Shown here: piece by piece, positions 1-64,000 of the stretch
How the letters are laid out: every line of letters begins with the position of its first letter
Position numbering within the stretch: the first letter of the stretch is position 1
DNA from: Blastocatellia bacterium
GTDB lineage: Bacteria > Acidobacteriota > Blastocatellia > Chloracidobacteriales > JADJPF01
DNA length: 64,000 bases
Assembly (NCBI GenBank): GCA_025057015.1
Contig: JANWYG010000010.1
Span: forward strand, 280,506-344,505
Reading direction: 5' to 3'
Program-made: the position numbers and the translations under genes
Notes under the pieces: generated by a model
Database searches by the model: none
What the model was told of the DNA's origin: nothing
The model's input: only the letters and a program-made list of their open reading frames with translations

Positions 1-1014
1 CTACTAAATGAAAGTAATTTACTGTCCTCGGTTTTGAATACTGAAGTCGAGGGTGTAGTAGCTTGTGATCTGCTTGGACGTGTCTTTATCTACAACAATA
101 CTTTAGTTGAGATGTTGTCTAAAGCAGGTCTTGAGTTAGATACAGAAAATGTGTTTAACACCGTTCATAGACTGGTCTGGGAAGACCAGAAACTGTTTAG
201 GGAAGAGTTAACCTATGCAGTGCTGCGTAATACGAAAGTTACGTTTCGAGTTAATATTGCCGAAGCTGCTTATAGTTTGATCGTTCGCCCTATAGTCGAT
301 CCTGAAAGCGAAGATGTGCAGCCACACGGACTAGTGCTAATCCTGCAGAACATCGAGGAACAAAGGCAAGCAGATAGCATGAAAGACAGTTTCATACACA
401 ATATCTTTGGGCAGCTACAGAATTATCTTACTCCTATAGTCGGCTATAGCGAGCTGCTTTGCGAGATTGGTTCTGAAGAAGAGCGACAAATAGCAAGTGT
501 TATTTATGAGAGAGCGAAAAAGTTAGCAGAATTGATAAATCGGGTATCACCTATAACTGACTCAGCCAGCGAAGTCACAAGTTCTGCGCAGCTAGAGGTT
601 TTACCAACTGATATGATCCAGTTGCTTACGCAGGTCATAAAGGAAGTGAGTTATGGTGCCTACAAGCGGCAGATAGAAGTACAATTTGAACATCCTAACG
701 TGATTAATTTCGTAGTGTGCCCTCGAAAAAAGCTTTATAGGGCTTTAGTTGACTGTCTGGAGTTCTTGATTGTCATCGCTCCCTCAGGAGCTACTATAAA
801 AGTGTCGCTTGTCGAAAAGACGGATGATGTAGAGCTAAGCCTCAGCGTAATCGATTTCAGCTTACCACAAGATTTGATGGACAAGATCTCAAGAGAAGCT
901 GGATCTAAGTTATTGGAAGTCGAGGCATTTATGCTTGCACAGGGCAATAAGTTCAGGCTAGATTACGGTAGCCATATGACTGTACAACTAAATATTCAAA
1001 AAGGTTGGAACTGA
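1..1014 (+). CDS. PAS/histidine-kinase-like sensor, 5'-truncated, catalytically degenerate
   Basis: The reading frame is open from base 1, so the gene begins left of the window. A TTG at 34 lies inside a PAS-like segment and is not a plausible start. An N-terminal PAS-like fold (about the first 120 visible residues) is followed by a region aligning with a HisKA dimerisation helix ending in IVGYSELL. Where the usual H-box reads SHELRTPL, this protein reads FGQLQNYL, so the phospho-accepting histidine is replaced by glycine. The C-terminal half has an ATPase-like strand pattern, but the N-box asparagine and the glycines of the DxGxG motif are missing (VIDFSLPQ). It probably cannot autophosphorylate and may act as a sensory or scaffold partner of the response regulator one base downstream. 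The family assignment is from motifs only. Confidence 0.7.
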   Translation, partial: LLNESNLLSSVLNTEVEGVVACDLLGRVFIYNNTLVEMLSKAGLELDTENVFNTVHRLVWEDQKLFREELTYAVLRNTKVTFRVNIAEAAYSLIVRPIVDPESEDVQPHGLVLILQNIEEQRQADSMKDSFIHNIFGQLQNYLTPIVGYSELLCEIGSEEERQIASVIYERAKKLAELINRVSPITDSASEVTSSAQLEVLPTDMIQLLTQVIKEVSYGAYKRQIEVQFEHPNVINFVVCPRKKLYRALVDCLEFLIVIAPSGATIKVSLVEKTDDVELSLSVIDFSLPQDLMDKISREAGSKLLEVEAFMLAQGNKFRLDYGSHMTVQLNIQKGWN

Positions 1015-1015
1015 G

Positions 1016-1387
1016 ATGGAGTTTACAAAGTGGGTGTTGGTAGTGGACGATGATCCGATAGTGCGGAAGCTAATCTCGGTGGTGGCTAAGAGTTGCAACT
1101 TTGAAGTTGTGGAAGCAAATAACGGCAGGGAAGCTCTGGAGCTACTTAAAACTGATTACACTTATCTTCCTGATCTGATACTAGTTGACTTGTACATGCC
1201 AGAGATGGACGGAGCTAAGTACTGCCAAGCCTTACGTGATGAACTAGGGTATCCGCTCGAGCGGGTAGTAGTGATTTCGTCTGCTTCTATGAAAAAAGAC
1301 AGGGACCTGATAGCTTCTCTTGGAGTGAGAGATTTTTTGAAAAAACCGTTTTCTATGACTGACATTAGGAAATTGTTTCAGATTTAG
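1016..1387 (+). CDS. Single-domain response regulator (CheY-like receiver)
   Basis: This 123-residue protein is a complete receiver domain with no output domain. The acidic pocket is D11-D12-D13, the phospho-acceptor is D58 in LVDLYMPEMDG, the switch Ser is in VVISSAS, and the conserved Lys is K110 before P111. It starts one base after the stop of the degenerate kinase, so the two are almost certainly co-transcribed. All catalytic residues are intact, so it can be phosphorylated, but its neighbour cannot obviously do this. A different kinase must then act on it. It probably works by protein-protein contact, as CheY or Spo0F do. Its 3' end overlaps the convergent HEAT/PgsB-like gene by four bases. 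Confidence 0.9.
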   Translation: MEFTKWVLVVDDDPIVRKLISVVAKSCNFEVVEANNGREALELLKTDYTYLPDLILVDLYMPEMDGAKYCQALRDELGYPLERVVVISSASMKKDRDLIASLGVRDFLKKPFSMTDIRKLFQI

Positions 1388-4300
1388 GATTCCTTCTCCT
1401 TTGAACGCAACTGCTTTTTGAGCCAACCTCCTTTTTGCCTTACGGTCAACTCGCGAAGTATCGCCGCCGCTCTCTCGTGTGAGATAGTTTGTCGAGTGAG
1501 CTCTCTCAATACTAAATCAGCCTGTTTACGTCTACGCTTGCTGTCTTGACTTTCTAATAGTATTTCTAGCTTATCCAGCATTCGATCTACAAAGTTATTT
1601 TGAGATGCCTTGTTGGAAGCTTGTGTAGTAGCTTCTGCAGCTTGTAGAGCAGCCTTGAGCTTTTGTTGCATGCTAAAGATTTGGTTTATGGGGGATGCGA
1701 GAGCTGTTTTGATAGCTTCTATGGCGGCAGGCCTAGTAACAAGGCCGTATTCGTCGAAATAGATGAAAAAATCTGCTGCCTGACTGCGTTTTTTTTCGCT
1801 CGGATCGAGAAGTTGTCTACCCATTTCCTTAACACGTTCCAGCGCTACCCATCGATACACAAAATCTAGGCCGGTGCCTTTGATGTTCTGCATACCTATT
1901 ATGCGTAGCAAATAGTTTGGCGGGGAAGCTTCTGCTATCTTTAGTATGATCTCGTCACCAGTGGCATGAGCATCCTCTACGACCAAGAGTTTTGACAAAA
2001 ATACTTCTTTGAAAAATGCTCTGAAAAATTCATTTACTTGTAGTTCTGCTTCTTTGTTTAGCGCAGAGTTTATCATCTGTCTTATCTGTTGAATTGAGCC
2101 TAGTCGTTTGGTCCAGGTTCGGAAATGTTCGAGCGCTGATTGGCGCTGTTTTTCAGACAAGTTGGTCGTTTCAAGAGCGGAATTTACGATAGCCTCTGCG
2201 TCCAAGTTGTTGTTTAGCGCCTCTTTGAGAGTACTAGCCAACTGGTTATTTGCTAGCATTAAGGCGGTCTTAGTTGCTACCGCATCTACAGACACGGCCT
2301 CGGCCTTGAGTTCGGCTAAGCGTTCTTCGAGGGCTTTGTGAGCAGCCTGAATACGTTCAGCAGAAGGAGCTTCTGCCGCTGAGGCGTATAAGTCTATCGT
2401 TGGTAAGTAGTTATCGAGGGATTTGCGTATATAGCCCATCAGGCCGTTTAAATTAGTGCCTATGAGAACATGCTTGTGGGCGAAAGCGTCTCGTACTACC
2501 ACTTCAGCGAAGACTTGGGAACGAGGAATTCGGTCAGCTCGGTTGTTTACTACGGTGACTATCCATGTGCCGGGATCGCGCTCATCGGTATGGCCGGCAT
2601 GTCCTGCACGTCGCCAACTGTCATTAAACCCGCGTCGCTCGTTTGCTGACATAGCGTTGGAAAACTCTAGCGTACGATTTTCAACTACTACTTTTGGATA
2701 AGTCTTCAGCACTCCTAAATCGGGGACTATGTGATCGGCTATTTCCTTCAGAGCAAAGTCTCGGTCTATTTGAAAACGTTCTGCTAAGGTTAGCACCAAA
2801 GCTAAATTTCTAGGATGTACCTTGTAAGGAAAGCGGTCTAGGATGTCTTTCGTGAACATAGCACTTGCACGCCAAGGCACTTCATACAGCTTAGAGTTAT
2901 ATTTGCGTGCTGCGTCTCGCAAGATCGGAAGCATCTGATCTTCGCTTGTAATTACGGTCTTGCCTATCGGAATAAACTCTGTCATCACTCGCGGAATGTC
3001 TATACCTGCCGGACCTTGAACGTCCTCATGGTCAGGATAAGTGTTTGTCAGGGTTGCTAAATAGTCGTTCATCCAACCTCTTTGCAGAAGCCTTACAAAA
3101 CGAGGGTTAAGTGCCATACATTCCCATAAATAGACCTCTGCTTTAAGTTCGGCTGCTAGCTGGGCTGTAGTTCCCATTTCCCAAATAGACGCTTTGTCGT
3201 ATGGCCTGTAAAGGAATATTTCGGTGGCTTTTTGCTCAGCGGCAGTATGTAGAAACATAGCTTCGCAACCCGTGGTCTTACAAAAGACGTTGTAACCAAG
3301 CGCATGAAACAACGCAGCTTTCTTTCTTTCCGTTCCTGACTTGCCTCGTGTGCCCCAACCACCTATTATCAATGGAATTTTATTTAGTGCTCTACGTATA
3401 TTGTAAAATGTTACTATTTGTCGTAGTAAAAATATCAGCAGAATTATTGTAAAAAATACCCAAAGTTGTGACAGATTATTTGCTGAATGATCGGTCAAAT
3501 ATGCCTTAAACTGTTCGAAAAGTAAGTCGAGCGAGGGTATCATGGCTACAAACTGCGAAGTTTCGGCTAACTTTTTGCTGCTTATTGAAAAGAGCTTTTC
3601 TAGGGAAGGATCTTGCGGTGGGTTGGCTGTCGTTGCGTATGGTTGGTAGGTACAGTCTATGCCGTAACTACGTAGCGTCTCGATGTATTCTACAGGGCCT
3701 TCCGGATTCCTGCCGTCTAGGCCTACATTTCGCAAGTCAGCTACTTTTTCAAAATTCCAGCAAAGTTTCAGATAAGCTTTTGTTCGCTCCAAGGGTCGCA
3801 GCGATGAGCTTATGGTGGTGATGCCAAGCGTAGTAAAGATTCGTACCGGTGTCGTTCGCAGCAGTGCGTCCAGGCAGTCAGTGAGCAAGGGTACGAAAGG
3901 TCGCCAGCCGCCTTCGAGTTCGATAAAGAGAGGCTCGCCGGGTACTCGGGTTTTGGTAAGTTCTGCGAGAATCTGCGACGGAATACGTATCTGGCCAAAA
4001 GGTTTGCGTCCTACAGTATGTGAAGCGCCTTTGCGTTTGTCGGGAGCTGGATGTCGTGCTTCGTGTAGTAGCCGCCATAGGCTCTTGCCCCAACGCTCGC
4101 CGCGTTGGACTAGATAGCCGTCAGGCTTAGGCTCTATGAAATAGCCAAAGTCGTCTGCTGCGCGAAGTGCCAAAGCTCGCGCAAGCTGCTCTACACTGCA
4201 GCTCCGTAGCTCTTCAAATCGCAAAAGCAGCCTCTCCCCTTCGTAAAGGTTTGCTAGTTTTTCTATAATCTCGTCAAGTATTGGCTTTTCAGGTTGTAGC

Positions 4301-5610
4301 GATAAGTAAACCGCTTCGTAGGCGTTCCACGCAAGCCTGCGAAAGAAGACTTTTTCGTGAGGACTTTCTATGTAACTTTGAATATGTTCTAGCACTATCT
4401 GTGCTACTGCTGGCCTGCGCATAGCTATAGCAACAAGTTCTTCTAGCGCTGTGCGGCGTACGAGCAAGCTGTCGTCAGAAGAGATAGCCCTGTGGAGACT
4501 ATCTACCACTTGTCGAGTGTAAGCTTCATCAATAGTTAGCTTGGAGAGGCTTTCTAGAGCCGCTGCTCTTACTTGTTCACAAGCATGCGATTTTGTGCCT
4601 ATGTAAGCTGATAGTCTAGTAATTGCAGTAGTAGCAGGAAATAGTGCTAGCGCCTTTAGTGCTTCTATCTGAACATGCTCACTTGGGTCGTTGCGTAGTA
4701 TTTGCTCAATTAGCTGCAGTCCGGCTTCATTGACAAAATGCTTTCCTAGTAGCCGTACGATTGCTGCTCGTAGGAATAGCTCGTCGTTTAGCTTGGGGTG
4801 TCTTAGATACGATTCGAAAATTTCGAGTGCGTCTTCGGGATAGGTATTTACAAGAAGTTGCATGGCTTCTTTGCGCGTCCAAACTTCTTCTTGGCCGTCG
4901 TAGGCTACGCGTGTGACGAGGCGTACGGTTTGCGAGCTAAAAAGATTACGGCGGGAATCAGCGTCGATGTGCTCTATTATCGAGTTGTAAAAGCTTAGCG
5001 CACTTGCTCGCACAAACCAACCGTGACCATTTTCTATCCTGTCATTCAATATGTTCTCTAGGTTGTGACTCACAAGGAGAGTTCTTACTACTTTGTAGCG
5101 GGTTGTTGGCGAACTGAGCTGTTCTAAGAAATCTGTTACTAAGTGTGTGAGTACGTTTAACCCTTTCTCTTGAAACTTAGCTTCTTGTTCCAGAGCGAGT
5201 TTGTATCTTTCTATGACGAGGCTAATGTCGAGCCAGCGTGTCCTAATAGCACTGCGGTACTCGCGAAGTCTTGCGTTACTGCCATCTATTTCTAAAAGCA
5301 TCTCTAGCATCAGCTCAGTCTTTTCAACAGGATCGACGCAGTGGTGCATCCTTAGAGCGAAAGACTCGTATGCGTTACGTATATGCTGTTCTCTAACTAC
5401 GCCCTTGTTTACTGCAGAAAGTACGCGCAGGGCTAGCGATATGAGCTTGTCATCTTCTATCCAGTCTATTTCTTGTCTGCGACCGAGGCTAGTAAGTATG
5501 CGTTCAAGTATGTTTCTGCAAAGTAGGAGATCTAATCCTCCACGGGATCTTCCGAAAGCTTGTTCGATCAGTTCCCGCTCTTCTTGTGTTGTGTGCGTGT
5601 ATCTTACCAT
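1384..5610 (-). CDS. HEAT-repeat / transmembrane / PgsB(CapB)-type Mur-ligase fusion protein
   Basis: The protein has 1408 residues. About residues 150-480 are HEAT-like helical repeats. A single membrane segment lies near 715-737 (WVFFTIILLIFLLRQIV). Then comes a Mur-ligase-type domain matching PgsB/CapB of poly-gamma-glutamate synthase: GTRGKSG (phosphate loop), KTTGCEAMF, WECMALNP, NTYPDHEDVQGP, NAMSANE and NNRADRIPRSQ. Bacillus PgsB, as I recall it, has GIRGKS, KTTGTDA, SECMAVNP, EDHMDVMGP and NCRADRVDRTQ at the same places. PgsB-type enzymes activate a carboxylate with ATP and extend a gamma-linked polyamide. The roughly 300-residue C-terminal extension is helical and charged. It is the last gene of a three-gene operon and overlaps the preceding gene by seven bases. 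No PgsC/CapC-like small membrane partner is visible. The ligase fold is firm; the substrate is not known. Confidence 0.85.
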   Translation of the reverse strand: MVRYTHTTQEERELIEQAFGRSRGGLDLLLCRNILERILTSLGRRQEIDWIEDDKLISLALRVLSAVNKGVVREQHIRNAYESFALRMHHCVDPVEKTELMLEMLLEIDGSNARLREYRSAIRTRWLDISLVIERYKLALEQEAKFQEKGLNVLTHLVTDFLEQLSSPTTRYKVVRTLLVSHNLENILNDRIENGHGWFVRASALSFYNSIIEHIDADSRRNLFSSQTVRLVTRVAYDGQEEVWTRKEAMQLLVNTYPEDALEIFESYLRHPKLNDELFLRAAIVRLLGKHFVNEAGLQLIEQILRNDPSEHVQIEALKALALFPATTAITRLSAYIGTKSHACEQVRAAALESLSKLTIDEAYTRQVVDSLHRAISSDDSLLVRRTALEELVAIAMRRPAVAQIVLEHIQSYIESPHEKVFFRRLAWNAYEAVYLSLQPEKPILDEIIEKLANLYEGERLLLRFEELRSCSVEQLARALALRAADDFGYFIEPKPDGYLVQRGERWGKSLWRLLHEARHPAPDKRKGASHTVGRKPFGQIRIPSQILAELTKTRVPGEPLFIELEGGWRPFVPLLTDCLDALLRTTPVRIFTTLGITTISSSLRPLERTKAYLKLCWNFEKVADLRNVGLDGRNPEGPVEYIETLRSYGIDCTYQPYATTANPPQDPSLEKLFSISSKKLAETSQFVAMIPSLDLLFEQFKAYLTDHSANNLSQLWVFFTIILLIFLLRQIVTFYNIRRALNKIPLIIGGWGTRGKSGTERKKAALFHALGYNVFCKTTGCEAMFLHTAAEQKATEIFLYRPYDKASIWEMGTTAQLAAELKAEVYLWECMALNPRFVRLLQRGWMNDYLATLTNTYPDHEDVQGPAGIDIPRVMTEFIPIGKTVITSEDQMLPILRDAARKYNSKLYEVPWRASAMFTKDILDRFPYKVHPRNLALVLTLAERFQIDRDFALKEIADHIVPDLGVLKTYPKVVVENRTLEFSNAMSANERRGFNDSWRRAGHAGHTDERDPGTWIVTVVNNRADRIPRSQVFAEVVVRDAFAHKHVLIGTNLNGLMGYIRKSLDNYLPTIDLYASAAEAPSAERIQAAHKALEERLAELKAEAVSVDAVATKTALMLANNQLASTLKEALNNNLDAEAIVNSALETTNLSEKQRQSALEHFRTWTKRLGSIQQIRQMINSALNKEAELQVNEFFRAFFKEVFLSKLLVVEDAHATGDEIILKIAEASPPNYLLRIIGMQNIKGTGLDFVYRWVALERVKEMGRQLLDPSEKKRSQAADFFIYFDEYGLVTRPAAIEAIKTALASPINQIFSMQQKLKAALQAAEATTQASNKASQNNFVDRMLDKLEILLESQDSKRRRKQADLVLRELTRQTISHERAAAILRELTVRQKGGWLKKQLRSKEKES

Positions 5611-8600
5611 TCTTTCTTTACTGCGCGGTGATGGTAAGTGCGTAGTCTTTGCTGCTCGAAGTTTATCTCGTTTGGTAAGTAATCGTCAAAACCTCTACTT
5701 CTGTTGATATCGATGCTTAGACCGAAAGTAAAGACAGGCAGATCAAAACCGGTTACCCAGCGCAGGCCACCTTCTAACGCAAACCTTCTGCCGCTTGCCG
5801 TCCACCAGGAATAGTCAACCGACGTAGTTATGTCTTCTGTGCGATTGGGACGGCGCCTATGTCTATCTACGAAGCGATAAATCTGGCCAAAAGCAGTGTC
5901 GATTGATAGTCTGCCTTCCATAAGCACGTGTACCATTCGCAGGCGATAGCGTATTCTGTCAATGTCCAAAGGATTCAGGCTGCGGTTGGTTGTAGCGGTA
6001 AACTGGCCTGAGAACATTGTGTCTAGGAAGGGCGTGTAAGTGAGCGTTGTTCTGAAAGTTAGGCCCTGCGGATGATTAGTCAGAAAGGGGATAAATACTT
6101 GCCTGCTAATCTTTGCACGCTCTTCAGCAGAGATGCTTTTGAGCGTCTGCAGCACGTTGAAGTAAGCTAAGGAAGATCTTATCGTGAGATGCTTCTTGGG
6201 CAATTGAATACGATGAGTTAGACTGATGTCTGTTCTGAAGGATGCGGCCTGTTGTTGCGCAAACAGCCGTAGCCGTGCCGAAAGATCTAGCGTAGGTAGA
6301 CGCTTGATTAACTCAGCTTCAGAACGAAAAACGGCGCTGCCTGACGAAAGCGTTCTCTCGCCGAGTATGGCGCGTAGGTAAACAGAGCGAGGACTTAGCG
6401 CCTTTCTGTAAACTAAACCCTGTTCGATGAAGTTCTGACCACTCGTCGTCCTTACTCCATCAGCATCAAGCAAGGAAGCTCGCTCGCTGTCAGCAGTGAA
6501 GTAAAAGCTCAGCAGTCCCCTTGAGTTGGTAGCTGAGTCTAGCAGATAGTACCGCAGGCTTGGCATACTTGAGGGTTTAACTTGAGATGGTCGGCTGTAG
6601 TCTGTAAGCTGGTCTATGTTTAGACCTGAGATTTGCTGCGCCTCCTCTTCTTCCCAGAATCCGTTTCTGGCTTCATAGGCGAGTACTAGCAGTTGTCCGG
6701 CATCTGGGCGAACTTCTATCTGATAAAACTCGGTTTCGTTTAACTCAGGCAGTAGCACGAGTATGTCTGTTGTGTTACCGAGCGTTGCGTGCGGATCTTG
6801 GGGAATATAGGCTGTATTATTGTTGCCTTGAAGCAAATCAGCAGAAGTTTCTAAACCGTCGAGTATTAGTCCGCCTGCTTGCTTAGTGATTTTTAGGCTG
6901 ACCTTTCTAGCTGCAGGAGCGCCTTTTCTAATAAGAGCGCGTACCCGTAGCCGCATTACTCGCCGGTCCGTGTTGACTGCAACTGCTTCTTCGGGAGTAG
7001 CTACAAAGTGTTCTAGCTTTAGCGAAGGCTTAATAACGGTGCCAGTATCTTCTCGCTCAATATGTACTTGGGCATACCAAGTACCGTGTTGGCTTTCTTC
7101 GAGCCTTACCTTGAGCTCATGCTTGCCGGCTTCGAGGTCTATCTGTATCTGTCTGAATTCTCCGTTTGGTATCTGTAGCGACGCTTTGGGTGTAGAGTCT
7201 ACGAGCACTTCCAATTGTGCTGCATCGCTGCCTGTATTTAATCCTTGGACGTAGATGCTTAACTTTAGCCTTGCTGGGTGTGTCAAGTGAGTCGTAAGCT
7301 GAGCCGATTGGTTTTCTGAAATGATTTGGCCGGCTGGAAAGACGTTGGCAAGCAAGCTCTCTCGTACCCGACGGAATTTGTTTGAACTCTCAAAGCTTGT
7401 CAGTATAACTTGCTCAGTACCTGCGGACCTTATCGGATCAAGCCTGCGTTCCCAAGCAAGTCGGCTAAGAGCTTTAGCGGCAAGTTTTTCGTTTGGCGAT
7501 CTTAGCAGCGCTTCCACGGCGTCGTTTTGTGAAAGAAGTATCTCGACAAGTAACGTGCGGATAACGACGTCGTTCGTGCTAAGCCAGCTTTTACATAGCC
7601 GCACGGCAGACTCTTTGTCGCCTTCTTGTACGAAGGATTTTATTGCTGCTATTGTCAGATGATATTTGTTTTCATAAGAAGGAGCTAATTCAGCAGCTTT
7701 TTCTAAGGCTTTTGCATAGGTTAATCCTAGATGTTTTCTTAGTTCTGCAAGTAACAAATATCCTGGATATCCTAGCTCAGAGACGGACTCAAGGGCTTCG
7801 AGAGCCTCAACCTTGTCACCTAAGACGCGATATCTTGCTTCGATAGCGTCTACCGTATTCCAAATGCCTAGCCTTTCAAAGTCGAGATACGCTCGCGCCC
7901 ACCAAGCGTCGTCTCCGATTAGTATGTCGTAGTCGGTGACTACCATTGCTGAAGGTAAAACGAGCGCAGCTCCACCTATGCTAGTTATCTCATACTTATG
8001 AATGCCGAAAGGGACTTCTAGCTCTAGTGTTTCGGCTACACCGGGAACTATCCCTTGAAAGTCGGTGAAAGCTACTTCTTGGCTCGGCAAGTTGTCTGTT
8101 ATGGTGAATTCTTCTACTTGCCTGTTTTGTTGAGCTACAGAGATTTTCAGGGATATTGCTTTAGGCTTGGCTTCGCTGTGTACTGGTCTTATGCTTAGCT
8201 TAAGTATAGTAGGCCCTTCTACTTGAACTGTCAGTTGTCGGCTATTGTCTACAAGGTAGTGGTAGAGCGCTGAGCTCGTCTTACTTTTCAAGTTTATTTT
8301 AACTGCCGAAGTAAATTTGACTATTCTTACGGCAGCGGTCGTGAACTGCCTTCTAGTTGAACGTTTATACCATTTGTCGTTAAATCGAGCACAGCGGACG
8401 GAAAAATCGGTGCTGTAGTATTGCTGTCCAGCTTTGATCTGACGCCATTCGGCTTCTAGAGCTTCTGCTTCGTCTAGAGTTTTAAGCATCTGTCTGGCTT
8501 TTGGGCTGTCTACTGCTTGTAATAAGTTCCTGGCTTTTGAGTAAAGCCTGTCTTTGATAGCTTCTTCAGCAAGCAGGATGGATGTTTCCGGTAGCGAAGG

Positions 8601-9131
8601 TTCAAGTATTTCTAGAGCTTGGCTACGTTTTCCTTTTTCAGAAAGAATCTTTGCAAGTAGTAGTCTAACTTCGGGATCGTTGGGAGTAGCATCTTGCAAG
8701 CGCTTAGCTAAAGCCAGAGCTTCGTCATATTGACCGAAATCTAGGCGTAAGTAGGCTAGTGCTTGTAGTGCAGTCAGATTCTCGCCGAGGTCTAAAGCAG
8801 CTTCATACATTTCAGCTGCTTTGTGTAGCTGGCCGAATTTTTTGTAAAGTTTGGCAAGCATTAGTCTTGCTCTTTGGGCTTTGTCGTGAGCTAGGCCTAG
8901 AAGGAGTGCTTGTTCGAGATCGGTTCTTGCGGCTAGTAGATCGTCTAACTCGATAAGTAACTGAGCTCTATCGATGAGCAGTTGGCCACGTTCGGCTAGG
9001 TCTGAAACTCGTATTTCCTCGGTGAGTTGGCGTAGTTGTGCCAAACGAGCGAGGAAGTCATCTGAAAAAACTCTCTCGACTTTTGGTTTGTCAACTTGAA
9101 TTACTATGAATATTAGAAGGATCAGTTTCAC
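5604..9131 (-). CDS. Exported TPR protein with probable C-terminal outer-membrane beta-barrel
   Basis: The 1175-residue product starts with a hydrophobic segment (LILLIFIVI), followed by TPR-type helical repeats at about 40-250. A beta-rich module, a second helical repeat block and another beta-rich module come next. From about residue 862 to the end the sequence alternates polar and hydrophobic residues in strand-length units rich in Tyr, Phe, Arg and Thr, as in outer-membrane barrels. The start is a GTG at 9131-9129 preceded by a strong GGAGGAG site on the minus strand; it overlaps the upstream stop in the four bases GTGA. This layout resembles periplasmic scaffold-plus-porin proteins used in polysaccharide export (BcsC or PgaA style), but I see no clear family match. 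Coupling to the PgsB-like gene suggests export of the polymer, by inference. Confidence 0.65.
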   Translation of the reverse strand: MKLILLIFIVIQVDKPKVERVFSDDFLARLAQLRQLTEEIRVSDLAERGQLLIDRAQLLIELDDLLAARTDLEQALLLGLAHDKAQRARLMLAKLYKKFGQLHKAAEMYEAALDLGENLTALQALAYLRLDFGQYDEALALAKRLQDATPNDPEVRLLLAKILSEKGKRSQALEILEPSLPETSILLAEEAIKDRLYSKARNLLQAVDSPKARQMLKTLDEAEALEAEWRQIKAGQQYYSTDFSVRCARFNDKWYKRSTRRQFTTAAVRIVKFTSAVKINLKSKTSSALYHYLVDNSRQLTVQVEGPTILKLSIRPVHSEAKPKAISLKISVAQQNRQVEEFTITDNLPSQEVAFTDFQGIVPGVAETLELEVPFGIHKYEITSIGGAALVLPSAMVVTDYDILIGDDAWWARAYLDFERLGIWNTVDAIEARYRVLGDKVEALEALESVSELGYPGYLLLAELRKHLGLTYAKALEKAAELAPSYENKYHLTIAAIKSFVQEGDKESAVRLCKSWLSTNDVVIRTLLVEILLSQNDAVEALLRSPNEKLAAKALSRLAWERRLDPIRSAGTEQVILTSFESSNKFRRVRESLLANVFPAGQIISENQSAQLTTHLTHPARLKLSIYVQGLNTGSDAAQLEVLVDSTPKASLQIPNGEFRQIQIDLEAGKHELKVRLEESQHGTWYAQVHIEREDTGTVIKPSLKLEHFVATPEEAVAVNTDRRVMRLRVRALIRKGAPAARKVSLKITKQAGGLILDGLETSADLLQGNNNTAYIPQDPHATLGNTTDILVLLPELNETEFYQIEVRPDAGQLLVLAYEARNGFWEEEEAQQISGLNIDQLTDYSRPSQVKPSSMPSLRYYLLDSATNSRGLLSFYFTADSERASLLDADGVRTTSGQNFIEQGLVYRKALSPRSVYLRAILGERTLSSGSAVFRSEAELIKRLPTLDLSARLRLFAQQQAASFRTDISLTHRIQLPKKHLTIRSSLAYFNVLQTLKSISAEERAKISRQVFIPFLTNHPQGLTFRTTLTYTPFLDTMFSGQFTATTNRSLNPLDIDRIRYRLRMVHVLMEGRLSIDTAFGQIYRFVDRHRRRPNRTEDITTSVDYSWWTASGRRFALEGGLRWVTGFDLPVFTFGLSIDINRSRGFDDYLPNEINFEQQRLRTYHHRAVKKEW

Positions 9132-11497
9132 TCTGTCTCCTCCGACAAAGTGCGTCGAGTAGTACGGATAGAAAAGTTTACCAAAGCTTGTGCGTTATCG
9201 ATCGAGCGTAGCAAAATGCGATGTCTTGCAGCAGGTATCGGGACGATGACTTCATGGGCTGTGGATAGGTTTTCAGCAGATATCGAGTCATAGGTAGAGC
9301 AGTCTAGGAAGAACTTTTCGGCAATGCTGCCATCGATGAGAAGTTCAACTTCCGCAGGCTCGTTTGTCTTAAAGAGTATCCTTGCATAGCTGAGTAATTC
9401 ATCATCTCTCGTGAGGAAGCCTATTGGCTGTCGAAGAGATAGGTAACTACGGCGTGCATATTTGAGAAGCGGTATTTCTATGTCTTTAGCTATTACGTCG
9501 TTCAAGGGAGGATGATCTAGGAAGACTGATATAGGCATTTCGGAGCTTATTTTTAGCTCGTGTATGGTTCTGGACAGGCTTAGTTCGATGTACTGTACGG
9601 ACTTGTAGATTAGCGGTTGCGTAACTAGCGAGCCGTCTACATGAATCTTTATTTCAAAGAGTAAGTCGTGGCGGTGTGATACGCGAAAGGCTAGTTTGTG
9701 GGGTGTTTCAGGCTGCTCGAAGGGATTCCTAAGGTCTATTTTGAAAGATTTTCCGACGGGGACTTGATAGAAGAAGGGATCGTTGACATAGTCAACAGAT
9801 AGCAGTAGCTGTGGGCAGCGCAGGGCTTCTTGTTGCTGAGGGAGTGGGATAAAGTCAAGGGTTGCTAGGCTAATTTGCGAGGAATTCATTTCCGGGCGTG
9901 TTTCTTGCCAATACGTGAATCCATCCCAAGCAAGCTGTCGTAGGCTGCGTAGTTCAATATTTGACGGAGCCATTTCTAAAGCGCGATCGAGTGTTGCTAT
10001 GAAGACAGGATTGATTAGATCCTCGTTTGGCATCCAGAGCGAAGCTGATGCATAGAGAAGAGCTAGTTCAGTATCTCTTGGATCTAGTGCAGATGCGTTT
10101 TGTAGCAACTTGACAGCGTCCTTGTGGTTGTTGAGCACTCTCAGTAGAAAGGCACGCTGTAGGGCTAGTTCTATGGCAAATGCGGTTTCTTGCGGCGATA
10201 GAGCAAATGGTAGTTCGAAGTTAAGAACTTGCAAGGCTTCTTCAAACAGTTGTTGTTCGCAGAGGACGCGTGAAAGCAGCAGCGCTACGGCTATCTTCGT
10301 TAAGCCTGAGGTTGTTGCAAATAAGTTACTTAGCTGGGACTGAACGTCTTTTCCAAGGCCTAGTTCTACTGAGGCGGCGGCAGCAACAAACCTTGCATTA
10401 TGGTCGTTGGGATAGGTAGCGAGATGAGCTTCGGCTTGGTCTTTTGCTTTTACAAACAATGTTGCTAAATCGTTGTTCTTTTCTCGCAGGTAACGGCGAA
10501 ACTCAGCTGTGCTAATAGCACAGTATATGTCTTCGTTACTGGCTATTTGCAGTTTATGTTTTCCTGGCGGGATAAATAGATATTCCCTGCAGGGCTTTGC
10601 CAGTGGTCGTTGCGATTGATCGAGAACGAGACCACAAGCATCGTCTAGTCTAGTTGTTAGAAACAGTTTATTGACGAATCGCTCGTCGATGAATAGCTCA
10701 AGCGCGTAGTTTAGGACCTCATGGGGAGGGGTTTTGGTATAAACTAACCGCGAGGTTATCTCTACGAGTTTAGGCCCTTCGATGATGAATTCTCTGGTAT
10801 GTCTTATTGGGAAGTAATTTTTTCCGTCTAGTACGAGGCTGTCTCTATCAGTGGTAGAGAGCGGTGTCAGAGCAGTCTGTTTTGTTTTGAGCAGGTCTAG
10901 CCTTAGCTTAGCCTTGAGGTAATTTATCTCGTAGTCCGTAGAGGCAGGCCGTGGAAGCGTTATGAGCTGACGGCGATAGAAGCTCCGCCATTTATCGCCG
11001 GGCTCTAGTTTTTGCCAGATATTGCAGGAACGATCTTGCCACTTTGTAATAGCCTTTTGTGCTTGTGTTTCTATAGTGTCGGTGTAAAACGGTAAATCTT
11101 CTCTGACGAGATATTCGCAGATTAACTTCAATTCGGCATCTGATTGCAGCAGGTAAGTAGGTCTATTTATCCATCTTGGGGGAGTAATAAGCAGGTATTC
11201 GTTGTGTGCTTCAACTTCCTTGGGTATTAACTTTCCACCGTCGAACAAGCGGAATATGGTTAGGGATTTTAGTCTACCAGAGGTAGCTTTAACGCGAAGA
11301 AGCTCGTTGATAGGTGCGCTGATAATTGCCGAGGATTTGCTAGAGATATCTATCGAGGAAGAGGCTATGTTTTCAGTATGCCGAGTTGAGTTATGGATTT
11401 TAGTATGAGTTTCTATTGGCTGCCAGAAAGTTCTTCCAGTAAGTAGCAGCGGATCGTCATATATAAGCGAGCTAAGGACTAAGATAGCTAAAAGCAT
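9128..11497 (-). CDS. Exported TPR / beta-sandwich protein, function unknown
   Basis: The 789-residue protein has a short signal peptide (MLLAILVLSSLIY). The N-terminal 330 residues are beta-rich and contain a segment (EGPKLVEITSRLVY) that resembles a segment of the next gene's product (VEGPTILKLSIRPV), so the two probably share a domain. TPR-like helices occupy about 340-540 (for example YPNDHNARFVAAAASVELG and LDPRDTELALLYASA). The C-terminal 230 residues are again beta-rich. It is the first gene of the operon and is transcribed away from the cyanophycinase-like gene. I do not recognise a named family. It is probably a periplasmic scaffold or polymer-binding partner of the barrel protein. 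Confidence 0.6.
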   Translation of the reverse strand: MLLAILVLSSLIYDDPLLLTGRTFWQPIETHTKIHNSTRHTENIASSSIDISSKSSAIISAPINELLRVKATSGRLKSLTIFRLFDGGKLIPKEVEAHNEYLLITPPRWINRPTYLLQSDAELKLICEYLVREDLPFYTDTIETQAQKAITKWQDRSCNIWQKLEPGDKWRSFYRRQLITLPRPASTDYEINYLKAKLRLDLLKTKQTALTPLSTTDRDSLVLDGKNYFPIRHTREFIIEGPKLVEITSRLVYTKTPPHEVLNYALELFIDERFVNKLFLTTRLDDACGLVLDQSQRPLAKPCREYLFIPPGKHKLQIASNEDIYCAISTAEFRRYLREKNNDLATLFVKAKDQAEAHLATYPNDHNARFVAAAASVELGLGKDVQSQLSNLFATTSGLTKIAVALLLSRVLCEQQLFEEALQVLNFELPFALSPQETAFAIELALQRAFLLRVLNNHKDAVKLLQNASALDPRDTELALLYASASLWMPNEDLINPVFIATLDRALEMAPSNIELRSLRQLAWDGFTYWQETRPEMNSSQISLATLDFIPLPQQQEALRCPQLLLSVDYVNDPFFYQVPVGKSFKIDLRNPFEQPETPHKLAFRVSHRHDLLFEIKIHVDGSLVTQPLIYKSVQYIELSLSRTIHELKISSEMPISVFLDHPPLNDVIAKDIEIPLLKYARRSYLSLRQPIGFLTRDDELLSYARILFKTNEPAEVELLIDGSIAEKFFLDCSTYDSISAENLSTAHEVIVPIPAARHRILLRSIDNAQALVNFSIRTTRRTLSEETE

Positions 11498-11633
11498 AGG
11501 CTTTAAGCATAGACGCTGTTTTCTATAAACTCAAGGCTTGACTTGAGCTGCAGGTTTGGTGGCAGATTGTAGAGTTAAACTTAGTTAGGGATTTATAATT
11601 CTTATCCATCACTTAAGGTGGGATTAGGGGCTG
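11498..11633. promoter_or_regulatory. Divergent intergenic region of the polyamide locus
   Basis: These 136 bases separate the start of the minus-strand TPR/barrel/ligase operon from the plus-strand cyanophycinase-like gene. Promoters for both must lie here or just inside the genes. I see no clear pair of -35/-10 boxes. A purine-rich stretch (AAGGTGG near 11614, AGGGG near 11626) precedes the ATG at 11634. Confidence 0.45.
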
Positions 11634-12440
11634 ATGTCTAAGGGTAGGTTTTTTCTAGTAGGCGGTGGGCCGGCGGCTCGCACTTTAGGCGAGCCGTTTA
11701 TGGGTGTGGTAATTGAGGCTGCAGGTGGCAGCAAGTCGCGTCTTGCACTTATTACGGCGGGTTCGGACGATCCCGCCGATGTAAATGCTTGTTACTGGGA
11801 AATCTTTTCTGCTTTGGGAGTAAAGCACATCTTCTCACCTAAGATCTTTTCCAGAAGCGATGCTAACGAACGGTGGGTTGCAAATTCGATAGCTGACTGC
11901 AACGTTGTCTTCATAGCTGGAGGGGCACAAGCGAAGCTTCTCGACAAGATAGCAGGAACTTTGACTGAGAAAGCATTCAAATATGTCTATGAAGCTGGAG
12001 GAATATTGGCCGGAACTTCTGCTGGTTCGTCCATCTATACCTGTCCTGTGATAGTGGAAGGTGGGACGCAGAACCGTCATCTACGCAGAGGAATGATAGA
12101 AGTTCGTCGCGGTTTTGGCATTATCGAAGGGCTTGCCATAGATACGCATTGTTCCTCGCGTGGACGCTTGCCGCGGCTAGTCTCGCTACTGATAGAGCAG
12201 CCGGGAATTCAGGCCATAGGCATAGATGAAGATACTGCGTTGTTTATAGATGAGAACGGTGTTGCTGAGGTGTTGGGCTATAACGCTGTCTATATACTGG
12301 ATGCTAAAAACAGCACAGCGGCACACGATGATGTAATAGAGGAGGACGGGCATCTTTGCACGAGCGGTATTACGCTTCATTGCCTTATGAACGGTGATAA
12401 ATATCACATAGGTCTGAGGAGGCCTTGTAAATCTGCTTAG
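11634..12440 (+). CDS. Cyanophycinase-family peptidase (S51)
   Basis: The 268-residue protein matches the S51 serine peptidases that cut beta-linked or otherwise unusual peptide polymers. The nucleophile is S129 in GTSAGSS, a glutamine follows the GG of GGAQ (Q99), and the segment D170-T-H...RGRLPRL followed by GIDEDTA is characteristic of cyanophycinase. In canonical cyanophycinases, as I remember them, this segment reads DQHF.QRGR. Here T171 and two serines replace those glutamines, so the preferred polymer may differ from cyanophycin. There is no signal peptide, so it acts in the cytoplasm. It is transcribed divergently from the operon with the PgsB-like ligase, which suggests the two make and recycle the same polymer. 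It overlaps the convergent acpH by four bases. Confidence 0.85.
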   Translation: MSKGRFFLVGGGPAARTLGEPFMGVVIEAAGGSKSRLALITAGSDDPADVNACYWEIFSALGVKHIFSPKIFSRSDANERWVANSIADCNVVFIAGGAQAKLLDKIAGTLTEKAFKYVYEAGGILAGTSAGSSIYTCPVIVEGGTQNRHLRRGMIEVRRGFGIIEGLAIDTHCSSRGRLPRLVSLLIEQPGIQAIGIDEDTALFIDENGVAEVLGYNAVYILDAKNSTAAHDDVIEEDGHLCTSGITLHCLMNGDKYHIGLRRPCKSA

Positions 12441-13036
12441 TTGCTCTGCTTGAGCAAGCTATCTAGTGCCTGTTGTGAGAACTCTATGAGCTGGGGAAGT
12501 AGCTCATGGAAGCTTTGTTGCAGCTTTTCGTGGTGTATTACAAGCACTTCTATAGTAGGTTCAAAGGATATACCGTACTTTGTACGAGCAGATAGTCTCA
12601 CAAGGGCTGAGTATACGTCCTCGAGAGTACCGTACTTACAGAGAAAGTTGTTTTCGATCAGTTTTCTTGACAAAGGTTTGATTGTTTCTGGAAGAATATC
12701 TTGCCTTGAGTTTAGTATATTGTAGAAGTTATCAGCGAAAGCTTGTAGTGGCAAAGCTGAGAAGTGCTCGAAGTGTTTTGTTAGGAAGTAATCATAAAAG
12801 ATATCTAATGCAATACCGGCGTATTTTCTGTTGGATTTTGGAAAGAGCTGCTTAGTAGCGACTACTATCGGATGTGAGTCAGTGTAGCTATCTATCTTGC
12901 GGTGAAGAGCTATCGAGCGTCTGAGGGCTGGTTCTTGTATTTTGTCTAGGCTGCCTTTAATGAAGTCCCCGAGGAAGCCACCGAGGCGACCTTCTGGGGT
13001 GGGTTCAGACAAGTAGATATGTGCTAGATAGTTCAT
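12437..13036 (-). CDS. acpH: Acyl carrier protein phosphodiesterase
   Basis: The enzyme removes the 4'-phosphopantetheine arm from acyl carrier protein, giving apo-ACP. At 199 residues it is close to the 193 of E. coli AcpH and aligns from the first residue: MNYLAH, then G-D24-F-x-x-G matching the catalytic D24 of E. coli AcpH, then LHRKID..TD and LDIFYDYFL matching the HxxID and LDxxxDHFL segments of the family. It is the last gene of a four-gene minus-strand cluster and overlaps the upstream YhhN-like gene by four bases (ATGA), which implies translational coupling. Nothing in it looks unusual. Confidence 0.88.
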   Translation of the reverse strand: MNYLAHIYLSEPTPEGRLGGFLGDFIKGSLDKIQEPALRRSIALHRKIDSYTDSHPIVVATKQLFPKSNRKYAGIALDIFYDYFLTKHFEHFSALPLQAFADNFYNILNSRQDILPETIKPLSRKLIENNFLCKYGTLEDVYSALVRLSARTKYGISFEPTIEVLVIHHEKLQQSFHELLPQLIEFSQQALDSLLKQSN

Positions 13037-13626
13037 TGGTTCAGTATACCTTCTGTTATGAGGTACTGCGCAAGGTAGTAGGTAATCATTATCCAGTATG
13101 TGGCGGCTGGTATTGGGCGGACAAATTTGTCTATAGCTATGAGCGAGTCTGATATGATGAACAGGGCTGCTCCGGTAGCGATCTCGGTGTTGTGTCTAGC
13201 TGCTGTTATTCCCATAGCTGTTATTGTGATGATATAGGTATAGACTGCAGGGGCAAGTTTTCCTAACTTTGGTTTGAGTACAAGTGACATAGCTACGGCG
13301 TAGAGTGTGAGCGATAAAGCGAAGATGCTGCGTGGTTGAGGGCCGTCGAGTTTGAGGAAGGCTGCTATATAGAACAGGTGAGCGACGAGAAATAGTGTCA
13401 GACCGTGCAGAAAATATTTTGTGCGGTCAAGGTCTAGGGCGATATCGCCGGCGGCGCAGAAGACGAGGGCGGCGAAAATGAGTTGAGTTACGGATCCGTC
13501 AGAAAGTAGCACTATTAGCGCAAGCCAAAGGATTGGGAGGGCTTTTACTATGAAGCTACCTTTGTAAGGAGCAAAGCGCAGTAGCAGCAGGTAACAGGCT
13601 ACTAAGGCTGGAAATACTATTTTCAT
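13033..13626 (-). CDS. YhhN/TMEM86-family integral membrane protein (lysoplasmalogenase-like)
   Basis: The 197-residue protein is almost entirely hydrophobic with about eight membrane segments. Family signatures are the KALPI stretch near the N terminus, the GDIALD motif, GLTLFLVAHLFYI, and a C-terminal ALFIISDSLIAIDKF followed by a YYLAQYLI helix. The conserved acidic residues of GDxxLD and SDxxxAxxKF form the presumed active site in the family, which hydrolyses the vinyl ether bond of lysoplasmalogens in animals. Substrate specificity in bacteria is much less clear. Its start overlaps the preceding gene's stop by one base (TGATG) and its stop overlaps acpH. Confidence 0.85.
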   Translation of the reverse strand: MKIVFPALVACYLLLLRFAPYKGSFIVKALPILWLALIVLLSDGSVTQLIFAALVFCAAGDIALDLDRTKYFLHGLTLFLVAHLFYIAAFLKLDGPQPRSIFALSLTLYAVAMSLVLKPKLGKLAPAVYTYIITITAMGITAARHNTEIATGAALFIISDSLIAIDKFVRPIPAATYWIMITYYLAQYLITEGILNQ

Positions 13627-14102
13627 CAGCCTGCCTTTCTTGCTACGTGTTGGATGAACTCATCGAGGTATTGCTCGGCGTGGTTACGTACTATTCTATT
13701 TATGGTTCTCTCACCTAGTACGCTGGCAAGTGGGTGTATTTCGTATCCGCTACGTCTTTCGAGGCGTAGTTCGAGGATGAGACGAAGCTCTACATCTGCT
13801 CTTGTAGGTCTAAGTTCTATATCTAAGCCTAAGTGGTTGTTGCTTAACTTCTTTGGTTTGAAGCTGATATGGTGGGCTGATTCGCTGAGCAGCATTTCTA
13901 GGTCTACTTGTAATGCGGAGCCTGCTGATATGTCTATTTTAAGTTTCCATAGGGAGAGTTTATCAGAGATTTTCTCTACTTCGGCGACTATGTCGGGCAT
14001 ATAAAGCGGGTAGTTGGAGGTATTAGTAAGGATTGCTCGCAGCGCTGATGTATCTGCATTTACTCGGTAAGTTTTATCTACTTTAGCTTCTACGGTAAAC
14101 AT
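13626..14102 (-). CDS. SRPBCC (START/cyclase-like) superfamily protein
   Basis: The 158-residue soluble protein begins with a strand and a short helix pattern (DTSALRAILTNTSNYPLYMPDIVAEVE) typical of the helix-grip fold of the SRPBCC superfamily, which binds lipids or other hydrophobic ligands in a central cavity. The middle is strand-rich and a long amphipathic helix closes the C terminus. No catalytic motif is visible and the ligand cannot be told. It lies directly after the Ser/Thr kinase gene with no intergenic base and is coupled to the YhhN-like gene by TGATG. A role in membrane lipid handling would fit its neighbours, by inference only. Confidence 0.6.
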   Translation of the reverse strand: MFTVEAKVDKTYRVNADTSALRAILTNTSNYPLYMPDIVAEVEKISDKLSLWKLKIDISAGSALQVDLEMLLSESAHHISFKPKKLSNNHLGLDIELRPTRADVELRLILELRLERRSGYEIHPLASVLGERTINRIVRNHAEQYLDEFIQHVARKAG

Positions 14103-16628
14103 TTACTCAACCTCTCTGACACATCTAAAGCCTACTGTGGAGTAATCTGCTCCGGTAGGTGGTAGCCACGTGCGGTAAGTAGCCCTCGCTCGTGCTGCTT
14201 CAGTTTTGTAATCTCCTCCTTTTATTACCTTTTGTACTCCGGTAGGAGTTTGGCAGCCGAGGCCGGCGGGCGGTATGTAATCACTGGATGTCCATTCAGC
14301 GGCATTTCCTATCAGGTCACTCATACCGAAACTATTTTCGCCTTGCCTAAACGTTCCGACGTCCACCAGTTTACCTCGCCCAGCCTCTTTAGTATTGGCT
14401 ACAGGTTTCCATTCGTTGCCCCAGGGATAGAGCTGAGAGGAACCGTTACGTGCTACAAATTCCCATTCTTCTTGTGTGGGCAGACGGTATGTTTTACCGG
14501 TCATCTTGCTACGCCAGTTGCAGTAATCGACACAATCTTGCCAACTTACTCCTACGACTGGTAGATCACCTTCGCCTGAAGGGTATTTACCGTCCTTCCA
14601 GCCTGAGGGAGGAGCGTGTTTTGTTGCATCTACGAAGTCTTTGTATCTGCGGTTAGTCACTTCATATTTATCTATCAGGAAAGGCTTAATTTCCACTACC
14701 CGCTCTTCCTCTATGCAAGGGTTGCCTTGCTTATTGCCTACTTTAAAGCTACCGCCAGGTATGTAGGCCATGCCTTCGGGTATGAACAAGTTAGTTTTCT
14801 GCGTAGTAGTGGGAGGAGGGGTTTGTTTGGAGACGGGAGGTGGTGGGTAGAGAACTTTTTGTTGTACTTGATCCTCTTTGCTAGAAAAGTAAAAGTAGCC
14901 GAGGCTTAGGAGTGCTATGGTGACGAGTCCTATTAGAACTAGTTTGAGAATGAATACTTTGTTCGTATTCGTGGCACTACCGGCATACTGAGCTGTTGTT
15001 GGCGTACGAGGGGGAAGATGCTGTACAGCGGCTTTAGGTTTGTCGAGGCTTGCTAGCGGAGAAGGGTACTCTAATTGTTTGAGTCTGGCGGCTTCTGCGC
15101 GTTTAGCTAGGACTTCGGCTTGAGTAGTAATGGTTTCTGAGACACTGATGAGCAAGTCTTCTACCATTTCTGGTAGAGCCAATGAAAACTCCTCTGCGAT
15201 TTCCATTGCTTCTGCCACTGCAGGCAATTGAGTAGGAGTTGAGACAGGCGTTTTTGGTTGATCTGTTTGCACTTTGCTTTGTGCTGTCCTTGCAGAGGCT
15301 GGGATGTCGGGTAGGACAGGGGAGTGTGATTTTGCTGCCGATATTTCTTGTCTTAAATCGTCTCCTGAGAGGATTATAGTACTAGCAGGTTGCGAAGATA
15401 CTTCGTCCGGTAGCAGTGCTTGCATTGGTGTGGTTAAAAATGGAGTTCTTGCACTGGCGGGAAGGGGTTCAGGAGCTGGTTTTTCTGTAGTTGGTGGAGG
15501 AAGTGGTGAAGCCGAGATTTTGCCAGCAGTGTCAGGCGATTTCTCAGTAGCTGGTGGGGGAGGTGGAGGAGGTGGTGCAAACTGTTTCAAGAGCTCGGGT
15601 TGTATTTCTGGGTCGAGCGGGGCTGTTGCATCTGTCGGTTTTGGAGCAGGCTTTGTTACGATGATTGGGCTATCTACCTTCATGCCGCTTATAGCGGCCT
15701 CGAGCTCGCGGCGTAGCTCCGTAGCAGTTTGTTGTCTATCGTTCGGATCTTTGAGTAGCGCTTTGAGGACTACTTGTTCCAGCTGTGGGTTAATATCTGG
15801 GCGATGTTTTCTAAGTGGAGCTGGAGGTACGGAACAGTGCATTTTGACTAGTCCCCAAGGAGTCTGTGCTCTGAAGGGCACTTTGCCAGCCAACATCTCG
15901 TAGAGGATGATACCCAGCGAGTAGATATCAGAGCGGATGTCTAGTTGGCGTCCGTCGCACTGCTCTGGGGACATGTAGTAAGGTGAGCCTAGGATTGCCC
16001 CACCTACTGTGATGTTTTCGGTATAGCCGGGAGTTTGGCTGAGTTTTGCTATGCCAAAATCTAGTACACGAACAATTTCTTCACCACTATCTTCGTGGGT
16101 TTCTACCATTATATTGTCGGGCTTAAGATCTCTGTGTATGATTCCTTTGCGGTGAGCAGCAGCTACGGCATCGCAGACTTGGGAGATTAGCTTGACGGTT
16201 CTGACTTGTCCCATTTGCCCTTCGCTTTTGATTATCTCCCGAAGAGACTTGCCTTCGATGAGATCCATAACAAGGTAGGCAAGTCCGTCAGAAGTGATGC
16301 TGAAGTCGGTAATAGCTATGGCGTTAGGGTGGCGGATAGCTCCGGCAGCGTTTGCTTCATTTTGGAAGCGTTTCCTGGCCTGATCGTCATTAAACAGCTC
16401 GCGTTTTAGGACTTTGACTGCAAACTGTCGGTTGAAGTTAACATGTCGTGCTTTGTATACGACACCCATACCGCCCTTACCTATGACTTCTTCTATCAGG
16501 TACTTTCCACCTAGGACGGTGTTGATTAGCGGATCTTGCGCTACTATAGGAATCAAAGGGTGCCCGTCATTGGGACAAAAGTGCATCATATCGGAGAAGA
16601 TCTCGGGGCACTTTGGGCAACGTTTCAT
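14103..16628 (-). CDS. Ser/Thr protein kinase with C-terminal formylglycine-generating-enzyme-like domain
   Basis: The 841-residue protein opens with a zinc-ribbon-like element (CPKC...FCPNDGH). A complete Hanks-type kinase domain spans about 37-310: GKGGMGVVYKA (nucleotide loop), AVKVL (lysine), HRDLKPDN (catalytic loop), DFGIAKL (metal binding) and SPEQ (activation segment). A long Pro-rich, low-complexity linker leads to one membrane segment near 556-580. The C-terminal 230 residues form an FGE/sulfatase-modifying-factor domain (MAYIPGGSFKVGN, YEVTNRRYKDF, RLPTQEEWEFVAR, GFRCVRE). This domain lies outside the membrane in this topology and is often a ligand-binding C-type-lectin-like fold rather than an active enzyme. 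It is the first gene of the cluster running to acpH. It is probably a receptor kinase whose ligand is unknown. Confidence 0.93.
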   Translation of the reverse strand: MKRCPKCPEIFSDMMHFCPNDGHPLIPIVAQDPLINTVLGGKYLIEEVIGKGGMGVVYKARHVNFNRQFAVKVLKRELFNDDQARKRFQNEANAAGAIRHPNAIAITDFSITSDGLAYLVMDLIEGKSLREIIKSEGQMGQVRTVKLISQVCDAVAAAHRKGIIHRDLKPDNIMVETHEDSGEEIVRVLDFGIAKLSQTPGYTENITVGGAILGSPYYMSPEQCDGRQLDIRSDIYSLGIILYEMLAGKVPFRAQTPWGLVKMHCSVPPAPLRKHRPDINPQLEQVVLKALLKDPNDRQQTATELRRELEAAISGMKVDSPIIVTKPAPKPTDATAPLDPEIQPELLKQFAPPPPPPPPATEKSPDTAGKISASPLPPPTTEKPAPEPLPASARTPFLTTPMQALLPDEVSSQPASTIILSGDDLRQEISAAKSHSPVLPDIPASARTAQSKVQTDQPKTPVSTPTQLPAVAEAMEIAEEFSLALPEMVEDLLISVSETITTQAEVLAKRAEAARLKQLEYPSPLASLDKPKAAVQHLPPRTPTTAQYAGSATNTNKVFILKLVLIGLVTIALLSLGYFYFSSKEDQVQQKVLYPPPPVSKQTPPPTTTQKTNLFIPEGMAYIPGGSFKVGNKQGNPCIEEERVVEIKPFLIDKYEVTNRRYKDFVDATKHAPPSGWKDGKYPSGEGDLPVVGVSWQDCVDYCNWRSKMTGKTYRLPTQEEWEFVARNGSSQLYPWGNEWKPVANTKEAGRGKLVDVGTFRQGENSFGMSDLIGNAAEWTSSDYIPPAGLGCQTPTGVQKVIKGGDYKTEAARARATYRTWLPPTGADYSTVGFRCVREVE

Positions 16629-16688
16629 CTTCCGCCTTTCTGTAACAACTAAGCTTAACCGGTCAAAGATATGACAAAAAACAGCGTG

Positions 16689-16717
16689 ATTATATATTCA
16701 ATTAGAAGCAGGGTAAA
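16689..16717 (-). promoter_or_regulatory. Sigma-70-type promoter for the Ser/Thr kinase gene
   Basis: Read on the minus strand, TTTACC (16717-16712) is followed after exactly 17 bases by a perfect TATAAT (16694-16689). Transcription would begin about 55 bases upstream of the kinase ATG at 16628. The -35 box matches the consensus at four of six positions. Confidence 0.6.
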
Positions 16718-16768
16718 GTTATTACCTGTGACGTTATTGTAACTTACCTAATCTGAGGGATAAAGAGC

Positions 16769-16797
16769 TTGACATGTATATCTAGTTAGTAGATACT
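16769..16797 (+). promoter_or_regulatory. Sigma-70-type promoter for tRNA-Ser
   Basis: A perfect TTGACA (16769-16774) is followed after 17 bases by GATACT (16792-16797), which matches four of six consensus positions. The start would be near 16804, about 45 bases before the mature tRNA end, leaving a short 5' leader for RNase P to remove. Confidence 0.6.
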
Positions 16798-16847
16798 CAA
16801 AACTTGTTGTTGAATAGAGCGGTAGCTCTAAGCCTAGCGACGTAACA

Positions 16848-16932
<85 letters not shown>

Positions 16933-16937
<5 letters not shown>

Positions 16938-17057
16938 TGCAAGGCAAGTCTATAATGACTTGCCTTTTATTTTGGGGATATGCAGGCCGCGAGCTGTGCT
17001 CCTGCAAGGCTAGCCAACGGCTATAATGACTTGCCTTTTGTTTTGGGGATATGCAGG
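16933..17057 (+). repeat. Diverged tandem duplication between tRNA-Ser and gltX
   Basis: The 37 bases at 16950-16986 recur at 17021-17057 with one mismatch (71-base period). The likeness extends left: CTCC(G)TGCAAGGC occurs at 16933-16945 and 16999-17010. The repeated unit holds the right arm of the tRNA terminator and the GGGGAT-ATGCAGG start context of gltX. In the second copy extra bases replace the left arm, so only copy 1 forms a good terminator. Copy 1 keeps a decoy ATG at 16980 that opens a 40-codon frame ending at 17102 inside gltX. Confidence 0.8.
16941..16973 (+). terminator. Intrinsic terminator of tRNA-Ser
   Basis: A perfect 10-base stem (AAGGCAAGTC at 16941-16950 with GACTTGCCTT at 16957-16966), a six-base loop and a T-rich tail (TTATTTT) begin three bases after the tRNA. 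Confidence 0.85.
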
Positions 17058-18535
17058 TACGTGTTAGATTTGCACCCTCTCCGACGGGATATTTGCATGT
17101 AGGAGGAGCGCGTACGGCGCTTTTCAACTGGCTTTATGCGCGCAAGACCGGAGGAAAATTTATCCTTCGCATAGAGGATACAGATCTGGAGCGATCTACT
17201 GCGCAAGCTGTAGAAACTATCCTGGATGGGCTCAGGTGGCTGGGCTTAGACTGGGATGAAGGGCCTTTTTATCAGACGGCTAATTTGGAGCTACATAGGC
17301 AGAAGGCTGAGGAAATGGTCGCTTCAGGACATGCCTATCGCTGCTTTTGTAGTAAAGAACTGCTTGAAGAACGAAGGAAGGCTTTCGAAGCTCGCAAGCT
17401 ACCCTACAAGTATGAAGGAACTTGTCGAGGGCTTTCTTCGCAGGAGGTAGTAGCTCGTCTTGCTGCAGGGCATCCTTACGTTATTCGATTTGCTGTGCCT
17501 AGAGATGAAGGGGCAGTCAGCTGGACTGATTTGGTCTATGGCGAGCAAAGTAAGCAGCATGTTGATATAGAAGATTTTGTGATGGTAAGAGCTGACTCTA
17601 GTCCGCTCTACATCTTGAGTAATGCCGTAGACGACGCCTTGCAGGGCGTAACACACGTAATTCGTGGTCAAGATGGCATACCAAACACACCTAAGCAGAT
17701 ACTCATCTACAAAGCTCTTGGTTATAAAGTGCCTGAGTTTGCTCATCTGCCACTTATTTTAGACCCCTCGCGGGCAAAGCTATCCAAGCGGCTACACGGC
17801 GACGTCGTGATGGTGAAGTTTTATCAAGAACGTGGCTTTCTTCCTGATGCTTTAGCTAATTTCCTTCTGCTGCTTGGCTGGTCTCCTGGAGATGACCGAG
17901 AATTTTTCAGCCGTGAGGAAATGATAGAGGCCTTTTCTTTTGAAGGGATTAACCGTTCTAACAGCATTTTTAATTTCAGAAAGGGTGATGAGCGCAATTT
18001 TACTGATCCAAAGGCCATATGGATGAATGCAGAGTATATTTCCAAGATGCCGCTCGATCGGCTGCTACCATTTGTTATAGCTGAATTTAAGCAGAAAGGC
18101 CTTTGGAGGAGCGAATACGAATCAGAGCGCTCTGAATGGTTTGCAAAGACGATAGATCTATTGAGAGCACGCTACAGGACACTGAGTGATTTCACTTCGC
18201 TTGGTAGACCTTATTTCGAAGATGACTTTGACTATGAGCCTGCCTCTGTAAGCAAGAACCTCAAGGATACATCTCTTGTTACCCTTTTGCCTGGACTTGC
18301 CGACAAGCTGGAAAAGCTGCAGGATTTTTCTGCTGAAGCTGTGGAAGCTGTTCTAAGAACATATGCTTCTCAGTGTGGTGTTAAAGCAGGTCTGCTCATC
18401 AATGCTGCGCGTACGGCTTTAACCGGACAGTCTGTCGGGCCGGGAATGTTTGACGTGTTTGCTACCATAGGTCAGCGCCGTTCTGTAGAGCGCCTTCGCA
18501 GGGCTGTACGACTTGTTGTTGGGCAGTCTGCTTGA
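17051..18535 (+). CDS. gltX: Glutamyl-tRNA synthetase
   Basis: The 494-residue protein is a full-length class I synthetase that charges tRNA with glutamate. The HIGH-type signature is in APSPTGYLHVGGARTALF near the N terminus, the glutamate/ATP pocket segment FILRIEDTDLERS follows, and the KMSKS-type loop is AKLSKR near residue 243. The C-terminal helical part is the anticodon-binding domain. The ATG at 17051 sits at the end of a duplicated segment, with GGGGAT as a possible ribosome site; the protein aligns from residue 2, which supports this start. Whether it is discriminating or also charges tRNA-Gln cannot be told here. Confidence 0.96.
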   Translation: MQVRVRFAPSPTGYLHVGGARTALFNWLYARKTGGKFILRIEDTDLERSTAQAVETILDGLRWLGLDWDEGPFYQTANLELHRQKAEEMVASGHAYRCFCSKELLEERRKAFEARKLPYKYEGTCRGLSSQEVVARLAAGHPYVIRFAVPRDEGAVSWTDLVYGEQSKQHVDIEDFVMVRADSSPLYILSNAVDDALQGVTHVIRGQDGIPNTPKQILIYKALGYKVPEFAHLPLILDPSRAKLSKRLHGDVVMVKFYQERGFLPDALANFLLLLGWSPGDDREFFSREEMIEAFSFEGINRSNSIFNFRKGDERNFTDPKAIWMNAEYISKMPLDRLLPFVIAEFKQKGLWRSEYESERSEWFAKTIDLLRARYRTLSDFTSLGRPYFEDDFDYEPASVSKNLKDTSLVTLLPGLADKLEKLQDFSAEAVEAVLRTYASQCGVKAGLLINAARTALTGQSVGPGMFDVFATIGQRRSVERLRRAVRLVVGQSA

Positions 18536-18594
18536 TACCAGGCAAAATTTCTGGAACTTAACATCTTGATTGTGCGTGCAACCTAACGCTGTGC

Positions 18595-18600
18595 TATAGT
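18595..18600 (+). promoter_or_regulatory. Possible -10 element upstream of the secretion/pilus cluster
   Basis: TATAGT lies 32 bases before the ATG at 18632 in the 96-base gap after gltX. No convincing -35 box is found 16-18 bases upstream, so this is weak. Confidence 0.3.
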
Positions 18601-18631
18601 CTCTACTGATAGAGCTGGTAGGAAGCTTGAG

Positions 18632-19831
18632 ATGCCTGAGTTTGAATGCAGACTAGGAACACCCACCGGAGAGATAGTTAGCAGAAAGTATGAAGCCGAG
18701 CAGGTACCAGAGCTGCGTCGTAGGCTAGAGAGAGAGGGCTACAAAGTCTTCAGCATCGTGCGGCTAGGTGGTGGCTCGCGAAGAAATATAGGCAGGAAGC
18801 TTTCACCGGAGGAATTCCTCGTGTTCAATCAGCAGTTCTCGGCTATGCTGAGGGCAGGACTGCCCATTTTGCAAGCTTTGGGTATACTGCTCAGGCGACA
18901 GAAGCAAGGTTTCTTTCGCAGCGTGTTAGAAGATGTGGAGGCTAAAGTGCGAAACGGTGCGGCGCTGTCAGAGGCGTTTGCTGCTCAGCGAGGAATCTTT
19001 CCTAGGCTTTATACTGCATCGATACTGGCTGGCGAGCGTTCTGGAGAACTTGACCAAGTACTGCTTAGGTACGTTCAGTACACAAAGACAATAACGGAAC
19101 TTAGAAGAAAGCTTAAGAAAACTCTCATATATCCGGCAATTCTACTGACGGCGTCCGTAGGGCTGGTCATCTTGATGACTACTTATGTCATACCCAAATT
19201 TGCTTCGCTGTATGAGGGCAACGCTGACCGCTTACCATACCTTACACAGGTTATAATAGCTATATCTAGGACAGTTTCGGAAAACCTCCTCTGGATAGCG
19301 CCTCTTGTCATCGGTCTAGCCGTATTGTTTGCTTTTTGGCGAAACACTCAGGAAGGTAGAAGAAGTATAGATCAACTTATGCTTAAGCTGCCTCTGGTTG
19401 GGGATTTGATAAAATATGGCACTACGGCACAGTTGTGCCGAAGTCTTTCAACGCTGCTAGCTGGTGGGATCACGCTGCTTGAGTCGTTCGAGATAGCATC
19501 TGAGTCGGTAACTAATACAGCGCTACGTCAAAGTATGGCTACCGTAGCGGCGAAGATGCGTACTGGTGAGTCTTTTACAGAGAGCTTGCAACAGGCTGGC
19601 TGGGTGCCCGAGTTGGCGCTTGATATGATAGGAGTAGGTGAGCGTTCAGGAGCGCTGCGGGAAATGCTAGACGAGGTAGCGAACTTTTTTGACGCGGAAC
19701 TTGACTTACGGCTGACTGCACTGACTTCGCTAATAGAGCCGGTTATTTTGGTCATAATGGGTAGCGTTGTAATGACAATTCTGCTTGCTATGTATTTGCC
19801 TATACTGGAACTGATGCGTAGGAACGTGTGA
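18632..19831 (+). CDS. Inner-membrane platform protein, GspF/PilC family
   Basis: The 399-residue protein is the polytopic platform that links the assembly ATPase to the pseudopilus or pilus. It has an N-terminal region of about 70 residues, then two repeats of the GspF domain. The first repeat begins FNQQFSAMLRAGLPILQAL and is followed by a membrane segment near residue 170. The second begins LCRSLSTLLAGGITLLESFEIA and is followed by membrane segments ending LEPVILVIMGSVVMTILLAMYLPIL. It is the first gene of a cluster continuing to 25728 and overlaps the ATPase gene. The family does not by itself separate type II secretion from type IV pili. Confidence 0.93.
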   Translation: MPEFECRLGTPTGEIVSRKYEAEQVPELRRRLEREGYKVFSIVRLGGGSRRNIGRKLSPEEFLVFNQQFSAMLRAGLPILQALGILLRRQKQGFFRSVLEDVEAKVRNGAALSEAFAAQRGIFPRLYTASILAGERSGELDQVLLRYVQYTKTITELRRKLKKTLIYPAILLTASVGLVILMTTYVIPKFASLYEGNADRLPYLTQVIIAISRTVSENLLWIAPLVIGLAVLFAFWRNTQEGRRSIDQLMLKLPLVGDLIKYGTTAQLCRSLSTLLAGGITLLESFEIASESVTNTALRQSMATVAAKMRTGESFTESLQQAGWVPELALDMIGVGERSGALREMLDEVANFFDAELDLRLTALTSLIEPVILVIMGSVVMTILLAMYLPILELMRRNV

Positions 19832-21429
19832 TGTCTAGAGTAAAAGAGAATATTTCTGAAGAAGAACAGGCAAAGAGACTTGCTGCACGTTACAGGGTCG
19901 ATTATGTCGATCTGAGTACTTATCCTGTGGACGTAGAGCTAATAAATAGCATGCCTATAGAGTTGATGCTCAGGAATTTCTTCGTGCCGCTTAGACGCAA
20001 TCAAGGGACGTTGATTGTTGCGGTAGATGATCCGGGAAATTTCGAGCTGCTTGATGAGCTTGCTTCGCTGCTAAAGACGAAAATACGCGCAGCCGTAGCT
20101 ACCAGAACGGCTATAGAACAGATGCTGAAACGTAGTGAGACCTCGCAGCGAGTCCTCCAGGATGCCACTCGCTCGCTTGGCATGCAGGTAGTGAAGGAGA
20201 CCGATCAAGGTGAGGAAGTGCTCGACATAGATCGGCTTACTGAAGAGACTTCGCCGATAGTCAAACTTGTCGACACTATTATACTGAATGCTTTAGAACG
20301 CCGCGTCTCGGACATACATATAGAGACTTCTGACAACGCTGTGAACGTAAAATATCGAATAGACGGTGCTCTTTATCGAGCTGTAGAACCTATAGATATA
20401 CAGCATCATTCTACGATTATTTCTCGTATTAAGGTGATGTCAGAGCTCGACATAGCCGAAAGGCGTGTGCCTCAAGATGGACGTTTTCGAGTACGAATGC
20501 GGGGCCGACTCATCGACTTTCGCGTCTCGATTATACCTACTATACACGGCGAAGACGCTGTAATACGTATCCTGGACAAGGAGCAAATAAACGAATCCTT
20601 TCGCGAGTTGAACCTTTCTGTGGTTGGTTTTGAACCGGACGATCTTAGACGTTTTCGCAAGTTCATAGCTGAGCCTTATGGGATGGTACTAGTTACCGGG
20701 CCTACTGGATCGGGCAAGACTACTACGCTTTATGCTGCCCTTAACGAGATACGCAATGATGAAGATAAGATAATTACCATAGAAGATCCGGTGGAATACC
20801 AGCTGCGCGGGATAACACAAATACCTGTAAACGAGAAGAAGGGATTGACGTTTGCTCGCGGGCTACGTTCGATTTTGCGTCACGATCCGGACAAGATAAT
20901 GGTCGGCGAGATAAGAGATCCGGAGACTGCTCAGATAGCCATACAGTCGGCTTTAACAGGTCACTTGGTGTTTACTACGGTACACGCAAACAATGTAATA
21001 GATGTGATAGGAAGGTTTTTGAATATGGGTGTCGAGCCATATAACTTCGTAAGCTCGCTCAACTGCGTGTTAGCACAACGATTGGTGCGCATTCTCTGCA
21101 GTGAATGTAAGCGCCGGTATCAACCCACGGACGAAGAATTGATAGAGTCAGGGCTCAGTCCTGTGCGTTATCGGCATCAGACTTTCTACGAACAGGTGGG
21201 CTGTGAGGCTTGTCATTTTACCGGTTATCGCGGCCGAACGGCTATACATGAGCTGCTTGATCTCAGTGATAACATCAGAGAGCTGATACTGGCGCGCAGG
21301 CCTGGTTCGGAGATTCGTCGTGCTGCTCGTGAAGAAGGACTTACGAGCCTGCGCGAATCGGCCCTTAAAAAGGTTTTTGCAGGTATAACCACCTTGCGGG
21401 AGTGTAATAGAGTGACCTTTGTCGAGTAG
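19831..21429 (+). CDS. Secretion/pilus assembly ATPase, GspE/PilB family
   Basis: The 532-residue hexameric ATPase powers pseudopilus or pilus assembly. An N-terminal MshEN-like domain (about 1-140) precedes the catalytic part: the Walker A GPTGSGKTTT is near residue 290, the Asp box and Walker B region contain ILRHDPDKIMVGEIRDPETA, the His box is LTGHLVFTTVHAN, and a tetracysteine zinc site is formed by CSEC and CEAC. I take the ATG at 19831, which overlaps the preceding TGA by one base; a GTG at 19828 is possible but adds only one residue. No twitching-type PilT gene follows. Confidence 0.94.
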   Translation: MSRVKENISEEEQAKRLAARYRVDYVDLSTYPVDVELINSMPIELMLRNFFVPLRRNQGTLIVAVDDPGNFELLDELASLLKTKIRAAVATRTAIEQMLKRSETSQRVLQDATRSLGMQVVKETDQGEEVLDIDRLTEETSPIVKLVDTIILNALERRVSDIHIETSDNAVNVKYRIDGALYRAVEPIDIQHHSTIISRIKVMSELDIAERRVPQDGRFRVRMRGRLIDFRVSIIPTIHGEDAVIRILDKEQINESFRELNLSVVGFEPDDLRRFRKFIAEPYGMVLVTGPTGSGKTTTLYAALNEIRNDEDKIITIEDPVEYQLRGITQIPVNEKKGLTFARGLRSILRHDPDKIMVGEIRDPETAQIAIQSALTGHLVFTTVHANNVIDVIGRFLNMGVEPYNFVSSLNCVLAQRLVRILCSECKRRYQPTDEELIESGLSPVRYRHQTFYEQVGCEACHFTGYRGRTAIHELLDLSDNIRELILARRPGSEIRRAAREEGLTSLRESALKKVFAGITTLRECNRVTFVE

Positions 21430-21470
21430 GCTAGCTGCTAGAGTCAACGTTTAGAGTTTGGAGATGCCAC

Positions 21471-23987
21471 ATGAATGCGAAGGTAAAATTTCAGTTAATC
21501 GTTTTCATCCTGCTGAGCTTTTTACCTGTTGGCGTATTAGCCGATAGTCCTGGCAAGCATTTCAAGAAGGGGAAGGAGTATGAGTTAAATCAGCAGTGGG
21601 ATCTAGCAGCTGAGCAGTATGCACTTGCGCTTAGTCAGCGACCTGACAACGTAGAGTACAGGCTGCATATGATGAGAGCACTTGCTAATGCTTCTCTGAT
21701 GTTTATGGAACGGGGCAAGCAGTTGATGCAGCAGAAGGATTATGAGGGTGCCTATCAAGCCTTTCGTCAGGCATACAGTTACGATAACACTAACGAGATG
21801 GCGCTGGCCCGTATGCGTGAGATGCTGGAACGGCTTGGCATACCTATAGAGCGTTCTGAGCTGCCTTCTGATGAGATACAGAAGATAAGTGCTCGCATGG
21901 AACAGTTCAGAAAAGAGGCTCTGCCGAATCGTAAGTTACCTACCTACAAATTTAACTACTCTTCTGACACTACGCTGGAAAGCATTATTCGCAGCATAGC
22001 GAAGCTTGCTAGACTTAATGTGGTTTTTGAAGATTCTGTAGCACGAACCGTAGAGACCAAAAAAGTAAGGTTCGAGGTAGAAAACATTACCGCTCCGCAA
22101 GCGCTTGACATACTGTTTGACTCGCAACGGCTTGACTATTCTATTGTGGCACCTCGTACGATAATGGTCTATCCCGAAGCTATAGCTAATAAACAGCGCT
22201 ATGAACAGCTGTATGTGCGGACGTTTTATATCAAAAATGCTGATATAAACGATGCTCGTAACGTTTTACAGACTGCTGTCGGTAGCAAACAGATAGTGCC
22301 ACTTAAGCAGCTCAATGCTCTAGTAGTGCGTGATACGCTGGAGAATCTCAAGATAGCGGAAATGATCCTTGACGGGATAGACAAGACGCAGTCAGAGATA
22401 GTACTGGACATAAACCTCTACGAAGTAAGCAATACGGTACTGACGCAGCTTGGGAATCAACTGGCAGTGCCGGCAGAGGGTGCTAAAGGTGTTAATCTCA
22501 GCAATGTAGGCGGTATTGGACAAGGAGGGCTTAGATCCGGTGCAGCAGGAGGACTGTTTGGCGGGCCTGTTGGGTTGGCACTGGCTTTACCATCGAGCGC
22601 GTTGTCTTTACTTCAGAGCAAGTCAAATTCGCGCCTTATAGCTTCATCGCAGGTACGCGCTTTTGAGAATGAGACTGCACAAATAAACATAGGTCAGCGT
22701 GTGCCGATACAGACGGCTACTCTTCCTACTGGAGTGGTAGTAAATCCTTCGCCTGGACAGCCAAATCCGCAGCCGAATCCAGGCTTTGGCGGTTTTGGAG
22801 TTGCACAGTTTCAGTACCAAGATGTGGGTCTGAACGTGGATGTACAGCCACAGGTCTTCAATGACTACGTGCAGATGAAAGTAACTATAGAGCTCTCAGG
22901 TATTCAAGCCGGACCGTCTTCGTTTAATCCCATATTTACGCAGCGCAAAATCAAAGGTACGACGAGGATAAAGGAAGGTGAGACTGGTATCATTGCTAAC
23001 GTGATGCGTCTGGATAAGCGCAATACTCGCGTTGGGCTGCCAATACTCAGCTTTGTGCCTCTTCTGGGACGTGTTTTCTCTACTCCTAAGGAAGAGGACG
23101 ATGCAATCAACATAGTCATCACGGTGACACCACATATACTGCGTTCTCCTATACAGACTGACTTAGACAAGATTTCTGTAGGCCCAAATGGTACAGCAAA
23201 CTTTTATGGGGCAGCTCTTTCGCTTGAAGAGTATGTGATTCGTGAAGATGAAGCTGAGTATCAACAGTCGCTTCGAGCGAAGGATACTCCGTCTACGCCA
23301 TCCGAACAGCAACGGCAGCCGCAACAGCGCTCCGACATAATGCCTGTAGGTCAACAACCTGCTCAACAGCCGATGCCAAGTAGTATGGCAGCTCAAACTG
23401 AAGTTCGTCCGCCGGCAAGTAGTCAACCGCCGGTAGGAGCACAGACTCAGCCTCAGCATCCTGCTGAAAGAAGCAAAACTAATAATTTGCCACCTCAACC
23501 GCCGATAAACGTAATGCTGAGGGTACTAAACCCGCAGATTAAGGTAGGGCAAAGCGGGTTGATAGGCGTGTTGCTTGGCTCGAGCGGTCCGCAGATTACT
23601 TCTGCTAAGCTAACGTTGAGGTACAATCCTAACGTTATCCAGATAACTGCCGTCAGAGATGGCGGGCTTATGAGTCTACTTGGCAACACCGCTCAGATGG
23701 ATTTTGCAGACGATGGTGGCGTACTTTATGTCAGCCTCGAACGTCCTGCAGGTGCTCAGCCGGTTGCTGCCAGTGGGCAACTTGTGCTCGTCTATTTTGC
23801 TGGCGTAGGACCTGGTTCTGCTGACCTTAACTTGTCAGAAATACAGCTACTCGGGCCTGGTGGACAGCCGCTACAGACGACTATTACGGGTGGGAATATC
23901 AATGTAGAAGGACCTCCTCCGGACGCTACGACTGGTGGTGATGAAGATGAGGATGATGAAGAAGATGACGAAGATGAAGACGAGTAA
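21471..23987 (+). CDS. Secretin (GspD/PilQ family) with C-terminal cohesin-like domain and acidic tail
   Basis: The 838-residue protein forms the outer-membrane gate. It has a signal peptide (about 1-24), TPR-type repeats (about 28-130), a secretin N-domain (about 160-230), N1-like domains (about 240-330), and a secretin core ending near 565 (QRVPIQT, VTPHIL). A Gln/Pro-rich linker follows. Residues 675-815 look like a cohesin-type beta-sandwich (INVMLRVLNPQIKVGQ, LTLRYNPNVIQI, GQLVLVYFAG), and the protein ends in an unbroken run of Asp and Glu. TPR plus secretin plus cohesin is an arrangement I associate with acidobacterial secretins. The acidic tail is coded by GAT/GAA repeats that are read in another frame as the leader region of the next gene. 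Confidence 0.9.
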   Translation: MNAKVKFQLIVFILLSFLPVGVLADSPGKHFKKGKEYELNQQWDLAAEQYALALSQRPDNVEYRLHMMRALANASLMFMERGKQLMQQKDYEGAYQAFRQAYSYDNTNEMALARMREMLERLGIPIERSELPSDEIQKISARMEQFRKEALPNRKLPTYKFNYSSDTTLESIIRSIAKLARLNVVFEDSVARTVETKKVRFEVENITAPQALDILFDSQRLDYSIVAPRTIMVYPEAIANKQRYEQLYVRTFYIKNADINDARNVLQTAVGSKQIVPLKQLNALVVRDTLENLKIAEMILDGIDKTQSEIVLDINLYEVSNTVLTQLGNQLAVPAEGAKGVNLSNVGGIGQGGLRSGAAGGLFGGPVGLALALPSSALSLLQSKSNSRLIASSQVRAFENETAQINIGQRVPIQTATLPTGVVVNPSPGQPNPQPNPGFGGFGVAQFQYQDVGLNVDVQPQVFNDYVQMKVTIELSGIQAGPSSFNPIFTQRKIKGTTRIKEGETGIIANVMRLDKRNTRVGLPILSFVPLLGRVFSTPKEEDDAINIVITVTPHILRSPIQTDLDKISVGPNGTANFYGAALSLEEYVIREDEAEYQQSLRAKDTPSTPSEQQRQPQQRSDIMPVGQQPAQQPMPSSMAAQTEVRPPASSQPPVGAQTQPQHPAERSKTNNLPPQPPINVMLRVLNPQIKVGQSGLIGVLLGSSGPQITSAKLTLRYNPNVIQITAVRDGGLMSLLGNTAQMDFADDGGVLYVSLERPAGAQPVAASGQLVLVYFAGVGPGSADLNLSEIQLLGPGGQPLQTTITGGNINVEGPPPDATTGGDEDEDDEEDDEDEDE

Positions 23988-24450
23988 AGGATTGTCACTT
24001 CTTGAGCTGATACTGACTCTTGCTATACTTTCCGTTTTGGCAGCAGCGACGCTCCCTCTTGCTCAAAACACAGTCAAGCGTAATCGTGAAATAGAACTGC
24101 GACGGGCATTGCGAGAGATACGAACTGCTATAGACAGATTCAAAGCACTCAATGACTCTACGAATCCTCCTGGACAACTGATTCCTATACAGGAAAGGAC
24201 GCAAAGTGGTTATCCAAAGAAACTCGAGGTTCTCTATGAGGGATTCGTGCCAGCTAATCGCGTGGATGATCAAAAGATAAGATTCTTGCGCCGGTTGCCC
24301 ATAGATCCTATGACAGGGGATGATGACTGGGGCACGCGCTCTTCTACTGATGAGCCAGATAGCCTAGGTACTAACGGGGACGACGTCTTTGACGTCTATT
24401 CGAAAAGTGATGGAATAGCACTAGATGGCAGCAAGTATAGCGAATGGTAA
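23974..24450 (+). CDS. Type II secretion pseudopilin (GspG-like), first copy
   Basis: The 158-residue prepilin has a leader ending KTSKG, then LSLLELILTLAILSVLAAATLPL with the conserved Glu at position 5 after the cleavage glycine. The C-terminal part has the DPMTGDDDW segment typical of major pseudopilins of the GspG type. The frame is open upstream as far as a GTG at 23935, but that would put a Met/Lys-rich leader inside the secretin's acidic tail. I prefer the ATG at 23974, which gives a six-residue leader and a 14-base overlap with the secretin. Confidence 0.85.
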   Translation: MKTSKGLSLLELILTLAILSVLAAATLPLAQNTVKRNREIELRRALREIRTAIDRFKALNDSTNPPGQLIPIQERTQSGYPKKLEVLYEGFVPANRVDDQKIRFLRRLPIDPMTGDDDWGTRSSTDEPDSLGTNGDDVFDVYSKSDGIALDGSKYSEW

Positions 24451-24841
24451 CGGTGTGAATCGGCAACATGGTTTTACACTTTTGGAGCTGGTAGTAGTAG
24501 TAACGGTAATGGTGGTGCTTGCAACTCTAGTTGTGCCTTTGTTTCAGAACGTGCTTCAACAGGCTAAGGAAGCTGCCCTCAAGGATACGCTGTTTAAGAT
24601 GCGGGACAGTATCGATAAGTATACACTTGACAAGGAGGAAGCTCCGCAGACTTTAGAGGATCTAGTACAGGCAAAGTATTTGCGAGAGGTACCTGTTGAT
24701 CCTATTACGGGTCGCAATGACACTTGGGAGGTAGAGTTAGAAGAACAGCCTACAAGTAGAAATGGACAGAGGGGCATAATAAATGTCTACAGCGGAGCTG
24801 AGGGTGTTTCTTCCTCTGGTAAGCCTTATAGGGAGTTTTGA
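24425..24841 (+). CDS. Type II secretion pseudopilin (GspG-like), second copy
   Basis: The 138-residue prepilin has a leader ending NRQHG and then FTLLELVVVVTVMVVLATLVVPL, with Glu at position 5. The body includes LREVPVDPITGRNDTW and IINVYSG, as in calcium-binding GspG pseudopilins. It overlaps the end of the first pseudopilin by 26 bases. The ATG at 24425 gives a 16-residue leader; a GTG at 24455 would give a more typical six-residue leader. Neither has a clear Shine-Dalgarno sequence. The two pseudopilins share order and length and probably arose by duplication. Confidence 0.85.
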   Translation: MAASIANGNGVNRQHGFTLLELVVVVTVMVVLATLVVPLFQNVLQQAKEAALKDTLFKMRDSIDKYTLDKEEAPQTLEDLVQAKYLREVPVDPITGRNDTWEVELEEQPTSRNGQRGIINVYSGAEGVSSSGKPYREF

Positions 24842-25728
24842 TGCTGTACGGTTTTTTTTTCAAGGTGCCCTATCCACGCAGAGCAGCAGGTTTTTGTGAT
24901 GACAAGCTTCAGTTGCTGCAGCTTGCGCGCAAGAAGATAGGCAAGTTTGCCGTGGAAAGCACAGCTTGCTTATCGAATGTCATAAGACCGAAGTTTGACA
25001 GCTCAAATATACCCGATCTACGGGCTACTGCAGAGCGAATAGCTGCTGCAGTTAAAAAGGTGGGACTTTCTAGCCAGCGTCGCTGGTCAGTAGTGCTTCC
25101 ACAGCCTACCGTGCGAAACTTACTTGTACAGTTTGATGATCCTCCACACTCGACACCTGAACTTGAAGAGGCGATAAATTGGCGGGTAGAAAAGGTTACT
25201 GGAATAGAAGTTTCTCAGCTGCGAATGTCTTACCAACCGGCATCTCGCGATGGGCTGCGCTACTTGGTAAGCGTTATGGTAAATGAGGTGTTGGCTGAGT
25301 ATGAACAGTTGTTCAAGTTGCTTGGATGGGACGTGGGATTGATCTTACCAGGACCGCTGGCGGAGATGCTGCTATTGCCAGAGACGGCTGACGAAAGGTT
25401 GCTTATCAGTTTCTATGCAGAGGGTTTCGTGGCGATAGCGATGAAAGCTGACGACATGGTCTTACTTCGTACGCAGGAAACAGATGAGAAGGAGGATGAT
25501 TTATATCGTATGGCAGCATACTATGGTGAGAGGCTGCTGTCGTCGGCTGCTGAGGCGTTTGTTTTGGGGAGTCCTGAAGAATGTGAGTTGAGCTGTAGGG
25601 TTTTCAATGAGGTTTGTCCTAGTGTGCAGGTCTATACGCCGTCGCAACTGCCTTTGCTCGACCAAGTTGAAGCTGCAGACTTCCGATTGCTAGTGGCACC
25701 TGCTGGAGCTGCTTCACTTGCATTTTAG
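24841..25728 (+). CDS. PilM/GspL-like cytoplasmic assembly protein
   Basis: The 295-residue protein has the actin-like pattern of PilM and the cytoplasmic domain of GspL: VVLPQPTVRNLLVQFDDPP near residue 80, EEAINWRVEKVTGI, SVMVNEVLAEYEQLFKLLGW and a late DLYRMAAYYGERLL. It has no membrane segment, which favours PilM over full-length GspL. The usual PilN and PilO partners do not follow, because the next gene is on the other strand. The ATG at 24841 overlaps the preceding TGA by one base; a TTG at 24838 is less likely. Confidence 0.7.
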   Translation: MLYGFFFKVPYPRRAAGFCDDKLQLLQLARKKIGKFAVESTACLSNVIRPKFDSSNIPDLRATAERIAAAVKKVGLSSQRRWSVVLPQPTVRNLLVQFDDPPHSTPELEEAINWRVEKVTGIEVSQLRMSYQPASRDGLRYLVSVMVNEVLAEYEQLFKLLGWDVGLILPGPLAEMLLLPETADERLLISFYAEGFVAIAMKADDMVLLRTQETDEKEDDLYRMAAYYGERLLSSAAEAFVLGSPEECELSCRVFNEVCPSVQVYTPSQLPLLDQVEAADFRLLVAPAGAASLAF

Positions 25729-25736
25729 GTAGGGTC

Positions 25737-27053
25737 TTACCAACCTTCTGCCCACTGCCGTAATTTGACTATGCGTGTTCGCAACTGGCGGTATGTATGC
25801 TCATTTTGCGGTGCAAGCCGTAGATAAGCCTGATAGGCTTCAGCAGCATCGGCATATCTACCCTTTCTTTGTAGCAGCTGTGCATAAGTGAGCAAAGTAG
25901 TGCTGTCTTTAGGTACGAGAAGCAGCGCCTTGCGTAGTACTTCTAAAGCTTGATCTAAGTGGCCGAGCCACAGAAGTAGTTCTGCCAGCTTTTTGTAGGT
26001 TGATGTGTCGTATGGATGTAATTCTGTGAGAGTTTGTGCTTCTTGAAGTGCACCTTCGAGGTCTCGCATTTGAATTAGTGCTTCGACGAGCATTTTTCTA
26101 GCAGTGCTGCTGGAAGGATCGTACTCCAGCGCTGTGCGAAGTTCCTTAGTGGCTGCATCAAATTTGCCGGCTAAGAGATGGAGCTTAGCTAGGTTTATCC
26201 TAGTGTAGGTTGAATCAGGTTGGAGCTCTAGAGCGCTGCGCAGATGTAACATGGCGATTTCAGGTTGGCCTTTGCGATGGAGCGTCATAGCTAAAGTGTT
26301 AAGCAGCTCTACGTTGTTCGGATCTAGCTCACTTGCTGCTGTTAGCTCCTTTATCGCTTCGCTTAACTCGCCTTTAGCTCTAAGCAGGATACCTAGCGCA
26401 TAGCGTGCTGAAGCATCATTCGGTGCTTGTTTGACCCTGCTTCTGTAACTTTGAAGGTTTGCTAGGCCTTCTTTGAGGACGCGAATCTCATAGCTGCTAA
26501 GCTCTTCGTCAGCATCGTAGTACGGGCCGAGACTGCTTATGATTTGGCTAAGCTTAGTTTTTAGCTCTGCCTGTTCCTTGAGGGCAGATTCTAGTTGAAG
26601 ATCGGCTCCGCAGTGCGGATCTATTTCGATCGCTCTTCTATAGAGGCGGATGCTTTTGTCAAAATCTCCTTGTTGCTCGAATAGTGAGGCGAGCTCTATT
26701 GTTGCTTGGGCGTTTTTAGGGTCTATTTCTACTGCTTTGCTCAAAGCCCGTAACGCTTCTGCTTGATCTTGGCTTTTTAGCAGGCAGCCTAGGACATAAT
26801 AGGCTTCAGCAGAAGGTTCTATGGAAAGAGACCGTCTTATGTGCTCTATCGCTTTTAGATCTTGTCCTCGAAGGCGTTCTATAACTGCTAGCTTATACCA
26901 TAGTTTAGCATCTCGATCGGTTCTCTCAAGTAACCGAACTAGTATACGCTCTGCGCTAGCTAGATCGCCTTGTAGTATGAGCTTGTCTAATCTTTCGTAA
27001 TCGATTCCGGTTTGTGTAGTTGCTATTAACAAAATCAGAAATATAGTTTTCAT
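25737..27053 (-). CDS. Exported TPR protein
   Basis: The protein has 438 residues from the ATG at 27053. It begins with a signal peptide (MKTIFLILLIATTQTG) and then consists of about eleven TPR units in two blocks. Units such as AEAYYVLGCLLKSQDQAEALRALSK and VELLNTLAMTLHRKGQPEIA carry the usual A/G/Y pattern with proline at the turns. The frame stays open upstream to 27206, but that extension is compositionally unlike a protein start and would bury the signal peptide. TPR proteins of this kind are scaffolds for envelope complexes. It is convergent with the PilM-like gene, nine bases apart, so a role in the secretion system is possible but not shown. Confidence 0.85.
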   Translation of the reverse strand: MKTIFLILLIATTQTGIDYERLDKLILQGDLASAERILVRLLERTDRDAKLWYKLAVIERLRGQDLKAIEHIRRSLSIEPSAEAYYVLGCLLKSQDQAEALRALSKAVEIDPKNAQATIELASLFEQQGDFDKSIRLYRRAIEIDPHCGADLQLESALKEQAELKTKLSQIISSLGPYYDADEELSSYEIRVLKEGLANLQSYRSRVKQAPNDASARYALGILLRAKGELSEAIKELTAASELDPNNVELLNTLAMTLHRKGQPEIAMLHLRSALELQPDSTYTRINLAKLHLLAGKFDAATKELRTALEYDPSSSTARKMLVEALIQMRDLEGALQEAQTLTELHPYDTSTYKKLAELLLWLGHLDQALEVLRKALLLVPKDSTTLLTYAQLLQRKGRYADAAEAYQAYLRLAPQNEHTYRQLRTRIVKLRQWAEGW

Positions 27054-27083
27054 GCTGTGAGAATTGCAAAGTAGCTTTACAGC

Positions 27084-27100
27084 TGTCAAGTTTTTTGACA
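27084..27100. repeat. Short inverted repeat TGTCAA/TTGACA
   Basis: TGTCAA (27084-27089) and TTGACA (27095-27100) form an inverted repeat with a five-base spacer, about 30 bases upstream of the TPR gene start. Each arm could be a -35 box on one strand, but no good -10 box lies 16-18 bases away on either side. It may be an operator. Confidence 0.3.
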
Positions 27101-27313
27101 CTCTCTGAAGATAGCCTTTCTGTACAAAGCTATACAGTCGGTTGTTTTGTTTTAAGTGTATATGAAGTATACAGTGGGTAATAAATTTTGTAGAGTGGGG
27201 GTACAACCTGGATCGGGCGGAAACGTCTGACAGTGAAGTACTTGTGTTTACAGGGCGATAACTCAGAGAGCTTTAGGAACGGTATTTGCCATGTCTGCTT
27301 AAAGGGTAAGGAG

Positions 27314-27331
27314 AATCTTCGATTGAAGATT
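27314..27331 (+). promoter_or_regulatory. Leader hairpin upstream of a small ORF and the PilZ gene
   Basis: AATCTTC (27314-27320) and GAAGATT (27325-27331) pair perfectly around a GATT loop. It lies between an AAGGAG sequence at 27308-27313 and the ATG at 27343. Folding would bring the ribosome site nearer to the start, or hide it. There is no T tract, so it is not a terminator. Confidence 0.4.
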
Positions 27332-27342
27332 AGAGTTTAACC

Positions 27343-27549
27343 ATGGGTATATTAGAAGTTGTATTGGTTACTGTTATAGCCCTAGGGCAGAGCAATATAG
27401 ACGGTAAGATTCTAGCAAACGGATTGAGTCAAACTGAGGCTGGTAAGGAGAAAGCAGGGGCTAAGGTGGTCCAAGAATACGGTCAGGATGAGATAGAAAA
27501 AGAGGATTTTGTTATATTGGACATGACTTGGGCTCCTCCTGTTTACTAG
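27343..27549 (+). CDS. Small hypothetical protein (68 residues)
   Basis: It begins with a hydrophobic stretch (MGILEVVLVTVIALGQ) that could be a signal peptide, followed by a hydrophilic, acidic body. No motif is recognisable. Support for a real gene is limited: the frame ends three bases before the PilZ gene on the same strand. An AAGGAG lies 30 bases upstream, separated by a hairpin that could shorten the distance. It could instead be leader sequence of the PilZ transcript. Confidence 0.4.
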   Translation: MGILEVVLVTVIALGQSNIDGKILANGLSQTEAGKEKAGAKVVQEYGQDEIEKEDFVILDMTWAPPVY

Positions 27550-27552
27550 TGT

Positions 27553-27849
27553 ATGCAGGGCGATTGTCGTGCGGAAGCGAGGACTAGACTTACGGTGCGC
27601 TTACGGATGAGGCATGAGGGCTCTGGGCCGTTCTGTTACGAAGCTGCAGTGACTGAGAATGCGAGTCCGAGAGGGTTGTGTCTATGGTGTCGTCTCAACC
27701 TGCCTATGCATGAGAAGGTATATGTTGAGACTGCCGATAAGCTATATCGTGCCGTTGCTCGTGTTGTGTGGAGCAGGTCTGAGCAAGGAGGGCTGTTCAG
27801 CTTGGGCTTGAGAGTGCTTTTAAGTAAGGGTAAGATAGCTGGCAACTAA
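27553..27849 (+). CDS. PilZ-domain protein
   Basis: This 98-residue protein is a single PilZ domain, the cyclic di-GMP receptor fold. The binding signatures are RxxxR (R6, R10) near the N terminus and NASPRG (NxSxxG) about 30 residues later, followed by the typical strand order with VARVVWSR and FSLGLRVL. No other domain is attached, so it must act through a partner. The nearby pseudopilin/secretin cluster and PilM-like gene make control of assembly or secretion plausible, but it is separated from them by a gene on the other strand. Confidence 0.8.
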   Translation: MQGDCRAEARTRLTVRLRMRHEGSGPFCYEAAVTENASPRGLCLWCRLNLPMHEKVYVETADKLYRAVARVVWSRSEQGGLFSLGLRVLLSKGKIAGN

Positions 27850-27998
27850 ATAGGTAAGCATAAGTAAAAGTAAATAACACCCTTCGATTCTGTTCTTCTT
27901 CTGTATTCTTTCCTTGCTTTTTGTTTAGATTTGTAAGAAAATGTCAACTAGATCTGTTCTCTGGATCAGCTCTTGTAGAGGAAGGGGGAGAGAGGGGT

Positions 27999-28877
27999 AT
28001 GAAAAAGATGATAACCGCTTCTTGTTTTCTAGCGTTGGCGCTGTCTGTCGGTGGCCAAGAGTTGGATGCGAAAAAGTTTTTTAGGCCTGTTCCTACCGCT
28101 AGTTCGGCTGTGGAACTGGCTGATATTGAGGCGCTTTATAAAGCGGTAGAAGTGCAGAAACAGCTAGAGCTAGGCGAGGCATTTTTGGCTAAGTATCCTG
28201 AAAGTAGCCTGCGTGGGATAGCGTATCGGTATGTGGTCGCTTCGCTCGTACAGCTGAAGCAGAGTGGCAGGGCTATCGAAGTGGCTATGAAAGCGCTTGC
28301 TGAGCGTAAAGACAACCTCAGCGTGATGGCTGAAATATGCCGGATGGGTAGCGAGGAGGCTCGCAACAAGGTGTTTACAAACAGTACGGTAGCTTTGGAG
28401 ATGGGGACTCGGGCGTTGGCAATGGTAGATGTAGGTACAATACCATATGAATATAGTGATGCCGACTGGAATGCTCGCCGGGAGAGTTTTGTAGGAAGTT
28501 TGCATAAAGCGCTTGGTACAATCTACTTCTACCAGGAGAAGTGGGCAGATGCGGCACGCCACTTCTTGAGTGCGTCTCAGATGTTGCCTACTGATCCTTA
28601 TAGCTACTATATGAACGCCAAGTCTCGCTACAATGAGGCTTATCAGAAGAGGAAGCCTATACCGGCAGAAGAAATAGTTGGAATGCTTGCAAAAGCCTAT
28701 GTCTTGACTGATAACGATACATATAGGTGGTTACAGTCAACAGTTGATATGGAGTTAAAATATGTTGCTGCTCAGTCTAAACTTGCCTCGCCGCTAGATA
28801 GCTACATTCAGGCAGCTCGCGATCAAGCAGTGGTAAACGCTTCTGCGCCAATGCCTGCAGCTTCACAAAAGCATTGA
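27999..28877 (+). CDS. Exported helical-repeat (TPR-like) protein
   Basis: The 292-residue protein starts at the ATG at 27999, preceded by a purine-rich ribosome site (GGGGGAGAGAGGGGT). It begins with a signal peptide (MKKMITASCFLALALSVGGQ). The frame extends to a TTG at 27921, but the signal peptide supports the inner start. The body is helical with TPR-like units (SLHKALGTIYFYQEKWADAARHF, MLPTDPYSYYMNAKSRY). No family name can be given. A terminator follows directly, so it is transcribed as a single gene or as the end of the PilZ unit. Confidence 0.75.
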   Translation: MKKMITASCFLALALSVGGQELDAKKFFRPVPTASSAVELADIEALYKAVEVQKQLELGEAFLAKYPESSLRGIAYRYVVASLVQLKQSGRAIEVAMKALAERKDNLSVMAEICRMGSEEARNKVFTNSTVALEMGTRALAMVDVGTIPYEYSDADWNARRESFVGSLHKALGTIYFYQEKWADAARHFLSASQMLPTDPYSYYMNAKSRYNEAYQKRKPIPAEEIVGMLAKAYVLTDNDTYRWLQSTVDMELKYVAAQSKLASPLDSYIQAARDQAVVNASAPMPAASQKH

Positions 28878-28892
28878 TCTCTTTTCCCCATT

Positions 28893-28926
28893 CCCTCTCT
28901 TGGAATCTGCTAAGAGAGGGATTTTT
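28893..28926 (+). terminator. Intrinsic terminator after the exported TPR-like gene
   Basis: CCCTCTCTT (28893-28901) pairs with AAGAGAGGG (28912-28920) around a ten-base loop and is followed by ATTTTTC. It sits 16 bases after the stop codon. Confidence 0.85.
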
Positions 28927-28943
28927 CTTTCTTGACAGAGAGG

Positions 28944-28972
28944 TTGCTTTTGCGTGAGGAGTGATATATATT
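28944..28972 (+). promoter_or_regulatory. Possible promoter of the FHA/caspase-like gene group
   Basis: TTGCTT (28944-28949) is separated by 17 bases from TATATT (28967-28972), five of six consensus positions for the -10 box. It lies just downstream of a terminator and 57 bases before the ATG at 29029. The TTGACA at 28933 has no -10 box at the proper distance. Confidence 0.45.
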
Positions 28973-29028
28973 CCTAACTTCAAAGAGGGAGTTTTATCTG
29001 TAAGCAACATGTCTCGCTTAAAGGCTAG

Positions 29029-30129
29029 ATGTCGAACCTAATGATGATTAAGTTGCAAGCGAAGAACTCCAGTTCCGGAGAAGTGGAAGCAGGGAAGCTC
29101 TTTCCTACAGAGCTAGACAAGGTCAGCATAGGTCGCCATCCTGATAGTTTCATCCATCTGAATGCCGCTCATATTTCCAAAGAGCATGCCGTCATACTTC
29201 GCAGAAGTGATGGGTATTTTCTTATAGACCGTTCGACAAACGGAACGCTGCTAAATGGTGTGAGAATAGAGCGTGAGAGGCCTATGCCTATAAAGCCAGG
29301 AGATAGGATTTCTATAGCTGAGTTTCAGATAGATGTTCTTGATGCTACTGACAAGAATGGCTCTTCGGTTGAAGAGCAACAAGAAGATGAAATTTTTGAC
29401 ACACCTAGCAGTTTTGGCGATGTCATAAAAGCTATAGACGCTGGCGAAGAAGCTTCTTATTTGGTCTATGTTGGTGGTGAGCGGGATGGACAGCGAATAG
29501 AGCTAAGGGGAAGCACAAGCGAAGTGCTCGTAGGCCGTTCGAGAAATTGCCACGTGTTTATTAACCACCCGGCAATAGCACCTATGCATGCTAAAGTGCG
29601 GATGGACTGGGCAGGTATTGCTGTCTATGACCTAAATGTCCAGCAAGGAAGCGGTAGCGGCGTCTTTGTAAACGGTGTGAGAATTACAAGTAGTAGGCGG
29701 TTGCGTAATGGCGACGAAATCTCTTTCGGAATACCGGTAAGCGCCGGCGGTGTCAAGCTGATACTGTATGATCGCAATTCGCTTTCTACAGAGAATCTTC
29801 TAGGGTTACCACCTCCGATTACCACTGCTGAGCCTGAAAATAAGCCTTCTTCTGTGCCGGTTAAGGAAGAGTCAGTTAAGGCTGAAGAACCAGCTAAACC
29901 AGAGCCTAAAGCAGAGTCTAAAGAAACTGGACAAGAAGCAAAGAATACCGAAGATATGGCTGAAGACCAAGCACAAGATGCACCTGCGGCCAGCGGAGCA
30001 GTTGCTTTGTTGGATCTGAATAGGCAGATATATGCTGGAATCACTTTGCGCGAGGCACTTACCATAGTGGCTCTTCTGTTGCTTATCGTCGTCTTCTGCA
30101 TCATAGCCTTCAGTTTCTTGGGTATCTGA
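29029..30129 (+). CDS. Two-FHA-domain, tail-anchored membrane protein
   Basis: The 366-residue protein has two forkhead-associated domains that bind phosphothreonine. The first is at about 24-95 (SIGRHPDSFIHL, ISKEHAVI, STNGTLLNGVRI). The second is at about 140-235 (LVGRSRNCHVFIN, APMHAKV, SGVFVNGVRI). Both keep the GR...S/H...NG pattern, although the S/H pair of the second is altered (APMH). An acidic Pro/Glu/Lys-rich linker follows, and the last 25 residues form a membrane helix (ALTIVALLLLIVVFCIIAFSF), so both FHA domains face the cytoplasm. It is probably a reader of Ser/Thr kinase signalling; a kinase gene lies at 14103-16628. Confidence 0.92.
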   Translation: MSNLMMIKLQAKNSSSGEVEAGKLFPTELDKVSIGRHPDSFIHLNAAHISKEHAVILRRSDGYFLIDRSTNGTLLNGVRIERERPMPIKPGDRISIAEFQIDVLDATDKNGSSVEEQQEDEIFDTPSSFGDVIKAIDAGEEASYLVYVGGERDGQRIELRGSTSEVLVGRSRNCHVFINHPAIAPMHAKVRMDWAGIAVYDLNVQQGSGSGVFVNGVRITSSRRLRNGDEISFGIPVSAGGVKLILYDRNSLSTENLLGLPPPITTAEPENKPSSVPVKEESVKAEEPAKPEPKAESKETGQEAKNTEDMAEDQAQDAPAASGAVALLDLNRQIYAGITLREALTIVALLLLIVVFCIIAFSFLGI

Positions 30130-30209
30130 AAGCTTGACAGCTTGAGGAAGTTTGTCTTTTTTAAAAAAGTGCGGAATTCTGCCTGTTTTCATAGGTGTTT
30201 AAGGAAGTT

Positions 30210-31295
30210 ATGAAGCTGTTAGCGCTGCTTCCGCTCCTTGCCTTAAATGTGGTACATCAAGACCTCGTAGAACGCTTTCAACCAGAAAAGACGTGGTTGG
30301 TAGTTGTCGGTGCGCTTGAAAGCAAACAGTACACGTCTTTTCCTAAAACTGGTCGTAGAGACCAACGCCTTGTAGAAACGCTTAAGAGCCGAGGAGTTCC
30401 TGACAAGCAGATCCTGTTGCTGCAGGATGCTGGCGCGACCTTAAAGCAGGTCTTACAGGTGTTGGAGAAGTTTTATGCTAAAGCTCAACCAGATCACCTT
30501 CTGATATTTTATTTCTGTGGTCATGGATATTTGGATGAAGCTGGGCGGGGCCACCTAGCTCTTTATGATAAGCCGCTTTCCATAACTCAGCTTATTAATG
30601 CCATAGAGTTAGGATACAAAGGCTACAAAGTGTTTATTGCTCTAGACTCTCCAAGGTCCTCAGAACTGATACGTGAACTTAACGGAAGACGTACGGCACA
30701 TCATTTTGCTGCCGTGGCATCTTCTTCGTCAAGCCAACTTAACTCTACCCGCTGGACATTTACCGATGCCTTGATAGATGTCTTCAAAGGTACGCCTTGT
30801 GCTGATCAAAACGGTGATGGACAAATCGATCTACGTGAGCTTTGCAAGTTCCTTGCCGAAGACGTAGAGATAGCTGAGGAACAACTGGTTAGCTACACTA
30901 CCCAAGGTGATTTCAGATACGACTTTATTTTCTCCGACGTTGCTTATAAGCGCTCCAACCGCCGTCAGTGCGAGCGGGTAACTACAGCCAAAAGTGGTGG
31001 TATGGTGGCTCGTATTGTTAGTGTTGAAGGCGACCTCTGTAAGTTGGACTTTCTTGGTACAGACGAAAATGACGCTACTACTGTGCAAGTGTCGGAACTA
31101 ATGCCAGTAAAACCAGTGAGTTATGAGGTAGGGCGGATTGTCGAGGTCAACTGGCGCGGCGGTTGGTACCTGGCAAGGATACTACAAGTACGAGGTGGAA
31201 TTCATCAAGTGCACTATGAAGGCTATTCCAAAGTTTGGGACGAATGGGTTTCATCTAGGCGTATTCGTCCTAGGCAAGGAGAAAAACAGTGGTAG
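30210..31295 (+). CDS. Exported caspase-fold protein with EF-hand and Tudor-like modules, catalytic Cys missing
   Basis: I start the 361-residue protein at the ATG at 30210, preceded by AAGGA; a GTG at 30195 is less likely. A signal peptide (MKLLALLPLLALNVV) is followed by a C14 caspase-like domain: WLVVVGA, a long helix, then FYFCGHG with the catalytic-type His at 105. The strand that normally ends D-A-C reads FIALDSPRSS (D146-S-P), so the nucleophile is absent. A canonical 12-residue EF-hand loop (DQNGDGQIDLRE, about 199-210) follows. The C terminus has two small barrel-like modules. The second (GRIVEVNWRGGWYLARIL ... WDEWV, about 307-355) resembles Tudor-knot/agenet modules best known from eukaryotes. 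Its stop overlaps the exonuclease gene by seven bases. It is probably a non-proteolytic binding protein. Confidence 0.75.
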   Translation: MKLLALLPLLALNVVHQDLVERFQPEKTWLVVVGALESKQYTSFPKTGRRDQRLVETLKSRGVPDKQILLLQDAGATLKQVLQVLEKFYAKAQPDHLLIFYFCGHGYLDEAGRGHLALYDKPLSITQLINAIELGYKGYKVFIALDSPRSSELIRELNGRRTAHHFAAVASSSSSQLNSTRWTFTDALIDVFKGTPCADQNGDGQIDLRELCKFLAEDVEIAEEQLVSYTTQGDFRYDFIFSDVAYKRSNRRQCERVTTAKSGGMVARIVSVEGDLCKLDFLGTDENDATTVQVSELMPVKPVSYEVGRIVEVNWRGGWYLARILQVRGGIHQVHYEGYSKVWDEWVSSRRIRPRQGEKQW

Positions 31296-31933
31296 TTTAT
31301 GATGTAGAGATAGTGCGTGCAGTGCTTGGCCCGGATGAGACCAAAGTCGCTGGCTTGGAATACGCTGCCGGTTGGACAGATCTTGATAATTTAGGAATTG
31401 CTGTTATCTGTGCTTTCGACTTGCAAACTGGTCGTTATAGAGTCTTCTTGCAAGACAATCTGGATGAGTTCGTGACCCTCATTTCTGAACGTCGCTTTGT
31501 TGCTGGTTACAATAATCAGCGTCTAGACGACCGGCTGCTGGAAGTGAACGGACTGTGGCCAGTAGATATGACCTCTTATGACTTGCTTAGAGAGATCTGG
31601 ATTGCGGCCGGTGCCGACCCTGATGCTCCTTTTGATAGAACTAAACAAGGCGGACTCGGGCTGGATGCTATGGCTAGAGCTAATCGAGTCGGTAGTAAGG
31701 TGACCAAGGAGAACATAGCGGTTCTATGGCAGCGTGGCCATAAGGGAAAAGTCATAGACCATTGTTTGAACGATGTTAGGTTGACCCTGCTGCTTATGGC
31801 CCAGCTGCAACGCCAAGGTTACCTGCTTGATTCTCGTTCAGTAGATAGAAAGCTTTGGGTAAAACCTCCGTTTTCAAACGATAGTGCTGCAGCTGCTCAT
31901 CTTGCAGCACTTGCTGTACAGCCTGCTTCTTAG
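31289..31933 (+). CDS. DEDD-type 3'-5' exonuclease-like protein (RNase H fold)
   Basis: The 214-residue protein has the ribonuclease-H-like exonuclease layout. Motif I is YDVE near the N terminus (D and E ligands), motif II is AGYNNQRLDDRLL, and motif III is HCLNDVRLT with the final Asp. This order matches predicted 3'-5' exonucleases related to DNA polymerase proofreading domains. The start is a GTG at 31289 with AAGGAG seven bases upstream, and it overlaps the caspase-like gene. It has no signal peptide, so it acts in the cytoplasm, unlike its neighbour. A repair or nucleic-acid turnover role is likely; which substrate is not shown. Confidence 0.75.
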   Translation: MVVYDVEIVRAVLGPDETKVAGLEYAAGWTDLDNLGIAVICAFDLQTGRYRVFLQDNLDEFVTLISERRFVAGYNNQRLDDRLLEVNGLWPVDMTSYDLLREIWIAAGADPDAPFDRTKQGGLGLDAMARANRVGSKVTKENIAVLWQRGHKGKVIDHCLNDVRLTLLLMAQLQRQGYLLDSRSVDRKLWVKPPFSNDSAAAAHLAALAVQPAS

Positions 31934-31935
31934 TG

Positions 31936-33828
31936 ATGTTCTTCAAGCACTTTTTTAACCTGTCACTTGGTTTGGCTGCTGCTGTTGGGCTATGGGGCCT
32001 AGGCCGCAAACTAAGGTGCACGGCCTCGATTTCTATACCTTCGACGCTTTTACAGGTTGTATACGATTTCGGCATAGGCGCGCTTGTTTGCTGGAAGTTA
32101 ATGTTTCTTCTAGGTTTACTGAAGCTTTATAAGCCTCTGATTGGGAAAGGTTTATTGGCTTCTAGTGTTCTGGTTGCTTTGCTTGAGCTACGTAATTTGT
32201 GGCCGCAGCTAAAGCTGGCATTCAATGCTCTGAAGCGGCTAAGTTGGTTAGATTTTGTAGTATCAGCGTTTATAGCTTGTGCCGTGACGACTGCTGTAAC
32301 AGGAGCGCTTACGCCACCTGCTTCTCAAGATGCACTAGTGCACCACCTGAACTTGCCAAAAAAGCTGCTTGCTGCTGGCGCCCTTGTAGAGTATCCATAC
32401 GATTATTTTTCCTACTTTCCTGCGGGTATGGAAATGCTATATCTCTACGGGATGATGCTTGCTGGAGCAGAAGTAGCTACGCTACTACATACTTGCTTTG
32501 GTGTGGTGACGGCCGTAGCGATAGCTTCTGGTTGTAGCCTGATGGGACTTCGGCAAACTACGTGCTTGATAGCTGCTGCAGCATATTTAACTATCCCGAC
32601 AGTTTGGATGGAGATGTCTTGGGCGTATGTAGATCTGGCTTTGGCCTTTTATGTCTTGTTGATAGCTTTGGGACTGCTGCTTTTCAGGCTGGAAGTAAAC
32701 AGGTCGACTATCGTAGCAGTGGCTATAGCAATGGCTGGAGCTCTATCGATTAAATATACTGCACTTTACGCTATGGTACCCTTGCCGCTGCTTCTAATCG
32801 TAGCCTGTAGAGAGCGTAAGTTGTCTCGAACAGCTATCCTGCGAAGTATGCTACTTGTCTTCCTATTGGCCGGCATCATCGCTTCTCCTTGGTACATAAG
32901 AAACATAGTCTGGACGCATAATCCCTTTTTTCCGTTTTTTCTCAAACTATTTCCTTCGGTCAATCCTGGATGGGATGCTGAGCGAGCAGCGCTGTTGCTA
33001 CAAGTACTGAATCGCTATGGCGGTACAGAAAAAACCTTGATAGATTACCTGATTACTCCTTGGAAACTCTCCTTTTTAGCTAAGTATGGAAGCGATAAGT
33101 ACTACCAGGGCATTCTCGGATTTTTTTACTTCTTTGGTCTATGTTTGCTTGCTTTAACTTGGACGATTCGCGAAGAAGCTCGCTATTTGCTCGTTTTTGC
33201 CGGAACTTTCTACCTTTTCTGGCTCCTGTCAGCGCAAGAGCTACGCTATCTGCTGCCGATCTTCCCCGTGCTTTGTGTTGCTATAGCTTCCGGTAGGGGA
33301 CTGTTCGAAGCTAATGGCAAGCGATGGCTGCAAATTGTTGCTATAACTATGGCTCTGTCATCCTATGCCTACAACTCTTGGCACATAGCAAAGCTTTATA
33401 GAGAGTTCCGCTACTTCGATGTGTTTGTTGGAAACATAACCAAAGAGGAGTATCTAAGAAGCAAGTTTGACTACTATGCGTTTTATGAATACATCAACAG
33501 TTATTTGCCTAAGGATAGCCGCATCTTTCTGATACTTGCTAGCAATCAGCCATACTATCTCGAACGGGAGTATTTCTCAGATGCTGTTTTCGAAGCTTAC
33601 ACTATCAAGCAGATAGTGGCCTCAAGCGCTTCTCCTGACGAGATTAGAAACAAGTTGGTCGAGCGCGGATTTACGCATCTGCTCTATAGGCCGAGGCTTT
33701 TATTTGGCGAAGCAACTACGCCGTTTAATGAACAGGAAACGGAGCGCTTTCTGAGATTTTTATCTAGCTACTGTAAGATAGAGCTTATAGATGAGAGGCA
33801 AACGTTTGCTCTCGTAGCTATAGGCTAG
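31936..33828 (+). CDS. GT-C-type glycosyltransferase-like polytopic membrane protein
   Basis: The 630-residue protein has about eleven to thirteen membrane helices. An early external loop carries SQDALVHHLNLPKKLL, with acidic and histidine residues where lipid-linked-sugar transferases of the GT-C fold hold their catalytic Asp. A cluster of Trp, Tyr and Pro follows (SPWYIRNIVWTHNPFFPFF), typical of the PMT/ArnT-like family. The C-terminal 130 residues are soluble. I take the ATG at 31936, just after the TAG of the exonuclease gene; a GTG at 31933 overlaps that stop. It probably moves a sugar from a polyprenyl carrier to an acceptor outside the membrane. Donor and acceptor are unknown. Confidence 0.7.
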   Translation: MFFKHFFNLSLGLAAAVGLWGLGRKLRCTASISIPSTLLQVVYDFGIGALVCWKLMFLLGLLKLYKPLIGKGLLASSVLVALLELRNLWPQLKLAFNALKRLSWLDFVVSAFIACAVTTAVTGALTPPASQDALVHHLNLPKKLLAAGALVEYPYDYFSYFPAGMEMLYLYGMMLAGAEVATLLHTCFGVVTAVAIASGCSLMGLRQTTCLIAAAAYLTIPTVWMEMSWAYVDLALAFYVLLIALGLLLFRLEVNRSTIVAVAIAMAGALSIKYTALYAMVPLPLLLIVACRERKLSRTAILRSMLLVFLLAGIIASPWYIRNIVWTHNPFFPFFLKLFPSVNPGWDAERAALLLQVLNRYGGTEKTLIDYLITPWKLSFLAKYGSDKYYQGILGFFYFFGLCLLALTWTIREEARYLLVFAGTFYLFWLLSAQELRYLLPIFPVLCVAIASGRGLFEANGKRWLQIVAITMALSSYAYNSWHIAKLYREFRYFDVFVGNITKEEYLRSKFDYYAFYEYINSYLPKDSRIFLILASNQPYYLEREYFSDAVFEAYTIKQIVASSASPDEIRNKLVERGFTHLLYRPRLLFGEATTPFNEQETERFLRFLSSYCKIELIDERQTFALVAIG

Positions 33829-33835
33829 GAGGCAT

Positions 33836-34168
33836 ATGTTAATTGCTAAGATTTTAGCTCTAGCAGGCGCACTGCTGATGGGTGCTAGCATAGGTTATGC
33901 AGTTATTTATGGTGACTTTGGCAAGGATGGGGCACAAATGCTTGCTTTGCCTTGGGGGATCGTCTCGCTTGTAGACCTCTACACGGGTTTTACTCTCTTT
34001 TCGTTGTGGATAGTTTACCGTGAGCGATCTCTGGCAAAAGCTGCTATTTGGATTTTTCTTATGATGACACTTGGCTTTTTTACCGGTAGCGTATACACGC
34101 TGATAGCACTGCATACTAGTAGGGGTGATTGGAAGAGGTTTTGGATGGGCAGTCGGGCTACTTCTTGA
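33836..34168 (+). CDS. Small membrane protein, DUF1475-like
   Basis: The 110-residue protein has three predicted membrane helices. The central segment ALPWGIVSLVDLYTGFTLFSLWIVYRE and the end TGSVYTLIALHTSRGDW resemble the DUF1475 family as I remember it, whose role is unknown. It starts eight bases after the GT-C gene and is probably co-transcribed with it. Its last 11 bases overlap the convergent enoyl-CoA hydratase gene. Confidence 0.6.
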   Translation: MLIAKILALAGALLMGASIGYAVIYGDFGKDGAQMLALPWGIVSLVDLYTGFTLFSLWIVYRERSLAKAAIWIFLMMTLGFFTGSVYTLIALHTSRGDWKRFWMGSRATS

Positions 34169-34919
34169 GAAAGTGCGAGATACCGGCCTTGCAGTCTTCA
34201 GTCATGCGGCAGATAGTATTAGCATCCATGCCCGATTTGAGGGCCGTTTCGTAAGTCATACCGTCCATTTGGTAGAGAAGCCGTTTTGAAAGAAAGACAG
34301 CTGATTGGCTTCGCGAAGCAAGCGTTTTTAAGAACTCATCAACTTTTTCCTCAAAATCCTCTTCCTTGTAAACTTTGTTTATGAGCCCTATCGAGGCAGC
34401 TTCTTTAGCAGTGATGGGCTCGCCTAAAGTGATCAACTCGAAGGCTCGCTTTTCGCTTACCGAACGACGCAATATAGCCATTACCATGGCGGGAATAAAA
34501 CCTATTTTGACTTCTGGATAACCGAACTGTGCGGTATCTGATGCAAGGATAATGTCACAGGCAGTAGCAAGACCACAGCCACCGGCCAGAGCCTTGCCGC
34601 GAACTAGCGCTACGACAGGAAGAGGGAGATTGCGAATTAGCAGGAAAAGCTCCATTAGCAGGCCAGTGTCATGCAGATTTTCTAAGATAGAGCCTTTGGC
34701 AACCTTCTGTAGTACAGACAAATCTGCACCGGAGCAGAAATCCTTGCCAGCACCTTCGATTGCGATGACGCGGGAAGTAGGTTCGGCAGCAGCAGCACGC
34801 AGGGCTGCCTTTATCTCGGCTATCATCACATCGTCAAGAGCATTGCGCTTCTCTGGCCTGTTGAGAACGATGCGTACGATGTTTTCATGGCTACTGTAGA
34901 GGATCTTGCTGTAACTCAT
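34158..34919 (-). CDS. Enoyl-CoA hydratase/isomerase family protein (methylglutaconyl-CoA hydratase-like)
   Basis: The 253-residue crotonase-fold enzyme acts on 2-enoyl-CoA thioesters. Visible signatures are LNRPEKRNAL, GKDFCSGADL (first oxyanion-hole region), GKALAGGCGLATACD (second) and FGYPEVKIGFIPA. Of the two catalytic glutamates of classical hydratases, the one in PEV is kept, and the other is replaced by Gly (GGCGL instead of GGCEL). This pattern occurs in several hydratase subgroups and does not rule out hydratase activity. It is the last gene of an operon, overlapping the AtuA-related gene by four bases. Confidence 0.88.
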   Translation of the reverse strand: MSYSKILYSSHENIVRIVLNRPEKRNALDDVMIAEIKAALRAAAAEPTSRVIAIEGAGKDFCSGADLSVLQKVAKGSILENLHDTGLLMELFLLIRNLPLPVVALVRGKALAGGCGLATACDIILASDTAQFGYPEVKIGFIPAMVMAILRRSVSEKRAFELITLGEPITAKEAASIGLINKVYKEEDFEEKVDEFLKTLASRSQSAVFLSKRLLYQMDGMTYETALKSGMDANTICRMTEDCKAGISHFLKK

Positions 34920-35242
34920 AAATCCTCCGGTACTTCTATCTCCATTCTGAGCAGAGCAGAGCTGTAGGTCTTACCTTGTGCATCGGTCTTAAGCGAAACT
35001 GTGCCGCCACCACCAAGAGCTTTGTGTAGAAGGAAGTTAAGTGCATGCAGATTTGGCAGTTCGTATCTTTCGACCTCGCCTAAACATATGCCTGCAAAGT
35101 GCTCTTTTACTCGTTCTGCAGTCACTTCACGTTTGAGCAGTTCATAATACTCAGGCCGAAGTGCAATAAGACCTATGTTAGCTGTGTCTCCTTTGTCACC
35201 TGAGCGAGCATGAGCTAGCTTTAAAAGTCTCACCTTCTTCAT
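34916..35242 (-). CDS. AtuA-related small protein (ferredoxin-like C-terminal domain of AtuA)
   Basis: The 108-residue protein begins LLKLAHARSGDKGDTANIGLIA, a segment I recognise from the C-terminal domain of AtuA, the acyclic terpene utilisation protein, where it often occurs as a separate small gene. The segment HALNFLLHKALGGGGTVSL also fits. The biochemical role of the domain is not established. It usually sits beside genes for acyl-CoA carboxylases and hydratases of branched-chain or terpene degradation. Here it is coupled by ATGA to the enoyl-CoA hydratase gene. The larger AtuA domain is not in this window. Confidence 0.8.
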   Translation of the reverse strand: MKKVRLLKLAHARSGDKGDTANIGLIALRPEYYELLKREVTAERVKEHFAGICLGEVERYELPNLHALNFLLHKALGGGGTVSLKTDAQGKTYSSALLRMEIEVPEDL

Positions 35243-35292
35243 AAGTCACCAGATTGACAAGCGAGCATTCTATCGCTCTGGTTGCAATTATA

Positions 35293-35769
35293 TCACGATG
35301 ATGCGGCAGGCGGCTCGTTCTGTTCGTCTTCTTCCGAAGAATATTCGTATGTGACTTCAACGGCGGAGCATAGCTGATTCCAGGCATTGAATGCAGGCAT
35401 CAGCTGCATCAGGAGTGCTTTGTTGCCTTCTAGTTTGTAATGAGGAGAAGTTAGAGCTTTTAATGGGCTTATCTCACCTTTGTTTAGTGCTGCCATCATC
35501 TGATACGGACAGGTAGCGCGCATTATCATCGCTGTCGAGAAAGGCTCGTCTCTTAGTTGTTGCCAAGGAGCGACTCCTTTAGCGTATTTAACATCGACTA
35601 GCTTGCCACTGCTGAAAGTCCACTGCATGGTTCGATCGTAACCATCCGGGCAGTCAAGTACCCTGAAGACAAATAGGCCGTTGAGCTTCTTGACTTTTGC
35701 TTCAAATTCAGGTGCTTGCATTCTACGTACGCACTCGTCTTGCCAAGCTTTGGTGTAATACTTAATCAT
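35293..35769 (-). CDS. SCP2-like sterol-carrier-domain protein
   Basis: The 158-residue protein shows the SCP2 pattern: a strand pair around MQWTFSSGKLVDVKYAKG, then PWQQLRDEPFSTAMIMRATCPYQMMAALNKGEISPLKALTS and a helical end. SCP2-like domains bind fatty acyl-CoA or other lipids in a hydrophobic tunnel. It lies 16 bases after the alcohol dehydrogenase gene and 50 bases before the AtuA-related gene, in one minus-strand unit. It may hold or deliver a hydrophobic substrate to this pathway. The C terminus is acidic and low in complexity. Confidence 0.65.
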   Translation of the reverse strand: MIKYYTKAWQDECVRRMQAPEFEAKVKKLNGLFVFRVLDCPDGYDRTMQWTFSSGKLVDVKYAKGVAPWQQLRDEPFSTAMIMRATCPYQMMAALNKGEISPLKALTSPHYKLEGNKALLMQLMPAFNAWNQLCSAVEVTYEYSSEEDEQNEPPAASS

Positions 35770-35785
35770 AGCTGCTCCTTAAACG

Positions 35786-36985
35786 CTAGATGCTTTTCTC
35801 AATCAAAGGCCTAAAGTCTGCCATTTCTGCTTTGCGCGGATTAAATGCCATAGAAACGTCTTCAAGTGCTAATTTGCAGATCTTGTCTATAGTGTCTGCA
35901 TCAGTCGGAACGCCTACTTCGCGAAAACGCTCCGGAATGCAGAGTTTTCTTCGCAGTTCTTTCACAAGTTCTATGCCTCTAAGGCCTATTTCTATATCAG
36001 ATAGCCTTTCTTCTATGCCCATAGCACGGGCTAGAGAAGCGTATCTAGACGGGCAGGCTTCGAGGTTAAACTCCATGACGTAGGGTAGTGCTATTGCATT
36101 GGCTAGCCCGTGATGTATGTTGTACAGTGCCCCGACAGTATGCGAGATAGCATGTGTAGCTCCTACTGGAGCGTTAGTAAACGCTATGCCAGCCATGGTA
36201 GCTGCTATCTGCATTTTCGCCAAAGCATCACTGTCATGTTGTGTTGCTGCGAGTATGTTGTCGTAGATCATTTCGGTTGCTTTTAGTGCTAGAGCATCTG
36301 AAAAGGGCTGGCTTTCAGTGGAAACGTATGCTTCTATAGCATGCGTCAGGGCGTCCATGCCAGTCTGAGCAACAAGTTTTGCTGGCAGACTGACTACCAT
36401 TTCCGGATCCAGCACGGCCATCCGAGGGTAGAGATAGGGGCTAGCTATAGGCAACTTTAGTCCGCTTTCTTTGTCCTTAGCTACGGCTATGAAAGTTACT
36501 TCGCTGCCTGTTCCTACTGTGGTGGGAATGGCTATTACCGGTATGCAAGGGCCAGGAACCATAAAGCCGCCTTCGTAATCCTTAGCTTTGCCGCCGTAGA
36601 TACCTAGCACAGAAACGAATTTAGCCGTGTCGATTACGCTGCCGCCACCTACGGCAATGATCAGGTCAATGCCGTTTGCCTGAACTTGTGACGCAAGCTC
36701 TTCTACTAGTGCTGTGTCTGAATCTGATGGTACTGAATCGTAAACGACGGCAGCTTTGATTGTCGCTGTGCTAGTAATACCAGCTAGCACCTTGTCTACT
36801 AGACCTGCTGCTGCTACACCCCGATCGGTTATAAGCATTGCCGTGCTCTTTTCGGCAAGATCGTTTTCTATCTGTAGCTCTGTGGCAAGGTTTGCCACTT
36901 TGCCTTTGCCAAACTTTACTTGCGTAGGTAGGAAAAAGCCAAAGTCAAACCGTTCTAGCTTTTCATTCTTGCAGATGAAACCCAT
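35786..36985 (-). CDS. Iron-containing alcohol dehydrogenase
   Basis: The 399-residue protein is a typical group III (Fe-ADH) enzyme that interconverts alcohols and aldehydes with NAD(P). The N-terminal dinucleotide domain has AVGGGSVIDTAK and IPTTVGTGSEVT. The metal-binding domain has TGMDALTHAIEAYVS, GATHAISHTVGALYNIHHGLANA, with Asp and three His in family order. A GGAG ribosome site precedes the ATG. It is the first gene of a four-gene operon ending with the enoyl-CoA hydratase, which suggests that an alcohol is oxidised and then taken through a CoA-ester route. The real substrate cannot be read from the sequence. Confidence 0.93.
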   Translation of the reverse strand: MGFICKNEKLERFDFGFFLPTQVKFGKGKVANLATELQIENDLAEKSTAMLITDRGVAAAGLVDKVLAGITSTATIKAAVVYDSVPSDSDTALVEELASQVQANGIDLIIAVGGGSVIDTAKFVSVLGIYGGKAKDYEGGFMVPGPCIPVIAIPTTVGTGSEVTFIAVAKDKESGLKLPIASPYLYPRMAVLDPEMVVSLPAKLVAQTGMDALTHAIEAYVSTESQPFSDALALKATEMIYDNILAATQHDSDALAKMQIAATMAGIAFTNAPVGATHAISHTVGALYNIHHGLANAIALPYVMEFNLEACPSRYASLARAMGIEERLSDIEIGLRGIELVKELRRKLCIPERFREVGVPTDADTIDKICKLALEDVSMAFNPRKAEMADFRPLIEKSI

Positions 36986-37190
36986 AGTAAGCTCCGATTA
37001 AAAATCTGACCAGCAGGTCAGCGAAACTTGAGAATATATCGCTTCGAAGTTTCTGTCAAACCGTATGTTGTAAGTATTGTCCATGCTTGCAGTAGATAGA
37101 GTGTCATACTAAGATTGCATTATGTACAGGGCTTTTGCTGCAATGCAAAGCAGCTTCTAAATATATAGTTTGCTTGACTTAGGAGCAGGT

Positions 37191-40100
37191 ATGGCTCAAT
37201 GTTTGGTTTGCGGAAACATGCTTAGCCGTCACTGGCGCTTTTGTATGAAATGCGGGGCTAGGATTGAAGAAGATACAGAACAGAAAGTGCGTTCGATAAA
37301 CTATCTTCTACAGGAATTGGCAAAATGGCGACTACGCGGGCTGATAGATGTGCAGACTCAGGAAATTCTCTTTAATGAATACACAACGTTGCGGGACGAT
37401 TTGATAGCCGGACTGAAACCTGTAGCGCATTCGGTGAAACAGCTAGACGCAATTCAGAAGCCCCAAACAGCAGTTATTAATGCTGGATCTGAAAGCCAAG
37501 AGCCGAAGATGAAACCAGAGCTGGAAAGCCGACCAACTGCTTACAAATCCTTTAGTGAGTTGGTAATAGAACATATAAGCGCTGTATTTGCTTTAGCAGC
37601 GTCGTTACTGGCTGCCGGAGTGTTGCTCTACTACCGGCACGAAGTCTATGTCGGTTTGAAAAATCCGTATGTCCAAGCGCTTGTGCTTGGTATCGTAACC
37701 CTTGGCTCACTTGTTAGCGGTTGGACATTAGCTAGGCGCAACGAGAATACTTCGGGCAGGGCTTTAACTATAGTTGGATCGTTGTTGTTGCCGATTAATC
37801 CCTGGTTTCTGGTCAAAATAGGCGTTCTGGAGGACCGAGGTAATGCCTGGGTACTAGGTAGTGTCTGTACTGCGCTTTACTTATGGACGGCGTACTTTTT
37901 GCGCAGCAGATTGTATGTTTATTTTGGATTGGTGGCAGGATACTTAACTGCAATATCTCTTGCTTTGAAAATTGCTCAAGGAGTGTCGCCCGTGGCTGCT
38001 GCCTTGATGTTTGCTTCTTTAGCATGCTTTGCGGCATATTCTCTGCTATCACGAAATGAAAAGACCTGCTATTATAGTGCCCCGTTTTTCAGTACAGCAC
38101 ATATTGGTGTCGCTCTGTGTTTGCTCTTCTACACACCTGCTATCAAATACTTGCCTCAGGAACTTACGTTTGCAAAGCGTTACTTTGATCCTAGTTCTTA
38201 CAATACATTCATAGCTTGCTGGCTATCGCTGTGTGCCATAGGAGGATATCTTTACTCAGCATTTGCAAGAAGTAGAGGGCGATATGTCTATCTTGCCTAT
38301 GCTGCCTTATTTTGGGCCGAAGCCTTGCTGCTAGCTGAGTATAAGGCTGTTGGCAGACTTTGGGTGTTAGTTGTTACAGCAACTGTGTTTTTTACAAGAT
38401 ATGTAAGCGATCGAGTGGCATACGACACATATGTCAAATTGGCAGTTGAAAGAGCAGGCTGGCTCAGTTGTAGTGTGCTTTCTATATATGTTTGCTATAT
38501 ACACTTACAGCTGCTGGAAGGTAGCTTGCCAGGATGGACTGCTGTAGCAACCCTCTTTGTACTTGGTGGGTACTATCTCTATTTAGTTTTAAGGAAGCAA
38601 AGTGAGCCTGCACATTATTTCTTTTGGTGGGTAGCCTCGGCAGCAATACCTTTGACTGTGGTTAATCTTGGAACAGGGCTTGCCACATTACCGGCTCTAT
38701 CTGTTCTCACTGCTGGTGTGTATCTTTACTTGAGTCGGGAAGGAAAATTGTTTCAGCTAAACCGACTCTCGTTCAGAATAACCTTCTATGGATTGAGCTT
38801 GCTGGCCTTGATGTATTTTTTGGCCAGGATGGATAAACTGAGCAGTAGCTCGGCAGCTACGATAGCTTTAATGTTTGCTTTGTTAATGATAGTACAGGGA
38901 TTAAATGCCTTGAGCTATGAAGCTCGTAAAGAAGCTATCGGAGTATTTTTTGTATCGGCTACGTCGCTTACTTTCTCGTTTGCTTTTTTCATCGAGTACT
39001 TAGATAGCCAGATCCAGATACTGGATGATCCGCTAAGATTACTTTTACTATCCTTGTGGATTTTAGTACTACGCTTAGCCACAGGCTTTGAGAAAGTGCC
39101 GATTGAGCTCAGACGAGGCTATGATCTATTTGGTGATGTATTTAGTGCGTTTTTGACTTTAGGGCCTCTCTTTAGCTTAGCGGAATTGCTTTTCGGTGAA
39201 ACCAAACCACAAGTTGTCGTTGTGCTGGCAGCTGTAGCCTTAGCTGTTCGAAGTTGGTTGTGTATTCTGGTTCAATCGTCGAGATATGTATTCCGCAACG
39301 TTTTAAATGCGCTGTTGCTATCTGTTATAGGCGTCAGCTTGCTGGGAGAGTTATCCTGTTTGATAGGAATTAGGTCAAAGGAATTTGTGACGGCTGAGTA
39401 TGTGCTGCTTAGCTTTGGTTATATTCTGCTATCTAGAGCTTTGCTGCGTCGCGGCTATCCTCGCGAGCTATTTACTTTCGAAGCATTTGCCTATCTAGTC
39501 TCGGCTCTAACACTACTTTTCACTTTTGTGAATACTATCGTAACCGTTGTGGGAGTAGAAGAAGCCCCAGCTTTGAAGCTACTACTTACTCCGGTGCTTG
39601 CGACAGTGGTTCATTTCTATGTTTCTCGTGGTGCGAAGGGAGAAGGCTTTCTGCTTTGCTTATCAATATTTGCGCTGTTTACTTCGTTGAGGGTACTCGT
39701 AAGTCTAGTAGGTTTAGATAGCTACTTTTGGGGAATAGCAGCTCTAACCTGCGCTTTGTTAGGGTATCTGTCTAGGCTTCTAGCTGACAGATATGGAGAG
39801 TTTTTTAGCAAAGTGATTTGGCGCTTGTCGTCTGCAATATATGCTCTTGCTGTAGCTGTAGTAACTACCTACTCGCTGGCTGAGATAGAATTAAACAACT
39901 TGGAGCTTACAGAATGCATAGTGGACATAATCTTGCTCAAACTTGCAGGTGCAGGGTTGCTAACGCTTGCTACAGGAGAGATGCAGCGGCGGGTGTATAG
40001 AACGACACTTGTTTTGCTAGCTACCTTAAACTACGTCTTGATAGGATTCAGGCTAGGCTTTGATTTCTGGAGACAGCACGAGTACTACGCTGTACCGATA

Positions 40101-40532
40101 GGATTGGCCTACTTGGTGATGGGGATTGTCGAAAGAAATAAGGTAAGCTTAGGTGCTAAACTGAAGGTATTGGTGGGTAGTTTCTTGTCTGTAATGCCTA
40201 TGTTGCTGCACACCCTGGCTTTTAGGTTTGTTGATGGTGTACCTTCTTCGCTACATGAGATAGGCGTGGTCTTTATCTCGCTTGTTTTGATTTTGTGTGG
40301 GGCAAAGTTTCAACTTAGAGTTTCCGTCATCTGTGGTGTGTCAGCATTGGCAGTTAACCTATTTTGTGTGATGTTTGGCGTTGTAGGTGGGGGACAGAAA
40401 TTGTTGGCAGCCGTGCTGATAGCTTTCGGTGTAGGAATATTTATATCGACTTGGCTTATCTACCGCAGTGTTAAGATGAGAAAGATTGATACTGATCAGG
40501 TTATGGCGGAGGACCTAGGAAGATGGAAGTAG
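37191..40532 (+). CDS. Zinc-ribbon, highly polytopic membrane protein
   Basis: The 1113-residue protein starts at the ATG at 37191 behind AGGAG; an earlier in-frame TTG at 37170 lacks such a site. Residues 4-21 form a zinc ribbon (CLVC...CMKC). A cytosolic helical region of about 110 residues follows. From about residue 125 to the end there are roughly 25-30 hydrophobic helices in regular hairpins, with few charged loops. The first part resembles DUF2157-type membrane proteins and the whole resembles the large SCO7613-type zinc-ribbon membrane proteins; both comparisons are from memory. No catalytic motif is seen. It overlaps the M28 peptidase gene by ten bases, so the two are probably co-translated. 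Confidence 0.75.
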   Translation: MAQCLVCGNMLSRHWRFCMKCGARIEEDTEQKVRSINYLLQELAKWRLRGLIDVQTQEILFNEYTTLRDDLIAGLKPVAHSVKQLDAIQKPQTAVINAGSESQEPKMKPELESRPTAYKSFSELVIEHISAVFALAASLLAAGVLLYYRHEVYVGLKNPYVQALVLGIVTLGSLVSGWTLARRNENTSGRALTIVGSLLLPINPWFLVKIGVLEDRGNAWVLGSVCTALYLWTAYFLRSRLYVYFGLVAGYLTAISLALKIAQGVSPVAAALMFASLACFAAYSLLSRNEKTCYYSAPFFSTAHIGVALCLLFYTPAIKYLPQELTFAKRYFDPSSYNTFIACWLSLCAIGGYLYSAFARSRGRYVYLAYAALFWAEALLLAEYKAVGRLWVLVVTATVFFTRYVSDRVAYDTYVKLAVERAGWLSCSVLSIYVCYIHLQLLEGSLPGWTAVATLFVLGGYYLYLVLRKQSEPAHYFFWWVASAAIPLTVVNLGTGLATLPALSVLTAGVYLYLSREGKLFQLNRLSFRITFYGLSLLALMYFLARMDKLSSSSAATIALMFALLMIVQGLNALSYEARKEAIGVFFVSATSLTFSFAFFIEYLDSQIQILDDPLRLLLLSLWILVLRLATGFEKVPIELRRGYDLFGDVFSAFLTLGPLFSLAELLFGETKPQVVVVLAAVALAVRSWLCILVQSSRYVFRNVLNALLLSVIGVSLLGELSCLIGIRSKEFVTAEYVLLSFGYILLSRALLRRGYPRELFTFEAFAYLVSALTLLFTFVNTIVTVVGVEEAPALKLLLTPVLATVVHFYVSRGAKGEGFLLCLSIFALFTSLRVLVSLVGLDSYFWGIAALTCALLGYLSRLLADRYGEFFSKVIWRLSSAIYALAVAVVTTYSLAEIELNNLELTECIVDIILLKLAGAGLLTLATGEMQRRVYRTTLVLLATLNYVLIGFRLGFDFWRQHEYYAVPIGLAYLVMGIVERNKVSLGAKLKVLVGSFLSVMPMLLHTLAFRFVDGVPSSLHEIGVVFISLVLILCGAKFQLRVSVICGVSALAVNLFCVMFGVVGGGQKLLAAVLIAFGVGIFISTWLIYRSVKMRKIDTDQVMAEDLGRWK

Positions 40533-42166
40533 GAAGAGTTTGGCTGCTTGTCTTGATGCTTATTCTGGCTACTGCGGCTAAGAAGCCCGATCCTGTGCGT
40601 GAAGCTGTGGCTACATTTGACCAGAAGGCGTTTTTAGAAAACATTCGAACGCTTGCTTCTGACGAGTTCGAGGGTCGTTCGCCTGGAACGCGAGGCGAAG
40701 AGCTGACGATTAAGTTCTTGGCGAAGAAGTTTGCTGAGGTAGGAGCATCTGCAGGCAACCCTGATGGTACGTACTTTCAGAAAGTGCCTCTCGTAGGTTA
40801 CACGATAGATACCGGTGCATCTTTGAAGCTGATTGGTAGTCGAGGTGAGTTGAGCCTCAAGTTTGCTGATGACTATGTTGCTTGGACGCGACGTTTGGTC
40901 GAAGAAGTTCAGATGCAAGGTGAAGTAGTGTTTGTGGGCTACGGCGTGCAAGCTCCTGAGTACGGATGGGATGACTATAAAGGGCTTGATGTCAAAGGAA
41001 AGGTGCTGCTGATGCTGATAAATGATCCACAGGTGCCTGATGAGAGGCTCTTTGGTGGTAAGGCGATGACCTACTATGGTCGTTGGACGTACAAGTATGA
41101 AATAGCAGCAAAGCTAGGCGCTGCCGGAGCTATTATCATTCACGAAACAGGCCCTGCGGGCTACGGTTGGAATGTGGTACGTAACGGTCGCGAGCGCGAG
41201 CAGTTTACCATAGACAGCGGCAACAAAAACCTAGGACTGTGCCCAGTTGAAGGGTGGATAACGTATGAGAAAGCCGAAGCGCTGTTTAAGCTTGCTGGTA
41301 AAGATCTAGCTGAAGCAAAACGAGCGGCACTTGAGAGGAACTTTCGACCCTTGGCTTTGGAGGTAAAAGCGGAGTTGCTGCTTAAGAATAAGCTTAGGTA
41401 TGTAGACTCGCATAATGTGATAGCTAAAGTGGAAGGTAGCGATCCTAAGCTTAGAAACGAGTATGTTATCTATGTTGCTCACTGGGATCATTTTGGCATC
41501 GGTGGTAGTGGTGCTGACAGGATCTACAATGGGGCAGTTGACAATGCTACTGGTACAGCAGCGTTGCTGGAACTAGCAAAGGCCTTTAGCAAGGCTAGGC
41601 CGAAGCGTAGCGTGCTGTTTCTGGCCGTGACTGCCGAAGAACGCGGGCTACTTGGATCGGCCTACTATGCTGAGCATCCACTATATCCACACAACAAAAC
41701 GTTGGCCGTTATCAATATCGACAGCATGAATGTCTACGGTCGTACGAAGGATGTTGTGGTGATAGGGCTCGGGGCATCTTCGCTAGACGACTATGTTCGA
41801 GCAGCCGCTCGGCTGCAAGACCGCGTAGTCAAGCCAGATCCAGAGCCAGAGAAAGGCTACTATTATCGCTCAGACCATTTCAGTTTTGCTAAGCACGGCG
41901 TGCCGGCTGTGTACGCTGAGTCGGGAATAGACTATGTTGATAAGCCCAAGGGCTATGGAATGCAAGTTCGCGAGAGGTATGTTTCGCAGGACTACCATCA
42001 GCCTTCCGACGAAGTTCGCGAGGATTGGGACTTAAGTGGCGCTATGCAGGATATAGAGCTGCTATTTCGTGTAGGCTATGAAGTTGCAAACGCTAAGCGC
42101 ATGCCGACTTGGCGGCCAAAAAGCGAGTTTCGTGCTATCAGAGAGGCTTCGCTACGTGGTAAATGA
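40523..42166 (+). CDS. Exported M28-family metallopeptidase with PA domain
   Basis: The 547-residue protein has a signal peptide (RVWLLVLMLILATAA). A protease-associated-type insertion lies at about 130-290. The M28 domain carries a two-zinc site in usual order: AHWDHFG (His and bridging segment), GAVDNATGTAALLEL (bridging Asp), TAEERGLLGS (Glu pair), NIDSMN (Asp) and YYRSDHFSFAKHG (final His). The family holds aminopeptidases and carboxypeptidases, and this architecture is most like periplasmic aminopeptidases. The start at 40523 lies inside the end of the preceding gene. Confidence 0.93.
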   Translation: MEVGRVWLLVLMLILATAAKKPDPVREAVATFDQKAFLENIRTLASDEFEGRSPGTRGEELTIKFLAKKFAEVGASAGNPDGTYFQKVPLVGYTIDTGASLKLIGSRGELSLKFADDYVAWTRRLVEEVQMQGEVVFVGYGVQAPEYGWDDYKGLDVKGKVLLMLINDPQVPDERLFGGKAMTYYGRWTYKYEIAAKLGAAGAIIIHETGPAGYGWNVVRNGREREQFTIDSGNKNLGLCPVEGWITYEKAEALFKLAGKDLAEAKRAALERNFRPLALEVKAELLLKNKLRYVDSHNVIAKVEGSDPKLRNEYVIYVAHWDHFGIGGSGADRIYNGAVDNATGTAALLELAKAFSKARPKRSVLFLAVTAEERGLLGSAYYAEHPLYPHNKTLAVINIDSMNVYGRTKDVVVIGLGASSLDDYVRAAARLQDRVVKPDPEPEKGYYYRSDHFSFAKHGVPAVYAESGIDYVDKPKGYGMQVRERYVSQDYHQPSDEVREDWDLSGAMQDIELLFRVGYEVANAKRMPTWRPKSEFRAIREASLRGK

Positions 42167-42245
42167 TAGGTGCTAAAATTGATAGTTTCTAAATGACAGT
42201 CTCTAAAAGACCGTTGTTACTAGTTGTTTAGCCAGTTCTTGCGGA

Positions 42246-43187
42246 ATGTCTACCGGTAAATACTTGTTTGTATTGTTTTGCCTTTTAGGGTTTGTAGTAG
42301 CTGGGATAGAGCTAAGCTCTGAGCCTGTAGCTAAACCGTATTACCTGCCGACTACTTCTTCGCATTATCCGAGGGAGTTCGTAGATTCTACTGGTGAGAG
42401 ACTGCTCATATGGCGAAAGCCTATGAGGATAGTCTCACAGACGCTGGCTACGGACGAGATACTGCTGGCTATATGCGATCCGGCTAGAATAATTGCGCTG
42501 AGTGCTTTAGCAGACAATTCAGAGTATAGTAACGTCGTAGAGGAGGCAAAGGCGGTAAAGGGGCGTACTAATCGCGGTGCTGAAGAGGTACTGAAGATGC
42601 AGCCGGACTTGATCTTTGTCTCTTCTTACAGTCGAGCAGAGTTTGTCGAACTTCTCAGGACAGCGAAGGCACCGCTTTATAAGTTTTCGTCTTTTGATAC
42701 TTTAGAGGATATTGAGCGTAATATTCTTGCCATAGGCGAGGTAATCGATGAACGTGCTCGTGCTGAAGCTCTCGTCGAATCAATGCGGCAAAAACTAGCC
42801 TCTATATGCTCGGCCTTACCGAAGCGAGACAGACCGCTGCGTGTGCTTTCTTATGGCTTGAGTGGCTCAACTGCCGGTCGAGGCACGCTGTTTGATGACA
42901 TACTGCACAGGTTAGGAGCAATAAACTTGAGCGCAGAGCACGGCATAAAAGGTTATGCCAAGATTGGGGCTGAACAAGTGGTAGCTTGGAATCCGGACGT
43001 GATAGTTGCTGGCGCTGAGCCTGGTAGCATCGAGCGGATTAAGGAACAGATGCTGAGGGATCCGGCGATAGCTATGACCGATGCTGCTCGAAATGGCAGG
43101 ATAGTAGTTATCGACAATAGGCATTTTCTGTCAGTCTCGCACCATATCATTAAGGGCATCGAAGCATTGGCCGTGGGGCTCAGATGA
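42246..43187 (+). CDS. Periplasmic metal-chelate binding protein of an ABC importer (BtuF/FecB type)
   Basis: The 313-residue protein has a signal peptide (KYLFVLFCLLGFVVAG) and the helical-backbone metal-receptor pattern: RIVSQTLATDEILLAI, then AEEVLKMQPDLIFVSS, a long linker helix, and a second lobe with AEQVVAWNPDVIVAG and RIVVIDNRHFLSVSHH. The ligand could be a siderophore, heme or cobalamin. Its last four bases overlap the permease gene. I see no Fur box or cobalamin riboswitch in the 79 bases upstream. Confidence 0.85.
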   Translation: MSTGKYLFVLFCLLGFVVAGIELSSEPVAKPYYLPTTSSHYPREFVDSTGERLLIWRKPMRIVSQTLATDEILLAICDPARIIALSALADNSEYSNVVEEAKAVKGRTNRGAEEVLKMQPDLIFVSSYSRAEFVELLRTAKAPLYKFSSFDTLEDIERNILAIGEVIDERARAEALVESMRQKLASICSALPKRDRPLRVLSYGLSGSTAGRGTLFDDILHRLGAINLSAEHGIKGYAKIGAEQVVAWNPDVIVAGAEPGSIERIKEQMLRDPAIAMTDAARNGRIVVIDNRHFLSVSHHIIKGIEALAVGLR

Positions 43188-44218
43188 AGCAAAGTATTTT
43201 TCTTGCTCTGATGCTGCTGTTTTTGCCAATCTCAGTGCTAGTAGGTGTTTCGCTGGGCAGCACTCCGATACCTATAGCAGTTGTCTTCAAGGTACTCGTG
43301 TATAAGTTTTCCTTGGGGACAGTGAACTTAGGTCAAATCTCGGAGGCAGATCTTGCAATCGTTTGGCTAATACGCGTACCTAGAGTGTTAGTTGCAGCCA
43401 TGGTAGGGGGAGCTTTGGCTGTAGCAGGTGTTCAAATGCAGAGTTTGTTTCAAAATCATCTTGCCTCGCCTGACATAATAGGCACTAGCACTGGTGGAGC
43501 ACTGGGTGCTGTATTGGCAATATCTTCTGGTCTAGCATTACGTTCTATCTACTACTTGCCGCTTTGCTCGTTTGTAGGGGCGGTTGGTGCCGCTTTTCTA
43601 GTCTACGCAATGGCTACTAGCCGTGGTCGTACACCTGTTTCTACTCTGCTGCTGTCGGGAGTAGCGCTGAACGCTCTACTTAGTGCTGTTACTTCATTCA
43701 TAGTTTCGCTCAAGTGGGTAAGATGGGAAGTGGCTCAGGAAGTACTGTTTTGGATGCTGGGAGGTCTGGAGAACCGTACTTGGACGCATGTTAAGCTTTG
43801 CTTACCGGCTTTATCGATAGGATTTGTAGTTGCTGCGTTCTATCATCGTGAGTTGGATCTGATGCTTTTGGGTGAGGAGACGGCAGTAGCAGTCGGGGTC
43901 GATGTAGAAGCTGTGAGGCGGGTGATACTGACGGTAGCGGCACTGCTTACTGCTGCAGCTGTCGCTGTAAGCGGTGTGATAGGGTTTGTGGGGTTGGTAA
44001 TACCTCACATCGTCAGGATGGTAATAGGGCCGAGACATAACTATCTTCTTGTGACAAGTGCTCTGGCCGGAGCCTGGTTTCTTGTGCTTACCGATCTGCT
44101 AGCTCGCACTCTCAATAGGCCTGAAGAGATAAGAATAGGGATACTGACTGCTTTCTTCGGTTCGCCGTTTTTTATCTATCTGCTTTTGCGACGCCGTCGC
44201 GAGATAAGTTATTTTTGA
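43184..44218 (+). CDS. ABC importer permease, FecCD/BtuC family
   Basis: The 344-residue protein has nine to ten membrane helices and the FecCD signatures LIRVPRVLVAAMVGGALAVAG, QNHLASPDIIGTSTGGALGA, AAAVAVSGVIGFVGLVIPHIVRM and EEIRIGILTAFFGSPFFIYLL. The GFVGLVIPH segment is the coupling region that contacts the ATPase. It is co-translated with the binding protein. No ATPase gene follows, because the next gene is convergent and overlaps by ten bases. The energising subunit must come from elsewhere in the genome. Confidence 0.93.
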   Translation: MKQSIFLALMLLFLPISVLVGVSLGSTPIPIAVVFKVLVYKFSLGTVNLGQISEADLAIVWLIRVPRVLVAAMVGGALAVAGVQMQSLFQNHLASPDIIGTSTGGALGAVLAISSGLALRSIYYLPLCSFVGAVGAAFLVYAMATSRGRTPVSTLLLSGVALNALLSAVTSFIVSLKWVRWEVAQEVLFWMLGGLENRTWTHVKLCLPALSIGFVVAAFYHRELDLMLLGEETAVAVGVDVEAVRRVILTVAALLTAAAVAVSGVIGFVGLVIPHIVRMVIGPRHNYLLVTSALAGAWFLVLTDLLARTLNRPEEIRIGILTAFFGSPFFIYLLLRRRREISYF

Positions 44219-45783
44219 GCAAACCTTTGCAGAATTGACTGCAAGAAGCTCATCGCTCCGGTATATGCATAGCCAAACAGAAAAATCAGTAGGAATGGGA
44301 TCGTACCGAAGATGCCGCGGGTTATAGCGTAATATATCGTCAAGGCGAAGTAGGCTGCCGTGAGTAACTCCAGGTACGGTGTCAGACCTCGTTTTCTACC
44401 GTACTTCATGGCCTGTGCTAGCCAGCCATCTTTGAGCGTCTTTATGGCGTACTTTGGTGTACGTACAAAGGAGCTTTGAATTCCTAACAGCGCTTCTAGT
44501 ACAGCCTTGGCATTGCTGAAGGTGAGGCCTATACCGACGGCCATTACCAAAGGTAGGTATTTAAACTGCTTGCTGTGAGTGTCTGGGTAAAGATATCTTT
44601 GGGCGGAACCGTAGAAAGCTATTACAGAGAGTGTGGAAAAAAGTAGTATTGGGACATCAAATAGCAGCAAATGGAAGAAGCCTTGGTTGTATCTGACTAT
44701 AAGTACCGGCAGATGTAACAGCGCAAGTGCTATCATTAGCACAGCAGCTATGTTGTTGGTCAACCTGAAAAACAGTTCTAGCTTAATTTCAAGCGGTAGC
44801 TGCGGGTGACGAAGTATGCGGGGCAGCAGTTTTATAGCTACCTGTATCAAACCTTTTGCCCAACGACGCTGCTGAGCTTTGAAGGCATTTATTTCTACCG
44901 GTAATTCTGAGGGAACGGCTTCGTCTACCAAGTAGACAAACTTCCATCCCATCATTTGTGCTCTGTAGCTAAGGTCAGTATCCTCGGTTAACGTGTCGTG
45001 TTGCCATCCGCCGGAGTATTCTATTGCCTGGCGGCGCCACATACCGGCAGTGCCGTTAAAGTTAAAGAAGCTGCTTGAACGATTTCGTGCCGTTTGCTCT
45101 ACGACGAAGTGCCCATCGAGCATAATTGCCTGTATCTTAGTAAGGAGGTTGTAGTTGCGGTTGATGTAACTCCAGCGCATCTGTACCATCCCGACCATCT
45201 CGTCGGTAAAGTAGTCTATCATCTTTCTGATACAGTCGGGCTGCGGGATGAAATCGGCATCAAAAACGGCGATAAATTCGCCTTTTGCTATTTTAAGGCC
45301 TTCTTGTAGCGCTCCGGCTTTGAACCCATGTCTATTATTTCTGTGAATATAGCTTATATCGAAGCCTTTTTTGCGGTATTCCTCCACGGCTCGGCGAGCT
45401 ATTTCTACAGTCTCGTCGGTCGAGTCATCCAGTACTTGTATTTCGAGAAGTTCTCTTGGATAGTCTATTTCTGATACAGCTTTAATGAGCCGCTCTACGA
45501 CATAAAGCTCGTTAAAGAGCGGCAACTGTATCGTCACGCTAGGCAGCTTGTCCCACTGCCTTTTGGGCTTTGGAACAAATTGCTGGTAACGTAGAAAAGT
45601 ATATACTAGTTTGAGTCGATAAAATCCATAAATAGAGAGTAGAAAAAGTATGCCAAAATATAGCGAAATAATGATTATATCAAACGTGTCTAACGAGTAC
45701 AGGAAACTTATGTTGTTAGTATCTATAAATTTCTCATAGCCTGGGACTGGAGGTAGCGGTTGCATCAACGGTTCTTCTTCCAT
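44209..45783 (-). CDS. Processive family 2 glycosyltransferase (cellulose-synthase-like)
   Basis: The 524-residue membrane protein has an N-terminal helix (about 33-55), a GT2 catalytic domain, and four C-terminal helices. The catalytic signatures of beta-glycan synthases are present: VTIQLPLFNE, DDSTDET, FDADFIPQPD, TLTEDTDLS and QQRRWAKG. The order D, DxD, TED, QxxRW matches cellulose, mannan and related synthases, as well as ceramide-type enzymes with multiple C-terminal helices. No PilZ domain or BcsB-like partner is attached. It stands alone between the ABC permease and the divergent methyltransferase. The sugar donor is unknown. Confidence 0.9.
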   Translation of the reverse strand: MEEEPLMQPLPPVPGYEKFIDTNNISFLYSLDTFDIIIISLYFGILFLLSIYGFYRLKLVYTFLRYQQFVPKPKRQWDKLPSVTIQLPLFNELYVVERLIKAVSEIDYPRELLEIQVLDDSTDETVEIARRAVEEYRKKGFDISYIHRNNRHGFKAGALQEGLKIAKGEFIAVFDADFIPQPDCIRKMIDYFTDEMVGMVQMRWSYINRNYNLLTKIQAIMLDGHFVVEQTARNRSSSFFNFNGTAGMWRRQAIEYSGGWQHDTLTEDTDLSYRAQMMGWKFVYLVDEAVPSELPVEINAFKAQQRRWAKGLIQVAIKLLPRILRHPQLPLEIKLELFFRLTNNIAAVLMIALALLHLPVLIVRYNQGFFHLLLFDVPILLFSTLSVIAFYGSAQRYLYPDTHSKQFKYLPLVMAVGIGLTFSNAKAVLEALLGIQSSFVRTPKYAIKTLKDGWLAQAMKYGRKRGLTPYLELLTAAYFALTIYYAITRGIFGTIPFLLIFLFGYAYTGAMSFLQSILQRFAQK

Positions 45784-45851
45784 ACAAACATCCTTGTTTG
45801 CTAGAGATAAGAAGGTCTATCATAGACTTTGCTAGTTTTAAGTCAAGCCAT

Positions 45852-46628
45852 ATGAGTAGGGAAAGAGCATATGTTTACGATCTTCATATAACTCCCTTAT
45901 GGAGGGAAGTTTTTGACAGGCTTTACTGTAAGCATGCAAAACTTCCCACATTTGGTAGTGTGCTAGAGATAAACTGTGGAACGGGTGGGCTTGCTTTAGA
46001 AATCGCTGCTTCGCTTGGAGAAAGGGGCAAGGTGCTTGCTCTAGAAGCAGATGATGCTTTGATAGAGCTTGCCAGGACAAAAGCGTCGATTACGAACCTT
46101 AAAAATGTGACCTTTGGGCATGTGTCTCTTCTTGATGGCATTGCAGAGCTTTACGACTTGATAATTGTTGATTTAAGTCTATCTGAAGCGACTGATGTTG
46201 CGGCTGTAACAAAACTTTTGCGCAGTGGGGGTACGCTGGTAGTAAAGTATCTTGGTCGAGGGAGTTTTGATGAGGTGTATTCAGTGCTGTGGGAGGCTCT
46301 GTTTGAGCAAGGAGTTGCTGCTGAGTATCAATCTAAGCTTGAGCAGCTCATACATAGGTATCGTAGTTGTGAACAGATGGCCGAGTACTTGAGAAGCCTT
46401 GGCCTGAAATCTGTACGTAACTATAGGCATAAGGAAGAGTTTACTTTTAGCGATGCTAAGGAGTTTTTAGACTCGCCGTTGATGCAGCAGTTTATGGATG
46501 ATTGGATGGCAGTAGTCAAGCCGGGTTTACGTCAGCGACTGTCTAAAAACTTACGTAGTGTGATAGATCGAGACCGTAGAGGATTTGAGGTCTCGATCAA
46601 AGCTAACGTCGTTATTGCGTCGAAGTAG
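45852..46628 (+). CDS. Class I SAM-dependent methyltransferase
   Basis: The 258-residue protein has a Rossmann-type SAM-binding motif (VLEINCGTGGLALEIA), an acidic end of strand 2 (VLALEADDALIELAR), and later LIIVDLSLSE and LLRSGGTLVVKYLG. The frame is open to a TTG at 45798, but the ATG at 45852 gives a more ordinary N terminus (MSRERAYVYDLHITPLW); neither has a strong ribosome site. The substrate is unknown. It is divergent from the GT2 gene and its end overlaps the convergent cyclophilin gene by 17 bases. Confidence 0.8.
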   Translation: MSRERAYVYDLHITPLWREVFDRLYCKHAKLPTFGSVLEINCGTGGLALEIAASLGERGKVLALEADDALIELARTKASITNLKNVTFGHVSLLDGIAELYDLIIVDLSLSEATDVAAVTKLLRSGGTLVVKYLGRGSFDEVYSVLWEALFEQGVAAEYQSKLEQLIHRYRSCEQMAEYLRSLGLKSVRNYRHKEEFTFSDAKEFLDSPLMQQFMDDWMAVVKPGLRQRLSKNLRSVIDRDRRGFEVSIKANVVIASK

Positions 46629-47214
46629 GATAGCTCTGACGCTTGTCTAAGAAGGCGCGGGTGATACGAACTATCTGTTCAGGTTGCTCGGTGCCCTCTC
46701 TTCGTGGAGCGTTCGAGATGATGTCTACGATGTTCATACCTTCGATAACTCTTCCGAAAATTGAGTATTGTCCGTCCCATTCTGGCTTTGTAGTTTCGCA
46801 GATGAAGAATTGACTGGTGGCGGAGTGAATGTCATCGCCACGGCGAGCCGCAGAAACTATACCTCGCACGTGTTTACGAGAGTTAAACTCTGCTGGCAGC
46901 GTTGGTTGATCTGGCAAGCCCATTCCCCAAAAAGCTCGATTCTCACTCTTCGAGTTTGGATCGCCTCCTTGGATAATTACTCCTGGAATAATTCTATGAA
47001 ATCCAGTGCCGTTAAAAAAGCCCTCGCGAGTCATCTTCTTAAACGCCTCTACGTGCAAAGGAGCATCTCTTGTGAAAAGTTCTATTACTATTTTTCCCAT
47101 ATCAGTTTCTAAGACGATAACTTCAGGGTCTATCTCTGGTAGATTGGACTTCCCACCATCTGTTTGACAAGCTGTGAGTAAGGCAAGAACCAGTATGTAA
47201 AGTACTCGTTTCAA
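46612..47214 (-). CDS. Cyclophilin-type peptidyl-prolyl isomerase, lipoprotein
   Basis: The 200-residue protein has a lipoprotein signal ending LLTAC, so it is anchored to the inner or outer membrane on the periplasmic side. The cyclophilin core shows FNGTGFHRIIPGVIIQGGDP, with the catalytic-type Arg, and SQFFICE and FGRVIEGMNIVD. It speeds proline isomerisation in exported proteins. The start is a TTG at 47214-47212 behind GGAG, three bases after the mnmA stop. It is the last gene of the SDR-aminotransferase-mnmA operon. Confidence 0.93.
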   Translation of the reverse strand: MKRVLYILVLALLTACQTDGGKSNLPEIDPEVIVLETDMGKIVIELFTRDAPLHVEAFKKMTREGFFNGTGFHRIIPGVIIQGGDPNSKSENRAFWGMGLPDQPTLPAEFNSRKHVRGIVSAARRGDDIHSATSQFFICETTKPEWDGQYSIFGRVIEGMNIVDIISNAPRREGTEQPEQIVRITRAFLDKRQSYPTSTQ

Positions 47215-47217
47215 TCC

Positions 47218-48381
47218 CTAACTCCTTTCTGTTAAAGGTGATTCTATCCATCCGCCACCTATTACTAAGTCGCCATCGTAGAAAACAGCTGCTTGGCCGG
47301 GTGTAATTGCACGTTGTGGTTCGTCAAATTCTACTAGAACTTGTCTGTCACCTAGCGGTGTAAGCGTAGCAGGAGCTTCCTTGTGCCGGTAACGTATGCG
47401 TACTGCAGCTCGCAGTGGCTGTTGAGGTTCGTCTACTGCTATCCAGTTAGTTTTTGCCGCTATGAAGCTTTTGCTGGGCAAGTGCTGCTTCGTGCCTACG
47501 ACTACGCGGTTAGCTTCAGGATCGATAGCTACAACGTACAAAGGTTCGGACCAGGCTATGCCAAGTCCGCGACGCTGTCCTATCGTATAGTTATGAATTC
47601 CGTTGTGAGTACCTATGACTTGGCCGTCAGTTGTGACTATTTCTGCTTTTCGGGCTTTGGACTTAGCAGAGTTTAGCTGATAGAGTTGCGTTGTAGTGGT
47701 CGATAAATCTCCTGCTGCTATTCGTTCAGCGCTGTAGCGCTCGATGAACCTGGCATAATTGCCATCGGGTACAAAGCATATTTCTTGACTTTCCTGTTTG
47801 TCAGCAACACAAAGGCCAACTTCGCGAGCCAAGCGCCGGACGTCTTCCTTGGTCATTTCGCCTAGCGGGAAAAGGGCACGTGCGAGCTGCTCTTGAGTCA
47901 ACTCGAAGAGGAAGTACGATTGGTCTTTCCGTAGGTCGATTCCTTTGCGTAGCAGGTAGCGGCTTCCTTTACGCTCAACACGAGCATAATGGCCCGTGGC
48001 GACGAAATCTGCGCCCGCAGCTTCAGCCAGCGTTACCAGCCTTGCGAACTTCAGATGACTGTTGCAGGCAATGCAGGGACTGGGTGTCCGGCCGCTTAGA
48101 TAGGCTTCGACGAAGGGTCTGACGACGGTTTGCTCAAATTCTTCTTCTAGGTTTATCACGTAGAAAGGGAAGTCAAACTGAGCTGCGACGGCACGAGCGT
48201 CATACACGTCGTCAAGAGAGCAACAGCGCGAGGGAAGCGGCTCACCATCCGGTCCGACGTTCAGTCTGCGTTGATTCCAGAGTTGCATCGATAGGCCTAT
48301 GATGTCATGCCCTTGTCGCTTTAGCATTGCGGCTACCGTAGAACTGTCTACGCCACCGCTCATGGCTACTGCTATACGCAA
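47218..48381 (-). CDS. mnmA: tRNA-specific 2-thiouridylase
   Basis: The 387-residue enzyme thiolates U34 in tRNAs for Lys, Glu and Gln. The PP-loop SGGVDSS is at residues 8-14. The two catalytic cysteines are in [11 protein letters not shown] and [24 protein letters not shown] and TIGQRRGLG are also characteristic. The C-terminal beta-barrel domain ends with [13 protein letters not shown]-type residues. The start is a TTG at 48381-48379; GGAGG lies six bases before it, and the first ATG (residue 7) would cut into the nucleotide loop. Confidence 0.97.
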
Positions 48382-48384
48382 TTG

Positions 48385-49554
48385 CTACCTCCTTAAATCT
48401 CTTAGCCGTAGCAATCGTTTGGCTGCGGCTTTTAGTGTCTCTACCTTTTTGCAAAACGCAAACCGTACCTGATGAGCGCCTTCTTTTGGTTCGATGTAGA
48501 AGCTGCTGCCAGGGACAACTGCTACGCCTATCTCTCTGACCAGAAAGTCGGTAAACGAAAGATCGTCTTTAAAGCCGAAGCTGCTTATATCAGCCATTAC
48601 GTAGTAAGCACCCTGAGGTTTGTAGTACTCAAAGCCTGCTTCTTCGAGCGCTGTAAGCAGCACATCGCGCCGTTCCCGGTAACCTTCTGCTAGTTCGGTG
48701 TAGTAGCTATCGGGCAATTGCATGGCTACAGTGCCGGCTTCCTGCAAAGGTGCTGCAGCGCCTACGGTGAGAAAATCGTGTACCTTGCGTATCGCTGCCG
48801 TGATTTGTGCCGAAGCTATCGTATATCCGATTCGCCAGCCGGTAACCGAGTAGGTTTTAGACAGGCTGTTGACCGTTACTGTGCGGTCTTTCATACCTTC
48901 CAATGTGGCGATTGCTATGTGCTTTGCTCCGTCATAGAGTATGTGTTCGTAGATCTCGTCAGTGATTGCGATAGCGTCCCATCGAATACACAGATCGGCG
49001 ATATAGCGCAATTCGTCTTCAGTAAAGACCTTGCCCGTAGGGTTGTTGGGGTTACAGATGATTATGGCGCGAGTGCGGTTTCCAAAGGCGGCTGCTAGTT
49101 CTTCTCTGTCAAAGTCCCAACGTGGCGGTCGAAGCGGTACAAAGCGAGGTCTAGCACTACATAGCACGGCATCGGGCCAGTAGTTTTCGTAGTACGGTGA
49201 GAAGATGATTACTTCGTCTTCGGGATCGGTTACTGCCATCAGTGCGCACAGCATGGCTTCTGTAGAGCCGCAAGTGACGCATATTTCTGTCTCAGGATCT
49301 ACTTCTAGGCCCAGGTAACGTCGTGTTTTTGCTGCTATAGCGTCGCGGAAGCTCTTTGTTCCCCAAGTAGTAGCATACTGATTGATATCGTTGAGTATGG
49401 CTGTTACGGCAGCTTTTTTTAGTACTTCGGGAGCAGCAAAATCGGGAAAACCTTGTGAAAGGTTAATAGCGCCGTGTTGGTTTGCACGTCTTGTCATCTC
49501 GCGAATGACTGACTCGGTAAACAGCTTGGATTTTTTTGAAACTAGCTCTCTCAT
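48385..49554 (-). CDS. PLP-dependent class I/II aminotransferase
   Basis: The 389-residue enzyme has the fold type I signatures: INLSQGFPDFAAPE, CVTCGSTEAMLCAL, IIICNPNNPTGKVF, AITDEIYEHILYDG, and the PLP lysine in NSLSKTYSVTGWRIGY. The SQGFPDF opening and later PQGAYYVMAD place it nearest to the kynurenine/methionine/glutamine transaminase group (YbdL/KAT type). Mn substrate choice cannot be fixed by sequence. It lies three bases before mnmA and overlaps the SDR gene by four bases, so all are co-transcribed. Confidence 0.9.
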   Translation of the reverse strand: MRELVSKKSKLFTESVIREMTRRANQHGAINLSQGFPDFAAPEVLKKAAVTAILNDINQYATTWGTKSFRDAIAAKTRRYLGLEVDPETEICVTCGSTEAMLCALMAVTDPEDEVIIFSPYYENYWPDAVLCSARPRFVPLRPPRWDFDREELAAAFGNRTRAIIICNPNNPTGKVFTEDELRYIADLCIRWDAIAITDEIYEHILYDGAKHIAIATLEGMKDRTVTVNSLSKTYSVTGWRIGYTIASAQITAAIRKVHDFLTVGAAAPLQEAGTVAMQLPDSYYTELAEGYRERRDVLLTALEEAGFEYYKPQGAYYVMADISSFGFKDDLSFTDFLVREIGVAVVPGSSFYIEPKEGAHQVRFAFCKKVETLKAAAKRLLRLRDLRR

Positions 49555-50291
49555 TTCAAATGCCTACCACCATCGACTCGTATGCACTCACCGGTGACGA
49601 AATTAGTACGGATTAAAAAAGCCACAGCTTCGGCTATCTCTTCTGACCCGCCCCAGCGGCCTAGAGGTGTTTCAGCTAGTATCGCTGCTGCTTCGGCTTC
49701 ATTGAGCTCTGCTGGGGGTAAGATTGGACCTGGAGCTATACAGTTTACTAATACTTTTGGAGCGTACTCCAGGGCATAGGCTTCGGTTAGGCCTAAGATG
49801 GCGTGTTTTGCAGCGTAGTACGTAGCGTAGTGCTTGTAGTCAACTCGGCGGCTAGCTACTGTCCAGTCGACAAAGTTGATGATTCGTCCGCTGCCTTGCT
49901 CATACATTCTAGGTGCTACGGCTCGCATGCACAGGAAAGTACCAGTAGCATTTGAGTCGAGATCTTCTCGCCAATCTTGTAGGCTTAGGCTACCTATCGC
50001 TCGGGCTTTGTATATAGAAGCCATGTTGATTAGCACGTCTAATCCGCCTAGTTCAGCGTAGACTTTGTTTACTACGGCATTGATCTCATCTTCTGATGTA
50101 ACGTCCATGCGATAGACAAGCGATCTGGTGCCGAGGGCTTGCAGTTCGGCGGCGGCTTCGATCATGACATCTTTGGAAGTTTTGTAAGTAAGCACTATGG
50201 AAGATGCGCCCTGCTCGGCAAGATGACGAGCTACGCCTCTTCCTATGCGTGCTCCGCCGGTAATCATCACTCTGGTGCCGGTTATGTGCAT
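49551..50291 (-). CDS. Short-chain dehydrogenase/reductase (pteridine-reductase-like)
   Basis: The protein has 246 residues from the ATG at 50291, which has AAGGAG five bases upstream; the frame is open further but without a site. The nucleotide motif is TGGARIGRGVA, the catalytic set is N (LINMAS), Y and K (TYYAAKHAILG), and the C terminus has GECIRVDGG. The GARIG form of the first motif and NMAS resemble pteridine reductases (PTR1/FolM) more than FabG. The substrate is not proven. It is the first gene of the operon and is divergent from pgeF, with 36 bases between the start codons. Confidence 0.88.
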   Translation of the reverse strand: MHITGTRVMITGGARIGRGVARHLAEQGASSIVLTYKTSKDVMIEAAAELQALGTRSLVYRMDVTSEDEINAVVNKVYAELGGLDVLINMASIYKARAIGSLSLQDWREDLDSNATGTFLCMRAVAPRMYEQGSGRIINFVDWTVASRRVDYKHYATYYAAKHAILGLTEAYALEYAPKVLVNCIAPGPILPPAELNEAEAAAILAETPLGRWGGSEEIAEAVAFLIRTNFVTGECIRVDGGRHLK

Positions 50292-50327
50292 TTTGCTCCT
50301 TGCGATGTTTTCAGTATATTGCAATCT

Positions 50328-51128
50328 ATGAGAGATTTTAGAATAAGGCAATGGCAAGATGTCAAAGTAGTTGAGTGTGTACCTATCCGGGAAGCTGGCT
50401 TTGTTGCCGCATTCAGTACTCGCTGCGGTGGTGTAAGTGCGTTGCCAGCAGGCGATCTCAATCTCGGTTACTTTGCGAAGGATGATCCCGCAAACGTCTC
50501 TGAAAACCGTAGACGTTTTCTTACCGCTCTAGGCCTAGAAGGTTACAAAATAGCTACTGTGAAACAAATACATTCCTCGATGGTATACGTAGTGGATGAT
50601 CTAAATGCGATTGCTGGCGTAAGCTGCGACGCTTTGCTGACGCGTCTGGAGAAAGTTTTGCTGGGAATATTGACGGCTGATTGCTTGCCCATCTTGATTG
50701 TTGATACGGTACGGAATGTCTGTGCTGGCGCGCATGCTGGCTGGCGCGGAACTTTAGCTCGTATAGCTGAGCAGACTGTGACAGCTATGCAGAAGACTTA
50801 CGGGACATATCCTGAAGATTGCCTCGTAGCTATGGGGCCGGCTATAGGCATTTGCTGCTTTGAGGTGGGGCCTGAAGTCAGGGAATCTTTTGAACGCGAG
50901 TTTAGCTATGCTGAGAGCTTGTTTTGTAATCCTCGAGCAGATGGGAAGTCGCATATGAATTTACGTCAGGCCAATATTGCTCAGCTTGAGGCTATGGGGA
51001 TTTCTCGGGATAAGATCTACGTTTGGGCAGAGTGTACGCTGTGTAACACGACGAAGTATTTTTCCTATCGAGCTGAGGCTCGTCGAGGTGCCGTAGGTAG
51101 GTTGCTGTCGGTAGTTGGGAAGCTTTAG
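50328..51128 (+). CDS. pgeF: Purine nucleoside phosphorylase / polyphenol oxidase family (YfiH/PgeF)
   Basis: The 266-residue protein starts at the ATG at 50328; the open frame continues upstream but runs antisense through the SDR gene. Family signatures are AFSTRCGGVSALPAGDLNLG, VKQIHSSMVYVV, CDALLT, LGILTADCLPILIVD, CAGAHAGWRGTLARIAE and GPAIGICCFEVG. The HxxC-H metal site of the family (ADC, HAGWRG, CFEVG) is intact. Members act on adenosine and other purine nucleosides and, in E. coli, proofread peptidoglycan precursors. Confidence 0.93.
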   Translation: MRDFRIRQWQDVKVVECVPIREAGFVAAFSTRCGGVSALPAGDLNLGYFAKDDPANVSENRRRFLTALGLEGYKIATVKQIHSSMVYVVDDLNAIAGVSCDALLTRLEKVLLGILTADCLPILIVDTVRNVCAGAHAGWRGTLARIAEQTVTAMQKTYGTYPEDCLVAMGPAIGICCFEVGPEVRESFEREFSYAESLFCNPRADGKSHMNLRQANIAQLEAMGISRDKIYVWAECTLCNTTKYFSYRAEARRGAVGRLLSVVGKL

Positions 51129-51158
51129 ATTTTTGAAAATAAATTTCTGAGGTGGAAA

Positions 51159-52358
51159 ATGGAGACGATTGTAGCGGAGGAACGGCTGATAGTGCATCGA
51201 CTTAAGCCTTATTTTGCTGAACTTGCACGTTGTCAAAGCAGTAAAGAACTACTTGCTAATCCTCTCTATCAAAGACTCAGGCCGGAGATAGAAGCTGTGT
51301 TAAATAGCTATGAGGTGCTCAATCGTCCTGATCGTGGTGAGAGGAAGTCTTTCTATCGGGCTGTGGCTTGGAATATCGAGCGCGGGATATGTTTTGATGC
51401 CATTCTGGAAGAACTCAAGACGAATTCGCTGCTGCGGCGAGCTGACTTATTGCTGCTTACCGAGACTGATTTGGGGATGGCGAGATCTCAGAACCGTAAT
51501 GTGGCCCGGGAGCTTGCCCTTGCGCTTGATATGAATTACTACTTCGTACCTGCTTATATTAATCTCTGTAAGGGTAGCGGGATAGAGTCTGACTTTGAGG
51601 GTGAAAATGACTACTCGCTACATGGTAACTCTATACTTTCGCGCTATCCGTTGAGAGATTTGCAAGCGATACCTCTTAAGAACGCTAAAGACAAAATGCG
51701 AGGTAAGGAAAAACGCATAGGCCGTCAGCAAGCATTGGCAGCTACAGTGGACTTTCCTCAAGGGTCACTAAGAGCAGTCTGTGTGCATCTAGATGCTTTG
51801 TCTACTCAGCGACAGCGTCGTCAACAGATGGAGACTATACTGAAGAGCTTAAAAGCTGACCCTGGCATGCCTGTACTTCTTGGTGGAGATCTAAATACTA
51901 GCACGTACAACTCGCGGCACGCTTTCTACGCTATTTGTGGCTTCTGGTACAGAGTCTTTATGGGTGCAGGTAACGTCATAGCGAACCACTATCCGTATCC
52001 TGAGCGGTATTTCGAGCGGGGCCTGTTCGAATTGATAGAGCAGATGGGCTATGACTTCAAGAACTGCAACGAGCTAGGCGTAGGTACCGTGCATTTTCGT
52101 ACCTCAGACTTTAAGAAGAACAAAAATCTACGCGATTGGGTACCTGAATGGTGCTTTGCATTTATAGAGTGGGCACTTCGGCCTTACGGTGGAAAATGTT
52201 CACTCAAACTCGACTGGTTTGCTACGAAAGGGCTTAAAGTGATACAAGAAAGAGATAACTTGCCGGCAGCAACGCCACCTAAGGTATTGAGCGGGCTAAA
52301 TAGAGACGGCAATGAAATTTCCGACCATGACCCAATTATACTGGATTTTGTGATTTGA
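51159..52358 (+). CDS. Endonuclease/exonuclease/phosphatase (EEP) family protein
   Basis: The 399-residue protein has an N-terminal helical region of about 60 residues and then the metal-dependent EEP fold. Active-site motifs are AWNIERG (Asn), LLLTETDLG (metal-binding Glu), VCVHLDALS (His), LGGDLNTSTY (Asp and Asn) and NEISDHDPIILDF (final Asp-His). There is no signal peptide. The family contains nucleases, sphingomyelinases and inositol phosphatases, and the substrate is unknown. It starts 30 bases after pgeF and could share its transcript. Confidence 0.85.
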   Translation: METIVAEERLIVHRLKPYFAELARCQSSKELLANPLYQRLRPEIEAVLNSYEVLNRPDRGERKSFYRAVAWNIERGICFDAILEELKTNSLLRRADLLLLTETDLGMARSQNRNVARELALALDMNYYFVPAYINLCKGSGIESDFEGENDYSLHGNSILSRYPLRDLQAIPLKNAKDKMRGKEKRIGRQQALAATVDFPQGSLRAVCVHLDALSTQRQRRQQMETILKSLKADPGMPVLLGGDLNTSTYNSRHAFYAICGFWYRVFMGAGNVIANHYPYPERYFERGLFELIEQMGYDFKNCNELGVGTVHFRTSDFKKNKNLRDWVPEWCFAFIEWALRPYGGKCSLKLDWFATKGLKVIQERDNLPAATPPKVLSGLNRDGNEISDHDPIILDFVI

Positions 52359-52429
52359 AATTTCTTGTTTCTCTGGCGGAGACGGTTTGGAGAGCGGCTA
52401 GTTTAGGGTTGAGAACCGTTTGAGGGTGC

Positions 52430-53281
52430 ATGGCTAAGTACAGGGTAGTAATGGCGATGGCAGCAGTTGCACCTGTAGTCTGGGGTACGACTTATGTGGT
52501 GACTACAGAACTACTGCCGGCAGGTATACCGTTCCTTGTAGGCGCCTTACGAGCGCTGCCCGTGGGGTTAGTGCTGCTAGCTGTATTTCGTACTTGGCCT
52601 TCAGGCTGTTGGTGGTGGCGACTGGCTGTGCTCGGTGTTTTAAATATAGGCCTGGGGTTTGCTATGATATTCGTCTCTGCCTATAGATTACCTGGCGGTG
52701 TTGCAGCTACGCTCGGGGCATTTCAGCCTATTATTGCTGCCGGTATCAGTTGGATTTTGTTACAGCAGAAGCAGTCGAAGGAGTTTTTCGTTGCGGCTCT
52801 ACTGGGGATAGTTGGCGTAGGGATGCTGGTACTTAAATCGAGTGCGGTTTTGGATACTATAGGCGTAGCTGCTGCTATAGGTGCTACTGCAAGCATCGGC
52901 ATGGGCCTTACATTGATGAAACGCTGGGGTAGACCGATGCCGCTTATGGCTTTTACTGCTTGGCAACTGGTCTTTGGTGGACTAGTTCTGCTGTTTGCAG
53001 CACTGGTTTTGGAGCCACTACCTCAACACTTTACTCTCAAAAACTTTCTTGGGATATTTTATCTTGGTGCCATAGGTACTGGCCTGGCCTACAGTGTCTA
53101 TTTCCGGGGACTTGACAGCGCTTCACCTGCCGTTATCTCCACGCTAAACCTGCTAAGTCCGATTACTGCAGCCCTGATAGGCTATATCCTGCTAGGGCAA
53201 TCGATGACTTGGCTTCAACTGCTTGGTATGGTGCTCGTACTTGCTAGCGTCGGTTTTATACAGTCACGCAATACACAATAG
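52430..53281 (+). CDS. EamA/DMT-superfamily exporter
   Basis: The 283-residue protein has ten hydrophobic helices in two EamA repeats. The first begins APVVWGTTYVVTTELLPAGIP; the second includes LGAIGTGLAYSVYFRGLDSASPAVISTLNLLSPITAALIGYILLGQ, typical of the second repeat. Members export amino acids or other metabolites by proton exchange. The cargo is unknown. A short gap of 71 bases separates it from the EEP gene. Confidence 0.92.
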   Translation: MAKYRVVMAMAAVAPVVWGTTYVVTTELLPAGIPFLVGALRALPVGLVLLAVFRTWPSGCWWWRLAVLGVLNIGLGFAMIFVSAYRLPGGVAATLGAFQPIIAAGISWILLQQKQSKEFFVAALLGIVGVGMLVLKSSAVLDTIGVAAAIGATASIGMGLTLMKRWGRPMPLMAFTAWQLVFGGLVLLFAALVLEPLPQHFTLKNFLGIFYLGAIGTGLAYSVYFRGLDSASPAVISTLNLLSPITAALIGYILLGQSMTWLQLLGMVLVLASVGFIQSRNTQ

Positions 53282-53315
53282 CCTCTACTTTTAACTATTT
53301 CCTTACAATCTTTTG

Positions 53316-53334
53316 ATATGCAGTTTACGCATAT
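53316..53334. repeat. Short inverted repeat ATATGC/GCATAT
   Basis: Two six-base arms (53316-53321 and 53329-53334) flank a seven-base spacer in the AT-rich region upstream of the zinc-ribbon gene. It could be an operator but is weak on its own. Confidence 0.25.
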
Positions 53335-53417
53335 ATGGGATATTTATAAGTGTTGGTAATGAAAGGCATGATATATACTAAGTATCTGTTATATTGCTAC
53401 TTATGGTAATCATCTAT

Positions 53418-53453
53418 ATGTCGAATGTTATCATTTGACATGTATGATATAAT
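53418..53453. promoter_or_regulatory. Operator-like palindrome and -10 box upstream of the zinc-ribbon gene
   Basis: ATGTCGAATG (53418-53427) and CATTTGACAT (53432-53441) form a 10-4-10 inverted repeat with one mismatch. A perfect TATAAT follows at 53448-53453, 30 bases before the ATG at 53483. The palindrome covers the place of the -35 box, so a bound regulator would block transcription. The ArsR-type regulator coded at 53902-54243 is the nearest candidate, by position only. Confidence 0.5.
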
Positions 53454-53482
53454 TAAAAGTGACCAACGTTTAGGAGGGAGAA

Positions 53483-53893
53483 ATGAATTTATATGACGCT
53501 CAGTGTGCATCCTGTGGAACGCGCCTAGGAGCAAGTACTACTAATCTCTGTGCTACCTGTTTGTGGGATTCAAATGGGGTACACAAGGAGCGTAATAAGG
53601 ACTTTTTTCGCAACCTACGGAGGCTTGACAGAGTACTGTTTTCCATCAAGAAAGGTAGCAGGGTATGGAAAGAGCAGCTCTGCCGCGCGTGGGAATCTGG
53701 TAAGAAGGAGGGTTTCCCAATAGGGGAGGAGCGAGCTACGTCTACAGAAGCACTGGTAAGTGAGGGATATGAAGTGGTAGCTGAGGCAGACGGGCTTACT
53801 CTTGGTACTGACGGGATAAGTCTTATTGCAGTAAGAAGTGACTACGGCCCGTGGGCAGTCAATGTAACTAAGTGGACACTTGACAATATGTAA
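53483..53893 (+). CDS. Small zinc-ribbon protein, function unknown
   Basis: The 136-residue protein has a four-cysteine zinc ribbon at its N terminus (C8, C11, C23, C26). A basic helical segment follows (RNLRRLDRVLFSIKKGSRVWKEQLC) and then a small strand-rich end. I do not recognise a family. Translation should be strong because AGGAGGG lies just before the ATG. It is convergent with the ArsR-type gene, eight bases apart, and sits behind an operator-like palindrome, so it may be a metal- or stress-responsive protein. Confidence 0.75.
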   Translation: MNLYDAQCASCGTRLGASTTNLCATCLWDSNGVHKERNKDFFRNLRRLDRVLFSIKKGSRVWKEQLCRAWESGKKEGFPIGEERATSTEALVSEGYEVVAEADGLTLGTDGISLIAVRSDYGPWAVNVTKWTLDNM

Positions 53894-53901
53894 CTATCGG
53901 T

Positions 53902-54243
53902 CTACTCGTCGGCGTGGGCAAGAGCATTGGCTATCAGGTCACAGATGTGCTGATCGGAGAGTTTATAATAAATGTGCTTACCTTCGCGCCGACGTTGTAC
54001 TATCCCTAGAGTCCGCAGCAGTTTCAGCCGTTGTGAGACGGTAGATATTTCTTCCTTGAGGGACTCGGCAAGTTCGGTAACACACCATTCACGCCTTAGT
54101 AGCTTCTCTAAAAGTTTCAATCTAGAAGCATCACCTAATGCATAGAAAAGGTTTGCAGCCTTTTCAAACGTGGCATCGCTAATTGTCGATTCCTCGGTGT
54201 TGCGTTCATGCACGCATTCGCTTACTTCGATCTTATCGGTCAT
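53902..54243 (-). CDS. ArsR/SmtB-family zinc-sensor-type transcriptional repressor
   Basis: The protein has 113 residues from the ATG at 54243 (AAAGG upstream); the longer frame to 54336 runs inside the preceding gene. The winged-helix part is FYALGDASRLKLLEKLL, then ISTVSQRLKLLRTLGIV and REGKHIYYKL. The C terminus holds D97, H99, H110 and E113, with spacing 0-2-13-16, exactly that of the zinc-binding alpha-5 site of SmtB (D104, H106, H117, E120). A second possible site comes from C10/H12 near the N terminus with C54 and E57. This points to a zinc sensor that releases DNA when zinc is bound. It lies four bases after the outer-membrane protein gene, in one operon. Confidence 0.88.
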   Translation of the reverse strand: MTDKIEVSECVHERNTEESTISDATFEKAANLFYALGDASRLKLLEKLLRREWCVTELAESLKEEISTVSQRLKLLRTLGIVQRRREGKHIYYKLSDQHICDLIANALAHADE

Positions 54244-54247
54244 AACT

Positions 54248-56383
54248 TTACCTTTTGAAATATATAGTCGTTTTAAATTGTAGTTGATAGGACTGCTGTT
54301 GCAATCCTTTACCAGTGTTCTGGTTGTAGATAACATACAAGTCGCTGTTTGGTCTATATATATATCTCAACCGAAAGTTGAGGCTAGTCAAGCGAGCAGC
54401 GCTGTTGAGCTGCAAGAATGACGATATAAGTGTTTTGCGTGAGAGGTTAAAAGTCGTTCTTAATCCATACAGACTGGTCGAAAACTTTGCTTGTGGTAGC
54501 GTTACCAGATTGTACCGTTCGTCCATTGAGATGAGTATATGCTCATTTATTCGGTAGGTAAAGCCGACAGCTATTTCTCTACGGCTACCTGAATAGTATC
54601 CGCCGGATTCATACAGCCCTCTGAAGATAAAGGGCTTGCTTTGATTTGAGCTATATTCTAAGCGTGAGCGCTGGAAGGTATAACTTCCTACTGGTATGAC
54701 AACGTCTGGACGTAAGCGGAACGGGCGTAGCAGCACGTCTGTTACTTGAGAGAACGGTTGCCAAGAGACTGAAGAAGAGTTGTTGAAGTCCGCTGCTATG
54801 AAACAGGTTACGGTTCTGGTCGAAAGTTTATTATTCGAGCGCAGAGCGTAGTATTCTAGAAGGCCGCCGATTTCTATCTCGCGGATGGAGAACATCCTAG
54901 GTCGTAGACGGTAGGCTGTGAAAGTAAACAGTTGTTTTACGTCTTTTCTGAAAGTGAAGCCGAGTTCAGGATTGAAATTTCTGCCTATTTCTTCATAGAC
55001 TGCCGTCAGTGAGAAGTAATTATCTCGGTAATCGGATGAGATACGGCCTGTAAAACTGTCTGATTTGACGCCGGGCGTAGCTGTAGCTGCAAGAAAGCCG
55101 CTTATACGCCAGAACTTGCTTAAGTCGAGTTGAGTATCTATCCCGTAACCACGATTATATCTTCCACCTTGACGGTTGACGAATATGGCACCAACCGACG
55201 AACTTTTAAAGATATCTCGACGAACCCGTGCCACAGTGTAGTGCTGTTCGGGCAGAAGTCCTGCTATGCGCCGAGTTTGAACTTGTAGTATGCCGACATT
55301 GTATCTGCCTATCTTGCCAGTGAGTTTTACGCCGTAGTCTATAGGTAGTGGCCTGCCATCTTCAGTAAGCCCTATGCGACGACTGAAAAACATCTGGTTG
55401 ACCGCGATACGGCCAAAGTTAAAAAAGCCTATGTTTTCGAGAAAGAACTCTCTGCGTTCGGGGAAGAAAACGGAAAAACGCGTGAAGTTTACCACCTGGG
55501 TATCTACTTCTGCCTGTCCGAAATCAGGATTGATAGTTATTTCTGCCGTAAGTGAAGGTGTAAGCCCGATACGAGCTACTTCTATACCGGCGCCGACAAA
55601 CAAGCCCGATCTGATTTCTCCGCGACCATCTTGTACGTTTTGCCGCACGCCGCCAGCCACATACGGCTTGATGTCAAAAAGTCTTGGGCGTTTTATTTCA
55701 CTAAGGCCTGTAAGTTGACCAGCTTGCGAGATTCTAAGCAAGCCGAGCGTACGTTTCCAGCTTGCCGCAAGCACCTCTTCGTTCTTTCGTCGAATCGTCC
55801 GTGAGACGTTAAAGCCCCAGCTATCTAATCCTTCAGCGTACCTGAGTGTAGTAAGTGGTACTGCTATTTCTACGCTATATCCTTTATCGTTTCTATGAGC
55901 TTCGGAAAACCACAGTCCATCCCAAGAGACGTTGCTTTGTCGTCCATCGTCAGTGATGAGTTGGTCGCATTGCGTGCCTAAGGGATTGACAGTGAACAGA
56001 AAGGCATTTCGGCGGTCACCATATGTGTCAAGTAATATGTCTATCTTGTCATCATTGCCGAAGTTTGAGTCACGGCTAAGTTCACGGGCGTTTAGCTTGT
56101 GAGGTTCACTGTCATATGCATGAACGCCAATGTAGATGTATTTTGTGTCATAGACGACGCTTACTTCGGTCTTTTCGCTTGCTGGATTACCTTCAACTGG
56201 TTCGCGTTGATAGAAGGTTTCCAAACGCTCTGCTGTTGACCAGATAGGTTCGTCGAGCTTGCCGTCTATCTTTATAGCTTCGTCTATACGTCTAGCTCGT
56301 AGTGTAAAGCTGCTCGCAGCTTCGATCTGAGCCTGTACTTGAGGTATAAAGTAAAGTAGCAGTAGAAAGAGGGTCGGCCTCAT
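54248..56383 (-). CDS. CBM9-like / DUF5916 outer-membrane protein
   Basis: The 711-residue protein has a signal peptide (MRPTLFLLLLYFIPQVQAQ). Residues 30-230 form a CBM9-like sandwich (IDGKLDEPIWSTAERLETFYQ, SVVYDTKYIYIGVHAYDSEP, GYSVEIAVPLTTLRY). The rest is DUF5916, an outer-membrane barrel domain common in Bacteroidota and Acidobacteriota (FFPERREFFLENIGFFNFG is its most typical segment). Its function is not known; binding or import of a glycan or metal complex has been suggested for such architectures. Being coupled to a zinc-sensor-type repressor hints at metal-dependent expression, but the repressor is downstream, so the control site must lie elsewhere. Confidence 0.9.
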   Translation of the reverse strand: MRPTLFLLLLYFIPQVQAQIEAASSFTLRARRIDEAIKIDGKLDEPIWSTAERLETFYQREPVEGNPASEKTEVSVVYDTKYIYIGVHAYDSEPHKLNARELSRDSNFGNDDKIDILLDTYGDRRNAFLFTVNPLGTQCDQLITDDGRQSNVSWDGLWFSEAHRNDKGYSVEIAVPLTTLRYAEGLDSWGFNVSRTIRRKNEEVLAASWKRTLGLLRISQAGQLTGLSEIKRPRLFDIKPYVAGGVRQNVQDGRGEIRSGLFVGAGIEVARIGLTPSLTAEITINPDFGQAEVDTQVVNFTRFSVFFPERREFFLENIGFFNFGRIAVNQMFFSRRIGLTEDGRPLPIDYGVKLTGKIGRYNVGILQVQTRRIAGLLPEQHYTVARVRRDIFKSSSVGAIFVNRQGGRYNRGYGIDTQLDLSKFWRISGFLAATATPGVKSDSFTGRISSDYRDNYFSLTAVYEEIGRNFNPELGFTFRKDVKQLFTFTAYRLRPRMFSIREIEIGGLLEYYALRSNNKLSTRTVTCFIAADFNNSSSVSWQPFSQVTDVLLRPFRLRPDVVIPVGSYTFQRSRLEYSSNQSKPFIFRGLYESGGYYSGSRREIAVGFTYRINEHILISMDERYNLVTLPQAKFSTSLYGLRTTFNLSRKTLISSFLQLNSAARLTSLNFRLRYIYRPNSDLYVIYNQNTGKGLQQQSYQLQFKTTIYFKR

Positions 56384-56389
56384 GTATCC

Positions 56390-58024
56390 TTATGTCTTAA
56401 CGTTTGGGTGACGACGCGAGCAATACTTTTCAAGTTCTATCAGCTCAACCGTGGCTTCTGCCATTGGCGAAAGTATCTCGTCTATGTTGCTGTCATAGTT
56501 GCTGCTATAACTTTCTAGGTACATTCGTAAGGTGGTGCCTGCGGTGCCTGTACCGGAAAGTCTCAGGATAATGCGTGAACCGCTTTCAAGGATAAGCCGA
56601 ATACCTTGGCCTTTGGAAACGCTTCCATCTACGGGATCGGTATATGAAAACTCGTCCGCAAGTATGATCTTACGATCGGCGATGACTCGTCCGGCGAGAT
56701 CGGCAAGTTTTGTCCTTAGTGAAGAAAACATCTCTGAGGCCGCGTTTTGATCTAAGTCGTCAAAGTCGTGTCGCTGATAATAGCTTCTGCCGAAGCGTTG
56801 CCAGTGTAAGCGAACTATTTCGGCCACAGATCGACCTGTATGTGCGAGTATAGAAAGCCAGCAAAGGACCGCCCAGAGGCCATCTTTTTCTCTTATGTGA
56901 TCTGAACCGGTACCGAAGCTTTCCTCGCCGCAGATGGTACATAATCCTGCGTCCATCAGGTTGCCAAAGAACTTCCAACCCGTAGGTGTTTCGTAGAGCG
57001 GTATGCCGAGCGATGCTGCTACCCTATCTGCTGCTGTACTGGTAGGCATGGAACGGGCTATACCTCTAAGCCCATTTGCATAGCCTCTGATTGCATCTTT
57101 GGCGTGCTCAGCGATGATAGCTAGCGAATCGCCTGGTGTGACGAAGAAGCTTTTACCGAGTATGAGGTTTCGGTCGCCGTCTCCGTCGCTTGCTGCGCCG
57201 AAGTCGGGAGCGTCTTTGGCGTATAGCCTGTTTACAAGTTCGGCAGCGTAGACCAGGTTGGGATCGGGATGTATGCCACCGAAGTCTTCTAGCGGTGTGC
57301 CGTTTATTACTGTGTCTGGAGGAGCGCCAAGCAGTTCGACGAAAATTCGTTTAGCATAAGGTCCGGTTACCGCATTCATTGCGTCGAAGAGCATACGAAA
57401 ACCACTTTCGAACAAGCGGCGTAGTTTCTCAAAGTCGAATATCTGTTCTACAGTGGCAACATAGTCCTCGAGCGGATCTATTACTTCGACTGTTGTATCG
57501 CCTATGCGGATACTGCCTATGTGGTCTATATCTATATCGGGGTGATCTATGCTGAAGTAAGTGTCTATCTGCTGTGTCTTTTGATAGATAAGTTCGGTAA
57601 GTGTTTCGGTAGCTGGGCCGCCGTTAGAAGAGTTGTATTTGATGCCGAAGTCTTCATCTATGCCGCCGGGGTTGTGGCTTGCCGAGAGTATGAGTCCGCC
57701 GTAGATATTGCGGCGGCGGATGACGGCGGACATAGCTGGTGTAGACATTATCCCGCCTTGTCCTATCAGGAGCTTGCCAAGACCGTTACCGGCTGCAATA
57801 CGAACTATCTTTTGTATAGCTTGACGGTTGTAGTAGCGTCCGTCGCCACCTATTGCTAGTGTCTTATGCGAGAATCCGTTACCGTCGTCTATAGCGTTGA
57901 AGATCGATTGGACGAAGTTTTCCAGGTAATGCTGTTGCATAAAGGTGCGGGTTTTTTTTCTTAGGCCCGATGTGCCTGGTTTTTGCCCAACTATCGGAGT
58001 GGTTTTTACTGCTAACCTCTGCAT
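56390..58024 (-). CDS. pgm: Phosphoglucomutase (alpha-D-glucose-specific type)
   Basis: The 544-residue enzyme interconverts glucose 1-phosphate and glucose 6-phosphate. The opening GQKPGTSGLRKK binds the substrate phosphate region, LILSASHNPGGID carries the phosphoserine, ASDGDGDRNLIL is the metal loop, and the substrate-binding GEESFGTGSDHIREKDGLWAVL and a C-terminal RLSGTGTAGTTLRMYLE complete the four domains. The sequence is nearest to the eukaryotic-type PGM (PGM1-like) rather than the phosphomannomutase group. It could supply glucose 1-phosphate for RmlA at 62459. GGAGAG precedes the ATG. Confidence 0.94.
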   Translation of the reverse strand: MQRLAVKTTPIVGQKPGTSGLRKKTRTFMQQHYLENFVQSIFNAIDDGNGFSHKTLAIGGDGRYYNRQAIQKIVRIAAGNGLGKLLIGQGGIMSTPAMSAVIRRRNIYGGLILSASHNPGGIDEDFGIKYNSSNGGPATETLTELIYQKTQQIDTYFSIDHPDIDIDHIGSIRIGDTTVEVIDPLEDYVATVEQIFDFEKLRRLFESGFRMLFDAMNAVTGPYAKRIFVELLGAPPDTVINGTPLEDFGGIHPDPNLVYAAELVNRLYAKDAPDFGAASDGDGDRNLILGKSFFVTPGDSLAIIAEHAKDAIRGYANGLRGIARSMPTSTAADRVAASLGIPLYETPTGWKFFGNLMDAGLCTICGEESFGTGSDHIREKDGLWAVLCWLSILAHTGRSVAEIVRLHWQRFGRSYYQRHDFDDLDQNAASEMFSSLRTKLADLAGRVIADRKIILADEFSYTDPVDGSVSKGQGIRLILESGSRIILRLSGTGTAGTTLRMYLESYSSNYDSNIDEILSPMAEATVELIELEKYCSRRHPNVKT

Positions 58025-58152
58025 AGGTCTCTCCTCTCTTGGACAGTATGTCGTAAGATTATATTCTACAAGCTAACGGAAACCCTAGATTTCGTTGCTT
58101 CTACTAGGTCGATAGAATGCAGTCTGTTAGACTCGACTGAAGGAGATTTGTT

Positions 58153-58614
58153 ATGCCAAACGTAGGTGACAAGGCACCAGATTTTACTTTACAAGGTAAT
58201 GATGGGAAAACTTATAGTTTGAGTCAGTATAGGGGCAGCAAGAACGTCGTTTTAGTGTTCTATCCTGGCGACGATACGCCTACTTGCACTAAACAACTGT
58301 GTGATTATCGCGATGGCTGGAGCAGTTTCAAGAAAGTCGATGCTGTAATCCTTGGGGTTAGTACTAACGATATGCGTTCTCACAGAGAGTTTGCGGAAAA
58401 GTATGACTTTCCATTTCCGTTACTGGAAGATCCAGACTACAAGTTGTGTAAAGACTATGGTGTACTGATGCTTGGTGGGCTGCTCAAGGTAGCTAACCGG
58501 GCTGTGTTTATAATCGACAAAGAGGGCATAATACGGTATAAGCACGTGGAAACACTGCCGTTTTTGCGAAGAACAAAAGAGGAGCTACTTGAAGAGTTGA
58601 AGCGGCTGAATTAG
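58153..58614 (+). CDS. bcp: Thioredoxin-dependent peroxiredoxin (Bcp/PrxQ type)
   Basis: The 153-residue protein reduces peroxides. The peroxidatic cysteine is C45 in [17 protein letters not shown], and C50, five residues later, is the resolving cysteine typical of PrxQ. The Thr and Arg of the active site are also kept, and [13 protein letters not shown] follows as in Bcp. A GGAG site precedes the ATG. It is convergent with the fused methyltransferase/reductase gene, overlapping by four bases. Confidence 0.93.
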
Positions 58615-60434
58615 GCAGGTTGTGCCCGGCTGCAAAGCCCTTCGAGAAGTTTCTTAGCTGCATTATAGTTATCGGCACAAACGAGATGTATGCCGGCGAA
58701 TCGCTGTTTGATGTACTGAATAAGCTCTGAACAGATGGCTATACCTTCTTGTTGCGGGTTACCGGCTTCTGCGAGCCGGTTGCGCACCTGTAGCGGGATA
58801 GACATGCCTGGCACTTCGTTGTGTAGAAATTCTGCATGCTTACTGTCTTTGATTGGCAGTAGTCCTATTAGTATGGGTATGTCTATATCCTTTGTCTTTT
58901 CTGCAAAAGCTTCAAGCAGTTCCATATCGAATACTGGAGGCGTCTGGGCGAAATCTGCTCCGGCATCTACCTTTTGTCTGAGTTTATTTAGCTCTAGTTC
59001 CAGGTTTGGTGCAGTTGGATTTACTGATACGCCTATGCGGAAGTTTGTAGGAACAGAGATGTTCATACCGGTTAATGTAAATCCTTTGTTGAGGCCGTCG
59101 AGAATCTTTACTAATCCTGTGGAATTTACATCGAATACGGATGTAGCGGCGGGTAGCTCACCTACGGCTGAAGGATCGCCGGTGAGCGCTACGATTGTCT
59201 GTATACCAAGTGCGGCGGCACCCATAAGCTCTGACTGTATGGCTAAGAGGTTGCGGTCACGGCAAGTAAAGTGCAGGATAACTTCCGTGTTGGTAGCTGC
59301 TTGGAGTAAATAGGCGAACGTAATCGAAGACATTCTGACTCGAGCCAAGCGGTTATCGGTCACTTGTATTGCGTCTACACCGAGGTCGATTAATTTCTGG
59401 GCTTGCTCTATAAGTGGTTGATAGTCAAGTCCTGCCGGTGGATCGATTTCTGCTGTCATGACAAACGTGTTGCCGAGCTTTTCTCTGAAGGTGCTGCGTA
59501 TTTGTTTTCCTGGCTGGGGCAAGGTAGCTGAAACATAGTGTCTACGGGGTTGTTTGCCTGAAACGGCTGTTGCCATAGCCTTGATATGCTCAGGACCAAG
59601 GCCGCAGCATCCGCCTATTATAACCGCTCCGGCTTCGGCGAACTTCCTGGCGTACTCTGCAGCATATTCTGGGGAAGTGCGGTAGACTTCGCGTCCGTCT
59701 ATGTGTTGTGGCAGTCCGGCATTGGGTTTTACAGCTATGCGTAGTTTCGATTCGCGTAAGAAATCTGCCATCTGGTTGTACATGTGGCTTAGGCCTATTC
59801 CGCAGTGTGCTCCTACGATATCTGCGTCGGCTGCGGCGAGCGCTTCTAGCGACCGGCGTAATTCGTCTCCGAACTTTGATAGTCCATCTTGTAAAAACGT
59901 CATCTGTGCCCAGATAGGGCGTGAATCGAGGTTACGTGCGGCACGGACGGCTTCGAGAGTTTCAAGCAGGCTGGGATGGTTTTCTATAACCAACAGATCT
60001 ACGCCTGCGCCATACAGCAACTCTATTTGCTCTTGATAGAGTTGGCCGAGTTCAGTCAGGGTCAAATTTCCGTAGGGTTTGACTAATGCTCCAAGAGGGC
60101 CTACGGCTCCAGCTATGAAGATACCCTTCTTGCCAGAGCGTTTTACTGCCTCGCGAGCTAACCGCACGCCGGTTATGTTTAGTTCGCGGAAACTGCCTTC
60201 GAGATTGTGTCTTGCTAGTTGTAATCGATTTGCATAGGCCGTGTTGGTTTCTATTATGCGTGCTCCGGCGGCTATATATGCCAAATGCAGGGCTATGACG
60301 TTTTCTGGCTTAGTAATGTTCTGTGCTATGAACTCTGCTGGACGTAATCCTTGTTCTTGCCAGATAGAGGTTTTGGCTCCTTCAGCTATCAATATTTCTC
60401 GATCTAATACAGACAAAAGATCCAGTTCTCGCAT
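58611..60434 (-). CDS. Bifunctional homocysteine S-methyltransferase / methylenetetrahydrofolate reductase
   Basis: The 607-residue protein fuses two steps of methionine synthesis. The N-terminal half (about 1-290) is a zinc-dependent homocysteine methyltransferase with [11 protein letters not shown], a Cys in VGAHCGIG and the paired zinc cysteines in [11 protein letters not shown]. The C-terminal half (about 315-600) is a TIM-barrel MTHF reductase with [24 protein letters not shown] and FAQTPPVF. This fusion occurs in Bacillus YitJ and other bacteria. AGGGG precedes the ATG. Confidence 0.93.
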
Positions 60435-60458
60435 TTTTTACCCCTAAGTACACCCTTC

Positions 60459-60968
60459 CTAGTAAGCTGGTCGTATCGACCCGCGGTGACAAGTAAAGCA
60501 GGTGACTAGTCCTTGGGTAGGATATTTTTTATTTATTTCCTGTACCATTTGGATCATCTGCCGTGCTTTTGCCTTTTCTGGCTTGTCGTCTAAGTGGGGC
60601 TCATCTACAGAGACATGGCAATAGACGCAGTGGACGCCTAGTGCTTCGGTGAAACTGGTCATGATTAATCGTAGTTGCCCTGCCGGAACACCTTTGAGTA
60701 CCTGAATGTTCTTGTAGACTTGCTCCATTGGTTTCGGATTGGAGTTTGCCAGAGTCTTAGCTCTGTCGCTGTCTTCTGTAGCCCCTAGGGCGACGAGCTG
60801 GCCAGCTTTACTCTTTTCGGGACGCTCGAGCTTTTCTTCTGCTGAGCCAGGTGGGATAGATTGTTGGGCCGATTTGGCTTTTTGGTACTGAGCATTAGCT
60901 ATGAAGAAACTGATCACTAGTCCTATGGTGAAGCCTGCTATAAAAAACGCTGTGTTTCTTGCTATCAT
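60459..60968 (-). CDS. Membrane-anchored c-type cytochrome (reaction-centre cytochrome-like), two heme motifs
   Basis: The 169-residue protein has an N-terminal membrane helix (MIARNTAFFIAGFTIGLVISFFIA) and no clear cleavage site. Two CXXCH heme sites follow, CVYCH and CFTCH. The segment KNIQVLKGVPAGQLRLIMTSFTEALGVHCVYCH is typical of small cytochromes related to the photosynthetic reaction-centre cytochrome c subunit, which are abundant in Acidobacteriota that do not photosynthesise. It is probably a periplasmic electron carrier fixed to the inner membrane. It lies 24 bases upstream of the fused methyltransferase gene on the same strand. Confidence 0.88.
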   Translation of the reverse strand: MIARNTAFFIAGFTIGLVISFFIANAQYQKAKSAQQSIPPGSAEEKLERPEKSKAGQLVALGATEDSDRAKTLANSNPKPMEQVYKNIQVLKGVPAGQLRLIMTSFTEALGVHCVYCHVSVDEPHLDDKPEKAKARQMIQMVQEINKKYPTQGLVTCFTCHRGSIRPAY

Positions 60969-61294
60969 TGTACGTCTTTAGCCTTTGCTATGCGTGTTTT
61001 GGTTTCGGATACTGTTAGAGAGCGAGCGATATTGCAAGCAAGGGTAATTTAAGGCTTATTATCACTATACTGTAAGAGGTGGTTTCCGAGGAATAGCCTG
61101 CATGCAGTTTTGGCTGGCCATCTGTAGCTATTTACGTATGGTGCTTCTGTGGTTTCTGGTTTCAGTGTGGTTTGACACATCATAATTCGTGATCCGAAGT
61201 CACAAGAAATTTGCCTGTCTGAAGTTCAGGCGTAGCTTTGTAATATGTAGTTATGGTACATTCTGATACCTGAGGTTATAAAGAGGCGTTATTG
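60969..61294. other. 326-base intergenic region without a recognisable gene
   Basis: This gap separates the minus-strand cytochrome gene from a plus-strand gene. It holds a short perfect palindrome, CTGAAGTTCAG (61219-61229), flanked by GCCTG and GC. No convincing -35/-10 pair, terminator or structured RNA is evident to me. Confidence 0.5.
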
Positions 61295-61708
61295 ATGCGG
61301 CTTATATTGCTAGACGTGCAGTTGAAGCCAGTGGACGATGGCAAAGACTCTCCCAAAGAGGCGTATGTAGTGCTAAGTCTAAAGGGGCAGCGTATAGTTG
61401 GTCATCATGTTCAGACTAACCAAGAAGATGAGTTGGCGGTAATTGCAAGCGCTACACTACGTGCCGTGCAGAATGCTTTGCCGGTGCCAGTCAAACTGAG
61501 CTTGCGTAACGCAATCAAGCTTACACCGCAGTTTCTTGATTCTCCGCTGCTCGTAGTCATAGCGGAGTTGCACTATGGCAAGAGCCGGTTTGAGCTGACC
61601 GGTGCTTGTCAATGTGACGAATCTGCTATGAGGCGCGGAATTGCTCAGGCTGCCCTTGATGCTACGAACCGCTTAGTTAGCTTTATCTTTTCTGAGCAGC
61701 ACAGATAA
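61295..61708 (+). CDS. Hypothetical protein (137 residues)
   Basis: I start at the ATG at 61295 rather than the TTG three bases earlier. The protein is soluble, mixed alpha/beta, with a strand (AYVVLSLKGQRIVGHHVQ), a helix (AVIASATLRAVQNAL) and a further hairpin ending in a long helix (MRRGIAQAALDATNRLVSFIF). I recognise no family. It is followed after 54 bases by an exported acidic-tailed protein on the same strand. Confidence 0.65.
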   Translation: MRLILLDVQLKPVDDGKDSPKEAYVVLSLKGQRIVGHHVQTNQEDELAVIASATLRAVQNALPVPVKLSLRNAIKLTPQFLDSPLLVVIAELHYGKSRFELTGACQCDESAMRRGIAQAALDATNRLVSFIFSEQHR

Positions 61709-61762
61709 TCTCTACTTGGATCTCGTCTCCTCTTGATATACTCAACGTTTAAGGAGGAGAGT

Positions 61763-62458
61763 ATGCTAAGGATTGGTTTTTTACTTCTAGCTACGGTGGT
61801 TGCGTCAGCACAAGATGTCATACCCGCTGGCACGCAGGCGCGGCTGGAACTGCTTACTCCGCTTAGTTCGAAGATGAGTGAGGTAGGCGACGAGTTTGAG
61901 GCTGCTTTAGAGCATTCGATTGTGGTAAAAGGTCGAGTGTTGTTGCGCAAGGGTACGATCTTTCGCGGGCACGTAAGTTACGCTTCTGCTGCAGCTAGAG
62001 GGCAAAGGCAAGGATCGCTTGCGCTTGCGTTCGATGTTGTAGAAACACAGTACGGTGACTTACCCGTAAAGCTACATCTTCGCTCGATAGATGATTTTTC
62101 CCGCGAAGAGAAGCTACGTGCTGATGACGAAGGCAAAGTAAAAGGTGGACGCTCGGGTGCAGATACTGCGCGTAATACTATCGCAGGCGTAGGAGTAGGC
62201 AGCGCAGCGTCTTTTCCGATAGCTATTGCTACTTCGTCTTCACGTCCTGCAGCTCTGGCTTCAGTAGCAGCTATCGGTGGCGGCGCTTTAACAGGAGTAC
62301 TACTTACCCGCGGTAAGGATGTGAAATTGCAGCCTGGTGTGACTTTGCGCGTAGAGTTTGCTTCACAGCTGGTTGTAAGCACTGCCAGTAAAGCAGCAAC
62401 TTCGTTCGATTCAGATGATACTTCTGATGATGATTATTTTGATGATGAGGATGACTAG
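61763..62458 (+). CDS. Exported beta-rich protein with acidic tail, function unknown
   Basis: The protein has 231 residues from the ATG at 61763, directly behind AAGGAGGAGAG. It has a signal peptide (MLRIGFLLLATVVASAQ). The N-terminal half is beta-rich (IPAGTQARLELLTPLSSKMSEVGDEF, VVKGRVLLRKGTIFRGHV) and resembles periplasmic beta-barrel-type domains that I cannot name. A Gly/Ala-rich stretch in the middle could be a membrane-associated or flexible segment. The protein ends in a run of Asp and Glu, as the secretin at 21471-23987 does. The stop is directly followed by the TTG of rmlA, so they are co-transcribed. Confidence 0.7.
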   Translation: MLRIGFLLLATVVASAQDVIPAGTQARLELLTPLSSKMSEVGDEFEAALEHSIVVKGRVLLRKGTIFRGHVSYASAAARGQRQGSLALAFDVVETQYGDLPVKLHLRSIDDFSREEKLRADDEGKVKGGRSGADTARNTIAGVGVGSAASFPIAIATSSSRPAALASVAAIGGGALTGVLLTRGKDVKLQPGVTLRVEFASQLVVSTASKAATSFDSDDTSDDDYFDDEDD

Positions 62459-63526
62459 TTGAAGGCTCTGGTGTTGTCTGCAGGCAAGGGAACAAGGTTG
62501 CGTCCTATTACCTATACGCTACCAAAACAGCTGTTGCCGGTTGCTGGTAAGCCTATACTGCACTTTGTGATGGACCAGCTTTCTGAAGCAGGAATACACG
62601 ACGTGGGGGTAATTATAAGTCCTGAAACGGGTGAACAGATACGTGCGTCTTTACAAGAGAACCCTTGGTCACATAGGTTTACTTTTATAGTACAGCCGCA
62701 GCCGCTGGGCCTTGCACATGCTGTTCTTATAGCTAGGGATTTTCTGGCTGAAGAGCCCTTCTTAATGTACTTAGGCGATAATCTCGTTGGTGAATCTGTA
62801 CGAGGTGTCATAGAGCTTTTTCATAGAGATCGTCCAGATGCTATAGTACTGCTCAAGAGTGTGTCCGACCCTCGTCCCTTCGGCGTAGCTGTGATAGATG
62901 ATTTTGGGAACATAGTTCGATTGATAGAAAAACCAAAGGATCCACCGTCTGACCTTGCGTTAGTAGGGGTCTACTTATTTACTGCTCCTGTACATGCGGT
63001 AGCGGCAAAGCTGCGGCCTTCCTGGCGCGGCGAGCTGGAAATTACTGATGCTATACAAGCCCTTGTCGAAGCCGGCTACAAGGTCAAACCGAAGATACTG
63101 CAAGGGTGGTGGTTAGACACCGGTAAGAAGGATGATATCTTGGAAGCTAATAGAATTGTACTGGATGATTACTGCAAAAGAGAGTTATTAGGGCAAGTCG
63201 ATGCTGAGTCTTCAGTTTCAGGTCGAGTCTTCCTGGATAGAGGAAGTAGTGTCGCTAGTAGTGTGCTGCGCGGACCTTGTACCATAGGTAAAAGTGTAAT
63301 CATCCGAAACTCGTACGTCGGACCGTTTACTGCTATAGGGGACAACTGTGTCGTCGAGTGCAGTTCGCTCGAAAGTTCTGTGGTATTAGAAGGAAGTCGT
63401 CTTGAGTTTATACACCTGCATGACTCTCTAGTGGGCAAAAACTCCGTAGTCAAGAAGAATGCTGCAATAAAGCGCGGGGTGCGCTTGATGATAGGCGACG
63501 ATGCTTTGGTAGAGCTGGATGTTTAG
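62459..63526 (+). CDS. rmlA: Glucose-1-phosphate thymidylyltransferase, long (beta-helix) form
   Basis: The 355-residue enzyme makes dTDP-glucose from glucose 1-phosphate and dTTP, the first step of dTDP-rhamnose synthesis. The nucleotide motif is LSAGKGTRLRP, then LPKQLLPVAGKPIL, a catalytic YLGDNLV, and EKPKDPPSDLALVGVYLF. The C-terminal 110 residues have the hexapeptide left-handed-helix pattern (GPCTIGKSVIIRNSYVGPFTAIG), as in the long RmlA group. The start is a TTG immediately after the previous stop; no ATG or GTG lies before the nucleotide motif. Confidence 0.9.
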   Translation: MKALVLSAGKGTRLRPITYTLPKQLLPVAGKPILHFVMDQLSEAGIHDVGVIISPETGEQIRASLQENPWSHRFTFIVQPQPLGLAHAVLIARDFLAEEPFLMYLGDNLVGESVRGVIELFHRDRPDAIVLLKSVSDPRPFGVAVIDDFGNIVRLIEKPKDPPSDLALVGVYLFTAPVHAVAAKLRPSWRGELEITDAIQALVEAGYKVKPKILQGWWLDTGKKDDILEANRIVLDDYCKRELLGQVDAESSVSGRVFLDRGSSVASSVLRGPCTIGKSVIIRNSYVGPFTAIGDNCVVECSSLESSVVLEGSRLEFIHLHDSLVGKNSVVKKNAAIKRGVRLMIGDDALVELDV

Positions 63527-64000
63527 TTTCAGAAAGTTGGAACTAGAAGGTCTAGTATTGATAGAAACAGAAACGTTTACCGATTGGCGAGGGTCGTTTT
63601 GCGAGCTTTACAATGAGGATAAACTGCGACAGCTCGGAGTAGAGACTCGGTATGTGCAGGATAATTTTGCTGTCTCGCAAAGAGGAGTACTACGTGGCCT
63701 GCATTTTCAGCTTCCACCGATGGCCCAAGGTAAGCTAGTTACTTGCCTTTGCGGCAAGATTTATGACGTAGCTGTTGACCTAAGACCCAACTCGCCGAGC
63801 TATGGTAAGTGGCAGGCAGTTGAGCTTACTGGGGGACTGCTTTTGTATCTGCCTGCCGGCTTTGCGCATGGCTACGCTGTGCTAAGTCAGCAAGCTTGTG
63901 TTTTCTATAAGGTGACCGAGTACTATTCACCTCAGCACGAGGCCGGCATAATATGGAGTGATGAGCGGTTAGCTATAGATTGGCCTGTAGACGATCCTAT
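63519..64000 (+). CDS. rmlC: dTDP-4-dehydrorhamnose 3,5-epimerase, cut by the window edge
   Basis: Translation from the ATG at 63519 gives 160 residues with no stop before the window ends, so the 3' end is missing. Family signatures are FTDWRGSFCELYN, VQDNFAVSQRGVLRGLHFQ with the catalytic-type His, KIYDVAVDLRPNSPSYGKW, and LPAGFAHGYAVLS with YKVTEYYSP. It overlaps the end of rmlA by eight bases. It epimerises C3 and C5 of the dTDP-4-keto sugar. The rmlB and rmlD genes may follow outside the window. Confidence 0.93.
   Translation, partial: MFSFRKLELEGLVLIETETFTDWRGSFCELYNEDKLRQLGVETRYVQDNFAVSQRGVLRGLHFQLPPMAQGKLVTCLCGKIYDVAVDLRPNSPSYGKWQAVELTGGLLLYLPAGFAHGYAVLSQQACVFYKVTEYYSPQHEAGIIWSDERLAIDWPVDDP

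Follow-up and report, generated by a model that had tools for sequence, protein, structure and literature searches.

A HEAT-repeat PgsB-type ligase encoded with a tandem-CapC protein and a predicted TPR/barrel exporter: a probable polyamide secretion system of Gram-negative bacteria

We describe a gene cluster of a Blastocatellia bacterium that probably encodes a synthase-dependent system which spans the envelope and secretes an amino-acid polyamide. Part of the cluster lies in the 64,000-nucleotide stretch of DNA analyzed here (the window), and part lies beyond its edge. As judged by sequence comparison, the gene set occurs in many unrelated Gram-negative bacteria and its order is conserved across many phyla. 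The putative product is most likely poly-gamma-glutamate (gamma-PGA) or a near relative. The original prediction had proposed that an amide polymer is made at the inner membrane and exported through a TPR/barrel pair, and this is supported by an intact PgsB core, a predicted barrel and a conserved gene order.

Results

The three minus-strand genes of the window were confirmed at 1384-5610, 5604-9131 and 9128-11497 (1408, 1175 and 789 amino acids); the first two overlap by 7 bases and the last two by 4. The 1408-residue protein (HEAT-PgsB; 1384-5610, minus strand) consists of an N-terminal helical/HEAT region, one transmembrane segment, a PgsB-type Mur-ligase domain and a C-terminal helical region. 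Both the HEAT repeats and the PgsB domain, already recognized in the original prediction, were recovered with Pfam and NCBIfam: the best HEAT_2 match covers residues 301-392 (4435-4710, minus strand; Pfam, E = 3.5e-15), and the ligase domain, residues 721-1063 (2422-3450, minus strand), aligned with positions 4-331 of the 380 of NCBIfam TIGR04012 (E = 2.7e-56). The one transmembrane helix, found by hydropathy at residues 709-739 (3394-3486, minus strand), is immediately ahead of the ligase domain, and the protein has no obvious signal peptide; in the relatives examined, the helix stands about 40 to 50 residues ahead of the P-loop. Comparison with 30 canonical PgsB proteins revealed shared catalytic motifs (a GTRGKS P-loop, KTTG, NTYPDH and RADR), and the PgsB core is, at the sequence level, intact. 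HEAT-PgsB falls below the NCBIfam PgsB equivalog cutoff (191 versus 222.7 bits), so that its substrate, and even polymerization, are properties that we infer. It stands apart from canonical PgsB as a separate, long-branched clade and is the sole strong PgsB-like match in the genome. Among 396 genomes of the same phylum, the full-length protein matched only itself at 1e-30; canonical PgsB proteins of Acidobacteriota are short, with open frames of about 395 to 530 amino acids. Plasmid records contained only canonical PgsB-like matches, with a coverage of at most 24%, and no match to the tandem-CapC protein described below.

The original prediction considered the locus to be devoid of PgsC. This was an artifact, because the window edge excluded the gene: a tandem-CapC protein of 991 amino acids is encoded on the same contig (L005:10948-13923, corresponding to C15:272947-275922), convergent to PgsB. 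The gene runs from about 7.6 kb to about 4.6 kb ahead of position 1 of the window and lies about 6 kb beyond the PgsB gene. Its product carries two PF14102 domains, scoring 73 and 67 bits (cutoff, 27 bits), and two degenerate copies of the amidase-like domain; it misses the NCBIfam PgsC equivalog cutoff (58.5 versus 96.45 bits). A tandem CapC was present in 29 of 30 HEAT-PgsB genomes, always as two CapC domains in a single ORF. PgsA (PGA_cap) is absent from the cluster of the window genome, whose PGA_cap genes sit on other contigs, and was found between CapC and the barrel in two Acidobacteriota clusters only.

The tandem-CapC gene opens a convergent half-cluster. It is followed by genes, likewise outside the window and upstream of the sensor kinase gene, for an exported protein of about 700 amino acids (L005:13916-16018) and an exported zinc-amidase-like protein (L005:16011-16907), then by a gene for a CHASE2 sensor kinase of 869 amino acids (L005:16911-19520, plus strand), which starts outside the window and has its C-terminal part at 1-1014, and finally by a gene for a receiver-only response regulator (1016-1387, plus strand; Pfam, 1.5e-23). 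The 700-residue protein belongs to no Pfam or NCBIfam family; it was recovered by a profile of its relatives at 1.9e-13. This profile and those used for the exporter were built without the proteins of the window genome.

TPRs were confirmed by Pfam in both the 1175- and the 789-residue proteins. In the former (5604-9131, minus strand), a TPR superhelix spans residues 24-257 (8361-9062, minus strand; Pfam TPR and model). The C-terminal barrel that had been proposed for this protein, and set as a check, was predicted by AlphaFold2 as a 14-strand outer-membrane beta-barrel at residues 873-1141 (5709-6515, minus strand), with block means of pLDDT mostly between 80 and 96. Foldseek matched it to OmpG (6e-7), PgaA (4Y25; 3.5e-6) and PelBC (9H80; 4.3e-6). 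In relatives the exporter is a single fused protein, with which both proteins of the window are collinear: the 789-residue protein, which is exported (9128-11497, minus strand), corresponds to its N-terminal half (profile positions about 48-555; E = 3.7e-13) and the 1175-residue protein to its C-terminal half (positions 681-1714; E = 5.7e-63). The exporter is also split into two genes in Methylovulum and Crenothrix. No recognizable barrel was found in Erythrobacter-type loci or in Silicimonas, and the barrel is thus not universal. Sequence searches of solved structures returned none for the barrel, the ligase domain of HEAT-PgsB or the amidase-like protein.

The amidase-like protein is exported, keeps its place in the gene order and has a predicted zinc-amidase-like fold. 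H124, D128, H198 and E273 are invariant in all 23 members of the family, and the predicted structure (pLDDT 91) is carboxypeptidase-like, the closest solved folds being Atu2144 (2ODF; 3e-5) and the M14 carboxypeptidase 4B6Z (5e-5). Pfam assigned essentially no family to this group. The match of the window genome's protein to PghP (PF05908) was weak (E = 0.013; 15.4 bits, below the cutoff of 22 bits), and PF05908 was matched by only one of the 23 members at E < 0.1.

A single scan for HEAT-PgsB relatives yielded 185 loci, of which 80 were kept. They come from many Gram-negative groups. The usual order is tandem-CapC, exported protein, amidase, TPR/barrel protein and HEAT-PgsB, and 14 of the 20 clusters fetched had all five genes in this order on the same strand. 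The TPR gene was immediately upstream of PgsB in 34 of the 50 loci with sufficient flank. At the locus itself, scans for promoters and terminators remained at chance level. The GC content of the cluster genes is 43 to 48%, compared with 46 to 49% in neighboring sequence, and base composition gives no sign of a recent transfer.

Discussion

In the mechanism that we propose, HEAT-PgsB, held by its one transmembrane helix, would activate an amino acid with ATP. By analogy with PgsB-PgsC, the tandem PgsC would be the membrane component of the polymerase, and it is here that the chain would grow and pass through the inner membrane. The TPR protein or proteins would guide the chain across the periplasm and the barrel would be its exit. 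The predicted fold and the gene order were observed here, and the transport step is proposed from the resemblance to PgaA, PelB and BcsC. The exported zinc-amidase-like protein may trim or clear periplasmic chains, comparable to PgaB for PNAG, and the two degenerate amidase domains seen fused to the tandem PgsC may bind the polymer without cleaving it. The sensor kinase and the response regulator probably regulate the system.

The original prediction differed from this scheme on two points, namely, a route without PgsC and a cytoplasmic recycling of the polymer by the cyanophycinase next to it. The cyanophycinase ORF is indeed at 11634-12440 (plus strand; 268 amino acids), divergent and only 136 bases from the minus-strand genes, and it matches its family above the cutoff (164 versus 126.6 bits). 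However, of the four genes expected to be neighbors in relatives, the TPR/barrel and PgsB genes are so in most loci, whereas a cyanophycinase was found near none of the 80 related loci. Moreover, a genome of the same family that lacks HEAT-PgsB and the cluster has a 52%-identical orthologue, which adjoins the PBP gene just as it does in the window genome, and the window genome encodes CphA elsewhere, with another cyanophycinase adjoining it. The adjacent cyanophycinase is thus a bystander, and it is the exported amidase-like protein that represents the conserved hydrolase-like component. As PgsC exists in the form of the tandem protein, both distinctive points are refuted, and we consider this version very improbable.

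Two other readings were weighed. The ligase might not polymerize at all and might attach a single amino acid, or a few, to some other molecule of the envelope, e.g., a peptide or lipid-linked precursor, the TPR/barrel proteins then exporting or displaying the conjugate. Mur ligases as a general rule add single residues, and the long-branched, sub-cutoff position of HEAT-PgsB fits this idea; but the PgsB motifs are kept, PgsC-type proteins, whose known role is polymer synthesis, are in near-constant company, and a polymer-exporter-like barrel and an amidase-like protein are present, which makes it unlikely. Rather less probable still is an amide polymer retained in the periplasm or on the surface for osmoadaptation or storage, with a barrel protein that imports or anchors. 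In its favor, Erythrobacter-type clusters have no recognizable barrel, so that synthesis may not need one; the amidase-like protein is exported; and several carriers are halophilic or marine. Against this, a TPR-plus-barrel design is that of an exporter, and the TPR/barrel gene immediately precedes pgsB in most loci. Within the preferred reading, a secretion system, we propose only tentatively, and with some doubt, that the cluster represents a separate, widespread class of Gram-negative amide-polymer machine making an undescribed polyamide other than gamma-PGA, in which the doubled PgsC with its dead amidase domains would be a built-in polymer guide.

The cluster shares with PgsBCA/CapBCA of Bacillus, also found in Fusobacterium and Cloacimonadota, a PgsB-type Mur ligase with common motifs and PgsC/CapC-type membrane domains above the Pfam cutoff. 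In contrast, PgsB here has about 1,400 residues and includes HEAT and transmembrane regions, PgsC occurs twice within one protein that also carries two degenerate amidase domains, and the window's cluster has no PgsA and encodes a TPR/barrel exporter and an exported amidase-like protein of its own. Cloacimonadota have an ordinary CapB-CapC-CapA operon (PMC13082233). With synthase-dependent exopolysaccharide secretion (PNAG PgaABCD, Pel, cellulose and alginate), the cluster has in common a periplasmic TPR scaffold and an outer-membrane barrel, both as predicted. BcsZ and AlgL are periplasmic polymer-cutting enzymes of such systems. PgaB has this role in the PNAG system (PMC5933820). The synthase here is, however, a predicted ATP-dependent amino-acid ligase and not a glycosyltransferase (no cluster protein matched a family-2 glycosyltransferase synthase in Pfam or NCBIfam), and the predicted barrel has 14 strands and comes nearest to OmpG. 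The amidase-like protein resembles PghP-type gamma-PGA hydrolases in its weak match, its predicted zinc-carboxypeptidase-like fold and its conserved H-D-H-E ligands, but it lies below the Pfam cutoff and nearer to Atu2144 and M14 carboxypeptidases. The cyanophycin system (CphA/CphB) touches the cluster only through the neighboring S51 cyanophycinase, with no link to the system. The full-text literature searched, which includes few subscription papers, gave no description of this architecture, and neither of the two PGA surveys found (PMC4497714, PMC5542703) has it. Three gamma-PGA polymerase ORFs have been reported in Novosphingobium PP1Y (PMC4059872).

The known PgsBCA parts do not explain how amino-acid polymers pass the outer membrane of Gram-negative bacteria, and Gram-negative PGA annotations may span two distinct architectures. 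The cluster suggests that the synthase/TPR/barrel/hydrolase layout known from exopolysaccharide secretion has also arisen around a very different polymerase. Its complete and conserved set of parts occurs in genera that can be cultured (Halomonas, Marinobacter, Methylovulum and Desulfobacter), among them the non-pathogenic Halomonas daqiaonensis, Marinobacter daqiaonensis and Methylovulum miyakonense, which makes the question of outer-membrane passage directly testable.

A tandem PgsC lies beyond the window edge

An ORF check of the window bore out the positions of the four genes described originally: the 1,408-aa ligase (1384-5610, minus strand), the 1,175-aa and 789-aa proteins (5604-9131 and 9128-11497, minus strand), both with TPRs by Pfam, and the 268-aa protein (11634-12440, plus strand), a cyanophycinase by NCBIfam match. 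The window represents bases 280506-344505 of contig C15 in a 97% complete genome of 3.33 Mb. Pfam placed HEAT repeats in the ligase (3.5e-15) and TIGR04012 a PgsB domain (2.7e-56, though below the equivalog cut-off); its gene is the only PgsB-like one with a strong match in the genome. The locus had been predicted to lack PgsC. However, the CapC family (cut-off, 27 bits) matched the genome twice, at 73 and 67 bits, as adjacent domains of a single 991-aa ORF on the plus strand of C15 (C15:272947-275922; L005:10948-13923 in the stretch reaching beyond the window start), about 6 kb past the point where pgsB stops, in sequence that the window does not cover.

This tandem-CapC gene belongs to a series of plus-strand genes heading towards pgsB, of which the window holds the tail part only. 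The series starts with a POT peptide transporter (L005:9420-10961); behind tandem-CapC come two exported proteins, of 700 aa and 298 aa, the second weakly matching gamma-PGA hydrolase (E 0.013), then a sensor kinase with CHASE2 and, last before pgsB, a response regulator. L-asparaginase II (L005:3295-4320) also lies ahead of the cluster; neither it nor the transporter was found near the best 80 of 185 related loci.

A five-gene cluster is conserved in distant carriers

A ligase-domain scan over 84,980 species genomes yielded 185 confirmed relatives, the best 80 of which (52-60% identity) were kept. Carriers among these 80 belong to the Gamma-, Alpha- and Deltaproteobacteria, Nitrospirae, Planctomycetes, Holophagae and other Acidobacteriota, Poribacteria and Verrucomicrobia. 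Only 4 of 274 sampled genomes of the Halomonas class carry the system, which is therefore sporadic. A tandem-CapC protein, every time with two domains within one ORF, was found in 29 of 30 carriers, and in most of these its coordinates put it no more than about 15 kb from pgsB; the exception is a MAG that may be incomplete. Fourteen of 20 fetched clusters have five genes on one strand, encoding in order tandem CapC (typically ~1,085 aa), an exported protein (~820), an amidase-like protein (~300), a TPR/barrel protein (~1,740; in two pieces in Methylovulum and Crenothrix) and HEAT-PgsB (~1,400). The others had at least one gene hidden by the simple ORF caller (four clusters) or were rearranged (two).

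Profiles made from the relatives alone and then run on the window genome recovered the 700-aa (1.9e-13), 1,175-aa (5.7e-63) and 789-aa (3.7e-13) proteins. Since the latter two align collinearly with positions 681-1714 and 48-555 of the fused-exporter profile, they are the two halves of the exporter, in order. Tandem CapC and the amidase-like protein were matched to those of relatives by direct comparison; every part of the conserved system is thus present in the window genome.

Two Acidobacteriota carriers encode a large PGA_cap (PgsA-like) protein in the space separating the tandem CapC gene from the barrel gene (G420:C1:5255353-5256339, cluster of L092; G423:C30:71765-72748, cluster of L099), so PgsA-like parts join some clusters. 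Erythrobacter/Qipengyuania loci L113, L115, L118 and L119 have a short cluster of ~848-aa tandem CapC, an exported protein of ~250-300 aa, an amidase-like protein and HEAT-PgsB. No barrel gene was detected in the three such genomes searched; the polymer of this short form may stay in the periplasm or leave by another route.

Putative synthase, trimming enzyme and exporter

The HEAT-PgsB ligase domain shares the motifs GxRGKS, TTG, NxxxDH, AN and RxDRxxR with 30 canonical PgsB proteins of the same phylum. In the tree it branches apart as a clade of its own with a long stem; because node support was low (0.16), we relied on sequence distance alone for its separateness. The window protein and those relatives that were examined have one TM helix about 45 residues ahead of the P-loop. 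Most of tandem-CapC beyond its membrane part is made up of two degenerate versions of the domain seen in the exported amidase-like protein (hhalign, 5e-15 and 3e-14, single-template values); in their alignment, PA or PR takes the place of the invariant PH. These copies are an enzyme domain that has probably become a binding module, fused to the polymerase. The amidase-like gene itself sits two genes downstream.

Across 23 amidase-like proteins, H124, D128, H198 and E273 are invariant. The Marinobacter model (pLDDT 91) has a zinc-carboxypeptidase-like fold and matches, at modest TM-scores of ~0.4, Atu2144 (2ODF, 3e-5), which we take to be an N-formylglutamate-amidohydrolase relative, M14 carboxypeptidases and aspartoacylase. 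By Pfam, the family falls outside formal PF05908 membership. The protein is nonetheless a plausible polyamide-cutting enzyme.

The 1,175-aa protein was modeled by AlphaFold2 from an alignment with 27 relatives. In the predicted structure, a TPR superhelix and two beta-rich domains are joined, as had been anticipated for the C terminus, by a barrel whose 14 long strands span residues 873-1141 (mostly 80-96 in block mean pLDDT); given an overall pLDDT of 70 and pTM of 0.42, the arrangement of the domains is unreliable. The top Foldseek match in the PDB was the 14-strand porin OmpG (6e-7), with the polymer exporters PgaA (3.5e-6) and PelBC (4.3e-6) at ranks 11 and 12. On the barrel, the original proposal thus withstands the refuting check that it had set itself. 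In Sulfidibacter, Holophagae and Acanthopleuribacter the barrel lies farther along the same cluster; none was recognisable in Erythrobacter-type loci or Silicimonas.

In the mechanism that we propose, PgsB would activate an amino acid and the doubled PgsC would elongate the chain and pass it through the inner membrane. TPRs would then steer the polymer across the periplasm to leave through the barrel, and the amidase-like protein would trim it. The parallel is with PNAG, Pel, cellulose and alginate secretion, whose gene sets bring a synthase together with a TPR scaffold, a barrel and an enzyme that modifies or cuts the polymer in the periplasm (PMC9384988, PMC5933820, PMC12141448). By analogy, the cluster would combine a synthase, TPR scaffold, barrel and candidate periplasmic cutting enzyme; unlike in those systems, its polymerase is predicted to be amide-forming, and we rate the cluster as uniting two known kinds of system. 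Full-text literature searches turned up no account of HEAT-PgsB, of tandem PgsC or of polymers of this kind being exported by a TPR/barrel protein, which is no proof, as the texts covered include few subscription papers and preprints.

The cyanophycinase is a bystander

Among the 50 loci whose flanks were long enough, 34 have a TPR gene immediately upstream of pgsB. A cyanophycinase was found near none of the best 80 of 185 related loci. G011, a same-family genome without HEAT-PgsB, holds a 52%-identical orthologue of the window cyanophycinase, 2.6 kb from the orthologue of a penicillin-binding-protein gene, with one kinase gene in between. In the window genome these two genes flank the entire 20.9-kb cluster, so either the cluster arrived between two long-standing neighbours or G011 lost it. 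A full cyanophycin synthetase, CphA (G000:C4:197367-200735; 1252 bits), is encoded elsewhere in the window genome, adjoined by a cyanophycinase paralogue, one of four cyanophycinase-like matches in total. The window cyanophycinase is thus a bystander and not, as originally supposed, a member of the system. Positions 14103-16628 of the window encode a Ser/Thr kinase that begins with a zinc-ribbon-like region and carries an FGE-sulfatase (formylglycine-enzyme-like) domain at its C terminus.

Follow-up and report, generated by a model that had tools for sequence, protein, structure and literature searches.

A probably exported caspase-like protein with proline at the nucleophile position, an EF-hand loop and a Tudor-knot barrel in a Blastocatellia genome

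The 64,000-nucleotide stretch of Blastocatellia DNA analysed here (the window) carries at 30210..31295 on the + strand a gene for a caspase-like protein of 361 amino acids, probably exported, in which the nucleophilic cysteine of the caspase family has been replaced by proline; the evidence comes from the open reading frame, Pfam, a structural model and family alignments, and the initial annotation had the start, end and strand of the gene right. Both the domain architecture and dead caspases as such were known already, and what is new here is a Cys-to-Pro pseudoprotease within that architecture. We propose that the window protein is an exported pseudoprotease that binds peptides without cutting them, a member of an exported caspase/Tudor family, and we give this reading an even chance of being correct.

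A predicted caspase fold with proline at the nucleophile position

The AlphaFold2 model of the window protein, for which an alignment of 33 sequences served as input, has a mean pLDDT of 92.9 and a pTM of 0.90. Together with Foldseek, VIA-align and profile alignment it assigns a caspase (clan CD) fold to residues 24-243 (30279..30938, + strand). Foldseek matches of the model include MALT1, yeast and Candida metacaspases and legumain, with a best E of 1.2e-9. Among the matches listed (n=50), VIA-align gave Z-scores of 18.6-20.6 against legumain, metacaspases and caspases over 192-216 aligned residues, the top match having a Z of 20.6 and a deviation of 2.8 Å over 199 residues; residues 24-267 are those covered by a fifth or more of the VIA-align rows, and the barrels described below lie outside this structural search. 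The fold is thus common to the window protein, the metacaspases and legumain (Z about 20 over about 200 residues), whereas identity to them is 9-19% among the matches listed and their catalytic Cys is absent from the window protein. The Pfam Peptidase_C14 match (residues 73-134, E 0.0037) is under its cut-off, and the caspase assignment therefore rests on the family alignment and the model. No p10-type Pfam match was obtained, yet the model runs on with a helix and a strand beyond the p20 part. A relative that bears the catalytic dyad, L026 from Spartobacteria, was modelled too and gives the same picture of the fold (pLDDT 92.1, Z up to 20.8). The caspase fold claimed in the initial annotation is borne out by a structure prediction of this quality with clan CD matches; a model lacking the fold, the outcome that would have counted against it, did not occur.

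The catalytic histidine, His105, is kept within a GHG motif (30519..30527, + strand) in the family alignments. At the nucleophile site, D-x-C-x-S-G is replaced by DSPRSS (residues 146-151; 30645..30662, + strand), encoded by GAC TCT CCA AGG TCC TCA, and both alignments and profile put Pro148 in the nucleophile column. When the window protein was aligned with 49 relatives (36 at 90% identity), the histidine was found in 50/50 sequences, and 49/49 relatives have Cys where the window protein has Pro148. The larger set of 102 distinct relatives gives the same result for all that reach the columns (His 101/101, Cys 100/100, with L072 and L177, incomplete at the Cys column, outside the Cys count), as do the 89 relatives that span a barrel, where Cys is found in 88/88 with a letter at the nucleophile column. 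The family profile pairs the Pro148 column with the active-site Cys of metacaspase-4 from Arabidopsis, where the wild-type chain has DSCHSG and the chain of a C139A-titled entry DSAHSG, and the D-x-C motif of metacaspases aligns by profile with this site. Comparison of the five cysteines of the window protein with 83 non-redundant relatives yielded no replacement: the Cys103 column is Cys in 17/83, all 17 of which also have the proper nucleophile Cys, and the columns of the remaining four are Cys in 0, 1, 0 and 3 of the 83. The alignment thus agrees with the earlier description of LDSPRSS and the intact GHG histidine, and no aligned Cys elsewhere in the active site takes over.

The His-Cys dyad of an active C14-type peptidase is accordingly absent from the window protein, His105 being kept and Pro148 standing in the Cys column, and a p20-type fold without that dyad is what defines a pseudo-orthocaspase. 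We infer that the protein is proteolytically inactive. Both candidate S1 acids, Asp51 and Asp146, are nevertheless retained. Asp51 (30360..30362, + strand), a conserved acid where the first helix of the caspase domain begins, is a probable S1 pocket residue by alignment, model and comparison with TbMCA2, for which the available text of PMC4357240 names Asp95 (in the first helix) and Asp211 among potential S1 pocket residues. Asp211 is two residues before Cys213, the latter numbered as in the title of entry 4afr, and Asp51 would correspond to Asp95, judging by its position at the start of the first helix.

EF-hand loop, barrels and leader

Pfam and the alignments place an EF-hand loop, DQNGDGQIDLRE, at residues 199-210 (30804..30839, + strand). 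All six tracked positions of D199-x-N201-x-D203-G204-x-I206-x-x-x-E210 are present, and with them the ligands 1, 3, 5 and 12 and the Gly at position 6 by which such a loop was recognised. The EF-hand_1 Pfam match (residues 198-216, E 8.6e-4) scores 19.1 bits against a cut-off of 25.4, and because it is under threshold this assignment rests on the family alignment. An EF-hand loop by itself scores low. Ligands 1, 3, 5 and 12 are retained in 79/83 relatives; since these Cys-bearing proteins keep them, the loop does not point to a binding role that the window protein alone would have. The initial annotation had placed the loop after the caspase fold: its ligands are complete as described, but it is one loop that sits within the caspase domain, in its C-terminal half and between model helices 183-193 and 208-223, and not a separate module. 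The candidate loop may bind Ca2+, and a calcium-dependent binding protein, as the gene product had been described, would be consistent with the evidence. The Ca2+ site of TbMCA2 consists of four Asp according to the available text of PMC4357240, whereas the window protein has an EF-type loop instead.

Two small barrels follow, their folds being assigned from sequence and predicted strands. Barrel 1 (residues 251-299; 30960..31106, + strand; model and alignments) is degenerate and keeps 1/6 of the tracked aromatics, whereas barrel 2 (residues 303-356; 31116..31277, + strand; Pfam and alignments) is a Tudor-knot with 7/7, its WWYYYWW set being complete, and its Pfam match (residues 306-353, E 8e-7) is above the cut-off. 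Both of the barrels noted earlier are therefore present, one of them Tudor-knot-like, but aromatic positions are kept in the second only. The aromatic and D-E-W positions of the Tudor/chromo/MBT domains of PHF20L1, MRG/EAF3 and L3MBTL align with barrel 2; these are eukaryotic chromatin proteins, and their single-protein E-values are weak (0.0025 at best). The earlier view of the Tudor-knot as mainly a eukaryotic chromatin type does not hold in this setting, as fusions of caspase-like peptidases to chromo/Tudor-like domains, in secreted bacterial proteins, were described in 2018 (Kaur, Iyer, Subramanian, Aravind; PMC5906684).

The reading frame is intact over 361 codons and ends in TAG at 31293-31295. 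An in-frame GTG is also present at 30195, five codons 5' of the ATG at 30210, and the ATG is favoured because AAGGAAG (30201..30207, + strand), which looks like a Shine-Dalgarno sequence, sits directly 5' of it. Hydropathy and the model mark residues 1-17 (30210..30260, + strand) as a hydrophobic leader and probable signal peptide: the best 11-mer has a Kyte-Doolittle mean of 2.35, and a hydrophobic leader is found at a threshold of 1.9 in 33/34 relatives tested alike. The signal peptide of the initial annotation is plausible to this extent; the leader of the window protein is, however, short and by eye lacks a clear A-x-A cleavage site, and residues 7-17 are modelled as a helix at low pLDDT. 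Export to the periplasm or cell surface is probable.

Relatives, divergence and gene neighbourhood

A search for the same domain order elsewhere, as the initial annotation had suggested, found it in Acidobacteriota, Planctomycetota, Bacteroidota and others, and because it recurs in other genomes the architecture is more than chance. Full-length relatives include two in G005, of the same order, and one in G015, of the same class. A scan with one genome per species gave 56 loci, of which nine are remote caspases and one is incomplete; the 56 include Spartobacteria, Blastocatellia and other Acidobacteria, Planctomycetes and Ardenticatenales as well as Runella, Emticicia, Lacihabitans, Haliscomenobacter and Eremiobacterota. 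The 50-row alignment excludes the incomplete L072 and the nine remote caspases L073-L081, whose scores against the family are 20-48 bits. In the phylum of the window, 30/396 sampled genomes match a four-member profile at E <= 1e-10 and six do so at E < 1e-100, and 21/162 genomes of its class match at E <= 1e-25. With a 33-member profile at E <= 1e-30 and the starting genome included, matches were found in 25/392 sampled genomes of the phylum of L040 (Planctomycetaceae), 3/395 of the phylum of Runella and 3/387 of the phylum of L026; genomes in these scans are samples of each phylum, and no more than four or five candidates were scored in each genome. At E <= 0.1, the 33 aligned rows including the window protein match Peptidase_C14 in 33, Tudor-knot in 24, Agenet in 21 and EF-hand_1 in 13 cases, and a barrel is spanned by 89/102 relatives, the other 13/102 spanning none.

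Closer to home the family is sparse. The other three genomes of the same family, G001-G003 (completeness 83-95%), have no member at E <= 1e-25, G002 and G003 giving a weak caspase-like match (E 5.1e-6). A second member in the genome of the window itself (97% complete) was found at E <= 1 neither with the family profile nor in a single-protein search; PF00656 has no match there either, a weak result since it also misses the window gene. Two existing labels were considered and rejected: the EACC1-associated caspase (NF047832), at 38.4 bits against a curated cut-off of 140, and a phage-defence assignment, the generic caspase match in PADLOC being weak (E 5.2e-6, 23.9 bits; 46.8 for L026). The window protein has no PHROGs match at E <= 0.01.

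The fusions of PMC5906684 resemble the window protein in being secreted and in combining a caspase-like domain with a chromo/Tudor-like barrel that has a partial aromatic cage, and combinations with EF-hands are mentioned as well. They differ in being called caspase-like peptidases and in coming from planctomycetes, cyanobacteria, bacteroidetes and chloroflexi, whereas the nucleophile is lost in the window protein and its genome is of Acidobacteriota type. Pseudo-orthocaspases, which make up 8.6% of bacterial orthocaspases in the available text of Klemencic and others 2019 (PMC6426788), likewise have a caspase p20-type fold without the His-Cys dyad; as described there, they are mostly from Alphaproteobacteria and Cyanobacteria with Tyr-Ser as the commonest pair, whereas the window protein has His-Pro, an EF loop and a Tudor barrel, and the words acidobacteria and tudor are absent from the main text of that paper. 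Among the matches listed in a search of the open-licence literature, no dead member of the caspase/EF/Tudor architecture was found.

The window protein has diverged mainly in its caspase part and barrel 1. It keeps 21 of the 24 columns that are at least 90% conserved among the 83 non-redundant relatives, and the three lost (C148P, G151S and S178N) fall either at the nucleophile or immediately ahead of the WTFT motif. As many as 9/83 Cys-bearing relatives have lost at least four of the 24 (nine in L098), and it is the placement of the lost columns, not their number, by which the window protein stands out. In the smaller set of 36 relatives, 7/37 conserved columns are lost in the window protein, five of them other than the Cys or its Gly, and the remote relatives L068, L070 and L071 exceed its losses in a leave-one-out count while keeping the Cys. 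A quick tree gives the caspase part of the window protein an end branch of 2.14 against a median of 0.25; no supported set in this tree, in which the nucleophile columns were included, contains the window protein. The ratio of barrel-2 to caspase identity is 1.20, the next highest being 1.08 (rank 1 of 26, among 25 relatives with all modules and the window protein), and the EF and barrel-1 ratios rank 7 and 21 in the same comparison. By these ratios barrel 2 has moved least and the caspase part and barrel 1 most, although the high barrel-2 value owes something to the divergence of the caspase part, and one row of the comparison, L036, is misaligned in barrel 2. The second copy in G005, L033, has an intact dyad but a barrel 1 that, like that of the window protein, is poor in aromatics, and a longer branch (1.27).

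Downstream, an ORF of 214 codons (31289-31933, + strand) has its GTG start within the final codons of the pseudo-caspase gene and is preceded by AAGGAG (31276-31281), the two together spanning 31276..31933. This arrangement makes translational coupling to the pseudo-caspase gene probable. The ORF product has no Pfam or PHROGs match, a PDB match at chance level (E 0.86) and one weak match among 19 other genomes; by eye it reads like a DEDD exonuclease. Upstream, 28002-30129 on the + strand is taken up by a TPR gene and, after it, a gene (29029..30129, + strand) that has two FHA stretches by Pfam and, by eye, a C-terminal membrane helix. The TPR and FHA pair is present in G001 (L132; TPR by eye), where a different gene follows after 28 bases, and the FHA gene is kept in G002 and G003; no caspase gene lies beside the FHA orthologues of G001-G003 within the 1.5 kb examined. 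A terminator-like hairpin of 12 pairs (28892-28921, + strand) lies just 3' of the TPR gene, and the FHA gene that it precedes may begin a separate transcript; promoter- and terminator-like sites are no commoner than in shuffles.

No neighbourhood was common across the 19 loci compared, for which the products of ten neighbours were scanned; neighbours are common only to small groups of near relatives. In one such group (L059 4593-5930, L062 4497-5927 and L064 3474-4814) the dyad-bearing caspase gene overlaps the end of an upstream gene common to all three; L059 and L062 are from Eremiobacterota, and the upstream products of L059 and L064, the two that were scanned, match ATP-grasp models near the cut-offs. 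The gene at L044 6994-7698, adjoining another dyad-bearing relative, has weak GP30.3 and NADAR matches under cut-off. Elsewhere in the window, translations at 18632-25728 (+ strand) resemble a type IV pilus or type II secretion cluster, with an inner-membrane protein, an ATPase, secretin-like, pseudopilin and PilM-like products.

Proposed function and alternatives

With the nucleophile lost and both the pocket acids and the barrel aromatics kept, a basic-peptide binder is the simplest model. The protein would be sent to the periplasm or cell surface, where its caspase fold, with Pro at the position of the nucleophile Cys, would no longer cut. The cleft would retain the acids with which metacaspases bind a basic side chain, and barrel 2 the aromatic positions by which other members of its superfamily hold an amino group that is alkylated or basic, such that envelope or matrix peptides of basic, and perhaps modified, character would be held uncleaved. 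Ca2+ in the EF loop would make the caspase domain more rigid in its C-terminal half. Inactivity, the identity of the ligand, a pocket role for the acids, calcium binding and export are each inferred. Because the Cys-to-Pro change is seen in one genome only, conservation of the dead form cannot be shown. Counted against the binder are the long end branch, as relaxed constraint would give, the decayed barrel 1 and the weak leader.

These same features favour the main rival, slow gene decay, in which the protease stopped functioning in this lineage and the remaining sequence drifts while its fold can still be recognised. The lost catalytic residues fit it as well, as does the family's record in G001-G003, where no member reaches E <= 1e-25 and two genomes give a weak match only. 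Decay is harder to reconcile with an intact 361-codon frame, 21/24 conserved columns, a complete EF loop and barrel 2, a start of ribosome-binding type and, by eye, an apparent coupling to the next gene, and we regard it as rather unlikely, if a serious contender. A single genome and assembled contigs might also raise the suspicion of a sequencing or assembly error at the nucleophile; several base changes separate the site from D-C-C-x-S-G, no frameshift is present and the gene has diverged overall, so that we give such an error next to no credence.

The protein could instead still be an enzyme with another nucleophile, Ser147, Ser150, Ser151 or Cys103, given that His105 and Asp146 are kept, that serines crowd the site and that Cys103 is two residues from His105. 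However, the relatives with Cys in the Cys103 column all have the proper Cys, which speaks against a substitute, Ser150 is common in the family (35/36), and Pro together with the loss of Gly151 alters the nucleophile loop; we consider this highly improbable. An inhibitor or partner that pairs or competes with an active relative, like c-FLIP, has a precedent in the inactive human caspase-8 homologue, described as a caspase-8 dimerization partner in the available text of PMC6426788, and the fold matches include entry 3h11, caspase-8:c-FLIPL. The same text doubts such a role for prokaryotic pseudo-orthocaspases, and the 97% complete genome offers no other family member at E <= 1 and, for what a search that misses the window gene is worth, no PF00656 match. 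A partner might come from a neighbouring cell, but overall we think the partner role improbable. Somewhat less doubtful, though still unlikely, is an envelope reader, in which a caspase fold gated by calcium through the EF loop would hold instead of cutting, and the Tudor barrel would recognise an extracellular basic residue that is methylated or carries some other modification.

Returning to the exported binder and its family, the many members that have the dyad and the one that lacks it form a natural pair in which the EF loop and Tudor barrel are common to both, and this pair lets the roles of the barrel and the calcium-type loop be separated from that of the protease. It also raises the question of what ligands the exported Tudor-type barrels of bacteria have. 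Eukaryotic chromatin readers have been proposed, in the available text of PMC5906684, to derive from bacterial Tudor-type barrels, and if the envelope-reader reading were true, the window protein would be to bacteria what a chromatin reader is to eukaryotes, with a dead protease as its scaffold.
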